Shown: positions 1-64,000 of the stretch, in pieces
How positions within the stretch are numbered: the first letter of the stretch is position 1
How the letters are laid out: each line of letters begins with the position of its first letter
Assembly (NCBI RefSeq): GCF_000427465.1
Contig: NZ_ATYB01000014.1
Location: 891,570-955,569, forward strand
Reading direction: 5' to 3'
DNA from: Sinorhizobium arboris LMG 14919
GTDB lineage: Bacteria; Pseudomonadota; Alphaproteobacteria; Rhizobiales; Rhizobiaceae
DNA length: 64,000 nucleotides
Program-made: the position numbers and the translations under genes
Notes under the pieces: generated by a model
Seen by the model: the letters and a program-made list of their open reading frames with translations, nothing else
The model's database searches: none
What the model was told of the DNA's origin: nothing

Positions 1-1
1 G

Positions 2-160
2 ATGATATTCCTGATCGCCGTGTTCATCTTCCATGAACCCTTCGGAACGGCGAAACTGATCGCCTTCGCCCTGATCTGGGCCGCACTTTTCATTTATTCG
101 GGTGCGATGCTTGCGGAGAGCAGGTCGCGGCGCGCGGTTCAACCGACGCCAGCCGAATAA
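2..160 (+). CDS. RarD-like EamA-family permease, C-terminal fragment
   Basis: The last 52 codons of a gene that begins before the window; the frame is open from the first bases to the TAA at 158-160. The fragment holds one hydrophobic segment with a charged tail (AFALIWAALFIYSGAML, then SRSRR), which resembles the final membrane helix of RarD, the EamA-superfamily inner-membrane transporter of unknown substrate. Only the tail is visible, so the family call rests on this helix and its HEPFG lead-in. It converges on the LOG-family gene. Confidence 0.6.
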   Translation: MIFLIAVFIFHEPFGTAKLIAFALIWAALFIYSGAMLAESRSRRAVQPTPAE

Positions 161-162
161 AC

Positions 163-223
163 AGAGTTGACGGCGTCCTGCTGTTTCATTGAAACGGTGA
201 AACAGTAAACGGCTGTCAACTCT
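163..223. terminator. Imperfect inverted repeat between convergent genes, likely bidirectional terminator
   Basis: The left arm begins AGAGTTGAC at 163 and the right arm ends GTCAACTCT at 223. The inner arms ctgctgttt and aaacagtaaac also pair with mismatches around a loop holding gtttcattgaaac. It lies directly after the RarD-like stop codon and before the end of the opposing gene, so a shared terminator or a repeat remnant is the simplest reading. There is no strong T-run. Confidence 0.4.
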
Positions 224-282
224 TTGATATCGCCCACTTCCCGTGGAAAACCGTTACACATTTTCCTGGAAGTGCTCTTGCA

Positions 283-900
283 TCAGAGCCTGGAGATAAT
301 CTCGGCTTCGCCGTCGCGCCCGTTCGCGCGGGCTGAGGCAAGGATCCCGGGGACGATGTCCTCGGCCCGGTCGATCACCAGCGGCTGCACGAGATGTGCG
401 GTATGGACGAATCCCTGGTCGCGCATGTGGTCGATCAGCTCCAGCATCGGATCCCAGAAGCCGTTTACATTGCCGAAGACCATCGGCTTCCTGTGGCGGC
501 CGAGCTGCGCCCAGGTCATGATTTCGACGATTTCCTCGAGCGTGCCGATCCCGCCCGGAAGGGCCACGAAGGCGTCGGCGCGCTCGAACATCTTGTGCTT
601 GCGCTCATGCATGTCGGCGGTCACGATCAGCTCGTTGAGCTGACCGAGCGAGTGGCGGGTCGCTTCCTTGTCCATCAGGAATTCGGGAATGATGCCGGTC
701 ACGTGGCCGCCGGCCGAAAGCACGCCGCTTGCCACGGCGCCCATGATTCCGCGCGTGCCGCCGCCATAAACGACACGCAGGCCATGATCGGCGATGGATT
801 TGCCGAGAATGCGGTCCGCCTGGATGTGGGCGTCGTCCCGCCCGGGCTGAGAACCGCAATAAACGCAAACGGATAGAATCGGCGTAGTTTCCTTGTTCAT
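283..900 (-). CDS. LOG family protein (TIGR00730), probable cytokinin riboside 5'-monophosphate phosphoribohydrolase
   Basis: A 205-residue Rossmann-fold protein. The diagnostic LOG motif PGGIGTLEE is at about residues 115-123, and a GGGTRGIMG nucleotide-binding loop is at about 46-54. Family members cleave the ribose-base bond of nucleoside 5'-monophosphates; some release active cytokinins, others act on purine monophosphates. I took the ATG at 898-900 (MNKETTPILSVCVYCGS) because the frame upstream of it lacks family similarity and the length then matches the family. Cytoplasmic and monocistronic; its promoter would lie in the divergent region shared with the LysM gene. The real substrate cannot be told from the sequence. 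Confidence 0.85.
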   Translation of the reverse strand: MNKETTPILSVCVYCGSQPGRDDAHIQADRILGKSIADHGLRVVYGGGTRGIMGAVASGVLSAGGHVTGIIPEFLMDKEATRHSLGQLNELIVTADMHERKHKMFERADAFVALPGGIGTLEEIVEIMTWAQLGRHRKPMVFGNVNGFWDPMLELIDHMRDQGFVHTAHLVQPLVIDRAEDIVPGILASARANGRDGEAEIISRL

Positions 901-1144
901 GGGCCCACCAGACATTGCAGTGCAGCGCGGGTCAAGGAAAATGGAGGAAAAATCTCCGTCTGTCGAGCGTCGAAGCCATAGTGAGCGCTTGTATAGAACT
1001 ATAAGAAACGTTAGCAATTTCAGTAATACATTGAAGAATTCGGACAGTGTGCTGCGGTTGCGCTATAATGCACAGCTAGCGTAGCAGCGCCGGCCGATGG
1101 GGCATGCGGGGAGCATCAAGGCGCTCCGCCCTGTGGAGAGTGGC
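901..1144. promoter_or_regulatory. Divergent promoter region, LOG gene and LysM gene
   Basis: These 244 bases separate two divergent genes and should carry both promoters. The middle part (about 985-1060) is AT-richer than its surroundings, for example cttgtatagaactataag. No operator repeat stands out. Confidence 0.35.
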
Positions 1145-2846
1145 ATGATTAAGAATAAGGCCAGCTGGGTGGCCCTTGGCGTCCTGGCAATCGCGACCGC
1201 ATTGATGGTCTTCGTGGTTCAGCCAAATCTGCGTGATAGCGACAAGGAGGCTGTGGCTCAATCCGGAGCAGGCGAGCAGTCCAGCCAAACGGCGGCGGCA
1301 ACAAGCGCTGCAAACCCGCCCGCGACCCCGCAAGGCACCGCAGAGGAACAGGCTGCGGCATCGGAGACCTCCGATCCGGTGGCGAATTGGACCGTCCCTG
1401 GATTTGACGTCCTGCGTGTCGAACCGGACGGCTCGACAGTCGTCGCGGGCAGGGCCCAGCCCGGCACGAAGCTCGAGATTCTGAGCGGCGACACGGTCGT
1501 CGGTACCGCAGAGGTCGGCGCGGGAGGCGATTTTGCCGCCGTCTTCGACAAGCCGCTTGCGGCAGGCGACCACCAACTGACGCTTAGAAGCGTCGACTCA
1601 GGGGGACGCAGCAAGACGTCGGAGGAGGTCGCGACCGTTTCGGTGCCGAAGGATTCGAGCGGACAGCTGCTGGCGATGGTATCGAAAGCGGGCAAGGCGA
1701 GCCGGCTGATCACGACGCCGGAAGCTGAACCGAAACCGATGCAGGCAGCCGTCGAGGCGGACACGCAGCCGGCCGGCGAGCCTGGCGGGGCTTCCGTTTC
1801 TCCCGCCTCTCCGGCGACCATTCCCGGACTGCAGGTGACGGCGGTCGAGATCGAAGGCAGCATGATGTATGTCGCGGGCAACGCCAAGCCCCGCCGCTCT
1901 TGTCCGCATTTACGCGGACGACAAGCTGCTGGGTGAGGTGAAAGCCGATGACAAGGGACATTTCGTCGTCGACGGCGCGATCGAACTCTCGGTCGGCAGC
2001 CACATCATCCGCGCCGATATGATGAATGAAGATGCGAGCAAGGTGGCGATGCGTGCCTCCGTGCCTTTCGACAGGCCGTCGGGTGCCCAGGTTGCCGCCA
2101 TTGCCGGTTCGACGCTCGGTGCGGCTACGACGGGTCTCGACAGCCTGAAGACGGAAGCGGGCAAGGCGCTCACCTTGCTGAAAGGGCTTTTCTCCGACGG
2201 GAAGCAGCCTTCCTCGGAGCAGCTCGCCGCAGCCCGCTCCGCAACCGAATTCGCCCTTCAGTCGCTCGCCGAATTCAAACCGGCCGACAACTCCGACCCG
2301 GCTTTGGCGGCAGCGGCCGCCGAAGCCTCCAGGGCGGCCGCGACGGCTCTGGACGCGCTGAAGGCTGCGCCGCAGGACCCTGCGAGCGTCGCGGCGGCGG
2401 TGGAGAAGTTCGACGGCGCTCTCGGTACTGCATTGACGCGGCAGAATGGCGGTACCTCGGTGGCATCCGCCGGTGCCTTGGCCATGCAGGCGAGCGACGT
2501 CGCCAAGCCGGCCGAGCCTTCGGCAGCCGGCGGCACAAGCCCAGCCGCTGTCGAACAGGCCGCGGCGCCGGCGTCGGATGCGGCAAAGGAACAGCCGGCG
2601 ACCATCGAACAGGCGCCGCTCAAGGAGAGCAAGACGTCGGTGATCATCCGCCGCGGCGATACGCTGTGGCAGATATCGCGCCGCGTTTACGGGGCCGGTC
2701 TGCGTTACACCACCATTTACCTTGCGAATCGCGAGCAGATCGAAAATCCGGACCTGATCCGACCTGGCCAGGTTTTCGGGGTTCCGGACGAGACGCTTTC
2801 CGAGGAAGAATCGCGGGAGATCCACCGCAAGCATATGCGGCACTAG
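1145..2846 (+). pseudogene. LysM domain envelope protein, interrupted by a one-base frameshift
   Basis: Two overlapping frames together make one protein. The first starts at ATG 1145 with an N-terminal membrane anchor (WVALGVLAIATALMVFVV), a low-complexity Ala/Ser/Pro stretch and a carbohydrate-binding-like repeat. It would stop at 1936. The second frame continues the same protein (PAALVRIYADDKLLGEV) to 2846 and ends in a LysM domain (GDTLWQISRRVYGAGLRY), which binds peptidoglycan. The switch lies at the CCCC run 1889-1892; removing one C restores a 566-residue protein. As read, the anchor and the LysM domain are uncoupled. This could be a true mutation or a homopolymer sequencing error; both halves show normal codon use, so any loss is recent. 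An orthodox rho-independent terminator follows. Confidence 0.8.
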
Positions 2847-2848
2847 AT

Positions 2849-2960
2849 CACGACGATTTAGGTCGTTATCGGCCTAAATCACGGAAGTCGTCGATTTCGA
2901 ATGGGTTGGAGCCGTGTGAGGGCGGGAAGCCGCACACTTTCCCCTCGACACGCTCTAAAG
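2849..2960. repeat. Composite intergenic repeat (RIME-like), copy 1
   Basis: The first module is a hairpin at 2855-2880 with arms GATTTAGGtC and GgCCTAAATC. About 15 bases on, a second imperfect palindrome runs from gttggagccgtgtga through ggcgggaagccgcacacttt to cgacacgctctaa. The same two-part order recurs near 26.6 kb. The layout resembles the rhizobial intergenic mosaic elements described from Rhizobium and Sinorhizobium; the name is my inference. Confidence 0.55.
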
Positions 2961-3027
2961 GTTCAGCCGATCTTTTGCCGGCATTTCCATTGCCTCGGCG
3001 CAACGGCGGACCTATCTGTTCCGTCAG

Positions 3028-3062
3028 GAAAAGCGGCGTCTCCCTGAAGGCGCCGCTTTTCA
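3028..3062 (+). terminator. Rho-independent terminator after the LysM gene
   Basis: A perfect 10-bp stem, AAAAGCGGCG pairing with CGCCGCTTTT, around a 12-base loop, with the T-run inside the 3' arm. It ends the LysM transcript before the ABC transporter gene. Apart from this and the repeat before it, the 303-base gap holds nothing else. Confidence 0.75.
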
Positions 3063-3149
3063 TTGAAGCTGTTGCTGGATGAAGAATTGCGCGTGCGGTG
3101 CCGCCGCCCGCCTGCGTGTCTTCGTCAAAAAAATGAAGCGGACTGAGAC

Positions 3150-5033
3150 GTGCCCCAGAAGAAGACGGTTTCCGCAGACAGAGCCAATCCGATCGGAACC
3201 ATCGCGAATCTGTGGCCCTATATGTGGCCGGCGGATCGGATCGATCTGAAGTTGAGGGTCGTCTGGGCGACGGTCATCCTGGTGGCCGCAAAAGCGGTCC
3301 TCATTCTCGTGCCCTATTTCTTCAAATGGGCGACGGATGCCCTCAACGACAAGCCTGACGCACTCGGTTACCTGCCGCAGTTCCTGACCGGCGCAGTCAT
3401 GCTGGTGCTCGCCTATAATCTCGCCCGTCTCCTGCAGGCCGGCCTGAACCAGCTGCGCGATGCGCTTTTCGCGAGCGTCGGCCAGCATGCTGTCAGGCAG
3501 CTTGCCTACAAGACCTTCGTCCATATGCATCAGCTGTCGCTTCGCTTCCATCTCGAGCGGCGCACGGGCGGGCTCTCACGCATCATCGAGCGCGGCACCA
3601 AAGGCATCGAGACGATCGTCCGCTTCACGATCCTCAACAGCGTGCCGACTCTCATCGAGTTTCTTCTGACGGCGGTGATCTTCTGGTGGGGTTACGGTTT
3701 CACCTATCTCCTGGTGACCGCCGTCACGGTATGGCTCTACATCTGGTTCACGGTGCGTGCGAGCGACTGGCGCATCGCCATCAGACGCTCGATGAACGAC
3801 AGCGACACGGATGCGAATACCAAGGCGATCGACTCGCTTCTCAATTTCGAGACCGTCAAATACTTCGGCAACGAGGAGATGGAGGCGAAGCGCTTCGACA
3901 AGTCGATGGAGCGTTACGAGCGGGCCGCGACGCAGGTCTGGACGTCGCTCGGCTGGCTGAATTTCGGTCAGGCACTGATTTTCGGTGCCGGCACGGCGGT
4001 GATGATGACGATTTCCGCGCTCGCGGTGCAACGCGGCGAACAGACGATCGGCGATTTCGTCTTCATCAACGCGATGTTGATCCAGCTCGCGATCCCGCTG
4101 AACTTCATCGGCTTCGTCTATCGCGAGATCCGCCAGGGGCTGACCGACATCGAGCACATGTTCGATCTCCTGGACGTCCGGGCGGAGGTCCTCGACCGGC
4201 CGAATGCGAAGGAGCTCAAGATCGAGCAGGGCGCAATCGCCTTCAAGGACGTCCAATTCGCCTATGACCCCGCCCGGCCGATTCTGAAGGGGATCAGCTT
4301 CGAAGTGCCGGCCGGCAGGACGGTGGCGGTCGTTGGCCCGTCCGGCGCCGGCAAGTCGACCCTTTCCCGGCTTCTCTACCGATTTTACGACGTGCAGGAA
4401 GGTTCGATTACCATCGACGGCCAGGACGTGCGCGATATCACCCAAAAGAGCCTCCGGGCGGTTATCGGCATGGTGCCGCAGGACACGGTACTCTTCAACG
4501 ATACGATTGCCTATAACATCCGCTACGGCCGGGTGACGGCGAGCGATGCGGAGGTCGAGGCGGCCGCCGAGGCGGCACAGATCGCAGATTTCATCCGCGA
4601 TCTGCCGGAAGGCTTCCGCGCCATGGTCGGCGAACGCGGGCTCAAGCTTTCCGGCGGCGAAAAGCAGCGCGTCGCGATCGCGCGAACCATTCTGAAGGCG
4701 CCCCCGATCCTGATCCTCGACGAGGCGACGTCGGCGCTGGACACGAAAACGGAGCAGGAAATCCAGGCCGCCCTCGACGTCGTGTCGCGCAATCGCACCA
4801 CGCTCGTGATCGCCCATCGACTGTCGACTGTCATCAATGCCGACGAGATCATCGTGCTGAAGGATGGCGTCATCGCTGAACGCGGCACGCATGGCGAGCT
4901 GATCGATCGCGACGGTCTCTATGCCTCCATGTGGAGCCGTCAGCGCGAGGCGACGCAGGCGGAGGAGCAGCTGAAGCGGGTGCGCGAGAGCGACGAGCTC
5001 GGCATTGTCGACCGCGGTGTGCCGGCGCTTTAA
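3150..5033 (+). CDS. Atm1-type ABC exporter (fused permease and ATPase)
   Basis: A 627-residue half-transporter. The N-terminal half is a six-helix exporter domain (about 30-330). The ATPase half has Walker [10 protein letters not shown] (about 396-404), signature LSGGEKQR (about 500) and Walker B ILILDEATSALD (about 520). The YFGNEEMEAKRFD region after the fourth helix and overall layout match the Atm1/HMT1 branch, which exports glutathione-linked sulfur or metal conjugates from the cytoplasm. The start is GTG at 3150; no in-frame ATG lies closer, and the nearby ATG at 3133 is out of frame. It would act as a homodimer in the inner membrane. The substrate is inferred from the family only. Confidence 0.85.
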   Translation: MPQKKTVSADRANPIGTIANLWPYMWPADRIDLKLRVVWATVILVAAKAVLILVPYFFKWATDALNDKPDALGYLPQFLTGAVMLVLAYNLARLLQAGLNQLRDALFASVGQHAVRQLAYKTFVHMHQLSLRFHLERRTGGLSRIIERGTKGIETIVRFTILNSVPTLIEFLLTAVIFWWGYGFTYLLVTAVTVWLYIWFTVRASDWRIAIRRSMNDSDTDANTKAIDSLLNFETVKYFGNEEMEAKRFDKSMERYERAATQVWTSLGWLNFGQALIFGAGTAVMMTISALAVQRGEQTIGDFVFINAMLIQLAIPLNFIGFVYREIRQGLTDIEHMFDLLDVRAEVLDRPNAKELKIEQGAIAFKDVQFAYDPARPILKGISFEVPAGRTVAVVGPSGAGKSTLSRLLYRFYDVQEGSITIDGQDVRDITQKSLRAVIGMVPQDTVLFNDTIAYNIRYGRVTASDAEVEAAAEAAQIADFIRDLPEGFRAMVGERGLKLSGGEKQRVAIARTILKAPPILILDEATSALDTKTEQEIQAALDVVSRNRTTLVIAHRLSTVINADEIIVLKDGVIAERGTHGELIDRDGLYASMWSRQREATQAEEQLKRVRESDELGIVDRGVPAL

Positions 5034-5129
5034 CAGAACGGATCTCCCCCGTCGCCTGGCCTTCGACGTTGCCGGGCTTGCGGATTCGCGCTAGTTCACG
5101 TCGCAAAGCAAATATGGAGAGTAGAGTTC

Positions 5130-5828
5130 ATGAGTTTGATCGACACAGTGCGCAACACGCTCGTACCGGTCCACCGGGAAGGCTACCGCTTCATTGCGAT
5201 TTTCTTTGTCGTTTCGCTGGCGCTCGGCTTTCTCTGGGAACCGCTGATGTGGATCGGTTTCCTTCTGACCGCCTGGTGTGCTTATTTCTTCCGCGATCCG
5301 GAACGCATGACGCCGATCGACGACGATCTCGTCATCAGCCCGGCGGACGGGACGGTATCGTCGGTCGCCACCGTGACGCCGCCTGAGGAACTGGGCCTCG
5401 GCTCGGAGCCGATGCTGCGCATCTCGGTCTTCATGAATGTCTTCAACTGCCACGTGAACCGTGCGCCGATGAGCGGCACGGTACGCCGGATCGCCTACCG
5501 CGCCGGCAAGTTCGTTAATGCCGAGCTGGACAAGGCAAGCCAGGAAAACGAGCGCAACGGCCTCGTCATCGAGACGAAACACGGCCAGATCGGCGTGGTC
5601 CAGATCGCCGGTCTCGTGGCGCGGCGCATCCTCTGCTGGACGAGGGAGAGCGCGTCGCTCGAGGCGGGCGAGCGCTTCGGCCTCATCCGCTTCGGCTCGC
5701 GCCTTGACGTGTTCCTGCCCGCCGGCGCGGAGCCGCGCGTGACGGTGGGTCAGACAGCCACCGGTGGCGAGACGGTGCTCGCCGAATTCGGATCGGCGAA
5801 GGGCCCCGTCATCAGCCGGCGCGTGTGA
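5130..5828 (+). CDS. psd: Phosphatidylserine decarboxylase
   Basis: Makes phosphatidylethanolamine from phosphatidylserine at the inner membrane. The 232-residue proenzyme has an N-terminal hydrophobic anchor ([16 protein letters not shown]) and a C-terminal RFGSRLD site. The Gly-Ser bond at Ser190 is where these enzymes cut themselves to make the pyruvoyl cofactor. The short form without a long extension is the type usual in alphaproteobacteria. A good ribosome site (GGAGAG) lies before ATG 5130. pssA, which makes its substrate, starts 10 bases after the stop, so the two form one operon. Confidence 0.95.
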
Positions 5829-5837
5829 GGACAGATC

Positions 5838-6707
5838 ATGGAAGAGCCTCGCCACGAACAGTCACCGGAACAGTCCGCCGCAGAGCACGTCGACGCCAGC
5901 GGCTCGCATGACAAGGCGCGGGGGCCTCGGCTGCGGGAGATTCCTTTACGGCTGATGGTCCCGAACATGATCACGGTGCTGGCGATCTGCGCAGGCCTTT
6001 CGGGCGTCCGGCTGGCATTCGAGAATCGATTCGAACTCGCGGTTGCGATGGTTCTCCTTGCGGCTTTCCTCGATGGCATCGACGGGCGCATCGCGCGTCT
6101 TCTAAAGGCGACCTCGAGTTTCGGAGTCCAGATGGACTCGCTTGCCGACATTATCAATTTCGGGGTCGCGCCTGCGCTCGTTCTCTACGTGTTTCTGCTC
6201 GATCAGGCGCGTTCCGTCGGCTGGATCGCGGCGCTGATCTACGCCATCGCCGTCGGTCTCAGGCTCGCGCGCTTCAACGTCATGGCGGAGCGCCAGGTCA
6301 AGGCGTTGTGGCAGTCGGAATATTTCGTCGGCGTTCCGGCGCCGGCCGGTGCGATGCTGGTTTTGCTGCCCGTCTATCTCGGCCTGCTCGGTCTTGCGCC
6401 GGAAAGGACATTTGCTCTGATCGCGTCGGTTTATACCGTCCTGATCGCCTTCCTTCTGGTCAGCCGTCTTCCTGTCTGGTCCGGCAAATCGGAGAATCGC
6501 GTCCGGCGGGATCTGGTCCTTCCCGCCATTCTGGTCGTCGTCTTCTACGTGGCGACGCTCATGACCTACACCTGGGAGACGATGGTCGTGACTGCGGTGG
6601 CCTATCTGGTGAGCCTGCCCTTCGGCGCCCGTTCCTGGCAGCGTAAATACGGCGACTGGCCGGGTGGCCACGGGAACGATGGTTTGCCGGGTGGCGATAG
6701 CGAATAG
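5838..6707 (+). CDS. pssA: CDP-diacylglycerol--serine O-phosphatidyltransferase
   Basis: Transfers a phosphatidyl group from CDP-diacylglycerol to serine; its product is decarboxylated by the psd enzyme just upstream. The 289-residue membrane protein carries the CDP-alcohol phosphatidyltransferase signature: DGIDGRIAR from residue 79, followed by the spaced Asp residues of GVQMDSLAD. The rest is mostly hydrophobic helices. A hydrophilic 30-residue N-terminus precedes the first helix, and the C-terminus is a short charged tail rich in Gly. It belongs to the type II, membrane-bound form found in rhizobia. Confidence 0.95.
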   Translation: MEEPRHEQSPEQSAAEHVDASGSHDKARGPRLREIPLRLMVPNMITVLAICAGLSGVRLAFENRFELAVAMVLLAAFLDGIDGRIARLLKATSSFGVQMDSLADIINFGVAPALVLYVFLLDQARSVGWIAALIYAIAVGLRLARFNVMAERQVKALWQSEYFVGVPAPAGAMLVLLPVYLGLLGLAPERTFALIASVYTVLIAFLLVSRLPVWSGKSENRVRRDLVLPAILVVVFYVATLMTYTWETMVVTAVAYLVSLPFGARSWQRKYGDWPGGHGNDGLPGGDSE

Positions 6708-6730
6708 CTGAAGCTTATCGCGGGCGAATG

Positions 6731-6890
6731 CCCCTCATCCCGCTGCCGCGACCTTCTCCCCGTTGTGACGGGGCGAAGGGACAAGCTGCTGGATGGCCAT
6801 TTCCCCTTGAGCGCCCGAGAAGCGGAGCATCGCCGCGAGTCCCCTTCGCCCGCTTGCGGGGAGAAGGTGGCCGGCAGGCCGGATGAGGCG
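6731..6890. repeat. Long palindromic intergenic repeat
   Basis: The outer arms are CCCTCATCC (6732-6740) and GGATGAGGCGG (6881-6891). Inside, GACCTTCTCCCCG near 6760 pairs with GGGGAGAAGGTGG near 6860. It fills the gap between the convergent pssA and SDR genes and can fold on both strands, so it may also end both transcripts. Similar CCTTCTCCCCGC palindromes are common between rhizobial genes. Confidence 0.6.
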
Positions 6891-6904
6891 GAGGTGCCGC
6901 CAGC

Positions 6905-7645
6905 CTATTCCGGCATGCGGTAGTCGACGATCTTCTTATCCCGAACGATGAAAAGCTTGCCCGTCTCGGTCTGTTCGGGGCCGAACAGCGGCATCAGGGC
7001 CTGAGCGACCTCGGAGGGATGCGGCACGGTCTCCGGATCTTCGCCGGGCATCGCCTGTGCCCGCATGGCGGTGCGCGTGGCGCCCGGGTCGACGCTGAGG
7101 ATGCGCAGCGGCAGGCGCTGTGTCTCGTAGGCCCAGGTGCGTGCCAGCGCCTCGACCGCAGCCTTGGAGGCGGAGTAGGGGCCCCAGAAGGGCTTGCACT
7201 TGTGCGCGGCGCTCGAGGAGAGGATCAGGGCGCGGCCGGCATCGGAACGGACGAGCAGCGGCTCGAGCGAACGGATCAGGCGCCAGGTCGCAGTGACGTT
7301 GATCGCCATCACCTTTTCAAAGACCTTGGCCTCGATATGGCTGATCGGCGAGATCGTGCCGAGGACACCCGCATTGGCGACCATGATGTCGAGCTTGCCC
7401 CAGCGTTCGTTTATTGCGCCGCCGAGCTTGTCGATGGCGGCCATGTCCGAGAGATCGAAGGGGACGAGCGTTGCCGAACCGCCGAGAGCCTTGATCGCGT
7501 CGTCCAGCTCCTCCAGGCCGCCCACGGTGCGGGCGCAGGCGACGACATGGGCGCCGGCCTTGGCGAGTTCAAGAGCAGTGAAATAGCCGATCCCGCGCGA
7601 TGCGCCGGTGACGACGGCGATCCGGTCTTTCAGATTGGGCGTCAT
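6905..7645 (-). CDS. SDR family NAD(P)-dependent oxidoreductase
   Basis: A 246-residue classical short-chain dehydrogenase with the cofactor motif TGASRGIG at residues 14-21, the NAG motif (VANAGVLG) near 90 and the catalytic YSASK near 155. It starts 11 bases after the purF stop on the same strand, so the two are likely co-transcribed. The pairing with purF is common in rhizobia but gives no clue to the substrate. The C-terminal part (PSEVAQALMPLFG, FIVRDKKIVDYR) is typical of this subgroup. Confidence 0.85.
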   Translation of the reverse strand: MTPNLKDRIAVVTGASRGIGYFTALELAKAGAHVVACARTVGGLEELDDAIKALGGSATLVPFDLSDMAAIDKLGGAINERWGKLDIMVANAGVLGTISPISHIEAKVFEKVMAINVTATWRLIRSLEPLLVRSDAGRALILSSSAAHKCKPFWGPYSASKAAVEALARTWAYETQRLPLRILSVDPGATRTAMRAQAMPGEDPETVPHPSEVAQALMPLFGPEQTETGKLFIVRDKKIVDYRMPE

Positions 7646-7656
7646 GTTGCTGTTCG

Positions 7657-9147
7657 TTATCCGTTGCTGGCGAGAACCGAGAGTTTGCGGACGTTGCTCG
7701 CTGCCCCCTGATCGAGAAGGCGGGTCGGGTAGTCCCCGGTGAAGTAGTGATCGGTGAACTGCGGCGCCTGCGGATCGCGCGGTGCGCCGCCGACGGCACG
7801 ATAGAGCCCGTCAATCGAAAGGAATTCGAGCGAATCGGCGCCGATGAAGCGGCACATCGAGGCGAGGTCGGCATGCTGGTTGGCGAGCAGCTTGTCACGG
7901 TCCGGCGTATCGATGCCGTAGAAATCCGGATGGAAGATCATCGGGCTCGCGACGCGCACATGCACCTCGCGCGCGCCCGCGTCGCGCATCATCTGAACGA
8001 TCTTGACCGAGGTGGTGCCGCGCACGATCGAATCGTCGACCAGCACGACGCGCTTGCCGGCGATCATCGCCCGGTTCGCAGAATGCTTGAGCTTGACGCC
8101 GAAGGCGCGGATCTGCTGCGTCGGCTCGATGAAGGTCCGCCCGACATAGTGGTTGCGGATGATGCCCAGTTCGAATGGTATGCCGCTTTCCTGCGCGTAG
8201 CCGATTGCAGCCGGCGTACCGCCGTCCGGAACCGGCACCACGACATCCGCCTCGACGGGGGCTTCGATGGCGAGATTCTTGCCCATGTTCTTGCGCGCGA
8301 CGTAGACGTTACGGCCGCCGACGACCGAATCCGGCCGGGCGAAATAGACATATTCGAAAAGGCAGAGGCGCTCCGGCAGCGGGTTTTGCGGCTTGCGGGC
8401 GTCGATGGTGATCGATCCGTCCGGTTGAACCTCGCAGATGACGATTTCACCGTTCTCGATATCGCGGACGAATCTGGCGCCGATGATATCGAGGGCGCAG
8501 GTCTCCGAGCAGAAGATCGGCTTGCCGTCGAGTTCGCCCATGACGAGCGGGCGAATGCCGTTGGGATCGCGGGCGGCGATGAGCTTGGTGCGGGTCAGGG
8601 CCAGCATCGAATAGCCGCCTTCGACCTGGGCGATCGCGTCGGCGAAGCGATCGCTGGATGAGACGTGTTTCGACCGCGCTATCAGGTGCAGAACGACTTC
8701 GGTGTCGGATGTCGACTGACAGATGGCACCGTCAGCAATGATCTGGCGCCGAAGCGTCAGGCCGTTGGTGAAATTGCCGTTATGCGCGATTGCGATTCCG
8801 CCTTCCTGCAGCTCGGCAAAAAGCGGCTGGACGTTGCGCAGGACCGTCTCACCCGTGGTGGAGTAGCGAACATGGCCGATCGACATCGAACCGGGCAGCT
8901 TCGCGAGGGTTGCCGGGTCGGTATAATGGTCGCCGACGAGGCCCATCCGGCGTTCCGAATAGAACTGCCGCCCGTCGAAGGTCACGATACCGGCGGCTTC
9001 CTGCCCTCGATGCTGAAGCGCGTGCAGGCCGAGCGCCGTCAGCGCCGCAGCGTCAGGATGCCCGAGAATGCCGAAGACGCCGCACTCCTCATGAAGAGTG
9101 TCGCCGTCGAGTTCGTCATGGATTTCACTGGATCTGAGATCGGTCAT
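7657..9147 (-). CDS. purF: Amidophosphoribosyltransferase
   Basis: Catalyses the first committed step of purine synthesis, making 5-phosphoribosylamine from PRPP and glutamine. The 496-residue protein has a short propeptide and then the nucleophile Cys22 (HEECGVFGI). After it come the class II glutamine amidotransferase domain (to about 250) and a phosphoribosyltransferase domain with the PRPP loop VVLVDDSIVRGTTS. Four-helix cluster Cys residues typical of the Bacillus type are not obvious. Downstream on the same strand is an SDR gene, and upstream is cvpA, a gene often linked to purF in bacteria. Confidence 0.97.
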   Translation of the reverse strand: MTDLRSSEIHDELDGDTLHEECGVFGILGHPDAAALTALGLHALQHRGQEAAGIVTFDGRQFYSERRMGLVGDHYTDPATLAKLPGSMSIGHVRYSTTGETVLRNVQPLFAELQEGGIAIAHNGNFTNGLTLRRQIIADGAICQSTSDTEVVLHLIARSKHVSSSDRFADAIAQVEGGYSMLALTRTKLIAARDPNGIRPLVMGELDGKPIFCSETCALDIIGARFVRDIENGEIVICEVQPDGSITIDARKPQNPLPERLCLFEYVYFARPDSVVGGRNVYVARKNMGKNLAIEAPVEADVVVPVPDGGTPAAIGYAQESGIPFELGIIRNHYVGRTFIEPTQQIRAFGVKLKHSANRAMIAGKRVVLVDDSIVRGTTSVKIVQMMRDAGAREVHVRVASPMIFHPDFYGIDTPDRDKLLANQHADLASMCRFIGADSLEFLSIDGLYRAVGGAPRDPQAPQFTDHYFTGDYPTRLLDQGAASNVRKLSVLASNG

Positions 9148-9248
9148 CGCAATTCGCCTTTGCTACGTGCCGGTGCGCATATCGTGATCGGGCCGCCAGT
9201 CTTCAAGCGATCTTACCCGAAAACACTGACAGGCGTCATTCCAAATGG

Positions 9249-9273
9249 ACAAAGCCCGCACGGCGGGCTTTGT
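9249..9273 (-). terminator. Perfect hairpin terminator between cvpA and purF
   Basis: An 11-bp perfect stem, ACAAAGCCCGC with GCGGGCTTTGT, and a 3-base loop. It lies 18 bases past the cvpA stop on the minus strand. It probably ends the cvpA transcript or lowers read-through into purF, although the T-run is short. Confidence 0.6.
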
Positions 9274-9291
9274 CGCAAACTTCCTGTAATC

Positions 9292-9891
9292 TCAACCGTT
9301 CGTCGCCGGCGCTTCCTCGCCGGGTGCCTGTTCCGTCTGGACCGGCGGCGACTCGCTTTCGCCTTCGCCGGTCGTATCCTTGCCGCGCAAGCGGTCGAGA
9401 ATCGTTGCGTCGGCCTCTTCCGGCAGGAGCGCGACCAACTGGTTGCCGAGATTGTCGAGCAGCGGCTTCGACTTCGCATGGGTGACCCAGACGGGCTGCT
9501 GCGGCGGCGCCACCAGCCAGTTGAAGAACAACATGGCGACGACGACGAGCAGGATGCCGCGAGCGGCTCCGAACAGGAAACCGAGCGTGCGGTCGAGCGC
9601 GCCGATGCGACTGTCGATGATGAAGTCGGCCACGCGCATCGTGATGAAAGAGATGATGATCAACGCGATCAGGAAGATCACGGCCGCCGAACCGATCATC
9701 GCGACCGTGCCGCTGGTCGTGTACTGGCTCGCATAGGGCAGGAGATGCGGATAGAGGAAATAGGCCGCGGCGGCCGCACCGACCCAGCTCGCCACCGACA
9801 GAACCTCGCGCGAGAAGCCGCGGACCATCGCGAGGATGGCCGAAAACAGCGCGACGCCGAGAACGATACCGTCGAGAATTGTGATGGGCAT
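9292..9891 (-). CDS. cvpA: CvpA family membrane protein
   Basis: 199 residues from the ATG that gives MPITILDGIVLGVALFSAILAM. Four hydrophobic helices fill the first 150 residues, and the tail is hydrophilic and Glu/Pro-rich (ESPPVQTEQAPGEEAPATNG). This is the colicin V production protein family, which in E. coli affects envelope stress tolerance; the biochemical role is unknown. The location between radA and purF is a common arrangement in alphaproteobacteria. The 14 residues upstream in the same frame are not family-like and were excluded. Confidence 0.85.
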   Translation of the reverse strand: MPITILDGIVLGVALFSAILAMVRGFSREVLSVASWVGAAAAAYFLYPHLLPYASQYTTSGTVAMIGSAAVIFLIALIIISFITMRVADFIIDSRIGALDRTLGFLFGAARGILLVVVAMLFFNWLVAPPQQPVWVTHAKSKPLLDNLGNQLVALLPEEADATILDRLRGKDTTGEGESESPPVQTEQAPGEEAPATNG

Positions 9892-9968
9892 GTTGTCCTT
9901 ACTCCGACTCCACCGCCAATCGCCAGGCGGCACATCCTGTTGATGCTCCCCAGGGCACGGCTACTCCG

Positions 9969-11372
9969 TCAGTCCTCATCATTCGTCTGCTGCAGGGCAC
10001 GCCGCGATCCCGCGATACGCGCCACCAGATCCGGCAGGCTTTCCATTTCATTCCAGCGCCCGTTGCCGTTCTTAGGCAGCTCGGTCGACGCTGATGGCAG
10101 GACGGCCTGGGAGAAACCGAGTTTCTCGGCTTCCTTGAGACGTTGGGCGGTATGCGCAACCGGCCGGACTGCACCCGACAAGCTGACTTCGCCGAAATAG
10201 ACGCAATCGGCCGGCAGGGCAAGCCCGGCAAGCGACGAAACCAGTGCGGAAGCCACTGCGAGATCGGCCGCCGGTTCGGAAATGCGATAGCCGCCCGCGA
10301 CATTGAGATAGACGTCGTGCTGGCCGAGGCGAATGCCGCAATGGGCTTCCAGCACCGCAAGTATCATCGAAAGCCTCGCCGAATCCCAGCCGACCACGGC
10401 GCGGCGCGGCGTGCCGAGCGATGTCGGCGCGACCAGCGCCTGCACCTCGACGAGCACGGGCCGCGTCCCTTCCATGCCTGCGAAGACGGCGGCGCCCGGC
10501 GATTTCTCGTTGCGCTCGCCGAGAAACAGCTCCGACGGGTTGGCTACCTCGCGCAGGCCCTTGTCCGACATTTCGAAAACGCCGATCTCGTCGGTCGGTC
10601 CGAAGCGGTTCTTGACCGTCCTGAGGATGCGGTAATGATGGCCGCGGTCGCCTTCGAAATAAAGAACGGCGTCGACCATGTGCTCGACGACGCGCGGCCC
10701 GGCGATCTGGCCCTCCTTCGTCACGTGTCCGACCAGCACGACAGCCGTGCCCGTCTGCTTGGCGAAGCGGATCATCGCCTGCACTCCGGTGCGCACCTGT
10801 GTCACCGTGCCCGGTGCGGAGTCGACGATGTCGCTCCAAAGCGTCTGGATCGAGTCGATAATCACCAGGTCCGGCCGCTTGCCCTCGGAAAGCGTCGCGA
10901 GGATATCTTCGACGTTCGTCTCGGCCGCGAGGAGCACGTCGCTGTCGGCTGCGCCGAGCCGCTGAGCGCGCAAGCGTACCTGTGCGACCGCCTCTTCGCC
11001 AGAGACATAGATCACCCGGTGCTTCCGGCGGGCAAGGGCTGCCGCCGCCTGCATCAGCACGGTCGACTTGCCGATGCCCGGATCGCCGCCGACGAGCAGT
11101 GCGGATCCGCGAACGAACCCGCCTCCGGTCACGCGATCGAGCTCCGAGATGCCGGTTCGGATGCGTGGCGCGTCTTCGATCTCCCCGGACAGCGTCGTGA
11201 GCGCGACAGGACGCCCCTTCTTCGGTGTGCGCATGGGACCGCCGCCGATCCCGGCGGTCGGGTCATCTTCGATGATGGTATTCCACTCGCCGCAGCCGTC
11301 GCACTTGCCCACCCAGCGGGAATGGACGGTGCCGCAATTCTGGCAGATGAACTGGGTGCGGGCTTTCGCCAT
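9969..11372 (-). CDS. radA: DNA repair protein RadA
   Basis: A RecA-like ATPase that helps branch migration of recombination intermediates. The 467-residue protein has an N-terminal zinc finger (C10, C13, C24, C27), Walker A GGDPGIGKST (95-104) and the RadA-specific KNRFGP motif. A Lon-protease-like C-terminal domain lacks the catalytic dyad, as is normal for the family. It lies 121 bases after alr and 77 bases before cvpA on the same strand, so the three may share a transcript. Confidence 0.96.
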   Translation of the reverse strand: MAKARTQFICQNCGTVHSRWVGKCDGCGEWNTIIEDDPTAGIGGGPMRTPKKGRPVALTTLSGEIEDAPRIRTGISELDRVTGGGFVRGSALLVGGDPGIGKSTVLMQAAAALARRKHRVIYVSGEEAVAQVRLRAQRLGAADSDVLLAAETNVEDILATLSEGKRPDLVIIDSIQTLWSDIVDSAPGTVTQVRTGVQAMIRFAKQTGTAVVLVGHVTKEGQIAGPRVVEHMVDAVLYFEGDRGHHYRILRTVKNRFGPTDEIGVFEMSDKGLREVANPSELFLGERNEKSPGAAVFAGMEGTRPVLVEVQALVAPTSLGTPRRAVVGWDSARLSMILAVLEAHCGIRLGQHDVYLNVAGGYRISEPAADLAVASALVSSLAGLALPADCVYFGEVSLSGAVRPVAHTAQRLKEAEKLGFSQAVLPSASTELPKNGNGRWNEMESLPDLVARIAGSRRALQQTNDED

Positions 11373-11493
11373 CGATGTCGGCTTTCGTACTTTGGCGGGA
11401 GGCGGGGCAGGTTCGCCGCCAGAGAATCACTCTCAGCGGTCACATAATGCCGCGGAATCGCTTTTGAAAGGACGATATTCCTTGGCCCGGCGT

Positions 11494-12633
11494 TCAGCCG
11501 CCCCCGACATAGGTCCGATGATAGCGCCGGCCGAGGCTCGTCAGCAGTTCGTAACCGATCGTGCCGCCGGCGCGTGCGACGTCGTCTATAGCGATGTTGC
11601 GTCCGAAAAGCTCGATGTAGTCGCCGGCCCGTACGGCTGTTTCCGGCACGTCCGTGACATCGAAGAGGCTCAGATCCATCGTCACCCGCCCGACATGCGG
11701 CACCTTGTTTCCATGCAGGAAGCCGAAGGCGCCGGAGGGCATCGCCTGCCTGAGGGCGACGCCGCCGCCCGAAACCGAACGGTGATAGCCGTCGGCATAA
11801 CCGATCGCGACCGTTGCGATACGGCTGTCGCGGCCAAAGAGGACCGAGGCGCCATAGCTTGCGGATTCACCGGATGGAACCGTCCTGACCTGCACGATGC
11901 GCGCTTCGGCGGTGACGACCGCCTTCATCGGATTGACGGCGCCATTCACCGCTTCGCCGCCATAGACCGCGATGCCCGGCCGGGTGAGATCGAAGTGGTA
12001 GTCTTCGCCGAGGAATACGCCGGCGGAATTTGCGAGGCTCGCCGGCACGCCCTCGAATGCGGCCGTCACCTCGCGGAAGCGCTGAAGCTGATAGCGGTTC
12101 ATCGGGTGTGCGGGCTCGTCGGCGCAGGCGAGATGACTCATGACGAGGACCGGTGAGAAACTCGCAGGACGAGCCGGGTCATGGGCGAGTGCGATCGCCT
12201 CTTCGACCGAGAGGCCGAGCCGGTTCATGCCCGTATCTACATGGAGGACGCAGGGGTAATCGCCCCTTTCGGAAAGCGTGGCCATAAAGACCGCCAGTTG
12301 CTCCTCAGAGTTGATGATCGGCACGAGATCGTTCGCGAAAAAGAGTTCCTCATTCCCCGGCCACATTCCCGAAAGAACATAGACCCGGCCTTGCGGAACG
12401 AGTGGGCGAAGCTCGGCCCCTTCTTCGACGCTTGCAACGAAGAAGTCGCGCGCGCCGGCGGCATAGAGAGCCGGTGCGGCATGCACCGCACCGAGACCAT
12501 AGGCGTCGGCCTTCAGAACGGCGGCGGCGCGGGCTTTTCCGGACCGCTCGTTCATCGCCCGCCAATTGTCGGCGAGCGCGGTGAGATCGACGGTGAGCCT
12601 GCTGGAGGCGGAGGAGAATTCGGGCTCTTGCAT
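11494..12633 (-). CDS. alr: Alanine racemase
   Basis: A PLP enzyme that interconverts L- and D-alanine for peptidoglycan. The start chosen (MQEPEFSSASSRLTVDL) gives 379 residues, the usual length. The PLP lysine lies in AVLKADAYGLG (Lys41), and the TIM-barrel precedes a C-terminal beta domain with the conserved GYADGYHR segment. A longer open frame exists upstream but is not family-like. It is divergent from the AraC regulator gene. Confidence 0.95.
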   Translation of the reverse strand: MQEPEFSSASSRLTVDLTALADNWRAMNERSGKARAAAVLKADAYGLGAVHAAPALYAAGARDFFVASVEEGAELRPLVPQGRVYVLSGMWPGNEELFFANDLVPIINSEEQLAVFMATLSERGDYPCVLHVDTGMNRLGLSVEEAIALAHDPARPASFSPVLVMSHLACADEPAHPMNRYQLQRFREVTAAFEGVPASLANSAGVFLGEDYHFDLTRPGIAVYGGEAVNGAVNPMKAVVTAEARIVQVRTVPSGESASYGASVLFGRDSRIATVAIGYADGYHRSVSGGGVALRQAMPSGAFGFLHGNKVPHVGRVTMDLSLFDVTDVPETAVRAGDYIELFGRNIAIDDVARAGGTIGYELLTSLGRRYHRTYVGGG

Positions 12634-12766
12634 ACCGGAAACTCTGCGTGGGCGATGCCGCAGCATTACATGCAAGCGCCCTGCGCCGCAAACGAAGGGG
12701 CAGGACGGGTGGCGCGAGAGCACTTTTGTGCAAGACGAGCATTGCCTTGCCCGGTAAGGTCGGCGG

Positions 12767-13624
12767 ATGGAAACGATCTCACAGGAAAAAGCCATCGACG
12801 CCATGCCGCTCGAAGGAGCCGAGCGGGCCCGCTTCTGGCGCGATCCGCGCTTCAAGGGCATGGAATGTCTGAGCGCCACGTTCATTACGCATGAATTCGC
12901 GCCGCACGCGCACGACACCTTCAGCATAGGTGCGATCGAAGCGGGCTCCCAGATCAGCACCATCAAGGGTGAACGATCGCAGACGGGGCCGGGGGATCTC
13001 TATCTCATCAACCCCGACGAAATCCACGACGGGCATCCGGGTCATGACGGCTATCGCTACCGGATGATATATCCGTCTTCCGAACTGCTCGTCGAGATAC
13101 TCGAGGATGTAACCGGTCGTTCCTTCAGAGGAACGCCGTCCTTCTCGCGGCTGCTTCTCACCGACAGAGAGCTCGCGATCGGCTTTCATCGCGCGCACCG
13201 CGCACTGGAAGGCAAGGTCGGCGCCCTGGAAGCGGACGAGAGCATGTTCGGTTTCCTGGCCAGGCTCTTCGAGCGGCACGGCAGCGCCATCATCGTTCCC
13301 CTGCAGACGCGCGAAAGTTCTGCCGTGCACCGGGCCCGCGATTATCTTGTCGAAAATTACACGCTCGACATCGGCCTCGAGGAGCTTGCGAAGGTGGCGG
13401 GTCTCAGCCGTGCCCATCTGATCCGCGCCTTCCGAAAGGAATTCCACATCACGCCGCATGCCTTTCTCACCGACAAGCGGGTGCGGGAAGCGAAGGCGCT
13501 TCTGCGCAAGGGCTGGTCTGCCGCTGACACTGCCTACCATTGCGGCTTCGCGGATCAGGCGCATTTCAGCCGCCATTTCAAGGCGCGAACGGGAATCACG
13601 CCGGGCGCCTACCGCACGGCCTGA
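12767..13624 (+). CDS. AraC family transcriptional regulator
   Basis: A 285-residue protein with an N-terminal cupin-type ligand domain (HEFAPHAHDTFSIG near 40-55) and a C-terminal double helix-turn-helix of the AraC type (about 185-283), including ELAKVAGLSRAHLIRAFRKE and the second-helix motif CGFADQAHFSRHFK. The next genes on the same strand, azlC and azlD, begin 72 bases later, so it probably controls their expression in response to an amino acid or related compound. This role is inferred from position. It shares its upstream region with alr. Confidence 0.9.
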   Translation: METISQEKAIDAMPLEGAERARFWRDPRFKGMECLSATFITHEFAPHAHDTFSIGAIEAGSQISTIKGERSQTGPGDLYLINPDEIHDGHPGHDGYRYRMIYPSSELLVEILEDVTGRSFRGTPSFSRLLLTDRELAIGFHRAHRALEGKVGALEADESMFGFLARLFERHGSAIIVPLQTRESSAVHRARDYLVENYTLDIGLEELAKVAGLSRAHLIRAFRKEFHITPHAFLTDKRVREAKALLRKGWSAADTAYHCGFADQAHFSRHFKARTGITPGAYRTA

Positions 13625-13696
13625 TCACTTTCGTTCAAGACGGGGCGCCTTGCGCCTGCTTCCTATCCGTCGTTGCAAAGACGGGAGATCGCGGGC

Positions 13697-14398
13697 GTGG
13701 AGAAGTCACGGACAGCTGAGGAATTCTGGGGAGGTTTCAGGACGATGTCACCGCTCACAGTGGCGGTGATGCCGATCGGGCTCGTCTTCGGGGCGGTCGC
13801 CGCAACCAAGGGCCTGTCGAGTCTCGAAATCGTGCTGATGAGCGCGCTGGTCTTCGCGGGGGGCTCGCAATTCGTTGCCCTGGACATCTGGACTCATCCC
13901 GCCTCCTGGGCGGCTCTCGGGTTTTCGGCGCTGCTCGTCAACATCCGTCATCTTCTGATGAGTGCATCGATCGGCACGAAGACGCCGGCTTTCTCCGGCC
14001 CCTCGAGATATGCCGCGATGCTTCTGCTTGCCGACGAGATCTGGGCAATGGCCGAGGTCCGAGCCGGGGAGACGCGGCTCACGCCCGCCTGGTATGCGGG
14101 CCTCGCGGTGCCGTTCTATCTGGTGTGGATAATGGCCGGGCTTGCCGGCTCGCTCGCCGGCGCGTTCCTGGGAGACCCGAAGGCGCTCGGTCTCGATTTC
14201 GCCTTCCCCGCGGTCTTCATCGTGCTGGTCATGGGTTTCTGGAAGGGACGCGAAACCGGGGCGGTTCTCGCCGCGAGCGCCGCAGCCGCGGTGCTTGCGC
14301 ACCAGTTCCTCCCCGGCGTCTGGTACATCGCCGCCGGCGCTGCGGCGGGCGTCGTTGCGGCGCTTTTCACCGGCGAACGCCAGGAGGCCTGTGCATGA
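13697..14398 (+). CDS. azlC: AzlC family branched-chain amino acid exporter subunit
   Basis: The large subunit of a two-part AzlCD exporter, related to LIV-E permeases that expel branched-chain amino acids. The 233-residue protein is almost wholly hydrophobic, with the family segments PIGLVFGA and VFAGGSQFVALD. I chose GTG 13697 because GGGAG lies 9 bases before it; a TTG at 13673 would add 8 residues. The stop overlaps the azlD start (ATGA), so the two subunits are translationally coupled. An AraC-type regulator is just upstream. Confidence 0.88.
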   Translation: MEKSRTAEEFWGGFRTMSPLTVAVMPIGLVFGAVAATKGLSSLEIVLMSALVFAGGSQFVALDIWTHPASWAALGFSALLVNIRHLLMSASIGTKTPAFSGPSRYAAMLLLADEIWAMAEVRAGETRLTPAWYAGLAVPFYLVWIMAGLAGSLAGAFLGDPKALGLDFAFPAVFIVLVMGFWKGRETGAVLAASAAAAVLAHQFLPGVWYIAAGAAAGVVAALFTGERQEACA

Positions 14399-14694
14399 CA
14401 GTCGATCCGCATACGCTGCTTGCAATCGTTGCCATGGCCTTTGCGACGGTGCTGACCCGGCTCGGCGGTCTTGTCCTGATCCGTTTCATGACGATCGGTC
14501 CGAAGCAGAAACAGGCACTGGAGGCGATTCCGCCCGCGGTACTGATGGCCGTCATCGCGCCGACGGCGCTCGCTACCGGACCGGCCGAGACGATCGCGGC
14601 CCTCGCGACAGCGCTCGTCGCCACGAGGCTGCCGCTGCTCGCGGCCGTGGCGGCCGGCGTGATTGTCGTGGCAGTTGCGAGGGTGTTCGGATAG
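14395..14694 (+). CDS. azlD: AzlD family small exporter subunit
   Basis: A 99-residue protein with about four hydrophobic helices and the usual AzlD start, in which a first helix runs into TVLTRLGGLVLIRFM. It pairs with AzlC to form the exporter in the inner membrane. The start codon shares four bases with the azlC stop. It converges on dnaB with a 29-base gap and no clear hairpin terminator. Confidence 0.85.
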   Translation: MTVDPHTLLAIVAMAFATVLTRLGGLVLIRFMTIGPKQKQALEAIPPAVLMAVIAPTALATGPAETIAALATALVATRLPLLAAVAAGVIVVAVARVFG

Positions 14695-14723
14695 TGAGGG
14701 GCGCGTCCGCCATAATGGCGATG

Positions 14724-16223
14724 TCAATGTTCGTACTGCGTGAACGACGGATCGGCGAGGTCCGAGAAACGCGTGAATTCCGACTGGAAGGCTAGCTTGA
14801 CGGTGCCCGTCGGCCCGTGGCGCTGCTTGGCGATGATCACGTCGGCCGTGCCCTTCACCTTCTCCATCTGCATCTTCCACTCCTCGTATTTCGGATCGAA
14901 CTCATCGCGCGGTTCCATGTTCTTCACGTAATATTCCTCGCGGAACACGAAGAGCACGACGTCGGCGTCCTGTTCGATCGAGCCCGATTCACGCAGGTCC
15001 GAGAGCTGCGGCCGCTTGTCTTCGCGGCTCTCGACGGCGCGGGAGAGCTGGGATAGCGCGATAATCGGCACGTTCAGTTCCTTGCCGAGCGCCTTGAGAC
15101 CGGTGGTGATCTCGGTGATTTCCTGCACGCGGTTTTCGCCCGATTTCTTCGAGCCGGTCATCAGCTGGACGTAGTCGACCACCAGCACGTCCAGCCCGCG
15201 CTGCCGTTTCAAGCGGCGCGCGCGCGCGGCAAGCTGAGCGATGGAGATGCCGCCGGTCTGGTCGATATAAAGAGGCACCTTCTGCATCATCTGCGAGCAG
15301 GCGACGAGCTTCTCGAAGTCGGCTTCCGAAATGTCGCCGCGTCGGATCTTCGATGACGAGACTTCGGTCTGCTCGGAGATGATACGGGTGGCGAGCTGTT
15401 CGGACGACATTTCGAGGGAGTAGAAGCCGACGACGCCGCCGTTCTTCGCCTTGAAGGAACCATCCGGCTGGACTTCCGGGTCGTAGGAGGCGGCGATGTT
15501 GTAGGCGATGTTCGTGGCAAGCGAGGTCTTGCCCATGCCGGGTCGGCCGGCAAGGATGATCAGGTCCGAGCGCTGCAGGCCGCCCATCTTTGAATCGAGC
15601 GAGTGGATACCTGTGGAAATGCCGGAAAGATGGCCGTCGCGCTCGAACGCCTGCCCGGCCATGTCGATAGCGAGCGCCACCGCGTCGTTGAACGACTGGA
15701 ACCCGCCATCGTAGCGGCCGGTCTCGGCGAGTTCGAACAGACGCCTTTCGGCGTCTTCGATCTGGCTCTGCGGCGGCATGTCGAGGGGCGCGTCATAGGC
15801 GATGTTCACCATGTCCTCGCCGATGGTGATCAACGACCGGCGGAGCGCCAGGTCGTAGATCGCGCGGCCGTAATCCTCCGCATTGATGATGGACACGGCT
15901 TCGGCGGCAAGGCGCGCGAGATACTGCGCGACCGTCAGGTCGCCGACCTTCTCGTCGGCCTTGAGGAACGTCTTCACCGTCACCGGGTTGGCGGTCTTGC
16001 CCATGCGGATGATTTCGCCCGCAATCTCGAAGATTCTGCGATGCAGGGGCTCATAGAGGTGCACGGGCTTCAGGAAGTCCGACACGCGGTAGAAGGCGTC
16101 GTTGTTGACGAGAATGGCGCCGAGCAGGGCCTGCTCCGCTTCCAGATTGTTCGGCGCCTCGCGATAATGCTGATCCGCCTGATCCTTGGCCAAAGGGGCG
16201 AGCTTTCGCGCTGCGTCGTTCAT
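14724..16223 (-). CDS. dnaB: Replicative DNA helicase DnaB
   Basis: A hexameric 5'-3' helicase of the replication fork. The 499-residue protein has the N-terminal helical domain (NNLEAEQALLGAIL, about 25-125), a linker and a RecA-like domain with Walker A AGRPGMGKTS (225-234) and Walker B (LDVLVVDYVQLM). No intein interrupts it. Its promoter should lie in the roughly 300 bases upstream, between it and the rplI terminator. Confidence 0.97.
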   Translation of the reverse strand: MNDAARKLAPLAKDQADQHYREAPNNLEAEQALLGAILVNNDAFYRVSDFLKPVHLYEPLHRRIFEIAGEIIRMGKTANPVTVKTFLKADEKVGDLTVAQYLARLAAEAVSIINAEDYGRAIYDLALRRSLITIGEDMVNIAYDAPLDMPPQSQIEDAERRLFELAETGRYDGGFQSFNDAVALAIDMAGQAFERDGHLSGISTGIHSLDSKMGGLQRSDLIILAGRPGMGKTSLATNIAYNIAASYDPEVQPDGSFKAKNGGVVGFYSLEMSSEQLATRIISEQTEVSSSKIRRGDISEADFEKLVACSQMMQKVPLYIDQTGGISIAQLAARARRLKRQRGLDVLVVDYVQLMTGSKKSGENRVQEITEITTGLKALGKELNVPIIALSQLSRAVESREDKRPQLSDLRESGSIEQDADVVLFVFREEYYVKNMEPRDEFDPKYEEWKMQMEKVKGTADVIIAKQRHGPTGTVKLAFQSEFTRFSDLADPSFTQYEH

Positions 16224-16518
16224 CGTGTTCCGTTTCCGCTTATGATCCCGTGAGGCACCCGGTTTGCTGACTGTTGCACGCCGCGTCTAGTGCAGCCACG
16301 CAACACTGGCGCGGCATCCAACCAGGCTGAACGCCTTTGCCCGCTGTTCGACTGATCCACAGGGGCACAAGGGAGAAGTTGCAAATAGATACATTCTCCC
16401 GCGCTGCTCGTTGACGCCGCGGCTATGGGTAAAACTAACTGATTCGCGCCTTCTCGTCCTCGCCTCGGCATCTTGAAAAACAGCGATCCTGGTACTGTCG
16501 AAGTTGATCTGCTTTAGA
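16224..16518. promoter_or_regulatory. dnaB upstream region
   Basis: About 295 bases without a credible gene, between the dnaB start and the rplI terminator. It should hold the minus-strand dnaB promoter. The short frames in it show no coding character, and I see no strong operator repeat. Confidence 0.3.
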
Positions 16519-16522
16519 AATG

Positions 16523-16557
16523 AAAAAGCCCGGATCGCTGAGGATCCGGGCCTTTTC
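16523..16557 (-). terminator. Rho-independent terminator of the rpsF-rplI operon
   Basis: Read on the minus strand, the stem is AAAAGGCCCGGATC with GATCCGGGCTTTTT around a 6-base loop and ends in a T-run. It lies just after the rplI stop and ends the ribosomal operon before dnaB. Confidence 0.85.
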
Positions 16558-16577
16558 CTTGACGTCTGCTTCGCGAC

Positions 16578-17153
16578 TTATTCTTCTTCGGATTCGATCT
16601 CGGCTTCCGGATTGAAGAAGTCTTCCGGCTTCAGGGCCTCTTCGTCGACGCCGTAGATGGCGTCGGCGGAGGTCAGGCTTTCGCCCTTGGCCTGGCGCTC
16701 GGCTTCTTCGGCCGAACGGGCGACGTTGACTTCGATCGCCACGTCGACTTCGCCGTGCAGGTGCAGGGTGACCTTGTGGAGGCCGATAGCCTTGATCGGC
16801 TGATTGAGGTCGACCTGGTTGCGGTTGATGTTGAAGCCTTCGGCAGCCAGCGTCTCGACGATGTCGCGAGCGGCGACCGAGCCGTAAAGCTGGCCGGTTT
16901 CGCCGGCGGAGCGGACGATGATGAAGGACTTGCCGTCGAGCGACTCGGCGACCTTCTGGGCTTCCGACTTACGCTCGAGGTTGCGGGCTTCGAGCGTCGA
17001 ACGTTCGGCTTCGAAGCGCGCCTTGTTGGCGGCATTGGCGCGCAGCGCCTTGCCGAGCGGCAGCAGGTAGTTGCGCGCAAAGCCGTCGCGGACCTTTACG
17101 GTCTCGCCCATCTGGCCGAGCTTGGCGATGCGTTCGAGGAGAATGACTTCCAT
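16578..17153 (-). CDS. rplI: 50S ribosomal protein L9
   Basis: 191 residues. The N-terminal rRNA-binding domain begins [28 protein letters not shown], as in other L9 proteins, followed by the long connecting helix and a C-terminal domain. An acidic tail ([22 protein letters not shown]) extends beyond the E. coli protein, which is usual in alphaproteobacteria. It is the last gene of rpsF-rpsR-DUF2232-rplI and is followed by a strong terminator. Confidence 0.97.
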
Positions 17154-17186
17154 TTCGATTTCCTTTCACTTGGTTCGTTTGGTTGG

Positions 17187-18140
17187 TCAGTTCTTTTCCG
17201 TGGGCGTGAGTGCGATCGCGCGTCGCGTATCGGTCAAGCCGGACAGGAGGAAGAAGAAAGCCGGAATCGTGAAGACGAATACCGACAGGTAGGCGATCCA
17301 CAGCACGGGAAGCCGCCAGGATTTGCCGCGCGTGCGAAAATGGAAAGAGGCAAAGCCCGAGAGCAGGAAGCCGGCGCCGAAGGTGCCGCAGACGAGCGCG
17401 CCGATCACGGCCGGCGCTCCGCCGAAAAAGGTGAGGATCAGACCCGCCAGGAAGACGAAGATGGCGTTGCGGTTCATTCGCAGCGAGGAGGGGATATCCT
17501 CACGCGGACGCAGCGCCTTGCCGGACAGCTGGACGATGCGGGTGGCGAGGTAATAGGCGGCGAACAGCATCAATACCCAGATTGCACCCTGCACGAGCGG
17601 CAGCGCCAGCGTGAATATCGACTTCAGCTGCGCGATCGCCGCGGCATCGGGATTGTAGAGCGGTTCCTGCGCCTTTACCGCCTCGACCACCATGTCGACC
17701 ATGATATCCGAGACGCTCGAGTCGTATCCGACGATGTAGCCGACGATGATCATGCCGGCCGTGACCAGTCCGGCGAGATGCACGAGGATGTCGGAGAGCG
17801 GATACCAGGCGAGCGAGCCCTCGGGTCCGCCAAGTTCGGACGCCGGGCGTGCGAGATTGGAGAGGTGGCTGAGCCAGCCGGCCGGAACGAGCGTTACGAC
17901 GACGATCAGCAATGCGAAATAGGATGAAACGAGCGCCACAGCTGATCCGCCCGCGACCACGATGGCGGCGAGGGCGGCGGCGTTCCCCCAACCGAGACCC
18001 GCAATCAGGATCGGCAGCGCGGAAGCGGCATAGAGAACGATCGCAAGAGACGACTGCGTGTTCGCGCCCATAGACAAGAGGGCGGCGGTAATGCCGGCGA
18101 GAGCGCCGGTCAGCAGCGATGTTCCGTTCCAGTTCTGCAC
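17187..18140 (-). CDS. DUF2232 domain membrane protein
   Basis: A 317-residue inner-membrane protein with about eight hydrophobic helices and no catalytic motif I can recognise. Genes of this family sit between rpsR and rplI in many alphaproteobacteria, and that is the case here (33 bases before rplI, 192 bases after rpsR). The position suggests co-transcription with the ribosomal genes, but the function is not known. The start MQNWNGTSLLTGALAG leads directly into the first helix. Confidence 0.8.
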   Translation of the reverse strand: MQNWNGTSLLTGALAGITAALLSMGANTQSSLAIVLYAASALPILIAGLGWGNAAALAAIVVAGGSAVALVSSYFALLIVVVTLVPAGWLSHLSNLARPASELGGPEGSLAWYPLSDILVHLAGLVTAGMIIVGYIVGYDSSVSDIMVDMVVEAVKAQEPLYNPDAAAIAQLKSIFTLALPLVQGAIWVLMLFAAYYLATRIVQLSGKALRPREDIPSSLRMNRNAIFVFLAGLILTFFGGAPAVIGALVCGTFGAGFLLSGFASFHFRTRGKSWRLPVLWIAYLSVFVFTIPAFFFLLSGLTDTRRAIALTPTEKN

Positions 18141-18332
18141 TTTCGCTGTCCTGCTTGAGGCAGTTAGGGGCGGCCATCCGGCAATTGCCCCAACATGGGA
18201 TTTGCGCGCCGTTCCGGCGCATTTTCCGATCCGCGCCCACCGCGGAAGGGAGGGATCGAGCCGCCCTTGAGAGAGCGCCTCGATCGGAGCTGGTTTCCGT
18301 TGAGTCAGCCGATCAACGGAGCGTCGGCCGCC

Positions 18333-18581
18333 TTACGAAACGATGTAGGGCAGCAGGCCGAGAAAGCGGGCGCGCTTGATCGCCTGGGCGAGTTCGCGCT
18401 GCTTCTTCTGGGAAACGGCCGTGATGCGGGACGGCACGATCTTGCCGCGCTCGGAAATGTAGCGCTGCAGAAGGCGAACGTCCTTGTAGTCGATCCGCGG
18501 AGCGTTTGCGCCCGAGAAGGGGCAGGTCTTGCGGCGACGGTGGAACGGACGGCGTACCGGAGCGGAAGAAACTTCAGCCAT
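18333..18581 (-). CDS. rpsR: 30S ribosomal protein S18
   Basis: 82 residues, basic, with the S18 core ([25 protein letters not shown]) that binds S6 and the central domain of 16S rRNA. The single N-terminal Cys is in RKTCPFSG. It starts 26 bases after rpsF, its assembly partner, in the usual order. Confidence 0.97.
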
Positions 18582-18607
18582 TTTCGATTATCTCCTAAAG
18601 CTTCTGT

Positions 18608-19033
18608 TTACGCGCGGTCTTCACGCGGGCGGCGCGGACGGTCGTCGCGGGGGCCACGGTCGCCACCTTCACGCGGGCCACGGCCTTCGCCGCGCGGACG
18701 GTCGTCGCGATCGCGCTTCTGCATCATCGCGGACGGGCCTTCCTCGTGCTTGTCGACGGCGATCGTCATGTAGCGCAGGACGTCTTCGTTGATGCGCATC
18801 TGACGCTCGACTTCATGGACGGCCGGTGCCGGAGCATCGATGTCCATGAGGACGTAGTGAGCCTTGCGGTTCTTCTTGATGCGGTAGGTGAGGGACTTCA
18901 GACCCCAGTTCTCGACGCGTCCGACTTTGCCGCCGTTCGCTTCGATCACACCCTTATACTGTTCGACGAGAGCGTCGACCTGCTGCGGCGTGATGTCCTG
19001 CCGAGCGAGGAATACGTGTTCATAAAGAGCCAT
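18608..19033 (-). CDS. rpsF: 30S ribosomal protein S6
   Basis: 141 residues. The first 95 or so form the S6 ferredoxin-like fold ([20 protein letters not shown]). The C-terminal 40 residues are a low-complexity Arg/Asp/Gly/Pro tail, longer than in E. coli but seen in rhizobial S6. It heads the ribosomal operon and binds S18, encoded next. A possible autoregulatory leader hairpin lies just upstream. Confidence 0.97.
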
Positions 19034-19401
19034 TGTGGCTTGCCTTTCTTGCGTTAATCAGCCCGGACCTCGGCGGCTAAGCCTCAACGACTGTTCTTTA
19101 AGGCTCTCGAAAGCCGGCAAGAAAGTGTTGTATCGAGACGGTCGAGAGCGGAGACACGGGAGGCCGGAATGCCTTACATTCCTGGCGGCTTCCGAATTGA
19201 AAGCCGGCCCTCCGTTCAGCCACCAGCCAGAAGACCGGGCGTTTCGAACAGCGCGCTTATACGGATTTCCGGCTGAAATGCAAGCCGCTCTCGTCAGATT
19301 GGCGCGCTGCCCGTGCGCCATCGCAAAAGCAGCCGCCCGTCCGCCGGAACAAAAGCGCCCTTGCGCTGTTGAGTGGGCTTCCATCCATTCGGGAGAAGGA
19401 T
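19034..19401. promoter_or_regulatory. Divergent region between rpsF and the copper-storage-like gene
   Basis: 368 bases with no convincing gene. On the minus strand, the rpsF leader contains a GC-rich hairpin candidate at 19060-19078 with arms AGCC and GGCT around a CCG-rich centre. This recalls S6:S18 leader motifs but is not proven. On the plus strand a ribosome site (GGGAGAAGG) precedes the next gene. Promoters for both directions must lie here. Confidence 0.35.
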
Positions 19402-19734
19402 ATGGCCCACTTCGATCCGAAGATGCAGGAGTGCATCGAGAATTGTCTTGCCTGTTATCGCGTCTGCCTTTCGACGGCGATGACTCATTGCCTCGAAGCC
19501 GGCGGCGAGCATACGAAACCGCCGCACTTCCGGCTGATGATGGCCTGCGCGGAGATTTGCAGGGACGCGGCACATTTCATGCTTCTCGGGACGCCGCATC
19601 ATAAGCACCTGTGCGCTGAGTGCGCCGAAATCTGTGCGGAATGTGCGCACGATTGCGAGCGCATCGGCGACATGGCCGATTGCGTAGACGCCTGCAGGCG
19701 CTGTGCCGAAACATGCCGCCAGATGGCGGCATGA
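19402..19734 (+). CDS. Cys-rich four-helix copper-binding (copper storage) protein
   Basis: A 110-residue protein with 16 Cys, most spaced CxxC or CxxxC along predicted helices (CIENCLACYRVC, CAECAEICAECAHDC, CVDACRRCAETC) plus several His. This matches the ferredoxin-like/DUF326 and Csp families, in which a four-helix bundle stores many Cu(I) ions in its core. No signal peptide is present, so it would be cytosolic like Csp3. ATG 19402 has GAGAAGGAT before it; a longer frame from 19369 lacks a ribosome site. It stands alone, and no copper exporter or CueR regulator lies beside it. Confidence 0.8.
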   Translation: MAHFDPKMQECIENCLACYRVCLSTAMTHCLEAGGEHTKPPHFRLMMACAEICRDAAHFMLLGTPHHKHLCAECAEICAECAHDCERIGDMADCVDACRRCAETCRQMAA

Positions 19735-19760
19735 AACCGCCTCCCGAAAGGGAGGATGTG

Positions 19761-20804
19761 TCAGATCGGCGCAGGATAGAGCCGATGCAGGCGCCGGATG
19801 CCGTTCATCACATCCTGGGAGAGGGTGACGTCGGCAGCGCCGATGTCGTTCTTCAGTTGCTCCATCGACGTCGCACCTATAATGGCCGAGGCCATGAAGG
19901 GGCGGGTGAGACAGAAGGCGATCGCCATCTGGGCGGGCTCGAGGCCGTGTTCGCGGGCGAGTGCGGTATAGGCGGCGACGGCGGGCTCCTGATGCGGCGT
20001 GTAACGGCCGCCGAGGTCGCCGTTGATCGACAGCCGCGATCCGGCGGGTCTGGCGCCGTCCAGATATTTTCCGCTCAGGAGCCCTGCCGCCAGCGGCGAA
20101 TAGGCCAGCAGGCCGATATCCTCGTGATGCGAAACCTCCGCCAGATCGAGATCGTAGCTGCGGTAGAGCAGATTGTATTCGTTCTGGATCGTTGCGACGC
20201 GCGGGAAGCCGTATCTGTTGGCGAGGCCGACCATCTTCATCGCGCCCCAGGCCGTATCGTTCGAAAGGCCGATCGCGCGGATTTTTCCAGCTTTCACCAG
20301 GTCGCCGAGCCTGTCCAGGATGGCTTTGAGGTCGGCGGCAACTTCCTCCTTGTCCTGCTGGAAGGGGTCGTAGGACCAGGCGTTTCTGAAGTGGTAGTGG
20401 CCGCGGTTGGGCCAGTGGAGCTGGTAAAGGTCGATATAGTCGGTTCTGAGCCGCTTGAGGCTGGCATCGACCGCCTCGCCGATACCTTCCGGCGTGATCG
20501 GACCGCCATTGCGGATGTAAGCACGGCCCGAGCCGGCGATCTTGGTCGCAACGATCACATCGTCGCGACGGCGGCGCGCGGCAAGCCAGTCGCCGATGAT
20601 GCGCTCGGTTTCGCCGTAGGTCTCCGCTGAAAGCGGCGTAGTCGGGTAGAGCTCGGCCGTGTCGATGAAGTTGATGCCACGGTCGAAAGCATAATCGAGC
20701 TGTTCGTGGGCTTCGGCCGGCGTGTTCTGCGAGCCCCAGGTCATCGTTCCGAGGCAGATGGACGAGACCTGTATGCCGGTGCGGCCGAGTTTGTTGTAGC
20801 GCAT
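19761..20804 (-). CDS. Aldo/keto reductase (Tas-like)
   Basis: 347 residues from MRYNKLGRTGIQVSSICLGTMTWG, a TIM-barrel NADPH-dependent reductase. Family landmarks are INFIDTAELYP (catalytic Asp and Tyr), DVIVATK (Lys) and DYIDLYQLHWP. The length and the TMTWGSQNT segment resemble E. coli Tas. The substrate is unknown. A longer frame upstream lacks similarity. It is convergent with the copper-storage-like gene and divergent from fabD. Confidence 0.88.
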   Translation of the reverse strand: MRYNKLGRTGIQVSSICLGTMTWGSQNTPAEAHEQLDYAFDRGINFIDTAELYPTTPLSAETYGETERIIGDWLAARRRRDDVIVATKIAGSGRAYIRNGGPITPEGIGEAVDASLKRLRTDYIDLYQLHWPNRGHYHFRNAWSYDPFQQDKEEVAADLKAILDRLGDLVKAGKIRAIGLSNDTAWGAMKMVGLANRYGFPRVATIQNEYNLLYRSYDLDLAEVSHHEDIGLLAYSPLAAGLLSGKYLDGARPAGSRLSINGDLGGRYTPHQEPAVAAYTALAREHGLEPAQMAIAFCLTRPFMASAIIGATSMEQLKNDIGAADVTLSQDVMNGIRRLHRLYPAPI

Positions 20805-21142
20805 GTGACGTTCCTCGCGGGGCGGTTCGCGCCCTGGGAGGAAGGCGCTCCGCCTTGGAAATGACGGGTAGGCGCCGCAGCCCATGAGGTCTTTGGGGCG
20901 CGGTGGCAAAGCGGGGCAAACTTAAGCCTTGATAGGCGAAGATCAAGGGCAAAAGGCCGGTAAGCAACCGGTCAAGCGCGGCTCCGCGCTTGACTTGCGG
21001 TTCAGGAATGTGAATGGAGGGAAAAACGCGGGGCCGGCAGCAAAGGTCCGTGGCGGTTCACCCGCACCCGCTCGAAGAATATAATCGATCGCGGCTGTTG
21101 GCTTGCTTCGAACCAGCCGCGATCCAGGGAAGGGCACTCTTG
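20805..21142. promoter_or_regulatory. Divergent region upstream of fabD with two hairpins
   Basis: 338 bases. A perfect 10-bp stem, GTCAAGCGCG with CGCGCTTGAC, lies at 20971-20994 with weaker outer pairing. A second stem, GATCGCGGCT with AGCCGCGATC, lies at 21087-21124 and ends 18 bases before the fabD ATG. The promoter of the fatty acid synthesis cluster and that of the aldo/keto reductase should both be here. Confidence 0.4.
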
Positions 21143-22087
21143 ATGAGCATCGCATTCACGTTCCCCGGCCAGGGCAGTCAGGCCGTCGGCATGGGCAAGG
21201 ATCTGGCCGAAGCCTTTCCGGAGGCTTCAACCGTCTTCGCCGAGGTCGACGAGGCGCTCGGTGAAAAACTTTCCGACATCATGTGGAATGGACCTGAGGA
21301 GACGCTGACCCTGACGGCGAATGCGCAACCGGCGCTGATGGCGGTGTCCATGGCGGTGATCCGCGTGCTCGAGGCCAAGGGCCTCGACCTCAAGAGCAAG
21401 GTTTCCTTCGTCGCAGGCCACTCGCTCGGGGAGTATTCGGCGCTCTGTTCCGCCGGTACGTTCTCGCTCGCCGACACGGCGCGCCTTCTGCGCATTCGCG
21501 GCAATGCGATGCAGGCTGCCGTTCCTGTCGGCAAGGGCGCGATGGCGGCCATCATCGGTCTGGAGCATGCCGATGTCGACGCGATTTGCCGTGAGGCGGC
21601 ATCGCTCGGCTCGTGCCAGATTGCAAACGACAACGGTGGCAGTCAGCTGGTGATCTCAGGCGAGAAGCCGGCCGTAGAGAAGGCGGCGGCGCTAGCTTCG
21701 GAAAAGGGTGCCAAGCGCGCACTGATGCTGCCCGTGTCCGCCCCCTTCCATTCGTCACTAATGACGCCTGCGGCGGAAGCCATGCGCGAGGCGCTCGCGG
21801 CGGTCGAGAAGCGCGACCCGGTGGTGCCGGTCGTTGCGAACGTGCTTGCCGCGCCTGTGAGCGATGCTGGCGAGATCGCGCGCCTGCTTGTCGAGCAGGT
21901 CACCGGCCAGGTGCGTTGGCGTGAGACGGTCGAGTGGTTTGCGACCAATGGCGTGACGACGCTTTACGAAATCGGCTCGGGCAAGGTCCTGACGGGACTT
22001 GCCCGGCGGATCGACAAGACCGTCGCCGGCACTGCGGTCAGTTCGCCCGCCGATATCGACGCTGCGCTTGCCGTCCTCTTGGCCTGA
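21143..22087 (+). CDS. fabD: Malonyl-CoA:ACP transacylase
   Basis: Loads malonate onto acyl carrier protein for fatty acid elongation. 314 residues; the catalytic Ser94 is in GHSLGEY, the oxyanion loop is FPGQGSQ near the N-terminus, and the catalytic His is in the APFHSSLM segment. ATG 21143 was chosen because FTFPGQGSQ then starts at the usual position and AGGGAAGGG lies upstream. First gene of fabD-fabG-acpP-fabF. Confidence 0.97.
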   Translation: MSIAFTFPGQGSQAVGMGKDLAEAFPEASTVFAEVDEALGEKLSDIMWNGPEETLTLTANAQPALMAVSMAVIRVLEAKGLDLKSKVSFVAGHSLGEYSALCSAGTFSLADTARLLRIRGNAMQAAVPVGKGAMAAIIGLEHADVDAICREAASLGSCQIANDNGGSQLVISGEKPAVEKAAALASEKGAKRALMLPVSAPFHSSLMTPAAEAMREALAAVEKRDPVVPVVANVLAAPVSDAGEIARLLVEQVTGQVRWRETVEWFATNGVTTLYEIGSGKVLTGLARRIDKTVAGTAVSSPADIDAALAVLLA

Positions 22088-22111
22088 GCGCCCTATTGTA
22101 AGGAGAAATCC

Positions 22112-22849
22112 ATGTTCGATCTTTCAGGCCGCAAGGCTCTTGTTACCGGCGCTTCTGGTGGTATCGGGGAAGAAATCGCCCGCATGCTGCATGCCCAGGG
22201 CGCCGTCGTCGGCCTGCATGGGACCCGTGTCGACAAGCTGGAAGCGCTTGCCGGTACCCTCGGCGAACGGGTTCACATATTCCCGGCAAATCTCTCCGAC
22301 CGCGCGGAAGTCAAGGCGCTCGGAGAAAAGGCGGAAGCCGATCTCGGCGGCGTCGATATCCTTGTCAACAATGCCGGAATCACCAAGGACGGACTCTTCG
22401 TCCGTATGAGCGACGAGGACTGGGATAACGTCATCGAAGTCAATCTCACGGCCGTCTTCCGCCTGACGCGCGAGCTCACGCATCCGATGATGCGCCGCCG
22501 CTTCGGCCGCATCGTCAACATAACTTCGGTCGTCGGCGTCACCGGCAATCCGGGGCAGGCGAATTACTGCGCCTCTAAGGCCGGCATGATCGGCTTCTCC
22601 AAGTCGCTGGCGCAGGAAATCGCCACCCGCAACGTCACGGTCAACTGCGTCGCACCGGGCTTCATCGAAAGCGCGATGACCGGCAAGCTGAACGAAAAGC
22701 AGAAGGAAGGGATCATGTCCGCGATCCCGATGCGGCGGATGGGAAGCGGAGCGGAAGTCGCCTCCGCCGTGGCCTACCTTGCCTCGAACGAGGCGGGATA
22801 CGTCACCGGCCAGACAATCCACGTCAACGGTGGCATGGCGATGATCTGA
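22112..22849 (+). CDS. fabG: 3-oxoacyl-[ACP] reductase
   Basis: An NADPH-dependent reductase of the elongation cycle. 245 residues with TGASGGIG at 12-19, NNAGIT near 87 and the active pair Tyr152/Lys156 in YCASK. The C-terminus VTGQTIHVNGGMAMI is typical of FabG. It starts 24 bases after fabD behind AAGGAG, so the two are co-transcribed. Confidence 0.97.
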   Translation: MFDLSGRKALVTGASGGIGEEIARMLHAQGAVVGLHGTRVDKLEALAGTLGERVHIFPANLSDRAEVKALGEKAEADLGGVDILVNNAGITKDGLFVRMSDEDWDNVIEVNLTAVFRLTRELTHPMMRRRFGRIVNITSVVGVTGNPGQANYCASKAGMIGFSKSLAQEIATRNVTVNCVAPGFIESAMTGKLNEKQKEGIMSAIPMRRMGSGAEVASAVAYLASNEAGYVTGQTIHVNGGMAMI

Positions 22850-23185
22850 CGAAGGCCGGAATGCGCGATTCGGAGGTCCCGGCGCTGAGCCGCGGGCCTC
22901 CGATCAGCCTTTCCGCCTGTTTGTGCCAAATGCCTGAAATTCAATGTTGACCAAGGGAATGTCGGGCATTTTCGCACTTTGCGGCAGACTTAAACCGTGT
23001 TAATCGGGCCATGACTGCGCGCAGTCGACCGTTCCGGCCAGGTGTCCGGCAGCTCTTGCTGCCCTGGGTTTCCGCGGTTTCGGTTGGATGGATTGCCCGT
23101 TGGACCATCTTGGTCTATCAGGCGTGATAGAGTACCGGTGCCGGTAACAGCGCCGTAAAGAAACATAAGGTCGAGGAACTCCGAC
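22850..23185. promoter_or_regulatory. fabG-acpP intergenic region
   Basis: 336 bases without a gene. Near 22868-22904 an imperfect stem (cggaggtcccggc with gccgcgggcctccg) could attenuate fabG transcripts. The rest probably holds the separate, strong promoter that acpP usually has. I found no other structure. Confidence 0.35.
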
Positions 23186-23422
23186 ATGAGCGATATCGCA
23201 GAACGCGTGAAGAAAATTGTTATTGATCATCTTGGCGTCGACGCCGAAAAGGTCAGCGAAGGCGCAAGCTTCATCGATGACCTTGGCGCGGACTCGCTCG
23301 ACACCGTCGAACTGGTCATGGCATTCGAAGAAGAATTCGGTGTCGAAATCCCGGACGATGCAGCAGATTCGATCCTCACCGTCGGCGACGCAGTCAAGTT
23401 CATCGAAAAGGCTCAGGCCTGA
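23186..23422 (+). CDS. acpP: Acyl carrier protein
   Basis: A 78-residue acidic protein that carries growing acyl chains on a 4'-phosphopantetheine arm attached to Ser37 of the DSLDTVE motif. The sequence matches the housekeeping AcpP of rhizobia rather than specialised forms such as NodF or AcpXL. Long gaps on both sides suggest it can be transcribed separately from fabG and fabF. Confidence 0.98.
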
Positions 23423-23442
23423 TCTTGGCTTGAGCCATCGGC

Positions 23443-23460
23443 GGGCCGCACTCGCGGCCC
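23443..23460 (+). terminator. Short GC hairpin after acpP
   Basis: A 7-bp stem, GGGCCGC with GCGGCCC, with a 4-base loop, 20 bases after the acpP stop. The T-tail is weak, so it is a candidate terminator or RNA-stabilising end only. Confidence 0.4.
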
Positions 23461-23605
23461 GTTCAGCCCTGGGGAGTGGGCTGGCTCGCATTATTTACTG
23501 TGGGTTGCGATCAGCAAAGCGTCCCGCCTTTCCCTCTGGTCGTCACTGCTGCATGTTTCCTTGAATCAGTTCGTCCAGGGACAGAAACATGCAATGAAAC
23601 ACAAG

Positions 23606-23644
23606 GTTACAGCGAGCTTTGCGCGTCTTTCGCGACGCTGTAAC
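23606..23644. promoter_or_regulatory. Inverted repeat upstream of fabF
   Basis: A perfect 9-bp repeat, GTTACAGCG with CGCTGTAAC, separated by 21 bases, 84 bases before the fabF start. It could be an operator or an RNA hairpin in the leader. Beyond it and the acpP hairpin, the 306-base gap holds nothing recognisable. Confidence 0.3.
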
Positions 23645-23728
23645 GAGATTTGCAATACATGCACGGGTCGCGATCGTCGCGTGGTCCGGTCCGGCGGTTG
23701 AATTGAACAGTCAGGGTGGGTCACGGGT

Positions 23729-24994
23729 ATGAGACGTGTCGTTATCACCGGTACCGGCATGGTATCTCCTCTGGGTTGCGGAACCGAAGTCAGCTGGTCG
23801 CGTCTTCTGGCCGGCGACAACGCAGCCCGCAAGGTCACCGAGTTCGAGGTCGAGGATCTTCCCGCCAAGATCGCCTGTCGTATTCCCTTCGGCGATGGCA
23901 GCGACGGCACGTTCAATGCCGACGACTGGATGGAGCCCAAGGAACAGCGCAAGGTCGACCCTTTCATCGTCTATGCGATGGCCGCTGCCGATATGGCGCT
24001 GGCGGATGCCGGCTGGAGACCGGAAAGCGACGAAGACCAGATTTCGACCGGCGTCCTGATCGGGTCGGGCATTGGCGGCCTGGAAGGTATCGTCGATGCG
24101 GGTTACACCATGCGCGATAAGGGCCCTCGCCGTATCTCTCCGTTCTTCATTCCCGGCCGGCTGATCAATCTTGCAGCTGGTCAGGTTTCCATTCGTCACA
24201 AGCTGCGCGGTCCCAACCATTCCGTCGTGACGGCCTGCTCGACCGGTGCGCATGCGATCGGCGATGCCAGCCGGCTGATTGCGCTCGGGGACGCGGACGT
24301 GATGGTGGCCGGCGGAACTGAATCGCCGATCTGCCGCATCTCGCTTGCAGGCTTCGCCGCCTGCAAGGCGCTCTCGACACAGCATAATGACACGCCTGAG
24401 AAGGCATCGCGGCCCTATGACGCCGATCGTGACGGCTTCGTCATGGGCGAGGGCGCGGGCATCGTCGTTCTGGAAGAACTGGAGCACGCCAAGGCGCGCG
24501 GCGCCAAGATCTACGCCGAGGTGATCGGTTACGGTCTGTCCGGCGACGCCTTCCACATCACTGCTCCGTCCGAAGACGGCGAGGGCGCTTACCGCTGCAT
24601 GCAGATGGCCCTGAAGCGCGCGGGCATCACGGCCGCAGACATCGACTACATCAATGCCCACGGCACCTCCACGATGGCCGATACGATCGAACTCGGCGCG
24701 GTCGAACGACTGGTCGGAGACAGCGCGTCGAGGATCTCCATGTCCTCGACAAAGTCGGCCATCGGGCATTTGCTCGGCGCGGCCGGCGCGGTCGAGGCCA
24801 TCTTCTCGGCACTGGCGATTCGCGACAATATCGCCCCTCCGACGCTGAACCTCGACAACCCTTCCGTCGAGACGAAGATCGACCTAGTGCCGCATGCCGC
24901 GCGCAAGCGCGAGATCAATGTGGCCCTGTCGAATTCGTTCGGTTTCGGCGGCACCAACGCGTCGTTGATTCTGCGCCGTTATACCGGTCATTGA
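23729..24994 (+). CDS. fabF: Beta-ketoacyl-ACP synthase II
   Basis: The condensing enzyme of fatty acid elongation. 421 residues with the nucleophile Cys170 (VTACSTGAH) and two catalytic His in NAHGTST and AIGHLLGAAG. The C-terminal FGFGGTNASL is the classic thiolase-fold end. ATG 23729 begins MRRVVITGTGMVSPLG. It follows acpP and precedes mltG on the same strand, as in other alphaproteobacteria. Confidence 0.97.
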   Translation: MRRVVITGTGMVSPLGCGTEVSWSRLLAGDNAARKVTEFEVEDLPAKIACRIPFGDGSDGTFNADDWMEPKEQRKVDPFIVYAMAAADMALADAGWRPESDEDQISTGVLIGSGIGGLEGIVDAGYTMRDKGPRRISPFFIPGRLINLAAGQVSIRHKLRGPNHSVVTACSTGAHAIGDASRLIALGDADVMVAGGTESPICRISLAGFAACKALSTQHNDTPEKASRPYDADRDGFVMGEGAGIVVLEELEHAKARGAKIYAEVIGYGLSGDAFHITAPSEDGEGAYRCMQMALKRAGITAADIDYINAHGTSTMADTIELGAVERLVGDSASRISMSSTKSAIGHLLGAAGAVEAIFSALAIRDNIAPPTLNLDNPSVETKIDLVPHAARKREINVALSNSFGFGGTNASLILRRYTGH

Positions 24995-25261
24995 TCCCCG
25001 GGGGCACGCATTTCGAACGAGTTGGAAAGGTGAACGGAGTTCGGGCACATCTTCCCATTGCCGTCGAACCGTGATCCCGCTTTTTGCCGCAATGCTCACT
25101 ACAAGCTGTCGCCGGAGTGGCTGCGACTCGGCGTCGCCACTCAGAGAGACTATGTTCGCGCAAGCCACATCTGGTAATTGTAGAATATCCATCGCCGGGC
25201 AGGCCGCTCTTTCACCGGAGCCACAGAGGCCGCCATAACATTCACTGGCCGCCGGTCTTAG
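24995..25261. other. Intergenic region fabF-mltG, no gene seen
   Basis: The first 25-60 bases contain a fragment (ttcgaacgagttgga) that resembles part of the composite intergenic repeats found elsewhere in the window. No frame with coding character or clear terminator was found in the remainder. Confidence 0.3.
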
Positions 25262-25306
25262 CCGAAATTCGCACCGGCGGCGGTTGAATAGGGTTGCGAA
25301 TTTCGG
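25262..25306. promoter_or_regulatory. Perfect 12-bp inverted repeat next to the mltG start
   Basis: CCGAAATTCGCA (25262-25273) pairs exactly with TGCGAATTTCGG (25295-25306), leaving a 21-base loop. The repeat ends 13 bases before GTG 25320 and abuts the ribosome site, so it could be an operator or a translation-controlling hairpin. Confidence 0.45.
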
Positions 25307-25319
25307 AATCGGGATAATC

Positions 25320-26519
25320 GTGAGCGACTCAAACGATAACAGCGCGGTGCAGTTCGGCCGCAATGAAACCGGGAGCAACGGGCCGATCATTCCGAAATCG
25401 GCCAACGAAGCGTTGCGCCCCGAAAAGGTCCCCCATCCGCCGAAGCGCTCGCGCAAGGCGCGCAGTCAGGTCGTCATCTTTCTCAACTTCGTCATGACGG
25501 TTGTCGTGTTCGTGGCGCTCGCGGCCGCCGGCGCCGTCTATTATGCGATGCACGAATATGAAGAGCCGGGGCCGTTGGAGGCGAACAAGAACTTCATCGT
25601 TCGAAGCGGCGCGGGCATCAGCGAAATTGCCAGCAACCTGGAGCGCAACGAGATCATCACCGACAGCCGCGTGTTCCGGTTCGTTTCGGAAGCCTATCTG
25701 AACAATGAGACGCTCAAGGCCGGGGAATATGAAATCAAGGCGCACGCATCGATGCAGGAGATCATGCAGCTCCTGAAATCCGGAAAATCGATCCTCTACT
25801 CCGTCTCGCTGCCGGAAGGTCTGACGGTGAAGCAGATGTTCCGCAAGCTTGCTGACGACCCGGTTCTCGTCGGAGATCTGCCGGTAGAGCTGCCGCCCGA
25901 AGGCTCCCTCAAGCCGGATACCTACAAGTTCACCCGGGGAACCGAACGCAACGAGATCGTCAAGCAGATGATCGCTGCCCAGAAGGCGCTGGTGCAGCAG
26001 ATCTGGGAGAAGCGTGACCCGGACCTGCCGGTGTCGACCATCGAGGAATTCGTGACTCTTGCCTCGATCGTGGAAAAGGAGACCGGCCGCGCCGACGAGC
26101 GGCCACGGGTCGCATCCGTGTTTATCAATCGCCTGGAAAAGGGCATGAGGCTGCAGTCGGACCCGACGATCATCTACGGCATCTTCGGGGGCGAGGGCAA
26201 ACCGGTCGACCGGCCGATCCTGAGGTCCGATCTCGATAAGCAGACGCCATACAATACCTACCTCATCAAAGGTCTGCCGCCGACGCCGATCGCAAATCCG
26301 GGCCGGGCGGCGCTCGAGGCCGTCGCCAATCCGTCGCGCACGCCCGAGCTCTATTTCGTCGCCGACGGCACAGGCGGGCATGTCTTTGCCGAGACGCTCG
26401 ACGAGCACAATGCCAATGTGCGGCGCTGGCGCAAGCTCGAGGCGGAGAGGGCAGCAGAGGCGGCCAAGGCCACCGAGGCGGCCCAGGATGCCGTCACGCA
26501 GACGGGGACACAGCAATAA
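25320..26519 (+). CDS. mltG: Endolytic murein transglycosylase MltG
   Basis: A membrane-anchored enzyme that cuts nascent glycan strands and may set their length. 399 residues. A Pro/Lys/Arg-rich cytoplasmic N-terminus is followed by one transmembrane helix (VIFLNFVMTVVVFVALAAAGA), a LysM-like subdomain and the YceG catalytic domain, with the catalytic Glu252 in ASIVEKETG. GTG 25320 was chosen because GGGAT lies just before it; a TTG 12 codons upstream lies inside the inverted repeat. It follows fabF, a conserved pairing. Confidence 0.92.
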   Translation: MSDSNDNSAVQFGRNETGSNGPIIPKSANEALRPEKVPHPPKRSRKARSQVVIFLNFVMTVVVFVALAAAGAVYYAMHEYEEPGPLEANKNFIVRSGAGISEIASNLERNEIITDSRVFRFVSEAYLNNETLKAGEYEIKAHASMQEIMQLLKSGKSILYSVSLPEGLTVKQMFRKLADDPVLVGDLPVELPPEGSLKPDTYKFTRGTERNEIVKQMIAAQKALVQQIWEKRDPDLPVSTIEEFVTLASIVEKETGRADERPRVASVFINRLEKGMRLQSDPTIIYGIFGGEGKPVDRPILRSDLDKQTPYNTYLIKGLPPTPIANPGRAALEAVANPSRTPELYFVADGTGGHVFAETLDEHNANVRRWRKLEAERAAEAAKATEAAQDAVTQTGTQQ

Positions 26520-26857
26520 TGCACGTCGCCGGAAACTGCGCAGCGGTATCGGGGTAACGACTGCACGAACGCTTCTCCGGAAGGGCTCCAGACCACGAGG
26601 ATTTTAGGTCGGGTCGACCTGAAATCATGAGCGCGATCAATTCCGACAAGCCGAGACGCGGGCTGCGGGACGGACTGCCCCGCACACTTCCTTCATCCCG
26701 CTTCAGGCTCATGTGGACGAGCCCGGCGCAGCGCGGATATTCCTTGCGCAGTTCCGCGCCGTTGCCATAGTGCTTCCCACAAGGACAGTGTCGTGCCTGC
26801 CTCGGAGGCGCGGCCATCGCTGTGCTCTATTGAGCTCACTGCCGAACGGAGGAAAGA
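26520..26857. repeat. Composite intergenic repeat (RIME-like), copy 2
   Basis: A hairpin with arms ATTTTAGGTC and GACCTGAAAT lies at 26601-26625. It is followed at about 26655-26708 by a GC-rich imperfect palindrome from gacgcgggctgcgg to ccttcatcccgcttc. This is the same module order as the element at 2849-2960. The last 150 bases before yicC should contain its promoter; no gene is seen. Confidence 0.45.
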
Positions 26858-27745
26858 ATGCCGCTCCAATCGATGACCGGCTTTGCCAGGAGAGAAGGGA
26901 GCAGCGGACGCTATCGCTGGGCCTGGGAGCTCCGTTCGGTCAATGGCAAAGGTCTTGACATGCGGCTTCGCCTGCCGCCGGGGCTGGAACGTCTCGAGCC
27001 CGATTGTCGACGCCTCGCCGCACAGCATTTCTCGCGAGGAAACCTCCAGGTCGGCCTTTCGCTGGGCGCGGCCGAAGCTTCGATCGAGGCCGTTCTTAAC
27101 GAGGAAGCGCTTGCCGCCGTCCTGAAGCTTCGCGAGCGACTGGGCGATGTCATCGATCCGGCGCCGCTCAAACTCGATACGCTGCTTTCCATTCGCGGCA
27201 TTATCGACTTCCGCGAGCCGGACGAAAGCGAGAACGAGCGCGCGTCGCGCGATGCGGAGATACTCGTCGGCCTGGAACAGGCGCTCGCCGATCTGCAGAC
27301 GATGCGGGAGGAAGAGGGCAAGGCGCTCGGGCAGGTGCTGCTCGCGCAGGTGGATCGCATCGAGAGGCTGACGGCGACAGTCGAAGACGATCCGTCACGC
27401 AGCCCGTCGTCAATCGCCGACAGGTTGGCGCAGCAGGTTTCGATGATCATGGACAATGCATCCTCGATCGACCGGGAAAGGCTGTATGCGGAGGTCGCGC
27501 TGCTCGCCACGAAAGCGGATCTGCGAGAGGAACTCGATCGGCTGGGTTCGCATGTCGCGGCTGCCCGCGACCTCCTGACAAAGGGCGGGCCGGTCGGACG
27601 CAAGCTCGACTTTCTTGCACAGGAATTTAACCGCGAGTCGAATACAATCTGTTCGAAGTCGAATGCCGCGGCCGTATCCGCTGCCGGTATCGAATTGAAG
27701 GTCGTAATCGACCAGTTTCGCGAACAGGTTCAGAATCTGGAGTAG
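26858..27745 (+). CDS. YicC/YloC family endoribonuclease
   Basis: A 295-residue protein with the family start MPLQSMTGFARREG, the conserved WELRSVNGKGLDMRLRLP segment, a coiled-coil middle and the C-terminal signature REFNRESNTICSKS (here QEFNRESNTICSKS). Family members are metal-dependent endoribonucleases that affect stationary-phase survival. It ends three bases before gmk, a very common pairing, so the two are co-transcribed. Confidence 0.92.
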   Translation: MPLQSMTGFARREGSSGRYRWAWELRSVNGKGLDMRLRLPPGLERLEPDCRRLAAQHFSRGNLQVGLSLGAAEASIEAVLNEEALAAVLKLRERLGDVIDPAPLKLDTLLSIRGIIDFREPDESENERASRDAEILVGLEQALADLQTMREEEGKALGQVLLAQVDRIERLTATVEDDPSRSPSSIADRLAQQVSMIMDNASSIDRERLYAEVALLATKADLREELDRLGSHVAAARDLLTKGGPVGRKLDFLAQEFNRESNTICSKSNAAAVSAAGIELKVVIDQFREQVQNLE

Positions 27746-27748
27746 GAT

Positions 27749-28408
27749 ATGAAGCCGGCGACAGTTTCGCCCACCAAGATCGCTCGTCGCGGGCTGATGC
27801 TCGTGATTTCGTCGCCATCGGGCGCGGGAAAATCGACGATCGCGCGCAACCTGCTCGAAGCCGATCCGGAGTTGAGCATCTCGGTGAGCGTGACCACGCG
27901 CTCGCGGCGGCCGAGCGAGATCGAGGGGCGGCATTATTTCTTCAAGTCTATCCGTGAGTTCGAGGCGCTGCGGGCAACGGATTCGCTGCTCGAATGGGCC
28001 GAAGTGCACGGCAATTTCTATGGCACGCCGCGCGATGCCGTCGAGAAGGCGATGGGCGAGGGGCGGGACATGCTCTTCGACATCGACTGGCAGGGTGCCC
28101 AGCAACTGCAGGAAAAGATGGGGGGCGACGTGGTTTCGATCTTCATCCTGCCGCCGTCCATGGCCGAGCTGCAGTCGCGGCTCCACCGGCGCGCCGAAGA
28201 TACCGAAGAAGTCATCGCGACCCGACTAGCCAATTCGCGCGCCGAAATCGAGCACTGGCGCGAATATGATTACATCGTTGTCAACGACGATCTCGACCGG
28301 GCCTTCTCCTCCGTCAGAGCGATCGTCGAAGCCGAGCGCCTGCGCCGCGACCGGCGGCCCGGCCTCTTCGAATTCGTCAACGGACTGCTGACGGAAAATC
28401 CCCTCTGA
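27749..28408 (+). CDS. gmk: Guanylate kinase
   Basis: Phosphorylates GMP to GDP. 219 residues with the P-loop SPSGAGKST (22-30), the GMP-binding [19 protein letters not shown] segment and the LID arm ([13 protein letters not shown]). A short N-terminal extension of about 15 residues precedes the usual start of the fold. It overlaps no neighbour and converges on rsmA. Confidence 0.97.
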
Positions 28409-28509
28409 GCGCCGCGCGCTGCAGACGCGACCCGCCGGGTCCCTGTGAAGCACAGGGATAAGGGGCGAGAAGAGGGAGAACACCCCAACGCAATGCTGCG
28501 AGTGTGCGC

Positions 28510-29340
28510 TCAACTGCCGAGGCAGTTGGCCAATCGGCAAAATTCTTCGACGGTGAGCGTTTCCGCGCGACGTTGGGGGTCGATGTCCGCCTTTGCGAGC
28601 AGCGCCTCGCCGCCGATGGGCTTCAGGCTCTGGCGGAGCATCTTGCGCCGCTGGCCGAAGGCTGCCTGGGTAACCCTCTCAAGCGCGGCGGCCGAGCAGG
28701 GAATGGGAGCCTCGACGGGCTCGAGATGAACGACCGTCGAAGTCACCTTGGGCGGTGGCGTGAAGGCCTGCGGCGGTACGTCGAAGGCCAGACGCGCCTT
28801 GGTCCGCCAGCCGCAGAGGACGCCGAGCCGCCCGTAGTGGTCGTCATCGGCGCCGGCGACGATCCGGAGGCCCACCTCCCGCTGAAACATCAGCGTCATG
28901 GACTGCCAGAAGGGCGGCCAACGCCTCGGCAGCAGCCAGTTGACGAGAAGCTGCGTGCCGACATTGTAAGGGAGGTTGGCGATGATGCGCACCGGACCGT
29001 CGGCAAGCGCTTCGAAGTCCACCTTCAGCGCGTCGCCTTCGACAACGTCGAGCCTCCCGGGATAATGAGCGCCGACCTCGGCGAGTGCCGGCAGGCAGCG
29101 CGAATCGCGCTCGATAGCGATGACCTTCTTTGCCCCAAGAGCGAGAATCGCTCGTGTAAGGCCGCCGGGACCCGGGCCGACCTCGATGACCGTCACGTCC
29201 TCCAGCTGACCGGCAGTGCGCGCGATCTTCTGAGTGAGGTTGAGATCGAGAAGGAAATTCTGGCCGAGCGCCTTTTTCGCGTCGAGACCGTGACGCTGTA
29301 TGACGTCGCGCAGCGGCGGCAGACCGTCGAGTGTCGCCAT
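28510..29340 (-). CDS. rsmA: 16S rRNA dimethyladenosine transferase
   Basis: Dimethylates two adjacent adenines near the 3' end of 16S rRNA (KsgA). 276 residues, SAM-binding motif [10 protein letters not shown] (53-62) and catalytic NLPYNVGT. Its ATG overlaps the pdxA stop by one base (TGATG), so translation is coupled. It is the last gene of the lptF-to-rsmA string. Confidence 0.97.
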
Positions 29341-30371
29341 CAGCGCTTCATCCCTTCGGCATTGCGGGCAAGTTCCGCCGCAAGTCGCAGTGCCGCCAGA
29401 AGGCTTTCGTCGCGCGCGATCTCTTTTCCGGCCAGACTGAAAGCGGTCCCATGGTCCGGCGAGGTTCTGATGAAGGGCAGGCCGAGGGTGACGTTGACGC
29501 TGTCGTCGAAACCAAGCGCCTTGGCCGGTATCAACGCCTGATCGTGATACATGCAGATGGCGACGTCATAGGCCTCTCTCGCACGGTCGTGGAACATGGT
29601 GTCCGCCGGCAAGGGGCCGACGACGTCCAGCCCCTCGGCGCGCAGGCGGTCGACGACGGGCCGGATGGTGGCATCGTCCTCCCGGCCGAGTGCGCCGCCT
29701 TCGCCCGCGTGCGGATTGAGGCCGGCAATCGCCAGACGCGGCGCTGGCAGGCCGAAGCGGCTTACGAGGTCGGCTGCGGTAATCGTGCAGGTCTTGTAGA
29801 TCAAATCCGGTGTCAGTGCCGCAGGAACGTCCTTGAGCGGGATATGGATCGTGACCGGAACGGCGCGCAGCTTCGGTCCTGCCAGCATCATCACCGGCAG
29901 CAGGGCGTCTACGCCCGTTGCTCGCGCGGCGAGATCAGCGAGATATTCGGTGTGGCCCGGGAAGCGGAAGCCTGCCTCGTAAAGCACCGCCTTGGCGATC
30001 GGATTGGTTGCGATGGCGGAAGCCTCGCCTGCCATCACGAGCCGGACGGCGGTGTCGATCGCATCGGTAACGGCGGAAGCATTCGCCGCGTCGGGGCGAC
30101 CGGGAACGACCGGAGCAGGGGTGCGAACCGGCAAAACGGGCAGGGCATGCTGAAAGGCGGAGACGGCCCCGAGACAATCGGTCTCGCATATCGGCACCGT
30201 CTGACCCAGGAGCTTGGCGCGTGCGGCAAGCACCGCCGGATCGCCCACGTAAAGAAACGGCGGCGTCGGCCGGTCGGCCCGCTTCGCCCAGACGGAAAGG
30301 CTGATATCCGGACCGATTCCAGCCGGATCGCCCATGGTCAGGGCGACCGGTCCGATGCTCGTCTCGTTCAT
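29340..30371 (-). CDS. pdxA: 4-hydroxythreonine-4-phosphate dehydrogenase
   Basis: A metal- and NAD-dependent enzyme of the DXP-dependent vitamin B6 pathway. 343 residues with the start [15 protein letters not shown], the metal-binding His of NPHAGEGG and [11 protein letters not shown], and the C-terminal [10 protein letters not shown]. The order surA-pdxA-rsmA is a conserved string shared with enteric bacteria. Nine bases separate it from surA. Confidence 0.97.
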
Positions 30372-30380
30372 ACTGGCTCG

Positions 30381-31325
30381 TTATTTGTTGACGATCTGCG
30401 CTTTCGAGCGCAGTTCTTCGAGGTATTTGGCGCTGTTCGGGTCTTCCCCGCCGGCCTTCTTCTTGCCGAGATCCTCGGCGCGGAAGACGATCTCGGCGGC
30501 GGCGTCATCGTTGACCTGACGCTTCTTGCAGATTGCCAGATATTCGACGCCCTTTTCGGTAACGCGCGTACCTGTCGTCATGCCGTCGCCAGCCTGCTCG
30601 ACAAGCGGCTTCCAATCCTCGGGCAACTGCTGAGCAAGGATACGGCCGAGACTACGGATCGAAACGTCGCGGTAGTTCGCCGCAAAGGCTTTCGAGGTGT
30701 CACAGCCCGGAAACTTCGAGCGCGACGCATTGGCTTCGGCCTGCCGCTTCGCCGTGATGGCGCCGCGCTTCGCTTCTGGAATGACGAAGATGACCTGCTG
30801 CAGAAAATATTCCGTCGTCACCGGCTTGTTGCCGCCGTCCTGCATCATGCGCTTGACGAGGTCCCCGCCGGAAAGGCGGCTGCCGCTGCCGTAGCGGAAA
30901 TTGACGAGGCGCGGCCAGCTCATCTGGACTGCGATATACTGCTTGAAATGGTCGACCCCGACGCCGGCCTGATCGAGGATCTTGCCGAGCTGCTCCGGCG
31001 AAAGCTTGTTCCCGGCGGCGAAACGGGCAAAGGCGGCATCTACCTCGTCTGTGCTGACGGACTGTTGAACGCGGGCGATCTCGGCGCGTTTCAATACCTC
31101 CTCGATGAGCTGCTGTTTCGCTTCGGCTGCGCCGCCGCTCTGCCGCTGAAGACGAAGGAAGGCGACCCGCTTGGCGACATCGCCGGAGGTGATCACGGTG
31201 CCGTTGACGACCACCTCGACCGTACTCGCCGCCATCGCGCGGGACGCCGTACCCGCGGCACCACTCAGCGCAACCGCCAGCGCAGCCGCCGAAAGCATCC
31301 TAACGATCGAGTTTTTCCCGCCCAT
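30381..31325 (-). CDS. surA: SurA N-terminal domain periplasmic chaperone / peptidyl-prolyl isomerase
   Basis: Escorts outer-membrane proteins through the periplasm. About 314 residues: a signal peptide ending near AMAAS, the SurA N-terminal helical domain (VVVNGTVITSGDVAKRVAFLRLQ), then one divergent parvulin-like region (YFLQQVIFVIPEA). It is shorter than E. coli SurA, which has two parvulin domains. Three ATGs lie in tandem (31323-31331); the innermost fits AGGGG best. It lies 195 bases after lptD, whose product is a known SurA client in E. coli. Confidence 0.8.
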   Translation of the reverse strand: MGGKNSIVRMLSAAALAVALSGAAGTASRAMAASTVEVVVNGTVITSGDVAKRVAFLRLQRQSGGAAEAKQQLIEEVLKRAEIARVQQSVSTDEVDAAFARFAAGNKLSPEQLGKILDQAGVGVDHFKQYIAVQMSWPRLVNFRYGSGSRLSGGDLVKRMMQDGGNKPVTTEYFLQQVIFVIPEAKRGAITAKRQAEANASRSKFPGCDTSKAFAANYRDVSIRSLGRILAQQLPEDWKPLVEQAGDGMTTGTRVTEKGVEYLAICKKRQVNDDAAAEIVFRAEDLGKKKAGGEDPNSAKYLEELRSKAQIVNK

Positions 31326-31520
31326 CATCATTCCCCTGCTCGTTCTGCCTCCCGTTGCCGGCGGCCGTTGCCACACTGCCGACCTTGCTACAGCGACCCC
31401 GGAGCGTCCCGCAAGACGCACTGCGCCGTAGGTGTCAATGTGAGGCAAATGCATAATACATGCGGCCAAACAATGACAAGACCGCATGATCGGCCGCATT
31501 ACCGGAGGGCCACGGGCGCT

Positions 31521-33866
31521 TTAGAAGTAGTCAAGTTCGTCAAACCGAGTGTCGCCGACATAGACGTCACCGAGCGTGCGGAAGCTGATGCGGGCGCCGA
31601 TCGACCAGTCGTTTGCAAGCGAACTGTCGGTGTCCCGCTCCTGCTTGTAGACGATCGAGAAGAGCGTGTCCTGGTCGTCATAGGTGATGCCGATGCCGTT
31701 GCGGGAGACGACGCCCGCGTCGATGTCGTAGGTCACGGCGCCAAATACCGACCAGTAGTCGTGGAACCTATAGGCGGCAGCAGTCTGAATTTCGTCCTGA
31801 TCGAACGGCGAACCGTAGGTCGGCTGCGCTTCGATCCGCGTATAGGTCAGAGCGGCCTGCCAGTTCAGCCCGAGATAGCCAACGGTGGCGTCGGCCCGGC
31901 GCAGAGAGAAGTCGTTTTCGTCCAGCCGGCCGGAGAGGCTAGCCATCAGACCGGAGGGTGCATCGATACCAAGCATGGCGACATAGTCGGAGCTGTCGGT
32001 TTCGAGGCCCGAATCCGCTCCTGCCTTGACGAGATCGTCCGTCGCGAATGAGTTGAGGCCGCCAAGGTGAAACGATTGACCGGCGATGGCGCGCAGACCG
32101 TAGCCGTTATCGAAACTTCCGGTATAGCGGAAGCCGATATTGGCGCGCGTACCACCCTCGATGCGATCGTAGCCGGAGAATTTGTCGCGGTCGAAAAGAT
32201 TGGTCGCATCGAAGACGAAGCTCTGCGCGTCCTCGTTCGGCAGCCCGCCGGCGTGCTGCTCGTCGGGACGCGCATAGAGCTGCGCGATCGGTTCCAGAAC
32301 ATGACTGCTGGTTTCTCCGGCGAAGAGGATCGGATAGCGAGCCTCGAGTCCGGCGGTCAACATCCGGCGTGTCTCGGCATCGCTGCCCGAAAAGCTGCCG
32401 GTATAGCCGACCGGATCATCCACGTTGATACCCAGAGCATCTCCGCGGGCGGCCAGAAGCGGCGTCAGCACAAGCCCGCCGGGCGCAATGTAGGTCCGCT
32501 TCCACTCGAGCTCGCCGGTCAGCCTGTGGGAGGTTCCCTCCAGTCCGCGGAAGCGTTCGACGCCCAGCACGTTCACCCTGTCGAGGCGGTTGCGTTTGAT
32601 GTTCGTAAGGTTGAAATCGGCGTTGAGTTCGCCGCCGAGGATCGGTTCCGGTGCGGTGTAGGAATAGTCGAGGACCTGTGCGATCGGCTGCTTGTTTTCG
32701 TCAATGCTGTCCGGGTCGGCATCCTGAATATCGAAATAGAAGGCGCGCAGGTCGAAATAGTTGCGTTTGCCGAGGCCGGTCAGATAGGCCTGGTTGACGT
32801 AGGTCGTGCCGTCGAAGGTCGACAGATCGTAGGTCTTGGCGAAATTGTTGTCCGATTGGACGAGAACGTTCCAGCCGAAGCTCCAGCGCGGATTGATCTC
32901 GAACTTGCCCCGCGAAGCGATCATGCCGCGATTGGTTTCCATCGCATCGACGGTTCCCGGGGTAAACTGCTCCCGGTCCATCTGGCTGATGCCGGCCACG
33001 TTGAGCGTATGCAGACCGTTGTGGAACTGCTGCCGGAATTCACCCTCGAGAAGGAAACCCTGTCGGGTCAGCCCCGTGCCGGTGATCGTCGCGTCCATAT
33101 AGGGCGAGATCGCCCAGTAGTAGGGCACGCCCACGCCGGCCCCGAGTTTTTGCGTATAGCGGAACTGGGGGAACAGGAAGCCGCTCTTGCGCTTGACCGT
33201 ATGATCCGGGATTTCCATGACAGGAATGTAGGCGATCGGCTTGCCGAAGAGCTCGAAATAGGCGTGCTCGAGCCGAATGGTCCGGGTGCGTCCGTTCTGG
33301 ATGATGCGCTGGGCCTTGATGTGCCACAGGGACCGGTGTTCCGGCTTGGTGTTGCACGGGGTGCATGCGGTGTAGACGGCCTTGTTGAGGATGAATTCCT
33401 CGCCGTTACGCCTTTCGCCGGTTTCCGCCGCGAGGCGCGTCAGATCCGTCGTCTCTATTCTCAGGGCCTGGACGAAGCCGTTGCCGAAATCGTCGGTGAC
33501 GTCCATCCGGTCGGCATAGACGATGTTGCCGCCCGGCTCGATCAGCTGGATATCGCCGGTCGCGAGGATGCGGCCGGATTTCTGGTCGTAGTCGACCTGC
33601 CGGGCCACCATCTTGTAGCCGCCATATTCGATCTGGACATTGCCGCGCACGGTCACCTTTTCCGTGTCGCGATTGTAGACAAGCTCGTTGGCGGTAAGCA
33701 GCAGCTTGGCGTCGGCCGGAATATTCGGCTGCAGATCGTCGATTCGCGTCGCTGCATCCTGCGCCTCGGCTGGCGCATTCATTCCGATGGCAAGCGTATG
33801 CAGCGCCACACCTGCGAACAGGGCAGCGTTGGTAAGCTTCATGCGTTTGCGGTTGCCTGCCGCCAC
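31521..33866 (-). CDS. lptD: LPS assembly outer-membrane protein LptD
   Basis: Inserts lipopolysaccharide into the outer leaflet together with LptE. 781 residues: signal peptide, N-terminal OstA-type beta-jellyroll (about 45-160, with repeated VTVRGNVQIEYGGYKM and ATGDIQLIEPGG strands) and a large C-terminal barrel ending in an aromatic (FDELDYF). A Cys pair (ACTPCNT) sits near the junction. The start is GTG 33866; AGGAGG lies 7 bases before it, and the codon overlaps the lptG stop by one base. An ATG eight codons later is the alternative. Confidence 0.95.
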   Translation of the reverse strand: MAAGNRKRMKLTNAALFAGVALHTLAIGMNAPAEAQDAATRIDDLQPNIPADAKLLLTANELVYNRDTEKVTVRGNVQIEYGGYKMVARQVDYDQKSGRILATGDIQLIEPGGNIVYADRMDVTDDFGNGFVQALRIETTDLTRLAAETGERRNGEEFILNKAVYTACTPCNTKPEHRSLWHIKAQRIIQNGRTRTIRLEHAYFELFGKPIAYIPVMEIPDHTVKRKSGFLFPQFRYTQKLGAGVGVPYYWAISPYMDATITGTGLTRQGFLLEGEFRQQFHNGLHTLNVAGISQMDREQFTPGTVDAMETNRGMIASRGKFEINPRWSFGWNVLVQSDNNFAKTYDLSTFDGTTYVNQAYLTGLGKRNYFDLRAFYFDIQDADPDSIDENKQPIAQVLDYSYTAPEPILGGELNADFNLTNIKRNRLDRVNVLGVERFRGLEGTSHRLTGELEWKRTYIAPGGLVLTPLLAARGDALGINVDDPVGYTGSFSGSDAETRRMLTAGLEARYPILFAGETSSHVLEPIAQLYARPDEQHAGGLPNEDAQSFVFDATNLFDRDKFSGYDRIEGGTRANIGFRYTGSFDNGYGLRAIAGQSFHLGGLNSFATDDLVKAGADSGLETDSSDYVAMLGIDAPSGLMASLSGRLDENDFSLRRADATVGYLGLNWQAALTYTRIEAQPTYGSPFDQDEIQTAAAYRFHDYWSVFGAVTYDIDAGVVSRNGIGITYDDQDTLFSIVYKQERDTDSSLANDWSIGARISFRTLGDVYVGDTRFDELDYF

Positions 33867-34948
33867 TAGCCATCCTCCTGGTGCAGTAGAATCGTCGAGC
33901 CCAGCGCCATCGCTACAACAACCGGCAGCCAGGCTGCAACGAACGGAGGCACAATGCCGCTGCTCCCGAATGCTTTGATAAGCACGGTGACGACATAAAG
34001 CACGAAGCCCGACAGGATTCCACCGAGAATCACTGACCGAGATTGGTTGAACCGGCTAAATTTTAGCGAGACGCAGGCGGCGATCAGCGTCATCGCGACG
34101 AGAAGCAGCGGCAGCGACATGAGAGAGTGAAATTGCGTTTCCAGGCCGTTGGTGGAAAAGCCAAAGGACTGCGCCACTTCGATCTTCCGCGGAAGTTCAA
34201 AAAACTGAATAGAATCAGCCTTTGCCAGACGCTCCTGAACGAAGTCCGGTTTCGGATTGGTGCGAAGTTGTGCCGTTTCCATACGGCGCGGCAGACGACC
34301 GACTTCCGTTTCCACGACGCCGTTAAGAAGCCAGTAACCATCTTCCAGTTTCGCCGACTTCGCATCCTGCCGGAGCGTGATCGCGCCCTGTGGATCGAAG
34401 TGGATAACGGTCACGTTGATCAGCTCGGTGCCGCCGTTCTGGACGGAGCGCGCGCCGATGATCGTGTCGGTGCCGTCGTAGATCTGCCGGAGCCAGGGAA
34501 TTGAGTTCGCGGCGGCCGAACGGGAGGAGCCCCATTCCGCCTCGAGGGCTTCCGCCTTCTTGGTTCCCCAGGCGGCGAGCGGGTTGAGCACGATCACGGC
34601 AAGCACGCCGAAAAGCAATGCGCCGACTACGAACGGACGCAGGAATTGCCAGACGGAAATACCGGCCGCCCGGGTTACGACCAGCTCATAGCGCCGGTTG
34701 AGCGAGATCAATGCAGCCATTGCTGCAAAAAGCGCGACGAAGGGCACCGTTTGCTGCAGGATCGTCGGAATGCGAAACGCGGTCATCAGCAGCGCGCCCG
34801 AGACCGTGTAGTGCGGCAGGTTCGACATGCGGCTGGTCAGCTCGCTGAAATCGATGATGAAGATCAGCGCGAAGATTCCGATAAGGAACCAGAGGGTGGT
34901 GCGGACATAGCGCTTGAAGAAGTAGCGCCCGAGGGTGTTGAAAATCAT
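33866..34948 (-). CDS. lptG: LPS export ABC transporter permease LptG
   Basis: Half of the LptFG permease that extracts LPS from the inner membrane with LptB. 360 residues with the YjgP/YjgQ layout: transmembrane helices at both ends and a periplasmic beta-jellyroll in the middle. The start MIFNTLGRYFFKRYVRTTLW is typical. It overlaps lptF by four bases upstream and lptD by one base downstream, so the three LPS-transport parts are translationally coupled. Confidence 0.95.
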   Translation of the reverse strand: MIFNTLGRYFFKRYVRTTLWFLIGIFALIFIIDFSELTSRMSNLPHYTVSGALLMTAFRIPTILQQTVPFVALFAAMAALISLNRRYELVVTRAAGISVWQFLRPFVVGALLFGVLAVIVLNPLAAWGTKKAEALEAEWGSSRSAAANSIPWLRQIYDGTDTIIGARSVQNGGTELINVTVIHFDPQGAITLRQDAKSAKLEDGYWLLNGVVETEVGRLPRRMETAQLRTNPKPDFVQERLAKADSIQFFELPRKIEVAQSFGFSTNGLETQFHSLMSLPLLLVAMTLIAACVSLKFSRFNQSRSVILGGILSGFVLYVVTVLIKAFGSSGIVPPFVAAWLPVVVAMALGSTILLHQEDG

Positions 34949-36117
34949 GACGGCTGCTCCCCGTCGGCGCCCGCCGGCCGCACGAGCCGAAGCCGGACCA
35001 TGAGGTCAGAGAGCTTTTCCTGCCATGTCATGGGTATGTCGAGCCGGCGGTTGCTGGCAAGCTGCTGTATGGCGAGGGCAGCGGTCACCAGCGGGATCAG
35101 ATACATCAGCGGCACGAACCATATGGAATCTTCGGCGCTGTTGGCTGCATAGAAGGTCATCCACCGGATGACCAGAGCCGCTCCAAGGGCGCTGACCATC
35201 GGGTGCACCCGCGCCTCGCGATGCGAGCGGGCATCGCTGCTGACCACAAGGGCAATCAGGCCGAAGAGCAACGGAAAGGTCCATTCGGTAAAGCGCCGGT
35301 GCAGTTCGGCGGAAAAGGCGAGCGGGGCTCTCTTGTAGGCTGGATCGTCGGGATCGGGGTCGAGGAGATAGAAGAGATCGCGATCCTTGGCGCGGATATT
35401 GGCTTCTCCCGCCATCCTGGTCAGATCCGTCAGATCGAAGGCATAGGAGTCGAATTTGATGATGGAAACGTCGCCGTCCGGCAGCTTGCGGTGAACCTCC
35501 CCATCCTTCATCACGAGCGCGGAACGTTCCTCGTCGACCGCCCCTTCACGCGCATAGTAGACGAGCTCGAAATTCGGATCGCGCGCATCGGCGACGAAGA
35601 TGCCGTGCAGCACGCCGCCGCTGCGGCGGGCACCCACCTGCACGTAAAGCCCGTCGGTAATTTTGCGGAAGGCGTTCTCCTGGACCACGGAGGCGAGCAG
35701 GTCCGCATGGGCGGTCGCGATCATTTTGCGTACCGCAACACGCGAATAAGGCTCGACGAAGTTGTCGATGGCGAAGGAGAGCACGCTCAGTCCGGCCGCG
35801 AGAAACATCACCGGCCGGATGATGGACATGCGCGTACTGCCGGCGGCACTGAGCACCGTAAGCTCCGAATCGGTGTTCATGGCGCTCAGCGTCTGCGTCA
35901 CCCCGATCACCAGCGCGAACGGCAGGATGATCGGCACGACCGACGGCAGAATCAGAGTCGCGAGCTTCAGAAAGGCGATGATCGACTGACCGCTGTCGGT
36001 GACGAGGTTGACATTGGTCAGTGCCTGCGTGGTCCACACGATGCCCATCAACGGCAGGAGCGTCGCCAGGAACATGATCGTGGCGCGCCGGAATATGTAG
36101 CGTTCGATCAGCTTCAT
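34945..36117 (-). CDS. lptF: LPS export ABC transporter permease LptF
   Basis: The partner of LptG. 390 residues from MKLIERYIFRRATIMFLATLL, with paired N- and C-terminal helix bundles around a periplasmic domain. A longer frame upstream was rejected because it lacks similarity and would run into the divergent promoter. It is the first gene of the outer-membrane operon. The tail after the last helix is hydrophilic, ending LVRPAGADGEQPS. Confidence 0.95.
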   Translation of the reverse strand: MKLIERYIFRRATIMFLATLLPLMGIVWTTQALTNVNLVTDSGQSIIAFLKLATLILPSVVPIILPFALVIGVTQTLSAMNTDSELTVLSAAGSTRMSIIRPVMFLAAGLSVLSFAIDNFVEPYSRVAVRKMIATAHADLLASVVQENAFRKITDGLYVQVGARRSGGVLHGIFVADARDPNFELVYYAREGAVDEERSALVMKDGEVHRKLPDGDVSIIKFDSYAFDLTDLTRMAGEANIRAKDRDLFYLLDPDPDDPAYKRAPLAFSAELHRRFTEWTFPLLFGLIALVVSSDARSHREARVHPMVSALGAALVIRWMTFYAANSAEDSIWFVPLMYLIPLVTAALAIQQLASNRRLDIPMTWQEKLSDLMVRLRLVRPAGADGEQPS

Positions 36118-36431
36118 AGCCGTATCCGGTCCAAGGTCCTGCCCAAGTTCGTGTGCCGTTCGGTTGCGGACGAGTCCGTGATCTCTCTGCCGGCCAAACC
36201 GGCCTTCCTCGTCCCCGTGCCGCGAATCGGAATCTGCGGCAACAGGGAAAATATAAGCCGAAGAACTTCGGTTAACCGCATGTAAACATGTGCGAGCATC
36301 TTGCCAAGCGCCTGAAAAGCGAGAAGGGTGCGCCCCACAGCTTCGATCACCGCCGACGTCGCGAATGTCGGTCACTGTAGCCGTCCGGTAACAGGCCGGA
36401 CGCCACCGTCAGAAAGTGCCTGGAGTCCTGC
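36118..36431. promoter_or_regulatory. Divergent region lptF / pepA
   Basis: 314 bases with no gene. Two small palindromes stand out: CCGAAG-AA-CTTCGG at 36258-36271 and CATGT-AA-ACATG at 36279-36290, about 150 bases from each start codon. They lie where promoters of lptF and pepA are expected, but no regulator can be named. Confidence 0.35.
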
Positions 36432-37925
36432 ATGCCGATGAAGTTCGAGTTTTCCTTCAGCAAATCCTACCGCCCGGCGGGCGGCGTCGCGGTCCTCCTG
36501 CAGGTTGCAGGGGGCAAGGAAGCAGCCGGTGCGGCCGTTGCCGACCCGGAGGGCGTTCTTGGGAAGGCAGCGAAGGTCGGCAAGTTCAAGGGCAAGGCGC
36601 TCTCGACCCTCGACGTCATTGCGCCGCATGGCTCGCCGGCCGATCGGATCGTCCTTCTCGGCCTGGGTGACGCGGCCGGAATCGGCGATCACGACTGGCT
36701 GAAGGCCGGTGGCGCCGCGGCCGCGAAATTGCGGTCCGCCGAAAAGATCACGGTCTTTCTCGACGCGCCCGGCGCCGAAGTCACCGGCAAGGCAGCCGCG
36801 GATTTCGCCCTTGGCATGGAGATGAATGCCTATAGCTTCGAGAGCTACAAGACCCGGAAAACGGATGATGAGCCCAAGGCTGCGCAGAAACCGGTGAAAG
36901 TCACGATCGTCACGGGGACGGTGATCGCGGCCAAGAAGGCCTTCGCGACTACCCAGGCGGTCGGCGAAGGCGTATTTCTGGCACGCGATCTCGTCAATGA
37001 ACCCGCCAACGTGCTCGGTCCCGTGGAGTTTGCCGCGCGCGCGAAGGAGCTGGAAAAGCTCGGCGTCGAGGTGGAGATCTTGACCGAGCGAGAGATGAAG
37101 AAACTCGGCATGGGCGCACTTCTCGGCGTAGCGCAAGGTTCCTCCCGTCCGCCGCGGCTGGTCGTCATGCAATGGAAAGGCGGGAAGACCAAGGACAGGC
37201 CGGTCGCCTTCATCGGCAAGGGGGTCGTGTTCGACACGGGCGGCATCTCGATCAAGCCCGCTTCCGGCATGGAGGATATGAAGGGCGACATGGGCGGGGC
37301 GGCGACCGTGACCGGCCTCATGCATGTCCTTGCCGCGCGCAAGGCGGCGGTCAACGCCGTCGGCATCATCGGACTGGTGGAGAACATGCCGGACGGAAGT
37401 GCCCAGAGGCCGGGTGACATCGTGACGTCCATGTCCGGGCAGACGATCGAGGTGATCAACACCGACGCCGAGGGCAGACTCGTGCTGTGCGATGCTCTCT
37501 GGTACTGCAATGATCGTTTCAAGCCGCAGCTGATGATCGATCTCGCGACACTGACCGGCGCGATCATGGTGGCACTCGCCACTCACTACGCCGGACTGTT
37601 CTCGAACGACGACCGGCTGGCGGAGCAGCTGCTCGCAGCCGGCCTTGCCACCCAGGAGCGGCTGTGGCGGATGCCGCTGGGCAAGGAATATGACAAGATG
37701 ATCGACAGCAAGTTCGCCGACATGAAGAACACCGGGGGCCGCCATGGCGGCTCGGTAACCGCGGCGCAGTTTCTGAAGCGCTTCGTCAAGGACACGCCCT
37801 GGGCGCATCTCGACATCGCCGGCACGGCCATGGGCTCGCCGGCGGACGAGATCAATCAGTCATGGGGCTCGGGTTTCGGCGTTCGTCTCCTCGACCAGCT
37901 GGTGCGCGCGAACTACGAATCGTGA
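36432..37925 (+). CDS. pepA: Leucyl aminopeptidase (M17)
   Basis: A two-metal exopeptidase that trims N-terminal residues from peptides. 497 residues; the C-terminal catalytic domain holds [15 protein letters not shown] (metal-binding Lys and Asp) and the signature NTDAEGRL near residue 343. The hexamer in E. coli also binds DNA, which is not testable here. holC follows 34 bases later, the same pairing as in E. coli. Confidence 0.96.
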
Positions 37926-37959
37926 CCGTTCGTGCGGCAGGTGTACGGGAGAGGGCGGA

Positions 37960-38409
37960 ATGACCGAGATTCTTTTCTATCATCTGACCGAATCGAAGCT
38001 CGAGGACGCCCTGCCTCCGCTGCTCGACAAGAGCATCGAGCGCGGCTGGCGGGTGGTCGTGCAGACGGTCGACGCCGAAAGGCGCGATGCACTGGATACG
38101 CATCTTTGGGTCTATCGGGACGACAGCTTCCTGCCGCACGGCACGGATGCGGACGATTTCGCGGCCGAACAACCGATTCTCATCGTTTTCGATGACGGCA
38201 ACCGGAATTCCGCGACAGTGCGCTTTCTCGTCGACGGCGCCGAACCGCCGCTCGTTTCCGAATATGAGCGGGTTGTTTTCATGTTCGACGGCTATGACCA
38301 GAAGCAGCTTGAGGCGGCGCGAGATCAGTGGAAGCGGCTCAAGGCCGAGGGGCACAATCTCACCTATTGGCAGCAGAACCGTGACGGAAGGTGGGAAAAG
38401 AAGGCGTAA
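37960..38409 (+). CDS. holC: DNA polymerase III chi subunit
   Basis: A 149-residue member of the chi family, which links the clamp loader to SSB. Landmarks are EILFYHLTESKLEDALPPLLDKSIERGWRVVVQ and HLWVYRDDSFLPHG, the conserved core. It follows pepA directly, the standard arrangement. The C-terminal part (YWQQNRDGRWEKKA) is the alphaproteobacterial form. Confidence 0.93.
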   Translation: MTEILFYHLTESKLEDALPPLLDKSIERGWRVVVQTVDAERRDALDTHLWVYRDDSFLPHGTDADDFAAEQPILIVFDDGNRNSATVRFLVDGAEPPLVSEYERVVFMFDGYDQKQLEAARDQWKRLKAEGHNLTYWQQNRDGRWEKKA

Positions 38410-38429
38410 TCGCTCGAGTGAGCGATGGT

Positions 38430-38590
38430 CTCTGACGGACCCCCTCACCACTGGGCCATATACACAACTAAGGGGGAGGGGCTCGGATGCCGCGCCCTCT
38501 TTCCGCAGTCGTTCTCCGAGAATTCCAGCTGGGCTGCTTTAGTCACGAGATTGTCGCAAGCGCCTGGCCCTCCCCTTGCGGGGAGGGGTC
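38430..38590. repeat. Palindromic repeat between holC and the convergent oxidoreductase
   Basis: An inner stem CCCTCCCC / GGGGAGGG lies at 38568-38587. A matching ggaccccctcacc ... gggggaggggctc pair is at about 38438-38482. The two halves are related to each other and to the CTCCCCGC palindromes elsewhere in the window. It may act as a shared terminator. Confidence 0.45.
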
Positions 38591-38603
38591 AAAGCCCATT
38601 CCA

Positions 38604-39530
38604 TCAGTCGTGGAATGCCTCGACGAATTTGCGGCGGCCGAGCATGAAGGCGTCGGCGACATGCCGGAGCGGCGCCAGGTCGACATCCGATCTGCCGGCT
38701 TTGATGATCTCGGCGAAACGCCGATAGAGCATGGGGTATTCCTGTTCGGGCTGCTCGTGGACAATCTTCCCGTCGAGCGCGAGTTTGGCGCCGCCCTCGG
38801 AGAGCACCATTTCGCCCGCGTCCGTCGCGGCGACGATGTCCCAGCTCTGCTTGCCCGTCTGGCGCCAATCGAACTCGGCAGCGACATGGAGCTTTTCCGC
38901 ATCGCTGAAGGCGATCGTGGCGGCGATCGGCGCGTCCCGGTTCTCGGGAAATTCGAGCGTCGCGGAGGTGATGAAGACCGGACGGGGCAGGATGTGGGTC
39001 ATGATCGAGAGCGCGTTGATGCCCGGGTCGAAGACGCCGAGCCCGCCTGCAGCCCAGATCCACTCCTGGTTCGGATGCCAGTGGCGAACATCTTCCTTCC
39101 AGATGATGCGGACGTCACGAATGGCGGTCGATGCCAGAAACGCCTTTGCCGCTTCGACTGCCGGGGCATAGCGCGAGTGCCAGCTTGCAAAGAGCGAGAC
39201 GCCTTTGTCGTCCGCAAGCGCTTCCAGATCTGCGACCTCGCTCAAAGTGGCGCCCGGCGGCTTTTCGAGGAAGACGTGCTTGCCGGCGGAGAGTGCCGTC
39301 CGTGCCGCCTCGTAGCGGTACTGCGGCGGCATGCAGAGCGAAACCGCCTCGATCGCCGGGACGGCGTCGAGCATGGCGTCGATCGACTTGAAATTGTCGA
39401 TGCCGTCCACGGTTCCATGACGGCTTGCTGCTGCGATCAGCCGGTAGTCCGCGTCCTTCGCAAGCGCCGGCAAATGCTGGTCACGCACGATTTTGCCGAC
39501 ACCGACGATGGCAATGTTGATTTGGGACAT
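38604..39530 (-). CDS. Gfo/Idh/MocA oxidoreductase, possible D-galactose 1-dehydrogenase
   Basis: 308 residues. The N-terminal Rossmann domain (NIAIVGVGKIVRDQHLPAL) carries the family motif EKPPGATL near 95, and the C-terminal domain forms the substrate sheet. The sequence, including the NQEWIWAAGGLGVFDPGINALSI-type region, resembles bacterial galactose 1-dehydrogenases that start the De Ley-Doudoroff pathway. That identity is from memory of the family and is only moderately sure. No other galactose genes are nearby. Confidence 0.75.
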   Translation of the reverse strand: MSQINIAIVGVGKIVRDQHLPALAKDADYRLIAAASRHGTVDGIDNFKSIDAMLDAVPAIEAVSLCMPPQYRYEAARTALSAGKHVFLEKPPGATLSEVADLEALADDKGVSLFASWHSRYAPAVEAAKAFLASTAIRDVRIIWKEDVRHWHPNQEWIWAAGGLGVFDPGINALSIMTHILPRPVFITSATLEFPENRDAPIAATIAFSDAEKLHVAAEFDWRQTGKQSWDIVAATDAGEMVLSEGGAKLALDGKIVHEQPEQEYPMLYRRFAEIIKAGRSDVDLAPLRHVADAFMLGRRKFVEAFHD

Positions 39531-39714
39531 GGTGTTTCGCCCTGATTAGTATGATTATTCCGGGACCCTTGTAGCAGATTGGAAACGACGGACAAGCCGG
39601 CGACCCGTTGCAAGAATTATCCTAGCCGCCTGGGTGGACAAGATGGGATGCAAATCTATCTTGTCCGTCTTCTTGCCTCTCGATGGATTTTTCGGAGCGA
39701 AGTCAGGATCTGCG

Positions 39715-40554
39715 ATGCCACATATTCGTCTTGCGACACGGGTCGAGCTCGATACGATCATCGACTGGGCCGCCAAGGAGGGGTGGAATCCCGGGCTCGA
39801 AGATGCCAACGCCTTCTGGGCCGCCGATCCGGAAGGTTACTGGGTCGCCGTCGAGGAAGAGCGGCTTGCCGCTGCCATTTCGCTTGTGCGCTATGGCAGC
39901 GGCTATGCCTTTCTCGGACTTTACATCGCGGATGAGGAGTATCGGGGCAGGGGCATCGGCCGCGAACTCTGGCAGTGGGCAATTGCACGGGCCGAAGGCC
40001 GGACCGTCGGCCTTGACGGAGTCGTGGCCCAGCAGGAGAACTATCGGAAGTCGGGTTTCAACTGGTCGCATGCGAACATACGCTACGGCGGTGTGGCGAA
40101 TGTAATCGAGCCGCCCGGCACGGAGCTTGTCGATGTGGCGCCCGTGCATGCGGCGGCACTGATCGATTATGACATGAGGTTCAATCCCATCCGGCGCGAG
40201 GCGTTTCTGCGCGAATGGATCAAGCAGCTGCAGACGCGCAGAAGCGTGGTCCTGCTGCGTGACGGGGCAATCGCCGGTTACGGAACGATCCGAAAGTGCC
40301 GCGAAGGCTACAAGATCGGACCGCTGCTCGCCGATAGCGAGACCGGGGCGGATCTTCTGTTTCGCAAGCTCGTGACCGGCACAGGGGGAGAACGGGTCTA
40401 TCTGGACGTCCCGGAACCGAATGCGTCGGCAAGGGCGCTTTGCACGCGCTACAACATGAAGCCGGCTTTCGAGACCGCCCGCATGTATCGCGGACCGGCG
40501 CCCGATCTGCCGCTTGCGCGGATTTACGGGATTACGACCTTCGAGCTCGGTTGA
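39715..40554 (+). CDS. GNAT family N-acetyltransferase with C-terminal YitH-type domain
   Basis: 279 residues from ATG 39715. The N-terminal GNAT fold contains the acetyl-CoA loop RGRGIGRELW (motif A) at about 78-88. The C-terminal third resembles the second acetyltransferase-like domain of the YitH/DUF1248 group, with EPNASARALCTRYNMK near the end. The acceptor is unknown. A longer frame upstream (to 39634) overlaps the promoter region and was not used. Confidence 0.8.
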   Translation: MPHIRLATRVELDTIIDWAAKEGWNPGLEDANAFWAADPEGYWVAVEEERLAAAISLVRYGSGYAFLGLYIADEEYRGRGIGRELWQWAIARAEGRTVGLDGVVAQQENYRKSGFNWSHANIRYGGVANVIEPPGTELVDVAPVHAAALIDYDMRFNPIRREAFLREWIKQLQTRRSVVLLRDGAIAGYGTIRKCREGYKIGPLLADSETGADLLFRKLVTGTGGERVYLDVPEPNASARALCTRYNMKPAFETARMYRGPAPDLPLARIYGITTFELG

Positions 40555-40626
40555 TTGGCGAAGCGTTTTCTGCAGGCAAAGAGGTACGCCCCCGTTCGCG
40601 AGCTCGGCGCCACGCCTTGAGACTAC

Positions 40627-40673
40627 GCACTTCCTCACGGAAAGGCGCTAGACGCTTTCCCATGAGGAAGTGC
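40627..40673. terminator. Long imperfect hairpin between convergent genes
   Basis: The 21-base arms run from GCACTTCCTCA (40627) to TGAGGAAGTGC (ends 40673), with three or four mismatches and a 5-base loop (ctaga). It sits between the GNAT gene and the ABC-F gene and could end both transcripts. Its ends (tctag) resemble the rhizobial repeat family. Confidence 0.55.
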
Positions 40674-40674
40674 T

Positions 40675-42564
40675 CTAGCCCGCCATCGCTTCCTCGTATT
40701 CCGCCGACAGTTCCAGCCATTGTTCTTCCGCGGCAGCAAGCTTTTCGGCCGCATCGGCGCGTTCCTTGGCGCGTTGCGCGGCTTTTGCCGGAGCCTTCTC
40801 GTAGAGGGCGGGGTCTGCAAGCTCCGCATCAAGGGCCTGAATCAATTTCTCCAGTTTGCCCGTCAAGGACTCGATCTCATTGATCTTTTTCCTCAGAGGC
40901 GCCAATGAGGCACGCTTGTCGGCATTGGCCTTGCGCTGGTCCGCCCTGGAGAGCGCCTCATCCGAGCCGTTCGATCTGGGCTTTTCGTCCCTGGGCTTCG
41001 GCCCTCCCACGATCAGTCCCCGATAATCCTCGAGATCGCCGTCATAGCTGGCGACGGTCCCGTCGCGCACCAGCCACAGCCGGTCGGCCGTCGCCTCGAT
41101 CAGGTGCCGGTCGTGGGAGATGAGAATGACCGCGCCGGAGAAATCGTTGAGGGCGGCGATGAGTGCGTTGCGGCTGTCGATATCAAGATGGTTGGTGGGC
41201 TCGTCGAGGATAAGGAGGTTCGGCGCCTCGAAGGCGGCAAGGCCCATCAGAAGGCGCGCCTTCTCGCCACCGGAGAGATCCTTGGCCGCGGTGTCCATCT
41301 TTTCGGTCGCCAGTCCCATCTGCGCCACGCGGGAGCGCACCTTCGCTTCCGGTGCTTCCGGCATGCGGCGGCGCACGTGCTCCACGGCGCTGTGCGTCGG
41401 CACGAGATCGTCGAGCTGGTGCTGGGCGAAGAAACCCACCTTCAGTCCCGGAGCGATCCGCACCTCGCCCGCTTCCGCATCGAGGCGTCCCGCGATGAAC
41501 TTCGCAAAGGTCGATTTGCCGTTGCCGTTGGAGCCGAGCAGGGCGATCCGGTCGTCCGCGTCGATGCGCAGATTGAGCCTCTTCAGGACAGGTTTGCCCG
41601 GTTCGTAGCCGACTGCGCCGCCCTGGATGGCGACGATCGGCGAGGCCACCTGCTTCTCCGGATCGGGAAAGGCGAAGCCCTGGACATGGTCTTCGATCAC
41701 GGCTGCAACGGTGCCCATCCGCTCCAGCGCCTTGATGCGGCTCTGGGCCTGACGGGCCTTGGAGGCTTTTGCCTTGAAGCGATCGATGAAACTCTGCAGA
41801 TGCTTGCGGGCAGCCTCGTTCTTGGCCTTCGCCTTCATCTGGAGTTCGTCCGCCTCCGCCTTCTGCCGCTCGAACTGATCGTAGGAGCCGCGATAGAAGG
41901 TGAGTTTCTTCTGATCAAGGTGAACGATCGCGCTCACCGCGGTGTTCAGGAGGTCGCGATCGTGGCTGATGATGATCACGGTGTGCGGATAGCGGCGGAT
42001 ATAATCCTCGAGCCACAGGGTTCCTTCGAGGTCGAGATAGTTGGTCGGCTCGTCCAAGAGCAGGAGGTCCGGCTCGGAAAAAAGGACCGATGCAAGCGCG
42101 ACGCGCATGCGCCAGCCACCGGAAAAGGAGGAGGCAGGACGCTTCTGCGCCTGGTGGTCGAAGCCGAGCCCGGCGAGGATGCTTGCCGCGCGCGCTTCCG
42201 CCGAATGGGCGCCGATGTCGGCGAGCCGCGTCTGGATCTCGGCGATCCGGTGCGGGTCGGTCGCCGTCTCCGCTTCGGCGACCAGCGCCGTGCGTTCCCT
42301 GTCGGCCTTGAGCACGATCTCGATCAGAGGTTCTTCCGTCCCCGGCGCTTCCTGCGCGACCTGCCCGATCCGCGCGTTCCTGGGCAAGGAAACGCTGCCG
42401 GCTTCCGCCGCAAGCTCGCCGGTGATGACCCGGAAGAGCGTCGACTTGCCGGCGCCGTTGCGTCCGACGAGACCGGCCTTCGTGCCCGCGGGAAGCGTCA
42501 CGGAAGCGTTATCGATGAGCAGACGGCCCGCAATGCGGGCGGAGAGGCCGGATATCTGGATCAT
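40675..42564 (-). CDS. ABC-F family ATPase (Uup/YheS type)
   Basis: A soluble protein with two ATPase domains and no membrane part, of the kind that acts on ribosomes. 629 residues; Walker A motifs GRNGAGKST (about 35) and GSNGNGKST (about 345), signatures FSGGWRMRV and LSGGEKARL, and a linker with a charged coiled-coil (about 240-275). The C-terminal end is a Lys/Ala/Glu-rich coiled-coil, as in YheS and Uup. Which of these it is cannot be decided by eye. Confidence 0.9.
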   Translation of the reverse strand: MIQISGLSARIAGRLLIDNASVTLPAGTKAGLVGRNGAGKSTLFRVITGELAAEAGSVSLPRNARIGQVAQEAPGTEEPLIEIVLKADRERTALVAEAETATDPHRIAEIQTRLADIGAHSAEARAASILAGLGFDHQAQKRPASSFSGGWRMRVALASVLFSEPDLLLLDEPTNYLDLEGTLWLEDYIRRYPHTVIIISHDRDLLNTAVSAIVHLDQKKLTFYRGSYDQFERQKAEADELQMKAKAKNEAARKHLQSFIDRFKAKASKARQAQSRIKALERMGTVAAVIEDHVQGFAFPDPEKQVASPIVAIQGGAVGYEPGKPVLKRLNLRIDADDRIALLGSNGNGKSTFAKFIAGRLDAEAGEVRIAPGLKVGFFAQHQLDDLVPTHSAVEHVRRRMPEAPEAKVRSRVAQMGLATEKMDTAAKDLSGGEKARLLMGLAAFEAPNLLILDEPTNHLDIDSRNALIAALNDFSGAVILISHDRHLIEATADRLWLVRDGTVASYDGDLEDYRGLIVGGPKPRDEKPRSNGSDEALSRADQRKANADKRASLAPLRKKINEIESLTGKLEKLIQALDAELADPALYEKAPAKAAQRAKERADAAEKLAAAEEQWLELSAEYEEAMAG

Positions 42565-42880
42565 CCGGGCCTTTTGCCCGGACTTTTTTGGGAAGGCAAG
42601 AGGCTCGCGTCACGGCTTTCGCCTTCGTGCGAATAAGAACTCCGGGGCCATTTTCAAGGGAGGATTGTTATGGATTCATGGACAACGTGTTCCGATAATC
42701 AATGCTTCCCATCCTCATCATGAGGCCCCACATCTTCCCATGGAGAGCACGAGAATGCTCTTCTGACCCTTTGATCGGACCGGGCGCCATCGGCGAGGCC
42801 ACCGCGTCCGGAATAGTGCCGATCATGGCGGTCGCGACGAAACCCTCGTTCAAGCGAACGACCGATCAGGAGTGATGATC
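42565..42880. other. Upstream region of ABC-F and small secreted protein genes
   Basis: 316 bases between divergent genes. It contains short stretches such as an AGAGCA/TGCTCT hairpin near 42744-42761, and AGGAG at 42868-42872, the ribosome site of the next gene. Two promoters are expected, but no boxes are convincing. No gene is seen. Confidence 0.3.
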
Positions 42881-43156
42881 ATGAGGAACGCAATCCATAC
42901 TGCTCTCGCCGCTACGCTCGTGGCCACAGCCGTTCTCGGCGGTGCATCCGCAGCCTTTGCCGGCGGCAGCTATTATCAGGGTGTCAGCGACAAGCCGCTC
43001 TACACCGAGCGCGCTCCGCAGGCACGCGGCGCCGCGGTCATCCGCCGCGCAGACGGTTCGATCGATCGCACATCCACCGGCTCGGTCGGCTATGCATCGC
43101 AGCCGAAAGTCGTCTCCGGCGGTGAAGGCGAATATTACCAGGGCCTCAGCCGTTAA
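42881..43156 (+). CDS. Small secreted protein with terminal YYQG motifs, unknown function
   Basis: 91 residues. A signal peptide (MRNAIHTALAATLVATAVLG, cleavage near AFA-GG) leaves a mature peptide of about 60 residues. That peptide begins GGSYYQGVSDKPLY and ends GEYYQGLSR, so the YYQG motif brackets it. It is rich in Gly, Ser, Arg and Tyr and has no Cys. ATG 42881 fits AGGAG at 8 bases; an earlier GTG and ATG are too close. I do not recognise a family. A strong terminator follows. Confidence 0.75.
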   Translation: MRNAIHTALAATLVATAVLGGASAAFAGGSYYQGVSDKPLYTERAPQARGAAVIRRADGSIDRTSTGSVGYASQPKVVSGGEGEYYQGLSR

Positions 43157-43220
43157 GGCTTGCGGTCGATGAGTCACGGAGCAGGGCGCGGCCTCCCACG
43201 CATCTCTTGCTCCGCCACGA

Positions 43221-43257
43221 ACGAAAGGCCCGGTTCCGCTTGAACCGGGCCTTTCGT
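43221..43257 (+). terminator. Strong hairpin terminator after the small secreted protein gene
   Basis: The arms ACGAAAGGCCCGGTTC and GAACCGGGCCTTTCGT form a 16-bp stem with a 5-base loop. It isolates the small gene from the large fusion gene downstream. Confidence 0.75.
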
Positions 43258-43340
43258 GTTCGGACTGACCTTTGAAAGCGACGTACTTCCGTGCGGAAAG
43301 TCGTTTCGCACAAAGTCCCCGTATAGGCTTCGCCTTTATA

Positions 43341-43369
43341 CTTGACGATCAGAGTCAGCAATAATATGC
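43341..43369 (+). promoter_or_regulatory. Candidate sigma-70-type promoter of the fusion gene
   Basis: CTTGAC at 43341-43346 matches the rhizobial -35 form. 17 bases on, AATATG at 43364-43369 is an imperfect -10. The start codon at 43395 follows at a plausible distance. By eye only. Confidence 0.35.
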
Positions 43370-43394
43370 CGCCTTGCTAAAATGGAAGGTGGCA

Positions 43395-46052
43395 ATGGGC
43401 GGCTCAAGCGAATTTTCGGTAGCTCCGTTTTGTGTTGCAAGTCTGGCCGCGCGGGGGCATCGGCCGGCGCTGCTGTTGCGCGGCGGGCGGATCGTCAGCT
43501 ATCACGAACTTGCCGAGCGCGTTGCGCGTCTGGCGCACCAATGGCGCGGCGATCGCGGCCTGGTGATGATCGAAGCCGACCTTTCCGAGCACGCCGTCGT
43601 CGCTTATCTGGCGGCCCTAGAGGCCGGTCACGCGGTCGCCCTCTGCGGCCCCGCTTCGATGGTCAAGGATCGCGACGTCCTCAAACCGGACTATTGCTAC
43701 CGCCGTTTCGATGGCCGCTGGCGCATGGAGCGGCTGAAGGGAGACGCGATCGCGCCGCATCCCGAACTTGCCGTCCTGCTCTCGACGTCCGGCAGTACGG
43801 GATACGGAAAATGGGTGCGCCTGTCGCACATGAACATCCAATCCAACGCGCGGTCGATTGGCGAATATCTCGGCCTGACCGCAGCGGACCGAGCCTGCCT
43901 CATCCTGCCGCTCCATTATTCCTACGGGCTTTCCGTTCTGAGCGCCCACCTCGCCGTGGGCGCGAGCGTCTACATGCCGGGCCGATCGATTCTCGAAGAT
44001 GGCTTCCTCGATGAACTTGCGCAGAGCGGCAGCTCCAATCTCTCCGGTGTTCCCTATTCCTATGACCTCCTGGAAAAAGTGGGATTCCGCGACCGGGATT
44101 TTCCGAAGCTGCGTTTCATGACGGTGGCCGGCGGACGCATGTCGCCGGAACTCGTTCGCCGCTACAATGAGCATCTTTCGGCGCGCGACGCGTGTCTTTT
44201 CGTGATGTACGGCCAGACAGAGGCGACGGCTCGGATGGCCTATATGCCGCCGGAACGTCTCCGGGGCAGGGAAGACCGGATCGGCATCGCGATTCCGGGC
44301 GGTAGCCTGACGATCGAGGATGAAAATGGAAGGATAATCTCCAGCGCCGATCAGGCCGGCGAGCTTGTTTATCGCGGCCCGAATGTGATGATGGGCTACG
44401 CGTCGTCACGCGCCGATCTCGCGCGGGGGGCCGAACTGTCGGAATTGCGGACCGGCGATCTGGCGGCAAGAGACGTGGATGGCTTTTTTCGGATCGTGGG
44501 ACGAACGAAGCGGATATCGAAGATTGCCGGCCTCCGGATCAGCCACGACAGTCTGGAAGCGGCTCTTGAGCGGCAAGGCGTCGCTGCCGCGGTCGTCGGC
44601 AACGACACCGAAGTCCATGCCTATTATGCAGGAAGCCGCGATCCGGATGAAGTCCGCCGCCTGCTCGTCGAAGCGAGCGGCCTGACATTGCTGCATGTCC
44701 GTGCTTCGCGCCTGGACAACCTTCCGAGAACGGCTTCCGGCAAGATCGACTACCCGGCCCTTGCCGTCCAGTCGGCTGCGGGGGCGTGCGCCAGTTCGGA
44801 AGAGGGGAGCGTGGAGGCACTTTTTACCCAGCTCTTCTATCCGAGGAGGGTTCGATCGGAGGACAGCTTTCTGTCGCTTGGTGGCGATTCGCTCCGGTTT
44901 GTTCAGCTTTCGATCGGGCTCGAGAGAACCCTCGGAGAACTGCCGGAGGCCTGGGAAAAGCTGTCGATCGGCGAACTCGCTGCCCTGAGCGGCCGCGAGC
45001 GCAAGTACCGCCAGATCGGCACGGATCTGCTGATCCGGGCGCTGGCGATCCTGCTGGTCGTGGTTCACCACGAGACACTTTGGCCCATTCCGGGCGGATC
45101 CGCTGCGATGGTCATTCTCGCCGGCTTCGGTCTTGCACGATTCCAGAGCGGGGCGTTGTTCTCGGGCGCGATAGGAAGGCTGCTGCGGCCGCTTACGCAG
45201 ATCCTCGTTCCCTATTATCTGATCGTGGCCGGCTACGCGCTCGCCTGGGGCGACGTGCCCTGGGCTTCGGTCTTTCTGGTCGGCAATTTCGGCTTTGCCG
45301 ATCCGGGACGCCACAGCATGGTGCCCTATCTCTACTGGTTCATCGAAGCCTACTGCCAAATGCTGCTTTTGTTTGGCGCTCTTTTTGCTGTTCCGTTCGT
45401 CCGGCGCGCGGCGGCGAAGAGGCCCTTTGCCGCCGGCATGGTGCTGTTCACCGCGGCCTTTGCCGCCCGCATGGCTTTTCCGCTTCTCGTCGATATCGGC
45501 AACCGCCAGATATTCACCCTTCCATGGATATTCTACATGGCTGTGCTGGGCTGGTGTGCGGCAATGGCCGCAACGTGGAAAGAGCGCTCGATGGTGATGC
45601 TGGCAGGAACAGGCGTATTCCTGTTCCTCGGGCTTTATGAGGGCGTCTGGATCGGTACGAAAGTCAAATATCTGCTGCAGATCGCCGTATTGGCCGCGCT
45701 GCTTTTCCTGCCGCGCATTCGCATGCCGCAATGGGGTTCGCGGCTGATCCTGCCGCTGTCTGCAGCGGGCTTCCATATCTATATCCTGCACCGTTTCGTG
45801 CCTGAATTGCTGCTGCTGCAGATCCAGCCGTTCCTCGCGCCATCCGCCTTTGCCCTCTGCTCCATCGTCGGCGGCATCGCGCTTGGGATTTCCGCCTGGC
45901 TGGGGCAGCGTCGGCTCATCGCATGGCTTGCCTGCGCCCGAGGCGGGCGCATCTCGCTTGCCCCGGCGGGCGGGCTTGGGCCGGGGTTCGCCTCAGTCGG
46001 CCCACTTCTCGCCCTCGGTCCGCAGGAAGAAAACCAGGTCCAGCGTCAGTGA
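43395..46052 (+). CDS. Three-domain fusion: adenylation enzyme, carrier domain and membrane acyltransferase
   Basis: 885 residues from ATG 43395 (GGAAGG lies 5 bases before it). Residues 1-470 form an AMP-binding adenylation domain with TSGSTG near 132, YGQTEA, RTGDLA, a GRTKRISK hinge and PRTASGKIDY (the A10 lysine). Residues about 475-540 are a carrier domain with LGGDSL, so Ser499 should take phosphopantetheine. From about 545, ten or so hydrophobic segments start with RALAILLVVVHHE, as in acyltransferase-3 proteins. The order implies an acid is activated, loaded and passed to a membrane transferase that modifies an envelope polymer or lipid, as DltA, DltC and DltB do separately. The substrate is unknown. 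No NRPS modules or phosphopantetheinyl transferase are nearby. The 3' end overlaps the convergent dinB-like gene by 60 bases. Confidence 0.85.
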   Translation: MGGSSEFSVAPFCVASLAARGHRPALLLRGGRIVSYHELAERVARLAHQWRGDRGLVMIEADLSEHAVVAYLAALEAGHAVALCGPASMVKDRDVLKPDYCYRRFDGRWRMERLKGDAIAPHPELAVLLSTSGSTGYGKWVRLSHMNIQSNARSIGEYLGLTAADRACLILPLHYSYGLSVLSAHLAVGASVYMPGRSILEDGFLDELAQSGSSNLSGVPYSYDLLEKVGFRDRDFPKLRFMTVAGGRMSPELVRRYNEHLSARDACLFVMYGQTEATARMAYMPPERLRGREDRIGIAIPGGSLTIEDENGRIISSADQAGELVYRGPNVMMGYASSRADLARGAELSELRTGDLAARDVDGFFRIVGRTKRISKIAGLRISHDSLEAALERQGVAAAVVGNDTEVHAYYAGSRDPDEVRRLLVEASGLTLLHVRASRLDNLPRTASGKIDYPALAVQSAAGACASSEEGSVEALFTQLFYPRRVRSEDSFLSLGGDSLRFVQLSIGLERTLGELPEAWEKLSIGELAALSGRERKYRQIGTDLLIRALAILLVVVHHETLWPIPGGSAAMVILAGFGLARFQSGALFSGAIGRLLRPLTQILVPYYLIVAGYALAWGDVPWASVFLVGNFGFADPGRHSMVPYLYWFIEAYCQMLLLFGALFAVPFVRRAAAKRPFAAGMVLFTAAFAARMAFPLLVDIGNRQIFTLPWIFYMAVLGWCAAMAATWKERSMVMLAGTGVFLFLGLYEGVWIGTKVKYLLQIAVLAALLFLPRIRMPQWGSRLILPLSAAGFHIYILHRFVPELLLLQIQPFLAPSAFALCSIVGGIALGISAWLGQRRLIAWLACARGGRISLAPAGGLGPGFASVGPLLALGPQEENQVQRQ

Positions 46053-46505
46053 GGGGTGCTTAAGCGCGGTCAGGGTCGCATGCGCCTGGCCGCGGTGATG
46101 GGTCTGGTGGTTGAAGAAATGCGCAAGCGTCCGTCCGAGTCTTTCCGTGATCTCGACGGGATTGGTCAGCGGAGAATAGGTGATGCGCCCTGCAAGACGC
46201 TTCTCGTCGAGGCTGTCGATCCACGCAATGATCCGCTCGTCCTCGGCTACCCTCGCCGCCGTCAGTCCGATCAAATCGTCGTGCAGGATGGCGTCGAGCC
46301 GAGAGGGCGCTTCGCCGTCTTTCGTAAATCGCTTCATCCAGATACGGTCTGCCGCGAGGATATGGTTCAGCGTCCCGTGCAGCGAGCCGAAAAACGCTCC
46401 CTTGTTCTCCCGGTATTCCGAGTCCGACAATTCCGAGGCGGCAGCATAGAGCCGCCTGTTGGCCCAGCGATTATAGTCGGCGAACATTCGGTAATGGTCG
46501 TGCAT
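45993..46505 (-). CDS. DinB family protein
   Basis: 170 residues from ATG 46505, preceded by CAGGAG at 7 bases. The four-helix DinB/YfiT fold is marked by the metal-binding His of LNHILAADRIW and of FFNHQTHHRGQAH. Many such proteins are metal-dependent thiol transferases, but individual roles are mostly unknown. Its 3' end overlaps the end of the large fusion gene on the other strand. Confidence 0.88.
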   Translation of the reverse strand: MHDHYRMFADYNRWANRRLYAAASELSDSEYRENKGAFFGSLHGTLNHILAADRIWMKRFTKDGEAPSRLDAILHDDLIGLTAARVAEDERIIAWIDSLDEKRLAGRITYSPLTNPVEITERLGRTLAHFFNHQTHHRGQAHATLTALKHPSLTLDLVFFLRTEGEKWAD

Positions 46506-46532
46506 CGGCAATCTCCTGGATCATGGTGATTC

Positions 46533-46580
46533 GAGAGCGGGATGAGGAAAGCCGCACACACGTTTCCCGAGCCCGCTCTC
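46533..46580. repeat. Palindromic intergenic repeat
   Basis: 18-base arms GAGAGCGGGATGAGGAAA and TTTCCCGAGCCCGCTCTC pair with three mismatches around a 12-base loop. The sequence is the core of the rhizobial GCGGGATGAGGAAA palindrome and is related to the elements at 51.45 kb and 60.35 kb. Confidence 0.6.
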
Positions 46581-46706
46581 TTGTGATCGGCCACACTATC
46601 GTGAATTGGTATTCCGGTGTCGAATGCTACTCATGAAATTTAATGATTTGATCCGCCGGCGGCGTTTCCCTCAATGTCGCTCGGGAGCGAAAATAGAGGA
46701 ACCTGA

Positions 46707-47396
46707 ATGACCCGCAAACTCTATGCACTCTCTGGAGCCGACAAGAGCCGTCCGTTTTCGCCCCATGTGTGGAAGACGAAGCTATCGCTCGCGCATAAGG
46801 GGCTTGCCGCCGACATTGCCGCGGTCGGCTTCACCGAAATACCGAGACTGGAGGAGGGGGCGACAAAGATCGTTCCCCTGCTGCGCGATGGAGAAAAACT
46901 CGTCAGCGACAGCTTCGATATCGCGCTCTATCTTGAAGAGACCTATCCTGATCGTCCCTCCCTTTTTGCCGGGGAAGGCGGCAAGGCGATGGCTCGGTTC
47001 GTCGAGGGCTGGTCGCAGACAGCCCTGCATCCGGCGATCGTGCGCATCGCAATCATGGACATCCATGACAGCCTCGATCCCGTCGATCAGGCCTATTTCC
47101 GGGCAAGCCGCGAGGAACGCTTCGGCCGGTCGCTGGAGGCGGTTGCCGAGGCCGGGCGAGGAGACCTCGAAACCTTCTCGACGAAGCTCGAGCCGCTTCG
47201 CCACATGCTGAAGTTTCAGCCCTTCCTCGGCGGCGGCGGACCGCTGTTTGCCGACTATATCGTCTTCGGCGCGTTGCAATGGGCGCGCATCGTTTCTCCA
47301 CACCGCCTGCTTGCCCCAGGTGACGTCGTCACCGATTGGTTCGAGCGCTGCCTTGACCTTCACCACGGCCTCGGCCGCAGCGTGACAGCGGCGTGA
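46707..47396 (+). CDS. Glutathione S-transferase family protein
   Basis: 229 residues. The N-terminal thioredoxin-like domain (SPHVWKTKLSLAHKGL, then VPLLRDGEKLVSDSFDIALYLEETYPDRP) precedes a helical C-terminal domain. The SDSF segment takes the place of the usual glutathione-binding ESxxI. The form resembles GSTs near the beta-etherase group. The substrate is unknown. It stands alone before ndk. Confidence 0.85.
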   Translation: MTRKLYALSGADKSRPFSPHVWKTKLSLAHKGLAADIAAVGFTEIPRLEEGATKIVPLLRDGEKLVSDSFDIALYLEETYPDRPSLFAGEGGKAMARFVEGWSQTALHPAIVRIAIMDIHDSLDPVDQAYFRASREERFGRSLEAVAEAGRGDLETFSTKLEPLRHMLKFQPFLGGGGPLFADYIVFGALQWARIVSPHRLLAPGDVVTDWFERCLDLHHGLGRSVTAA

Positions 47397-47498
47397 AACT
47401 GGAGCGCCAGGCGGCGAATCATCGCCGCGCCCCCTTGTTTTGCGAGGAATTGGCGGCTAATGAACCGCCACTTCTCAAGAGCAAGGGAAATTGAGCCA

Positions 47499-47921
47499 AT
47501 GGCGATTGAACGTACCTTTTCGATGATCAAGCCGGATGCGACGAAGCGCAACCTGACCGGCGCCATCACCAAGATGCTGGAAGATGCCGGCCTGCGCGTC
47601 GTCGCCTCGAAGCGCGTCTGGATGAGCCGCCGCGAAGCCGAAGGCTTCTATGCCGTCCACAAGGACCGCCCGTTCTTCGGCGAACTCGTCGAGTTCATGT
47701 CCTCCGGCCCCACCGTGGTACAGGTTCTCGAAGGCGAGAACGCCATTGCCAAGAACCGTGAAGTCATGGGTGCCACCAACCCGGCCAACGCCGCCGAGGG
47801 CACGATCCGCAAGGTCCACGCTCTTTCGATCGGCGAAAACTCGGTTCACGGTTCCGATGCCCCGGAAACGGCTGCGGAGGAAATCGCCTATTGGTTCTCC
47901 GGCACCGAGATCGTCGGCTGA
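47499..47921 (+). CDS. ndk: Nucleoside diphosphate kinase
   Basis: Transfers gamma-phosphate between nucleotides. 140 residues with the phosphorylated His117 in [10 protein letters not shown] and the start [14 protein letters not shown]. The 13 residues that could be added upstream are not family-like. A strong terminator follows 26 bases later, so it is monocistronic. Confidence 0.98.
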
Positions 47922-47947
47922 TCCGTAGACCAAGGAAGTAATCTTCA

Positions 47948-47976
47948 AGCCGGGGCGGCAACGCCCCGGCTTTTTA
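47948..47976 (+). terminator. Rho-independent terminator after ndk
   Basis: A 10-bp stem, AGCCGGGGCG with CGCCCCGGCT, a GCAA tetraloop and a T-run. It overlaps the end of the opposing lipoprotein gene. Confidence 0.85.
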
Positions 47977-48477
47977 TGTCGGACAGCTTGCGGTCTCGAA
48001 ACGCTCCGGCGCCTTGCCGTTCTTGAAGACCTCGGGATTCTTGTCGTAGGCCGGCCCCTCGACAAGGGCCTTCGCCGGCATCACGTCCTGGTCGATGTCC
48101 GAGATGACGGTCGTCTCCAGCCTCTGTAGCGAGGTCCCGTCCGGCCCCTTGACTTCGATGGTCACGGCATAGGGTTTCTGCTTCTTTACGCAGGTAATGT
48201 CCGGGCTTTCGAGGACCACCTTGTTCAGCTTCGGGAAAAGCTTCCGTTCAAGCGTCAGCGGATTGCCGCCGGCAGGATTTTCGAAGGTTGCCACGACGGT
48301 GCTGCCGTCCGGAACCGGCTGCGTCTTGTTGAGCGTGACCATATAGGTCGCATAGGCCAGCCGATAGTTGAACACGAACATCTTGCCGGTCAGTTCCAGC
48401 GGGTCCCGGCCGCTGTCGCGCTGACAGCCGGCAACGACCGCGGCGAGCAGAGCGGATATCATCAGGGCTTTCCTCAT
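47974..48477 (-). CDS. Predicted lipoprotein, unknown function
   Basis: 167 residues with a type II signal peptide: MRKALMISALLAAVVAGCQ, lipobox VAGC with Cys18 or so as the lipid site. The mature part is beta-rich with a TCVKKQ Cys and no recognised domain. Its start overlaps the CGNR gene's stop by four bases (ATGA), so the two are likely translated together, which is an odd pairing of regulator and lipoprotein. The frame upstream of this ATG is the other gene's shadow. Confidence 0.75.
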   Translation of the reverse strand: MRKALMISALLAAVVAGCQRDSGRDPLELTGKMFVFNYRLAYATYMVTLNKTQPVPDGSTVVATFENPAGGNPLTLERKLFPKLNKVVLESPDITCVKKQKPYAVTIEVKGPDGTSLQRLETTVISDIDQDVMPAKALVEGPAYDKNPEVFKNGKAPERFETASCPT

Positions 48478-49034
48478 GGCTTCGGTTCCTCTCTGCTGCG
48501 GCGATAATGGCGCCTGGCCTTCGTACGGTTGCCGCAAACGGCCATGTCGCACCATGTTCTGCTCCGGTTGCGGCTGCGGTCGAGAAAGAGCCATGCGCAA
48601 TTGGGGCATATTTTCAGCCGTCCCGATTCCGGGCCGGCAACGAGACCAAGCGCCGAACGAGCCGTGGCGACATCGAGAGGCGTGCCTTTGCCATCGTTCG
48701 CGGTTTGACGCAGGATGGTGGCGATCGCATCCAGGAGGTCCGCCAGGAGATCGGGCCGGTCTTCCGTCTGCACCAGGGCGCGAAAATGGCGATCCGTGGC
48801 CTCCCGCAAACCGATGAATGCGTCCCGGCGTTCCGGCCGCGTCGCAATCAGCGTTCCGAAACGGTCCCGTTCGGCACCGTAAAGATTGGCCGCCGCGGCG
48901 AAGCCATCAATTGCCTCCGGGTCTTCGAAGCGATCGATCCGACGCTGGGGATCGAAGCGCAGGACAACGGAATTGGCGACGTCCAGCGCGAGCGCGCCGC
49001 CCGAGAAACGATGTGCGGTCCAGGTGAAACTCAT
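48474..49034 (-). CDS. CGNR zinc finger (ABATE domain) transcriptional regulator
   Basis: 186 residues: an N-terminal ABATE domain, then the C-terminal zinc finger CPNCAWLFLDRSRNRSRTWC ending in the CGNR motif (MAVCGNRTKARRHY). Family members are predicted DNA-binding regulators. A near-perfect palindrome lies 11 bases upstream of its start, between it and a divergent permease, which suggests it controls both genes. Confidence 0.88.
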   Translation of the reverse strand: MSFTWTAHRFSGGALALDVANSVVLRFDPQRRIDRFEDPEAIDGFAAAANLYGAERDRFGTLIATRPERRDAFIGLREATDRHFRALVQTEDRPDLLADLLDAIATILRQTANDGKGTPLDVATARSALGLVAGPESGRLKICPNCAWLFLDRSRNRSRTWCDMAVCGNRTKARRHYRRSREEPKP

Positions 49035-49044
49035 GCGACAATCC

Positions 49045-49072
49045 TAACTGGCAAAATGGATTTTACCAGTTA
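49045..49072. promoter_or_regulatory. Palindromic operator between the CGNR regulator and LivH-like permease
   Basis: TAACTGGCAAAAT and ATTTTACCAGTTA form a 13-base repeat with one mismatch and a 2-base centre. A TATAGT -10-like box at 49071-49076 overlaps its right edge, so binding would block the permease promoter. Confidence 0.6.
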
Positions 49073-49101
49073 TAGTATGCTTGTCACCACCCGGATGTGC
49101 C

Positions 49102-49998
49102 ATGGCCTACTTTCTGCAGCAGATTGCCAACGCCGTGCCCGTGGCCGCACTTTATGCGGCGCTCGCCTTCGGATACGCGATCGCCTTTGCGGTCACGCGG
49201 CGGGCGGACCTGACCTATGGCGCGCTATTCGCCTTTGCCGGACAAATCTTCGTACTCTTCTCGGACGTCGGCTGGAATCGGCTGTGGCTTGTGTTGCCCG
49301 CGGCGCTTGGGCTAGGGGCTGCGGCGGCCGTGACATTCGGCCTCGGCGCCGGTCTCGTTGCCGGGCGCTACGTCATGCGGCCCCTGGCCTTTTCCTCGGC
49401 GAACGCCGTGGTCGTCGCTTCGCTCGGAACCCTGTTGGTGTTGATGGAAACCGCCCGGCTTGCCTCCGAGACAAGAAGTCTCTGGCTGCCGCCCTTCCTG
49501 AACGAGGTGGTCGTGTTCTGGCCGAATCCCGCCTTTCCGGTCGCGCTGACCATGGTCCAGCTCATCAACACCGCTTTCATGGTGGCCCTTGTCGCCGGCG
49601 GCCATTGGCTGTTGAGCCGTTCCCACGCCGGCCGTTATTGGCGCGCCGTGTCCGAGGATCGCGAGGCCGCCGCACTTTGCGGTGTCGATCCGGGACTGGT
49701 CTATATCGCCGCCTATGGCGTGGCGTCGCTGATCGCCGCCTTCTGCGGGATTCTCGCGGCTTCCTATTACGGCAATATGGATTTCGGCACCGGCCTGACC
49801 TTCGGCGTAAAGGTCCTGTTCATCGCGGCCATCGGCGGGCAGACTGCGCCGTTGTTCGCTGCACTGGGTGCAGCCGGCATCGGCCTCATCGAGACGCTGT
49901 GGAGCGCCTATGGTCCGATCCTCTGGCGGGATTTCGCGATATTCGGCTTCCTGGTGATCGTGCTCGTGGTAACGCGCCGGGAAAAGATCATTCCTTGA
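49102..49998 (+). CDS. Branched-chain amino acid-type ABC permease (LivH-like), orphan
   Basis: A 298-residue inner-membrane permease of the LivH/BPD family 2 type, with eight or so helices and the cytoplasmic loop GRYWRAVSEDREAAALCGVDP that contacts the ATPase. No LivM, LivG, LivF or binding-protein gene lies beside it, so it must use partners encoded elsewhere or act on its own. ATG 49102 was preferred to a TTG at 49081 because the membrane region starts just after it. The divergent CGNR regulator and shared palindrome point to specific control. Confidence 0.82.
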   Translation: MAYFLQQIANAVPVAALYAALAFGYAIAFAVTRRADLTYGALFAFAGQIFVLFSDVGWNRLWLVLPAALGLGAAAAVTFGLGAGLVAGRYVMRPLAFSSANAVVVASLGTLLVLMETARLASETRSLWLPPFLNEVVVFWPNPAFPVALTMVQLINTAFMVALVAGGHWLLSRSHAGRYWRAVSEDREAAALCGVDPGLVYIAAYGVASLIAAFCGILAASYYGNMDFGTGLTFGVKVLFIAAIGGQTAPLFAALGAAGIGLIETLWSAYGPILWRDFAIFGFLVIVLVVTRREKIIP

Positions 49999-50050
49999 TC
50001 CAGGCGGGACAAGGTGCGTCGCGGTTTTCTCCCGCATTCAGGGGTTGAAA

Positions 50051-50518
50051 TCACCCACGCGTCCAGCGGCCGCGGGCGGCATCGTCCGCGTCCTTCGCGC
50101 TGACCCAATCGCCTGCGCTGCCGTCGGCGTGATGTTCCTTCTTCCAGAAGGGCGCCGATGTCTTCAGGAAATCCATGATGAAATTCGCGCCGTCGAATGC
50201 CGCCTGCCGGTGCGGGGAGGCGGTTATCACCAGGACGATATTTTCCCCGGGCGCCATGCGTCCGAAGCGGTGGATGGCGGTTGCGGCCTGCAGTCGGAAG
50301 CGCTCGATTGCCTCGCGGCAGATGCGTTCCATTTCCGCCTCCGCCATGCCGGGATAATGCTCGAGCTCGAGCGCGCTGAGCGCTCCGGCCTCGTCGCGGC
50401 ACAACCCGGAAAACGTGACCACCGCACCGATATCCGTCCGCCCGCGGCACAGCGCGGAGACCTCGGCGGCGATGTCGAAGTTGTCGCGCTGGACGCGTAC
50501 GGTGATGGGGACGGTCAT
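50051..50518 (-). CDS. moaE: Molybdopterin synthase catalytic subunit
   Basis: With MoaD, puts the dithiolene sulfur into precursor Z to make molybdopterin. 155 residues with the conserved AVVTFSGLCRD, HRFGRMAPGE and the C-terminal APFWKKEH lysines of the active site. It follows moaD by 4 bases. The cofactor would serve enzymes such as the molybdopterin oxidoreductase near 58 kb. Confidence 0.95.
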   Translation of the reverse strand: MTVPITVRVQRDNFDIAAEVSALCRGRTDIGAVVTFSGLCRDEAGALSALELEHYPGMAEAEMERICREAIERFRLQAATAIHRFGRMAPGENIVLVITASPHRQAAFDGANFIMDFLKTSAPFWKKEHHADGSAGDWVSAKDADDAARGRWTRG

Positions 50519-50522
50519 GACC

Positions 50523-50783
50523 TCAGCCGCCCGTCATCGGCGGGAAGAGGGCGATCTCGCGGGCGCCGGCGATCGGCTCGCCGTGCTCAACATGCTCCTG
50601 GTTGATCGCCGCCCGGATGACGTTCGAGTGCTCGAATGCCGCGGCATATTCCTCGCCACGGGCTTTCAGGTAGCCAAGCAGGTCGGCGACCGTCACGACA
50701 TCCTCCGGCAGTTCCAGTGTTTCCTCTGGCCTGCCGATGCGCTCGCGAACCCAGGAGAAATAGACGAGGTTTACCGTGCTCAT
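50523..50783 (-). CDS. moaD: Molybdopterin synthase sulfur carrier subunit
   Basis: 86 residues of ubiquitin-like fold that end in the Gly-Gly tail (PPMTGG) to which sulfur is attached as a thiocarboxylate. Its start overlaps the pgsA stop by four bases. It is read together with moaE, its partner. Confidence 0.95.
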   Translation of the reverse strand: MSTVNLVYFSWVRERIGRPEETLELPEDVVTVADLLGYLKARGEEYAAAFEHSNVIRAAINQEHVEHGEPIAGAREIALFPPMTGG

Positions 50784-51388
50784 TCGTTGACCACATGTTT
50801 GAGGCCGGCGCGGAAATAGTCATAGCCGGTGTAAAGGGTGATGCCCGCCGCAATCCACAGAAGCAGGATACCGGCTTCCGTCACATAGGGCACTATCTTG
50901 TCGCCGGCCGGACCGGCGAGCAGGAAGGCGATCGCCACCATCTGGATCGTCGTCTTCCATTTGGCGATCCGCGTCACCGGAACGCTGACCTTGAGGGCTG
51001 CAAGATATTCGCGGAGGCCGGAAACCAGGATCTCGCGGCAGAGAATGATGATGGCGGCCCAGATCGACCAGCCGGCGATCGTCCCGTCGGCGGCGACGAG
51101 CAAAAGGATCGACGCGACCAGCAGCTTGTCTGCGATCGGGTCGAGCATACGGCCGATATTGGAGGTCTGCTTCCATATGCGGGCGAGATAGCCGTCGAAG
51201 AAGTCCGTGATCGAAGCCATGACAAAGAGGATGAGCGCGGTCCAGCGCGCAAAGTCCGAGCTGTGAAGCCGTCCCTCGATGAAGAAGCAGAAGACGATCA
51301 GCGGTACGATCAGGATACGGAAATAGGTCAGCAGATTCGGGATGCTATAGGCTATGGGCGTTGGCATGGATTCGGTTTCTCTGGACAC
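50780..51388 (-). CDS. pgsA: CDP-diacylglycerol--glycerol-3-phosphate 3-phosphatidyltransferase
   Basis: The first step of phosphatidylglycerol synthesis. 202 residues with the CDP-alcohol motif (DFFDGYLARIW followed by GRMLDPIADK) and four hydrophobic helices. I used GTG 51388, which has GAGG 7 bases before it; ATG 51367 would remove 7 residues. It overlaps moaD and follows uvrC. Its product supplies the lipid head group used by MprF at the other end of the window. Confidence 0.93.
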   Translation of the reverse strand: MSRETESMPTPIAYSIPNLLTYFRILIVPLIVFCFFIEGRLHSSDFARWTALILFVMASITDFFDGYLARIWKQTSNIGRMLDPIADKLLVASILLLVAADGTIAGWSIWAAIIILCREILVSGLREYLAALKVSVPVTRIAKWKTTIQMVAIAFLLAGPAGDKIVPYVTEAGILLLWIAAGITLYTGYDYFRAGLKHVVNE

Positions 51389-51447
51389 GACAGTCCCTCA
51401 TTTCCCGCGATCTGGGGTCATCGGCGCGATCGATTTCTAGTGGTCGA

Positions 51448-51492
51448 AGCGGGATGCGGGCGGAAACGCCGAATGACTTCCTCATCCCCTCC
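51448..51492. repeat. Palindromic intergenic repeat
   Basis: GCGGGATGCGGGCGGAAA at 51450 pairs in part with TTCCTCATCCC at 51478-51488. This is the same core as the 46.53 kb element. It lies between uvrC and pgsA. Confidence 0.5.
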
Positions 51493-51604
51493 GGGTTCAG
51501 CTGTACAGAATGACTTTGCGACCGTAAGGTCAACAGATCATTGCGTGACGCCCGTCATATTTGGCGGATTTCGTCTGAACGCAGGCTGAATTGCGCCGCC
51601 ACGA

Positions 51605-53629
51605 TTATTTGGCGGCGTCCTCGTGGAAATGTTCGTAGACGAGACGGGCGACCGTTTCCGAAATGCCGTTTACCGACATCAGGTCGTTGATGCCCGCGCG
51701 GGAGACGGCTTTGGCGGTTCCGAAATGGGTGAGGAGCGCGCGCTTGCGCGTCGGACCGATTCCGGCGATCTCGTCGAGCGGATTCTTGACCATTTCCTTT
51801 TTCCGGCGAGCGCGGTGCGAGCCGATCGCGAAGCGGTGCGCTTCGTCGCGCAGACGCTGGATGAAGTAGAGGACCGGGTCGCGCGGCGGCAGAGCAAAGC
51901 TCTCCCGGCCTTCGGCGAAAAAACGCTCGCGGCCGGCATCGCGGTCGACGCCTTTGGCGACGCCGATCGCCGTCACGCAATCTTCTATGCCGAGTTCGCT
52001 CAGAATCGCGCGAACGGCCGTCATCTGGCCTTGGCCGCCATCGATCAGGATGACGTCGGGCCACGCAGGGAAAGCGGCATCTTCACCCGGCTCCGCGGAC
52101 CGGTCCGGCTTGCCTTCCTCTTTCAGGAGGCGGGAGAAGCGGCGCGTCATGACCTCGCGCATCATGCCGAAATCGTCGCCCGGCGTGATGTCGGTCGATT
52201 TGATGTTGAACTTGCGGTACTGGCCTTTGACGAAGCCCTCCGGCCCCGCCACGACCATGCCGCCCACCGCATTGGTGCCCATGATGTGCGAGTTGTCGTA
52301 GATCTCGATGCGGCGCGGCACGTAAGGGAGCTGGAAGGTTGCGGCGAAACCTTCGAGCAGGCGCGCCTGCGAAGCGGTCTCGGCAAGCTTCCGGCCATGC
52401 GCCTCGCGGGCGTTTGCAAGCGCATGCTCGACGAGATCCTTCTTCTCTCCGCGCTGCGGCACCAGGATCGAAACCTTGTAGCCGGATTTCTCGCTGAGCG
52501 CCTGTGCAAGCAATTCCTGTTCCTCGATGGGTGCGCAGAGGAGGACCTGCCGAGGGCAGGGCTTGTCGTCGTAGAACTGGGCGAGAAAGGCGCTGAGCAC
52601 TTCGGCGGCCGGAAGCGCAGGGTCCGCCTTGGGGAAATAGGCGCGGTTGCCCCAGTTCTGTCCGGTCCGGAAAAAGAACACCTGGATGCAGGAGATGCCG
52701 CCTTCGTGATGGATGGCGAAGACGTCGGCCTCCTCGACGCCGGCCGGATTGATGCCCTGGTGGCTCTGGACGTGGCTCAGCGCAGCCAGTCGATCGCGGT
52801 AGAGCGCCGCACGCTCGAAATCGAGACTTTCCGAAGCCTCGGCCATGGCGGCGGCGATGGTTGCCTTGACTGCCTGACTTTTGCCGGAGAGGAAGTCCTT
52901 GGCCTCGCTGACCAGTTCCGCATAGCCGGCGTCGCTGATCTCGTTCGTGCAGGGCGCGGAACAGCGCTTGATCTGGTAGAGCAGACAGGGGCGCGTGCGT
53001 GTCTCGAAAACGCTGTCGGTGCATGTTCTGAGCAAAAAGGCGCGCTGCAGCGAGTTGATCGTCCGCCCGACCGCTCCTGCCGAGGCGAAGGGGCCGAAGT
53101 AGTCTCCCTTGCGGCTGCGCGCGCCGCGGTGCTTGTAAAGTGCCGGCGCACGTGTATCGCCGGTGACGACGATGTAAGGGAACGACTTGTCGTCGCGCAG
53201 AAGCACGTTGAAGCGTGGACGCAGGCGCTTGATGAGGTTCGCTTCAAGCAGAAGCGCCTCGATCTCCGTCCTCGTCGTCACGAATTCCATATGCGCAGTC
53301 TCGCGAACCATGCGCGTGATGCGGTTCGAGTGGCCGCGCCCCTGGGCATAGTTGCTCACCCGCTTCTTCAGGCTGCGGGCCTTGCCGACATAGAGCACGT
53401 CGCCCGCCTCGTTCAGCATCCGGTAAACGCCGGGCCCGTTCGGCAGGCGCTTGACCAAAGCCTGTATGAGTTCGGCTCCCTTGAGGCCCGCCACTTCCGG
53501 CCGGCTCTCCGCCCATCCAATTTCGGGCGCAGTCCGTTCGACCTCGGGCAGTTCGATCAGATCGTCTTCGTCCTCGGTTTCCGTGCCGTCATAGAGGATG
53601 CCGCCATCCGTGGGCGTCTGCCCGTTCAT
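51605..53629 (-). CDS. uvrC: Excinuclease ABC subunit C
   Basis: Makes the incisions of nucleotide excision repair. 674 residues: GIY-YIG nuclease domain ([18 protein letters not shown], near 70-90), UVR/UvrB-binding motif near 265, RNase H-like domain with IYDNSHIMG, and a C-terminal helix-hairpin-helix ([13 protein letters not shown]). The first 50 residues are an acidic extension not found in E. coli. It overlaps the upstream SDR gene by four bases. Confidence 0.97.
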
Positions 53630-54390
53630 TCCACTATCTCCCGAATATCCGGCGTCTCCCAGGCAAGATGCTGGCCGCCGTCGAGCGCGATCATCTGTCC
53701 GGTAACCGACGGCGTGTCGAAAAGGAAGCGGATCGCACGTCCGAATTCATCGAGCGCCGGACCGCGCCTGAGGATAAGCGCCTCGACCTGCGCCTGGAAG
53801 TCGCGGGGGTCCTGCCGGTCGTTCGGCAGGGTCGGGCCGGGCCCGATGCCGTTGACGCGAATGTCGGGGGCGAGCGCCTGGGCCATCGTCCGGGTTGCCG
53901 TCCACAGCGCCGATTTAGACAACATATAGGAATAAAAGCGGGGATTTGGAGACCAGACGCGCTGATCGATGACATTGACGATGAGACCGGAAAGGCCGTC
54001 CGGCCGCTGCAGTGCGAAATCGCGGGCAAGCAGGGATGGGGCTTTGACATGCAACGCGAAGTGCCGCTCCCATATCGTCTCGTCGAACTCGGCGAGGCTG
54101 TCCTTGTTGAACACCGAGGCATTGTTGACGAGGAGGTCCAGCGGACCGAGCAAGGCCGTTGCCTCTGCGACGAGCCGGGACGTCGCGCCGATTTCGGTAA
54201 GATCGGCCCTGAGCGCAACCGCCCTGGCGCCGGTCGTTCTGAGCGTCTCGGCGAGCGCCTCCGCTTCGGCGAACGATCCGTTCGCGTGTATGGCGAGTGC
54301 GAAACCGTGCTCCGCGAGATCCTCGACTATCGCTCTGCCGATGCGTCGGGCGCCGCCGGTAACGAGCGCCGCCTTGAGTGGTCTTTTCAA
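53626..54390 (-). CDS. SDR oxidoreductase, pteridine reductase-like
   Basis: 254 residues with an N-terminal [12 protein letters not shown] motif, NNASVF near 92 and YMLSKSAL as the active Tyr-Lys pair. The TGGARRIG variant of the glycine motif is typical of FolM/pteridine reductase-type SDRs that reduce dihydromonapterin or biopterin. That substrate is an inference from this motif. The stop overlaps the uvrC start by four bases. Confidence 0.82.
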
Positions 54391-54754
54391 CGTTTCGTCC
54401 TGCTTCTGCGAATCCTATTGCCAGAAGGGAGAAGATATAGGCTGGAAACGGTCGCCGAAACTCTCGCCGGCTGATTCATTTCTGAAAAATTAACGCGAAA
54501 GCAGTAATTTGCATTATTTTGTATTGCTATAGTATATCTTTTGTTAATCTTGAATTATGGTTAATAAATACCCTGTGTCTGTGCCGCAACACCGTATTTT
54601 CGTCGTGCTGCGGCCACTAAAATTTCACATTTTGGCTCTTGAGATTCCTCATTTCCTGATCAATTTCGGGTCAACCGGGCGGGTTAATTGCAGATGTCCG
54701 GTGTTTCGTTGAGAGAACAACTACAACGGAACGCCGGTTCGAAAGGAGAATAGT
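54391..54754. promoter_or_regulatory. AT-rich upstream region of the Omp25-like gene
   Basis: 364 bases with no gene. Positions 54480-54620 are much richer in A and T than the rest of the window. A candidate promoter is TTGCAT at 54509-54514 with TATATC at 54533-54538 (18-base spacer). Strong expression and a long leader of about 200 bases would be expected for a porin. AAAGGAG precedes the ATG. Confidence 0.45.
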
Positions 54755-55393
54755 ATGCGTACGCTCACCACCACTCTCATGGCCTCGGCCATTGCCCTCG
54801 TTGCCTTCCAGGCCGCCCACGCCGCTGACATCGTCGACGAGGTTCCGGCTGCTCCGGCCGCCGATTACACCGAGCCGGCCGTGCGGAACTGGTCCGGCGC
54901 CTATGTCGGCGGCACGATCGACTGGCACCACGGCGAAGCCGATGCGACCGGCAACAACAAGTCGGTCGGCACCGGCGGCGGTCTCTACGGCGGCTACAAC
55001 GTGCAGGACGGCCAGATGGTCTATGGCGGTGAGGCCGACATCAACTACACCGGCAACGACTCGCGTTCGAGCGGCCGCCGCGTCAAGCAGGGACTAAACG
55101 GCTCGGTTCGCGGCCGCGTCGGTGTCGATATGAACCCGGTTCTCGTCTACGGCACGGCCGGTGTAGCGCTCGGCAATGCCGAGCTTTCGACGCCGAACGG
55201 TTCCGACGACAAGACGCTGGTGGGCTGGACGGCCGGTGTCGGCGCCGAAACCTTCGTCACCGACAACATCACGGCGCGCGCCGAATACCGCTACACGGAT
55301 TACGGCTCCAAGGACTTCCGCGCCGGCGGTTCGACGATCTCTTCCGGTTACGACGAGCACGCCGTCAAACTCGGTATGGGCGTCAAGTTCTGA
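54755..55393 (+). CDS. Outer-membrane beta-barrel protein, Omp25/RopB-like
   Basis: 212 residues with a signal peptide (MRTLTTTLMASAIALVAF, cleaved after AHA) and an eight-stranded barrel of the Omp25/Omp31 type: GAYVGGTIDWHHG, GLYGGYNVQDGQ, and a closing strand that ends HAVKLGMGVKF with a terminal Phe. Rhizobial members are abundant surface proteins that change during symbiosis. The gene is preceded by an AT-rich region and followed by a strong terminator, so it is a single-gene unit. Confidence 0.9.
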   Translation: MRTLTTTLMASAIALVAFQAAHAADIVDEVPAAPAADYTEPAVRNWSGAYVGGTIDWHHGEADATGNNKSVGTGGGLYGGYNVQDGQMVYGGEADINYTGNDSRSSGRRVKQGLNGSVRGRVGVDMNPVLVYGTAGVALGNAELSTPNGSDDKTLVGWTAGVGAETFVTDNITARAEYRYTDYGSKDFRAGGSTISSGYDEHAVKLGMGVKF

Positions 55394-55410
55394 TCCGTCC
55401 AACGGGATCG

Positions 55411-55440
55411 AAAAGGCCGGGGTGACCCGGCCTTTTTTTG
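55411..55440 (+). terminator. Rho-independent terminator after the Omp25-like gene
   Basis: An 11-bp perfect stem, AAAAGGCCGGG with CCCGGCCTTTT, a GTGA tetraloop and a T-run of seven. It can also serve the opposing GST gene. Confidence 0.9.
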
Positions 55441-55450
55441 TCTTGGCTGT

Positions 55451-56041
55451 TCAGGCCTTGAACTTCGAATAATCCGGGAAGTGCTTCTCGAATTTGGCGG
55501 GCCAGCTCTTGAGCTTTGGCCGTCCCTTCTGCCATTCGCCGGCGAAACGCAGTTCGATGTAGCGCAACGTGGCGGCGAGGGCGAAGTGTCCCGCATTGAG
55601 CTTGCCACCGGTCTTGGGCAGGTTGTCTTCGAGGTAGTCCAGCCCCCTTTCCACTTTTTCCCACTGCCGGTCGATCCAGGGCTGGTGCACCTTTTCGGGC
55701 GGGTGGAAGCGTTTCTCGTAGACAATCGCGAGCAGGCTGTCGCAGATGCCGTCGCAAAGCGCCTCGAAGATCTCGATCATGGTACGCTTCTCGGGATTCT
55801 TCGGATAGAGCTTGCCCTTGGTTTCGCGGTCGATGAAATGCATGATGGCCCGGCTGTCGTAGATTGCCAGGCCGTCTGCGGTGATCAGCGTGGGGATCTT
55901 GCCAAGCGGATTGTTGTCGATGAGCTCCGGCGGATTGGCGTTGGTTTCCGTGAGGACGCTTTCGGCCACGATTCCGGAATGATGGGCCGCCATCCGGACC
56001 TTGTTCGAATAGGGGGAGGCGGGCGAGTAGAGTATCTTCAT
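55451..56041 (-). CDS. Glutathione S-transferase
   Basis: 196 residues. The thioredoxin-like N-terminus MKILYSPASPYSNKVRMAAH holds the catalytic-site region, followed by NPLGKIPTLI and YDSRAIMHFID, which bind glutathione. A helical C-terminal domain completes the fold. GGAAAG lies 7 bases before the ATG. The natural substrate is not known. It differs from the GST near 46.7 kb and the two are not a recent duplication. Confidence 0.9.
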   Translation of the reverse strand: MKILYSPASPYSNKVRMAAHHSGIVAESVLTETNANPPELIDNNPLGKIPTLITADGLAIYDSRAIMHFIDRETKGKLYPKNPEKRTMIEIFEALCDGICDSLLAIVYEKRFHPPEKVHQPWIDRQWEKVERGLDYLEDNLPKTGGKLNAGHFALAATLRYIELRFAGEWQKGRPKLKSWPAKFEKHFPDYSKFKA

Positions 56042-56055
56042 GCGATGTCTTTCCA

Positions 56056-56799
56056 TTATGGCGCTGCAGGCAGCGAAACCGTGTCTCGTCTGCAGGCCTG
56101 CCGGTCCACCTGAGGACAGGCCCTGAATTTCAGCTCCTTATCGAAGCAGATCCTGACTTCTTCGAGCAGCCTGCCTTCGCAGGTAACAGCGATTGCCTCG
56201 CTCGTCATCCCGGAATTTCTTTCCGCGAATGCCGCCTCGATGGCCGAGACCGAGAGGTTCGCCGAGCCGTCCGCGGCCGTCAGCTCCACAGGAATGGTGA
56301 GCCTCTCGCGAGCCGCCCGTGTAACCGCAAAATAATCGCCCTGGCTGAGCCCGGAGCAGGTGCCGTGCTTGCGCCACTGGTGGCCGATCAGGCCCATCGA
56401 GGGAATGAGGTCGAAATATTGCCGGCCGAGCGCTTCGGGCACCCGGTCCGATTGCCGCGTGCGGCAATATTCCGGATAGCCGTTTTCATTCTGCGGCCAG
56501 AGCCCGTGGACGATCAGGCCATGTCCGCTGCCGGCTTCGCATTGATCGGACTTCCCTCTGGGGTCGTTGGCGTCGCACCAGGTGGGCGACCAGGAAAGGG
56601 AAAGGACATAAAAGTCGAACCCCTTGCCGACGGGCACGGACAGGGTTGCCGCGTGTTCCGCGGCCGGCGAGTTCGGGGGTGCCGGGCCGTCCTTTTCGTC
56701 ACTGCAGCCGGCGATCGTGACAAGAGCGACGACCGCCGGGAACAACCTGACTGCAGCCGTCAACGAAGCGAAGCGCAGTTGGCGCCGTAGACATACCAT
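56056..56799 (-). CDS. RNase T2 family ribonuclease, predicted lipoprotein
   Basis: 247 residues as drawn from ATG 56799. Two active-site blocks are clear: VHGLWPQ and HQWRKHGTCSG, each with a catalytic His. The N-terminus is hydrophobic and ends in IAGCSDEK, a lipobox, so it is probably anchored in the envelope facing the periplasm. The ATG overlaps the upstream gene by 40 bases; TTG 56763, which overlaps the upstream stop as TTGA, is an equally good start and would shorten the leader. Periplasmic RNase T2 enzymes scavenge RNA. Confidence 0.85.
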   Translation of the reverse strand: MVCLRRQLRFASLTAAVRLFPAVVALVTIAGCSDEKDGPAPPNSPAAEHAATLSVPVGKGFDFYVLSLSWSPTWCDANDPRGKSDQCEAGSGHGLIVHGLWPQNENGYPEYCRTRQSDRVPEALGRQYFDLIPSMGLIGHQWRKHGTCSGLSQGDYFAVTRAARERLTIPVELTAADGSANLSVSAIEAAFAERNSGMTSEAIAVTCEGRLLEEVRICFDKELKFRACPQVDRQACRRDTVSLPAAP

Positions 56800-57203
56800 G
56801 GATCGAGACCGCCGACGCAGAACTCGATATTGGACCCGACGCCGGCAAAGCCCCATGGCCGTTCGATCAGATACCACATGGGGCGCCGAACGCCGTCCGT
56901 CGTCACCGCCGTCGCGTAGCAATATTCGCGTTCCACCAGATGGGTGTAATCGCGTGGTTCGAATCGGGATTGGCCCATTTCGCGAATCTCGGCGATGGCG
57001 ATGTTGGCGCGGAGGTAATTCGCCGCCTTGTAGTCGAAGCGTCGGGTGATGAAGCCCAGAACGGAGGGGTTGCCGCAAACGCCGACGTCGTAGGTGTGCC
57101 GGGCAACGGGAGCTTCCACATAGTCCGCGGCGGCCGCGCTGCCGGCCATGCCGGCCACGAGGGAAAGTGAGGTGAGAAGCATTGCGGCAAGCTTGCAAGT
57201 CAT
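56760..57203 (-). CDS. Secreted protein of unknown function
   Basis: 147 residues with a signal peptide (MTCKLAAMLLTSLSLVAGMAG, cleaved after AAA). The mature part has four Cys (VCGNPS, REYCYAT, EFCVGG, GANCAS), which could form two disulfides, and many Tyr and Arg. I do not recognise the family. It overlaps or abuts the RNase T2 gene, so the two form an envelope-directed operon. Confidence 0.75.
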   Translation of the reverse strand: MTCKLAAMLLTSLSLVAGMAGSAAAADYVEAPVARHTYDVGVCGNPSVLGFITRRFDYKAANYLRANIAIAEIREMGQSRFEPRDYTHLVEREYCYATAVTTDGVRRPMWYLIERPWGFAGVGSNIEFCVGGLDPWYVYGANCASLR

Positions 57204-57254
57204 GGCTACCTCCCTGAATCGTTGTAGGAGATTGAAGCCACAGAACCTTATCCG

Positions 57255-58124
57255 TCAAGGCCCTCGCTGGATCGGCGCCTCGCCGCGCAGCCAGAAGCAG
57301 CGTCCCGATGCGAAACGGTCCTGGGCGAGCTGCGACTTCAGGAAAGGCAGAAGGATGTCCAGTTCGCCTTTCAACGTGAAGGGCGGATTGACGATGACGA
57401 GGCCGGACCCCGCCAGCCCCGTGGTCACGCGATCGCTGCGCACCGACAGTTCGGCGCAAAGCATCTTCGGAATTTCCAAAGCCTTGAGCGCCTCGTGAAA
57501 ATCCTTGATCGGCGCGCCCTTCTTCAGCGGATACCAAAGGCAGTAGATGCCGCCGGTGAAACGGCGGTAGGCCTTGGCAAGCCCGTCCACCAGCCGCTCA
57601 TACTCGCCTTCGGCTTCGAAGGGAGGATCGACGAGAACGAGCCCGCGCTTCTCTTTAGGCGGCAGATGTGCGCCCAGCGCCAGCCAGCCGTCGAGCCGGG
57701 TGATGCGGCTCTGGAAGTCCCCCTCGAAGAGCCGGTGCAGCGCCTCTTGATCCTCCGGGTGAAGTTCCATGGCCGACAGCCGGTCCTGTGGGCGAAACAG
57801 CATGCGAACGAGTTTCGGCGAACCGGGATAATGCGTGAGCCCGCCCTGGGGATTGAGCTCGCGAACGGCGGAAAGATATGGCTCGAGAATGGCGCCGACC
57901 GCGGCTGGAAGCTCGGCCGAGATCAGCCTGCCGATACCCTCGCGCCATTCGCCGGTCTTCTGTGCTTCCTCGCTCGAAAGGTCGTAAAGTCCGATCCCGG
58001 CATGGGTATCCAGCACGCGGAAGGCCTTGTCCTTCTGCTTCAGATAGGTGACGAGCCGAGCCAGTACCGCATGCTTGAGGACATCGGCGAAGTTGCCCGC
58101 GTGGTAGATGTGCCGGTAGTTCAT
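57255..58124 (-). CDS. rlmJ: 23S rRNA (adenine(2030)-N6)-methyltransferase
   Basis: 289 residues beginning MNYRHIYHAGNFADVLKH, as in E. coli RlmJ. The SAM site is LDTHAGIGLY near 38-47, and the catalytic motif is LVDPPFE near 165. It methylates one adenine of 23S rRNA, which is not essential. It is divergent from the molybdopterin oxidoreductase. Confidence 0.93.
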   Translation of the reverse strand: MNYRHIYHAGNFADVLKHAVLARLVTYLKQKDKAFRVLDTHAGIGLYDLSSEEAQKTGEWREGIGRLISAELPAAVGAILEPYLSAVRELNPQGGLTHYPGSPKLVRMLFRPQDRLSAMELHPEDQEALHRLFEGDFQSRITRLDGWLALGAHLPPKEKRGLVLVDPPFEAEGEYERLVDGLAKAYRRFTGGIYCLWYPLKKGAPIKDFHEALKALEIPKMLCAELSVRSDRVTTGLAGSGLVIVNPPFTLKGELDILLPFLKSQLAQDRFASGRCFWLRGEAPIQRGP

Positions 58125-58210
58125 AAGCGTTGCCGATGGCCGCGATCAATTGTTTCGATGGATGGCGAATGGGGCTTTGAGCGTCCCTGGCCATGCCATA
58201 TAGAAAAGCC

Positions 58211-60325
58211 ATGAACGTTGCGACCCCTATCAGACAAGAAAAATCCATCGGTCATTCGGTCTGTCCGCATGACTGTCCCTCGGCTTGCGCGCTGGAGGTC
58301 GACCTCACCGCCGAGGGCCGGATCGGGCGCCTACGCGGCGCGGCGGAAAACACCTATACGGCGGGGGTGATCTGCGCCAAGGTCGCCCGCTATGCCGAGC
58401 GCATCTATCATCCCGGCCGGCTGATGGTGCCACAACGACGGACCGGTGCGAAGGGCGAGGGGCGCTGGCAGGAGATTTCCTGGGAAACGGCACTCGACGA
58501 GATTGCCGACCAGTTCGTCAAGGCCGAGCAGAGGCACGGTTCGGAGGCGGTCTGGCCCTATTTCTATGCCGGCACCATGGGGCAGGTGCAGCGCGACTCA
58601 ATAGAAAGGTTGCGCCACGCCAAGCGCTATTCCGGCTTCTTCGGGTCGATCTGCACCAACATGGCCTGGACCGGCTACACCATGGCGACCGGTACCCTGC
58701 GCGGTCCGGATCCAAGGGAAATGGCCAAGTCCGATTGCGTGGTGATCTGGGGCACCAATGCGGTGGCGACGCAGGTCAACGTCATGACCCACGCGGTCAA
58801 GGCGCGAAAGGAGCGCGGTGCCAGGATCGTCGTCATCGACGTCTACGACAATCCGACGATCAAGCAGGCCGATATGGGGCTGGTCCTGAGGCCCGGCACC
58901 GACGCGGCGCTCGCCTGCGCCGTCATGCACATCGCCTTCCGTGACGGCTATGCCGACCGCGCCTATATGGCGAAGTATGCCGACGATCCCGCAGGCCTCG
59001 AGGTGCATCTGAAAACGCGCGGTCCGGAATGGGCTTCCACCATCACCGGGCTTTCCGTGGAGGAGATCGAAGCCTTCGCGAGGCTCGTCGGGACGACGCC
59101 GCGGACCTATTTCCGTCTCGGCTACGGGTTCACCCGGCAGCGCAACGGCTCCGTCGCGATCCATGCCGCAGCCTCCGTCGCCACGGTGCTCGGCTCCTGG
59201 AAGCACGAGGGCGGCGGCGCCTTCCATTCCAACAACGACATTTTCCGGCTGGACAAGCGCGAGCTCGTCGGCAGCGCCCTTCACGATCCGGATGTGCGTA
59301 TGCTCGACCAGTCGCAGATCGGCCGCGTGCTGACCGGCGACGTCGAAGCGCTTCGCCATCGCGGTCCCGTGACGGCGTTGCTCATCCAGAACACCAACCC
59401 GGTCAATGTCGCGCCGGAGCAGCGGCTGGTGAAGCGCGGTTTCCTGCGCGACGACGTTTTCGTCGCCGTGCACGAGCATTTCATGACGGACACCGCGCAG
59501 CTCGCGGATATCGTCCTGCCGGCCACCATGTTCCTCGAGCACGACGATCTTTATCGCGGTGGCGGCCACCAGCATATCCTGCTCGGGCCGAAGGTCGTCG
59601 AGCCGCCGCCGACCGTGCGCACCAATCTTTTCGTCGTCGAGGAATTGGCAAAGCGTCTCGGCGTCGCCGATGGACCCGGCTTCGGACTGACCGAACGGCA
59701 GCATATCGATCGGTTGCTCGCCAATTACGGGATGGGCTACGACGAAATGAAGGAGCGGAAGTGGCTCGATTGCCAGCCGGCTTTCGAGGAGGCGCATTTT
59801 CTCAACGGTTTCGGGCATCCGGACGGCAGGTTCCGCTTCAGGGCGGACTGGACAGGCACGCCTGCGCCGAACCGTCCGCCGGAGGCTATGGGGCTTCAGG
59901 GACCGCACGGCCGTCTTCCGGAGTTTCCGGATCAGGTCGACCTGATCGAGTTGGCCGATGAGAATCATCCGTTCCGCCTCGCAACCTCGCCGGCGCGCTC
60001 TTTCCTCAATTCCACCTTTGCCGAAACTCCCTCCTCGATCCGGAAGGAGGGCCGGCCGGAAGTCATGATCCATGCGGAGGATGCAGCCGAACTCGGTATC
60101 GCCGAAGGCGATGTCGTGATGCTCGGCAACGGGCGTGGTGAAATTCGCCTGCACGCGAAGATCGGAGGGGGCGCGCGCCGCGGCGTTGTCATCGCCGAAG
60201 GGCTGTGGCCCAATGGCGCGCATCTCGATGGCGAAGGAATCAACGTGCTGACCGGTGCCGATGCCGTCGCCCCTTATGGAGGCGCCGCATTTCACGACAA
60301 CCGGGTCTGGATGCGCCGGGCCTGA
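58211..60325 (+). CDS. Molybdopterin-dependent oxidoreductase with N-terminal Fe-S motif
   Basis: 704 residues from ATG 58211 (ATG 58193 would add 6). The N-terminus has C18-x3-C22-x3-C26-x28-C55, a [4Fe-4S] site of the formate dehydrogenase/nitrate reductase type. The remaining body binds bis-MGD cofactor: FGSICTNMAWTGY, VIWGTNAVATQVN, and a C-terminal molydopterin dinucleotide-binding domain (ARSFLNSTF onward). No twin-arginine signal is present, so the enzyme is cytoplasmic. No electron-transfer subunit lies nearby, and its substrate is unknown. Confidence 0.88.
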   Translation: MNVATPIRQEKSIGHSVCPHDCPSACALEVDLTAEGRIGRLRGAAENTYTAGVICAKVARYAERIYHPGRLMVPQRRTGAKGEGRWQEISWETALDEIADQFVKAEQRHGSEAVWPYFYAGTMGQVQRDSIERLRHAKRYSGFFGSICTNMAWTGYTMATGTLRGPDPREMAKSDCVVIWGTNAVATQVNVMTHAVKARKERGARIVVIDVYDNPTIKQADMGLVLRPGTDAALACAVMHIAFRDGYADRAYMAKYADDPAGLEVHLKTRGPEWASTITGLSVEEIEAFARLVGTTPRTYFRLGYGFTRQRNGSVAIHAAASVATVLGSWKHEGGGAFHSNNDIFRLDKRELVGSALHDPDVRMLDQSQIGRVLTGDVEALRHRGPVTALLIQNTNPVNVAPEQRLVKRGFLRDDVFVAVHEHFMTDTAQLADIVLPATMFLEHDDLYRGGGHQHILLGPKVVEPPPTVRTNLFVVEELAKRLGVADGPGFGLTERQHIDRLLANYGMGYDEMKERKWLDCQPAFEEAHFLNGFGHPDGRFRFRADWTGTPAPNRPPEAMGLQGPHGRLPEFPDQVDLIELADENHPFRLATSPARSFLNSTFAETPSSIRKEGRPEVMIHAEDAAELGIAEGDVVMLGNGRGEIRLHAKIGGGARRGVVIAEGLWPNGAHLDGEGINVLTGADAVAPYGGAAFHDNRVWMRRA

Positions 60326-60352
60326 CCGGCCCGCTCCGATCGATTCTAACAG

Positions 60353-60408
60353 GTTGAGACGCGGATGCGGACGGAAAACAAGCCGCGGCTTGTATCCCGA
60401 ATCTCAAC
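60353..60408. repeat. Palindromic intergenic repeat with a 16-bp perfect core
   Basis: The outer arms are GTTGAGA (60353) and TCTCAAC (ends 60408). The core ACAAGCCGCGGCTTGT at 60378-60393 is a perfect palindrome. It lies between the oxidoreductase and Nudix genes and matches the RIME-like family. Confidence 0.55.
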
Positions 60409-60427
60409 AGGCCTTAAAGGATCTCCC

Positions 60428-61021
60428 ATGACCAGAAATGCAGACCCGCGCTTCCGGATCATCGACCGCAAAACGGTATGGGATGGTTTCATCAATCTCG
60501 AACAGATCACGATCGAGCAGGAAATGTCCGACGGCAGCACGGCGCGCCTGGTGCGCGAGGTGCACGATCACGGCCGCGCCGCAACGATCCTGCTCTTCGA
60601 TCCGGAGCGGCAGGTGGTGGTTCTCGTCCGCCAGCTCCGGCTGCCCGTGTTTCTGCAGGGGGAAACGGGATACATCCTCGAAGCACCGGCGGGCCTCCTC
60701 GACGGCGAAGCCCCGGAAGTCGCCATCTGCCGCGAGGCGATGGAGGAAACCGGTTACCGCATCGAGAGCGCCATGCATCTTTTCGACGCCTATATGAGCC
60801 CTGGTTCCATTACCGAGCGCACGAGCTTCTTCCTTGGTATCATCGATATCTCCAAGAAGGTCGCGGCTGGTGGCGGGCTTGCCTATGAAGGCGAGGACAT
60901 CGAAGTGCTGGAAGTCCCCTTCGAGGAAGCCGTCGCGGGGATCGGCACCGGTGAGATCTGCGATGCCAAGACCATCATGCTCCTGCAGTGGGCCATGCTC
61001 CATCGGGCCTCGCTGACGTAA
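60428..61021 (+). CDS. Nudix hydrolase, NudK/ADP-ribose pyrophosphatase-like
   Basis: 197 residues. The Nudix box is GLLDGEAPEVAICREAMEETGY, with the REAMEE metal-binding Glu residues. The spacing at the front of the box is shifted as in E. coli NudK, which hydrolyses GDP-mannose, so that group is favoured over plain ADP-ribose pyrophosphatase. Further clues are LVREVHDHGRAA and the late GEICDAKT. ATG 60428 lies just after the repeat element. Confidence 0.85.
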   Translation: MTRNADPRFRIIDRKTVWDGFINLEQITIEQEMSDGSTARLVREVHDHGRAATILLFDPERQVVVLVRQLRLPVFLQGETGYILEAPAGLLDGEAPEVAICREAMEETGYRIESAMHLFDAYMSPGSITERTSFFLGIIDISKKVAAGGGLAYEGEDIEVLEVPFEEAVAGIGTGEICDAKTIMLLQWAMLHRASLT

Positions 61022-61125
61022 CGGCCCGATACTCCACAACATTATACATTACCGATATTTCACTTCTCGATTGCGTTGCGCTGCGGTAAGCCCTTGTCGT
61101 CTCCTTCAACGACACGGGCGATCCA

Positions 61126-63732
61126 ATGGCGTCCTCCTCTGAAGAGTTTGAAGCGGAAGACCAACGGCCGCGGGTCGCATGGCGGCTCTTTCTGAAACGC
61201 ATCCAGCGTTACCTCTCCACGATAGGCACGCTCCTCGTGATCGCGCTCTTCGGGGCGGCGATTTTCCATCTGACGGGGGAGGTGCGGTATGACGACGTCG
61301 TGTCTGCGCTGGCGGACACGAGCTGGCCATCGGTGGTAACGGCGGTTCTGTTCACGGGCTTGAGTTTCCTCGCACTCACCTTCTATGACGTCAGTGCGCT
61401 CGACTATATCAAACGCAAGCTCCCCTATCCCGCCGTCGCGCTCACGGCCGCCTGCGCCTATGCGGTCGGCAATACGGCAGGGTTCGGCCCGCTGAGCGGC
61501 GGCGCGATCCGCTACCGGTCCTATTCGCGTCTCGGGCTGGAACCGGAGGAGATCGCACGTATCGTCGCCTTCGTCACCCTGGCTTTCGGGCTGGGGCTTG
61601 CGGTCCTCACCTGCCTGAGCCTGCTTGCCGTCGGCGAGTATGTGGCGCCGTTGACCGGGCTCGATCCGGCATGGCTGCGGGCAATTGCCGCCCTGGTGCT
61701 TGCCGGTGTGCTGGTGCTGCTGATCGCGGGCCGCAGCGGTCACGAAGTCAGCATCGGCCGCTTCGCCTTGCGGCTGCCGGACTCGCGAACGTCTTCGCAG
61801 CAGTTCCTCGTCACGGCGCTCGATCTCGCTGCGTCCGCCACCGTTCTCCATGTACTCTTGCCCGCCGGGACAGTGGGTTGGCCCGCTTTCCTCGCGATCT
61901 ATTGCGTGGCTGTGGGCCTTGGCGTGCTCAGCCACGTGCCGGCCGGGCTTGGCGTCTTCGAGACGGTGGTTGTCGCGAGCCTTGGCCGTGCAGCCGGCGT
62001 CGATGCCGTGCTCGGCGCACTCGTTCTCTACCGCGTCATCTACCATGTGCTGCCCTTGCTCATCGCCATCGTCGTGATGATCGGCATCGAACTCCGCCAG
62101 TTCGCGGGCCGTCCCGCTGCCTCCAGCCTCCGCCGGGCCGGCGGCCGGATGACGCCGCTATTGCTTGCGACGTTGGCGCTCGTGCTGGCCCTGATGCTGG
62201 TGCTCTCGGGGGTGACGCCGACGCCGGACGAGAAGCTCGCCTCGCTCGCGAAATACGTGCCCCTCCCCATCGTCGAAGGGGCGCATTTCCTTGCGAGCCT
62301 GCTGGGACTGGGGCTCTTCATCGTCGCGCGGGGGCTGGCGCTTCGCCTCGATGGCGCCTGGTGGGCCTCGGTCGGGATCGCGCTCGCCGCGTTCCTGCTT
62401 TCGCTGGTCAAGGCGGTGGCGCTCGGGGAAGCCGGCATGCTCGCCTTCTTCCTTGTCGGGCTGCTTGCAAGCCGTCGCCTCTTCACCCGATCCGCTTCGC
62501 TTTTTGGGCAGGCGCTGACCGTGCCGTGGCTCACCGCGCTGGGTACCATCTGCTTCGGCGCATTCGTCGTCCTGCTCTTCGTCTATCGCGACGTCGCATA
62601 CAGCCATGAGCTCTGGTGGCAGTTCGAATTCTCGGCGGAGGCGCCGCGTGGACTTCGAGCCCTTCTGGGCGTGACGATCGGCGCGAGCGCGGTGGCGATC
62701 TGGAGTCTGATGCGCCCGGCAGCTGCGGCGGTTGCGCCCGCCTGCGGGCAGGAGTTGGAACGGGCGATCGCCATCGTTGACGCGCAGGACATGTCCGACG
62801 CCAACCTCGTGCGCATGGGTGACAAGAGCATCATGTTCTCGGCCGATGGCCGGGCCTTCATCATGTATGGCCGCTGGGCACGTTCCTGGATAGCGCTGTT
62901 CGATCCGGTAGGACCCGTGGATGCCTGGCCGGACCTCATCTGGCAGTTCATCGAGGCGGCTCGCGCCAATGGCTGCCGGGCGGTCTTCTACCAGGTCTCG
63001 GCGCGCGGACTTGCCTATTATGCGGATGCAGGCCTGAGGGCCTTCCGCCTCGGCGAACTTGCGGTGGTCGACCTCACGCGCTTCGAGCTGAAGGGCGGCA
63101 AGTGGGCAAACCTGCGCCAGCAGGTGAGCCGTGGCCTTCGCGACGGGCTGGAATTCTCGGTCGTCGCGCCCGCGCAGGTGCCCGCGATCCTTCCGGAACT
63201 CACGGCCGTTTCCGATGCATGGCTCGCCCAGCACAAGGCTCGGGAGAAGGGCTTCTCCCTCGGCGCTTTCGATCCGCGATATCTGGCGGAGCTGCCTGTG
63301 GCGATCCTCAGGAGCCGGGGTCGCATCGTGGCCTTCGCCAACATCCTCGTCACCGCTACCGGGGAGGAGGGGTCGGTCGACCTCATGCGTTTCTCGCCCG
63401 AGGCGCCGAAAGGGGCGATGGATTTTCTGTTCGCGCAACTTATGGAATATCTGAAGGCCGAGGGTTACCGGCGTTTCAATCTTGGAATGGCGCCGCTGTC
63501 GGGCATGTCGGAGCGCCGGCTGGCGCCCGTATGGGACCGCGCCGGCCATGCATTTTATGAGCACGGCGAGCGCTTCTACAACTTCAAGGGCTTGCGCGCC
63601 TTCAAGTCCAAGTTTCACCCGCAGTGGCAGCCGCGCTACCTCGTGGCGAGCGGCGGCTTCAACCCGATCCTGGCGCTGATGGATGCGACATTCCTGATCG
63701 GCGGCGGTCTGAAAGGAGTGATCAAGAAATGA
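61126..63732 (+). CDS. mprF: Bifunctional lysylphosphatidylglycerol flippase/synthetase MprF (LpiA)
   Basis: Adds lysine from Lys-tRNA to phosphatidylglycerol and moves the product to the outer leaflet, lowering the negative charge of the membrane. 868 residues: about 14 hydrophobic helices (residues 30-530), then the soluble GNAT-like synthetase domain (DUF2156) with KSIMFSADGRAFIMYGRW and FNLGMAPLSGM near the end. In Sinorhizobium this gene is lpiA, induced by low pH and needed for acid survival in S. medicae. It overlaps acvB by four bases. Confidence 0.93.
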   Translation: MASSSEEFEAEDQRPRVAWRLFLKRIQRYLSTIGTLLVIALFGAAIFHLTGEVRYDDVVSALADTSWPSVVTAVLFTGLSFLALTFYDVSALDYIKRKLPYPAVALTAACAYAVGNTAGFGPLSGGAIRYRSYSRLGLEPEEIARIVAFVTLAFGLGLAVLTCLSLLAVGEYVAPLTGLDPAWLRAIAALVLAGVLVLLIAGRSGHEVSIGRFALRLPDSRTSSQQFLVTALDLAASATVLHVLLPAGTVGWPAFLAIYCVAVGLGVLSHVPAGLGVFETVVVASLGRAAGVDAVLGALVLYRVIYHVLPLLIAIVVMIGIELRQFAGRPAASSLRRAGGRMTPLLLATLALVLALMLVLSGVTPTPDEKLASLAKYVPLPIVEGAHFLASLLGLGLFIVARGLALRLDGAWWASVGIALAAFLLSLVKAVALGEAGMLAFFLVGLLASRRLFTRSASLFGQALTVPWLTALGTICFGAFVVLLFVYRDVAYSHELWWQFEFSAEAPRGLRALLGVTIGASAVAIWSLMRPAAAAVAPACGQELERAIAIVDAQDMSDANLVRMGDKSIMFSADGRAFIMYGRWARSWIALFDPVGPVDAWPDLIWQFIEAARANGCRAVFYQVSARGLAYYADAGLRAFRLGELAVVDLTRFELKGGKWANLRQQVSRGLRDGLEFSVVAPAQVPAILPELTAVSDAWLAQHKAREKGFSLGAFDPRYLAELPVAILRSRGRIVAFANILVTATGEEGSVDLMRFSPEAPKGAMDFLFAQLMEYLKAEGYRRFNLGMAPLSGMSERRLAPVWDRAGHAFYEHGERFYNFKGLRAFKSKFHPQWQPRYLVASGGFNPILALMDATFLIGGGLKGVIKK

Positions 63733-64000
63733 CCCGCGTTAGAAGCGTCTTGAAGCGTGCCGTTCTGGCGGCACTGATTGCCGGCGCTGCCCCGCTGCCG
63801 TCTTCTGCCGAAGACGCGGCAACGCTCGACACCGGCATGATCCCCGCACCGCACATCCTGCTCACGAAGGGGGCGGCTTCCGGGCTGGTGGTGCTGCTCT
63901 CGGACGCCGGCGGCTGGACAGAGAAGGAGGATGCCGCTGCACGGAAGCTATCGAGCGAGAAGGCGCTCGTCATCGGCATCGACCTCAAAGCCTATCTGGC
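63729..64000 (+). CDS. acvB: AcvB/VirJ family virulence-type protein, N-terminal part
   Basis: The first 90 codons of a gene that runs past the window end. A signal peptide (MTRVRSVLKRAVLAALIAGA) is followed by a start of the alpha/beta hydrolase-like AcvB/VirJ fold (ASGLVVLLSDAGGWTEKED). The ATGA overlap with mprF shows a tight operon. In Agrobacterium, AcvB is periplasmic, hydrolyses lysyl-phosphatidylglycerol and is needed for virulence; the role in this strain is inferred. Confidence 0.88.
   Translation, partial: MTRVRSVLKRAVLAALIAGAAPLPSSAEDAATLDTGMIPAPHILLTKGAASGLVVLLSDAGGWTEKEDAAARKLSSEKALVIGIDLKAYL

Follow-up and report, generated by a model that had tools for sequence, protein, structure and literature searches.

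Results

The window, that is, the whole stretch of 64,000 nucleotides of Sinorhizobium arboris LMG 14919 DNA that was analysed, carries on its forward strand a gene which runs from an ATG at 43395 to a stop at 46052 and encodes a protein of 885 amino acids (with a TTG at 43374 as the start, the protein would be 7 residues longer). The annotated copy in S. meliloti Ak57 is also 885 aa long, full-length relatives share 49-87% identity, and the S. arboris genome holds one full copy. In the annotation records examined, copies of this gene carry only the labels 'AMP-binding protein' or AMP-dependent synthetase. The features of the locus are as follows:

43342..43370, forward strand: promoter-like stretch (TTGACG -35-like element, AT-rich -10-like element) with the IRO box overlapping it, from the sequence
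43343..43357, forward strand: exact IRO (RirA) box TGACGATCAGAGTCA, TGA-N9-TCA, as the motif is defined in the available part of PMC6386902
43395..46052, forward strand: A-T-AT3 fusion protein of 885 aa (P0001), from the ORF translation, the alignment of relatives and Pfam
43755..44777, forward strand: adenylation domain, best-matched part (about residues 121-461), from PF00501 (1.2e-41) and Foldseek matches to 5ie2 and other adenylating enzymes
44826..45002, forward strand: carrier (PP-binding) domain, about residues 478-536; PF00550 in 35/44 relatives, and a helix of the model begins at Ser499
44889..44891, forward strand: Ser499, predicted phosphopantetheine attachment site, invariant in 122/122 relatives and 44/44 wider relatives
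45003..45932, forward strand: AT3/TmAT membrane domain, residues 537-846
45036..45071, forward strand: R548-x10-H559 AT3 catalytic motif (R548 119/122, H559 122/122)

Two smaller frames adjoin the gene. Just upstream lies a 94-aa ORF (42872-43156), the start of which looks signal-peptide-like by eye, and a small hypothetical gene occupies the matching position in S. meliloti Ak57. At the 3' end, a minus-strand ORF (45993-46511) overlaps the fusion gene tail to tail (45993-46052 of the window); it corresponds to a DinB-family gene of S. meliloti Ak57, where the identical overlap is annotated. In some Rhizobium-type copies the long open frame is absent or shortened, which hints at decay of the gene: a start-to-stop walk gave no frame in L146 and frames of 517, 505 and 708 aa in L154, L161 and L032, respectively.

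The original prediction described a single chain that joins adenylation, carrier and membrane acyltransferase parts, and this architecture is borne out by Pfam across 44 aligned relatives and by the TmAT fold of the membrane half. All the motifs it named occur in the translation, namely TSGSTG (131-136), YGQTEA (272-277), ASGKIDY (447-453), LGGDSL with Ser499, and RALAILLVVVHHE (548-560). Pfam detected AMP-binding in 44/44 of these relatives, PP-binding in 35/44 and Acyl_transf_3 in 27/44 (best E 8.7e-12); with E up to 0.01 allowed, these three were the only families matched. In some relatives all three domains are precomputed in one chain. In the query alone, AMP-binding scored 1.2e-41 and PP-binding 0.0016, the latter just under the Pfam cut-off. 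The protein has the adenylation core motifs and the phosphopantetheine Ser of an NRPS-type adenylation-carrier didomain, and Pfam gave no condensation domain, with E up to 1 allowed for the query and up to 0.01 for the 44 relatives. The absence of NRPS neighbours also stands, as the other adenylation-domain matches in the genome all lie outside the window. Several long frames with such matches (1116-3399 aa) are found on contigs C5, C6 and C7, away from the fusion gene, and look like NRPS genes.

Gramicidin synthetase A was the first sequence match for the whole protein, while oxalate-CoA ligase was the top PDB match both for the sequence of the adenylation region and, in Foldseek, for the full model; the Foldseek matches listed also include HitB, MenE, malonyl-CoA synthetase and NRPS-type adenylation domains. 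Two substrate-binding His residues of oxalate-CoA ligase align with other residues in the fusion protein. In NCBIfam, the adenylation domain matched best to TIGR03098, exosortase A-associated acyl-CoA ligase (4.5e-47, residues 122-457), with 160.7 bits against a cut-off of 592. Residue 176, placed by alignment opposite the amine-binding Asp of VinN, a position held by Asp in domains that activate amino acids, is Ser in 100, Cys in 21 and Ala in 1 of the 122 relatives, and Ser in 33, Cys in 10 and Ile in 1 of the wider set of 44. Since this position is not Asp, a standard alpha-amino acid, D-alanine included, appears unlikely as the substrate. R280 is invariant (122/122) and aligns with a carboxylate-binding Arg of VinN; similar enzymes may carry such an Arg for other reasons.

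The ten-helix C-terminal domain of the original prediction agrees with about ten hydrophobic segments between residues 545 and 833 in the family-averaged hydropathy, and the Arg and His on which that prediction had staked the acyltransferase assignment are both present. Position 548 is Arg in all but three of the 122 relatives, which have Lys, and the R-x10-H of the first helix, a motif of AT3 proteins in the accessible part of PMC9833829, recurs in the 44 wider relatives (R 42/44, H 44/44). Structure search assigned the TmAT fold to the membrane half, with HGSNAT and GWT1 as the top matches, and MBOAT chains were absent among the structural matches listed for this half, outside which another family may still lie. 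Acyl_transf_3 (PF01757) was not detected in the query itself, either by the Pfam scan of the query or by a PF01757 search of its own genome, and a PDB sequence-profile search with the AT3 alignment returned nothing at E up to 1. The RxxR of the third helix was taken as R595/R598 (R598 in 112, R595 in 53 and both in 48 of the 122 relatives), in a region where the alignment to AT3 is uncertain; to judge from these counts, the incomplete motif might fit a carrier-bound donor that replaces CoA. The full-length structure model reached a pTM of 0.50, and hence the arrangement of the domains is uncertain. In the relative L079, an adenylation-carrier part of 574 aa (6826-8550, minus strand) stops shortly ahead of a distinct AT3 frame of 334 aa, and the function may be split over two genes there.

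The AT3 region was found in 33/33 genomes of the genus, 39/394 sampled from the family and 10/297 sampled from the order (each count includes the S. arboris genome, and 3 of the 39 family matches are weak and distant). The best 80 of 142 loci belong mostly to Sinorhizobium/Ensifer, Rhizobium, Mesorhizobium, Phyllobacterium and Shinella, with a few Rhodobacteraceae and others, and a related subfamily occurs on plasmids of Leisingera, Paracoccus, Rhodobacter and NT-25. Two further ideas were set beside this distribution: 3-hydroxybutyrate on lipid A or exopolysaccharide fits poorly with the patchy occurrence (10/297 order genomes), and tailoring of rhizobactin 1021 was dropped on the ground that the gene occurs in each of the 33 Sinorhizobium genomes searched.

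Homologues of FbpA, FbpB and FbpC, which form a transporter for ferric iron, adjoin the gene in 10/127 loci, or 8 genomes after removal of duplicates (a weak FbpB-only match at L169 was left out). They are divergent from the fusion gene in some loci and on the same strand in others, and the adjacency needs two origins on the gene tree of 75 loci, where six of the loci with FbpABC are represented. Across the 12 annotated regions viewed, the neighbours differ by genus, with a part in common among Sinorhizobium/Ensifer, and those other than FbpABC are mostly unrelated to iron. No conserved operon partners were found among 366 neighbour ORFs from loci outside the Sinorhizobium set, most clusters of which are unannotated; the largest cluster, whose annotated or scanned members are ABC ATPases, spans 12 loci, and the FbpB permease is one of four clusters that occur in 4 loci each. 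No recognisable common neighbours were present around the divergent relatives L077 and L078 or in five Rhodobacterales and NT-25 plasmid regions, where some copies have a same-strand gene close upstream; hence the description 'stand-alone' is not proved for every copy. In Leisingera (L177, L180), a zinc/metal ABC transporter and a gene with the annotation of a transcriptional repressor stand some 6 kb away from the relative, so that metal control may extend beyond the species with RirA.

The gene also has the promoter candidate of its own that had been predicted, at 43342..43370. Within this stretch, the TTGAC -35-like element overlaps an exact match (43343-43357) to TGA-N9-TCA, given as the RirA-bound IRO box in the available text of PMC6386902. 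The consensus from 60 orthologue upstreams is TACTTGAC-N8-TCA-N3-ATTATA. In a first set of 48 loci, which takes in divergent and truncated copies, the exact box lies within 200 bp in 31, where shuffling predicts 1.6 sites. In a second set (80 named loci, of which 2 had no usable upstream DNA) it lies within 150 bp upstream of 61/78 orthologues, compared with 810/11538 (7%) random 160-bp windows of the same loci; the two sets overlap in genomes, and the relatives are not independent. TCA stands at the dyad position in 60/70 upstreams with TTGAC vs 101/1144 control TTGACs (8.8%), and the arms of the box stay constant around 45 different spacer sequences. When three loci with short frames are left out of the 78, the gene tree of the remaining 75 needs just 4 changes to account for presence and absence of the box. 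The exact box is missing in 17/78, including all three Phyllobacterium loci, Nitratireductor, Antarcticirhabdus and six Rhizobium; 12 of these 17 were inspected by eye, and 8 showed a dyad one base off and 4 none.

Across the S. arboris genome, TTGAC-N7-GTCA gives 31 and 29 matches per strand vs 11 and 8 for the reversed pattern; the motif is thus enriched, yet many of its copies must be due to chance. Six of the 60 matches were picked by eye for AT-rich spacers, a biased sample that serves as illustration. Three of the six fall within long ORFs. The remaining three precede, by 58, 70 and 150 bp, ORFs that match Peripla_BP_2, TonB receptor plug and class-V aminotransferase (Pfam), respectively, of which the first two are iron-uptake types and the third may be a cysteine desulphurase. 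Among these three sites, one is clear of ORFs, another reaches into the final bases of a 274-aa ORF, and the remaining one falls inside two mechanical ORFs (236 and 259 aa). Two more ORFs flanking picked sites comprise one with no Pfam family and one methyltransferase. Taken together, the upstream sequences of the orthologues speak strongly for iron-responsive control of the fusion gene, probably via RirA, a regulation that the original prediction had overlooked.

In S. meliloti Ak57 the order of genes is the fusion gene, DinB, GST and ndk. As ndk is SMc00595, the fusion gene should be SMc00592, which we regard, from gene order and tag numbering, as the likely S. meliloti orthologue. In the available portion of PMC2848241, SMc00592, a 'hypothetical, transmembrane protein', was induced in swarming conditions, with microarray M values of 1.47 in SS/L 14 h and 1.30 in SS/S 7 h, and the hmu, fhu, exbBD and shmR genes, which include genes for haem and for siderophore uptake, rise in the same two columns. 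The tag appears once in the text of that article, which alone was returned by a search of the open-licence literature for SMc00591-594.

Discussion

Building on the computed domains, conserved residues, fold and IRO box, and on the FbpABC neighbourhood in some genomes, we lean, with modest confidence, towards a stand-alone gene of the RirA regulon whose single protein loads a carboxylic acid and acylates an extracytoplasmic acceptor for ferric-iron scavenging. When iron is plentiful, RirA on the IRO box over the promoter would keep the gene off, and when iron is short the fusion gene would be expressed. The adenylation domain would then activate a carboxylic acid other than a standard alpha-amino acid, which would be loaded onto the Ser499 phosphopantetheine arm; from there the AT3 domain would move the acyl group through the membrane, via R548 and H559, to an acceptor at the periplasmic face. 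Most likely, the purpose would be to make or modify an iron ligand, either a small chelator or a surface group, feeding importers such as FbpABC. We infer the binding of RirA, the loading, and the transfer and its direction; the identities of the acid and the acceptor are guesses, as is the chelation role, which we link to the gene because of its regulation and FbpABC. Given the iron-repressor site in the promoter, the role probably lies in iron starvation rather than in a surface tag of the D-alanine type.

A possible, if less probable, reading is that the protein acylates a surface glycan or lipid in response to iron, with no iron binding, and so alters surface or motility properties under starvation. 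The IRO box suits this reading, and AT3 proteins acylate envelope glycans in the accessible part of a review (PMC9558356), while the induction of SMc00592 under swarming conditions (PMC2848241, available portion) points the same way. Against it, the recurrent identifiable neighbour is FbpABC, among clusters that are mostly unannotated, and, outside the Sinorhizobium set, no neighbour cluster besides the ABC ATPases exceeds 4 loci.

Activation of an amino acid and its attachment to an envelope glycan, lipid or LPS, as the Dlt proteins do with D-alanine, is quite unlikely. The order of the steps is that of DltA-DltC-DltB, the adenylation and carrier domains are NRPS-like, and DltA is among the sequence matches, not the best one; the DltA-like part of the original prediction is nevertheless not supported, given residue 176, which lies opposite the amine-binding Asp of VinN and is Ser, Cys or Ala in 122/122 relatives, the match of the membrane half to AT3/TmAT structures, and expression that appears iron-controlled. 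That the dyad is just a conserved -35 box (TTGAC) with an incidental TCA, and the gene not iron-controlled, is hardly credible: a -35 element would be conserved anyway and TGA-N9-TCA is no rarity, being present in 7% of 160-bp windows, but TCA holds the dyad position in 60/70 TTGAC upstreams against 8.8% of controls, across 45 spacers, and SMc00592 is co-induced with iron genes in the microarray (PMC2848241, available portion).

Under the preferred reading, of an iron-repressed gene for acylation in ferric-iron scavenging, a gene present in all 33 searched Sinorhizobium genomes acquires a definite architecture along with a likely regulator and a proposed role. If true, AT3 enzymes could be supplied by a dedicated fused carrier and not by the CoA pool, and, if an iron ligand is made or placed, rhizobial iron uptake would gain a component outside the known siderophore clusters. 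We are doubtful that the gene amounts to a complete iron-ligand factory, whose new chelator or surface group feeds FbpABC-type transport without an NRPS or NIS cluster; if so, it would be a core Sinorhizobium trait that surveys of siderophore gene clusters may overlook.

Among known systems, D-alanylation by DltA, DltC and DltB proceeds through activation, carrier and membrane transfer steps, and DltB is an MBOAT. The fusion protein resembles this system in the order of activation, carrier and membrane transfer; it differs in being one chain, in having a TmAT-like membrane half in place of the MBOAT DltB, and in lacking Asp at the amine-binding position. AlmEFG, which acts in the glycine modification of lipid A, and AsbC-AsbD-AsbE of petrobactin, which is iron-related, are likewise triads of ligase, carrier and transferase; unlike the fusion, they are separate proteins with other kinds of transferases. 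With the AT3/TmAT superfamily (OafB, OatA, HGSNAT) the protein shares the TmAT fold, R-x10-H and the expected trans-membrane transfer, whereas it brings its own adenylation and carrier domains. Known AT3 fusions, in the available parts of sources including PMC9558356 and PMC9833829, are with SGNH or alanine racemase, and with NRF or other domains in eukaryotes; the open-licence literature, as far as its texts were available, yielded no paper naming an A-carrier-AT3 fusion or RirA with such a gene. The AT3/TmAT class itself is known, and what is new here is an AT3 enzyme with fused adenylation and carrier domains and an iron-repressor box.
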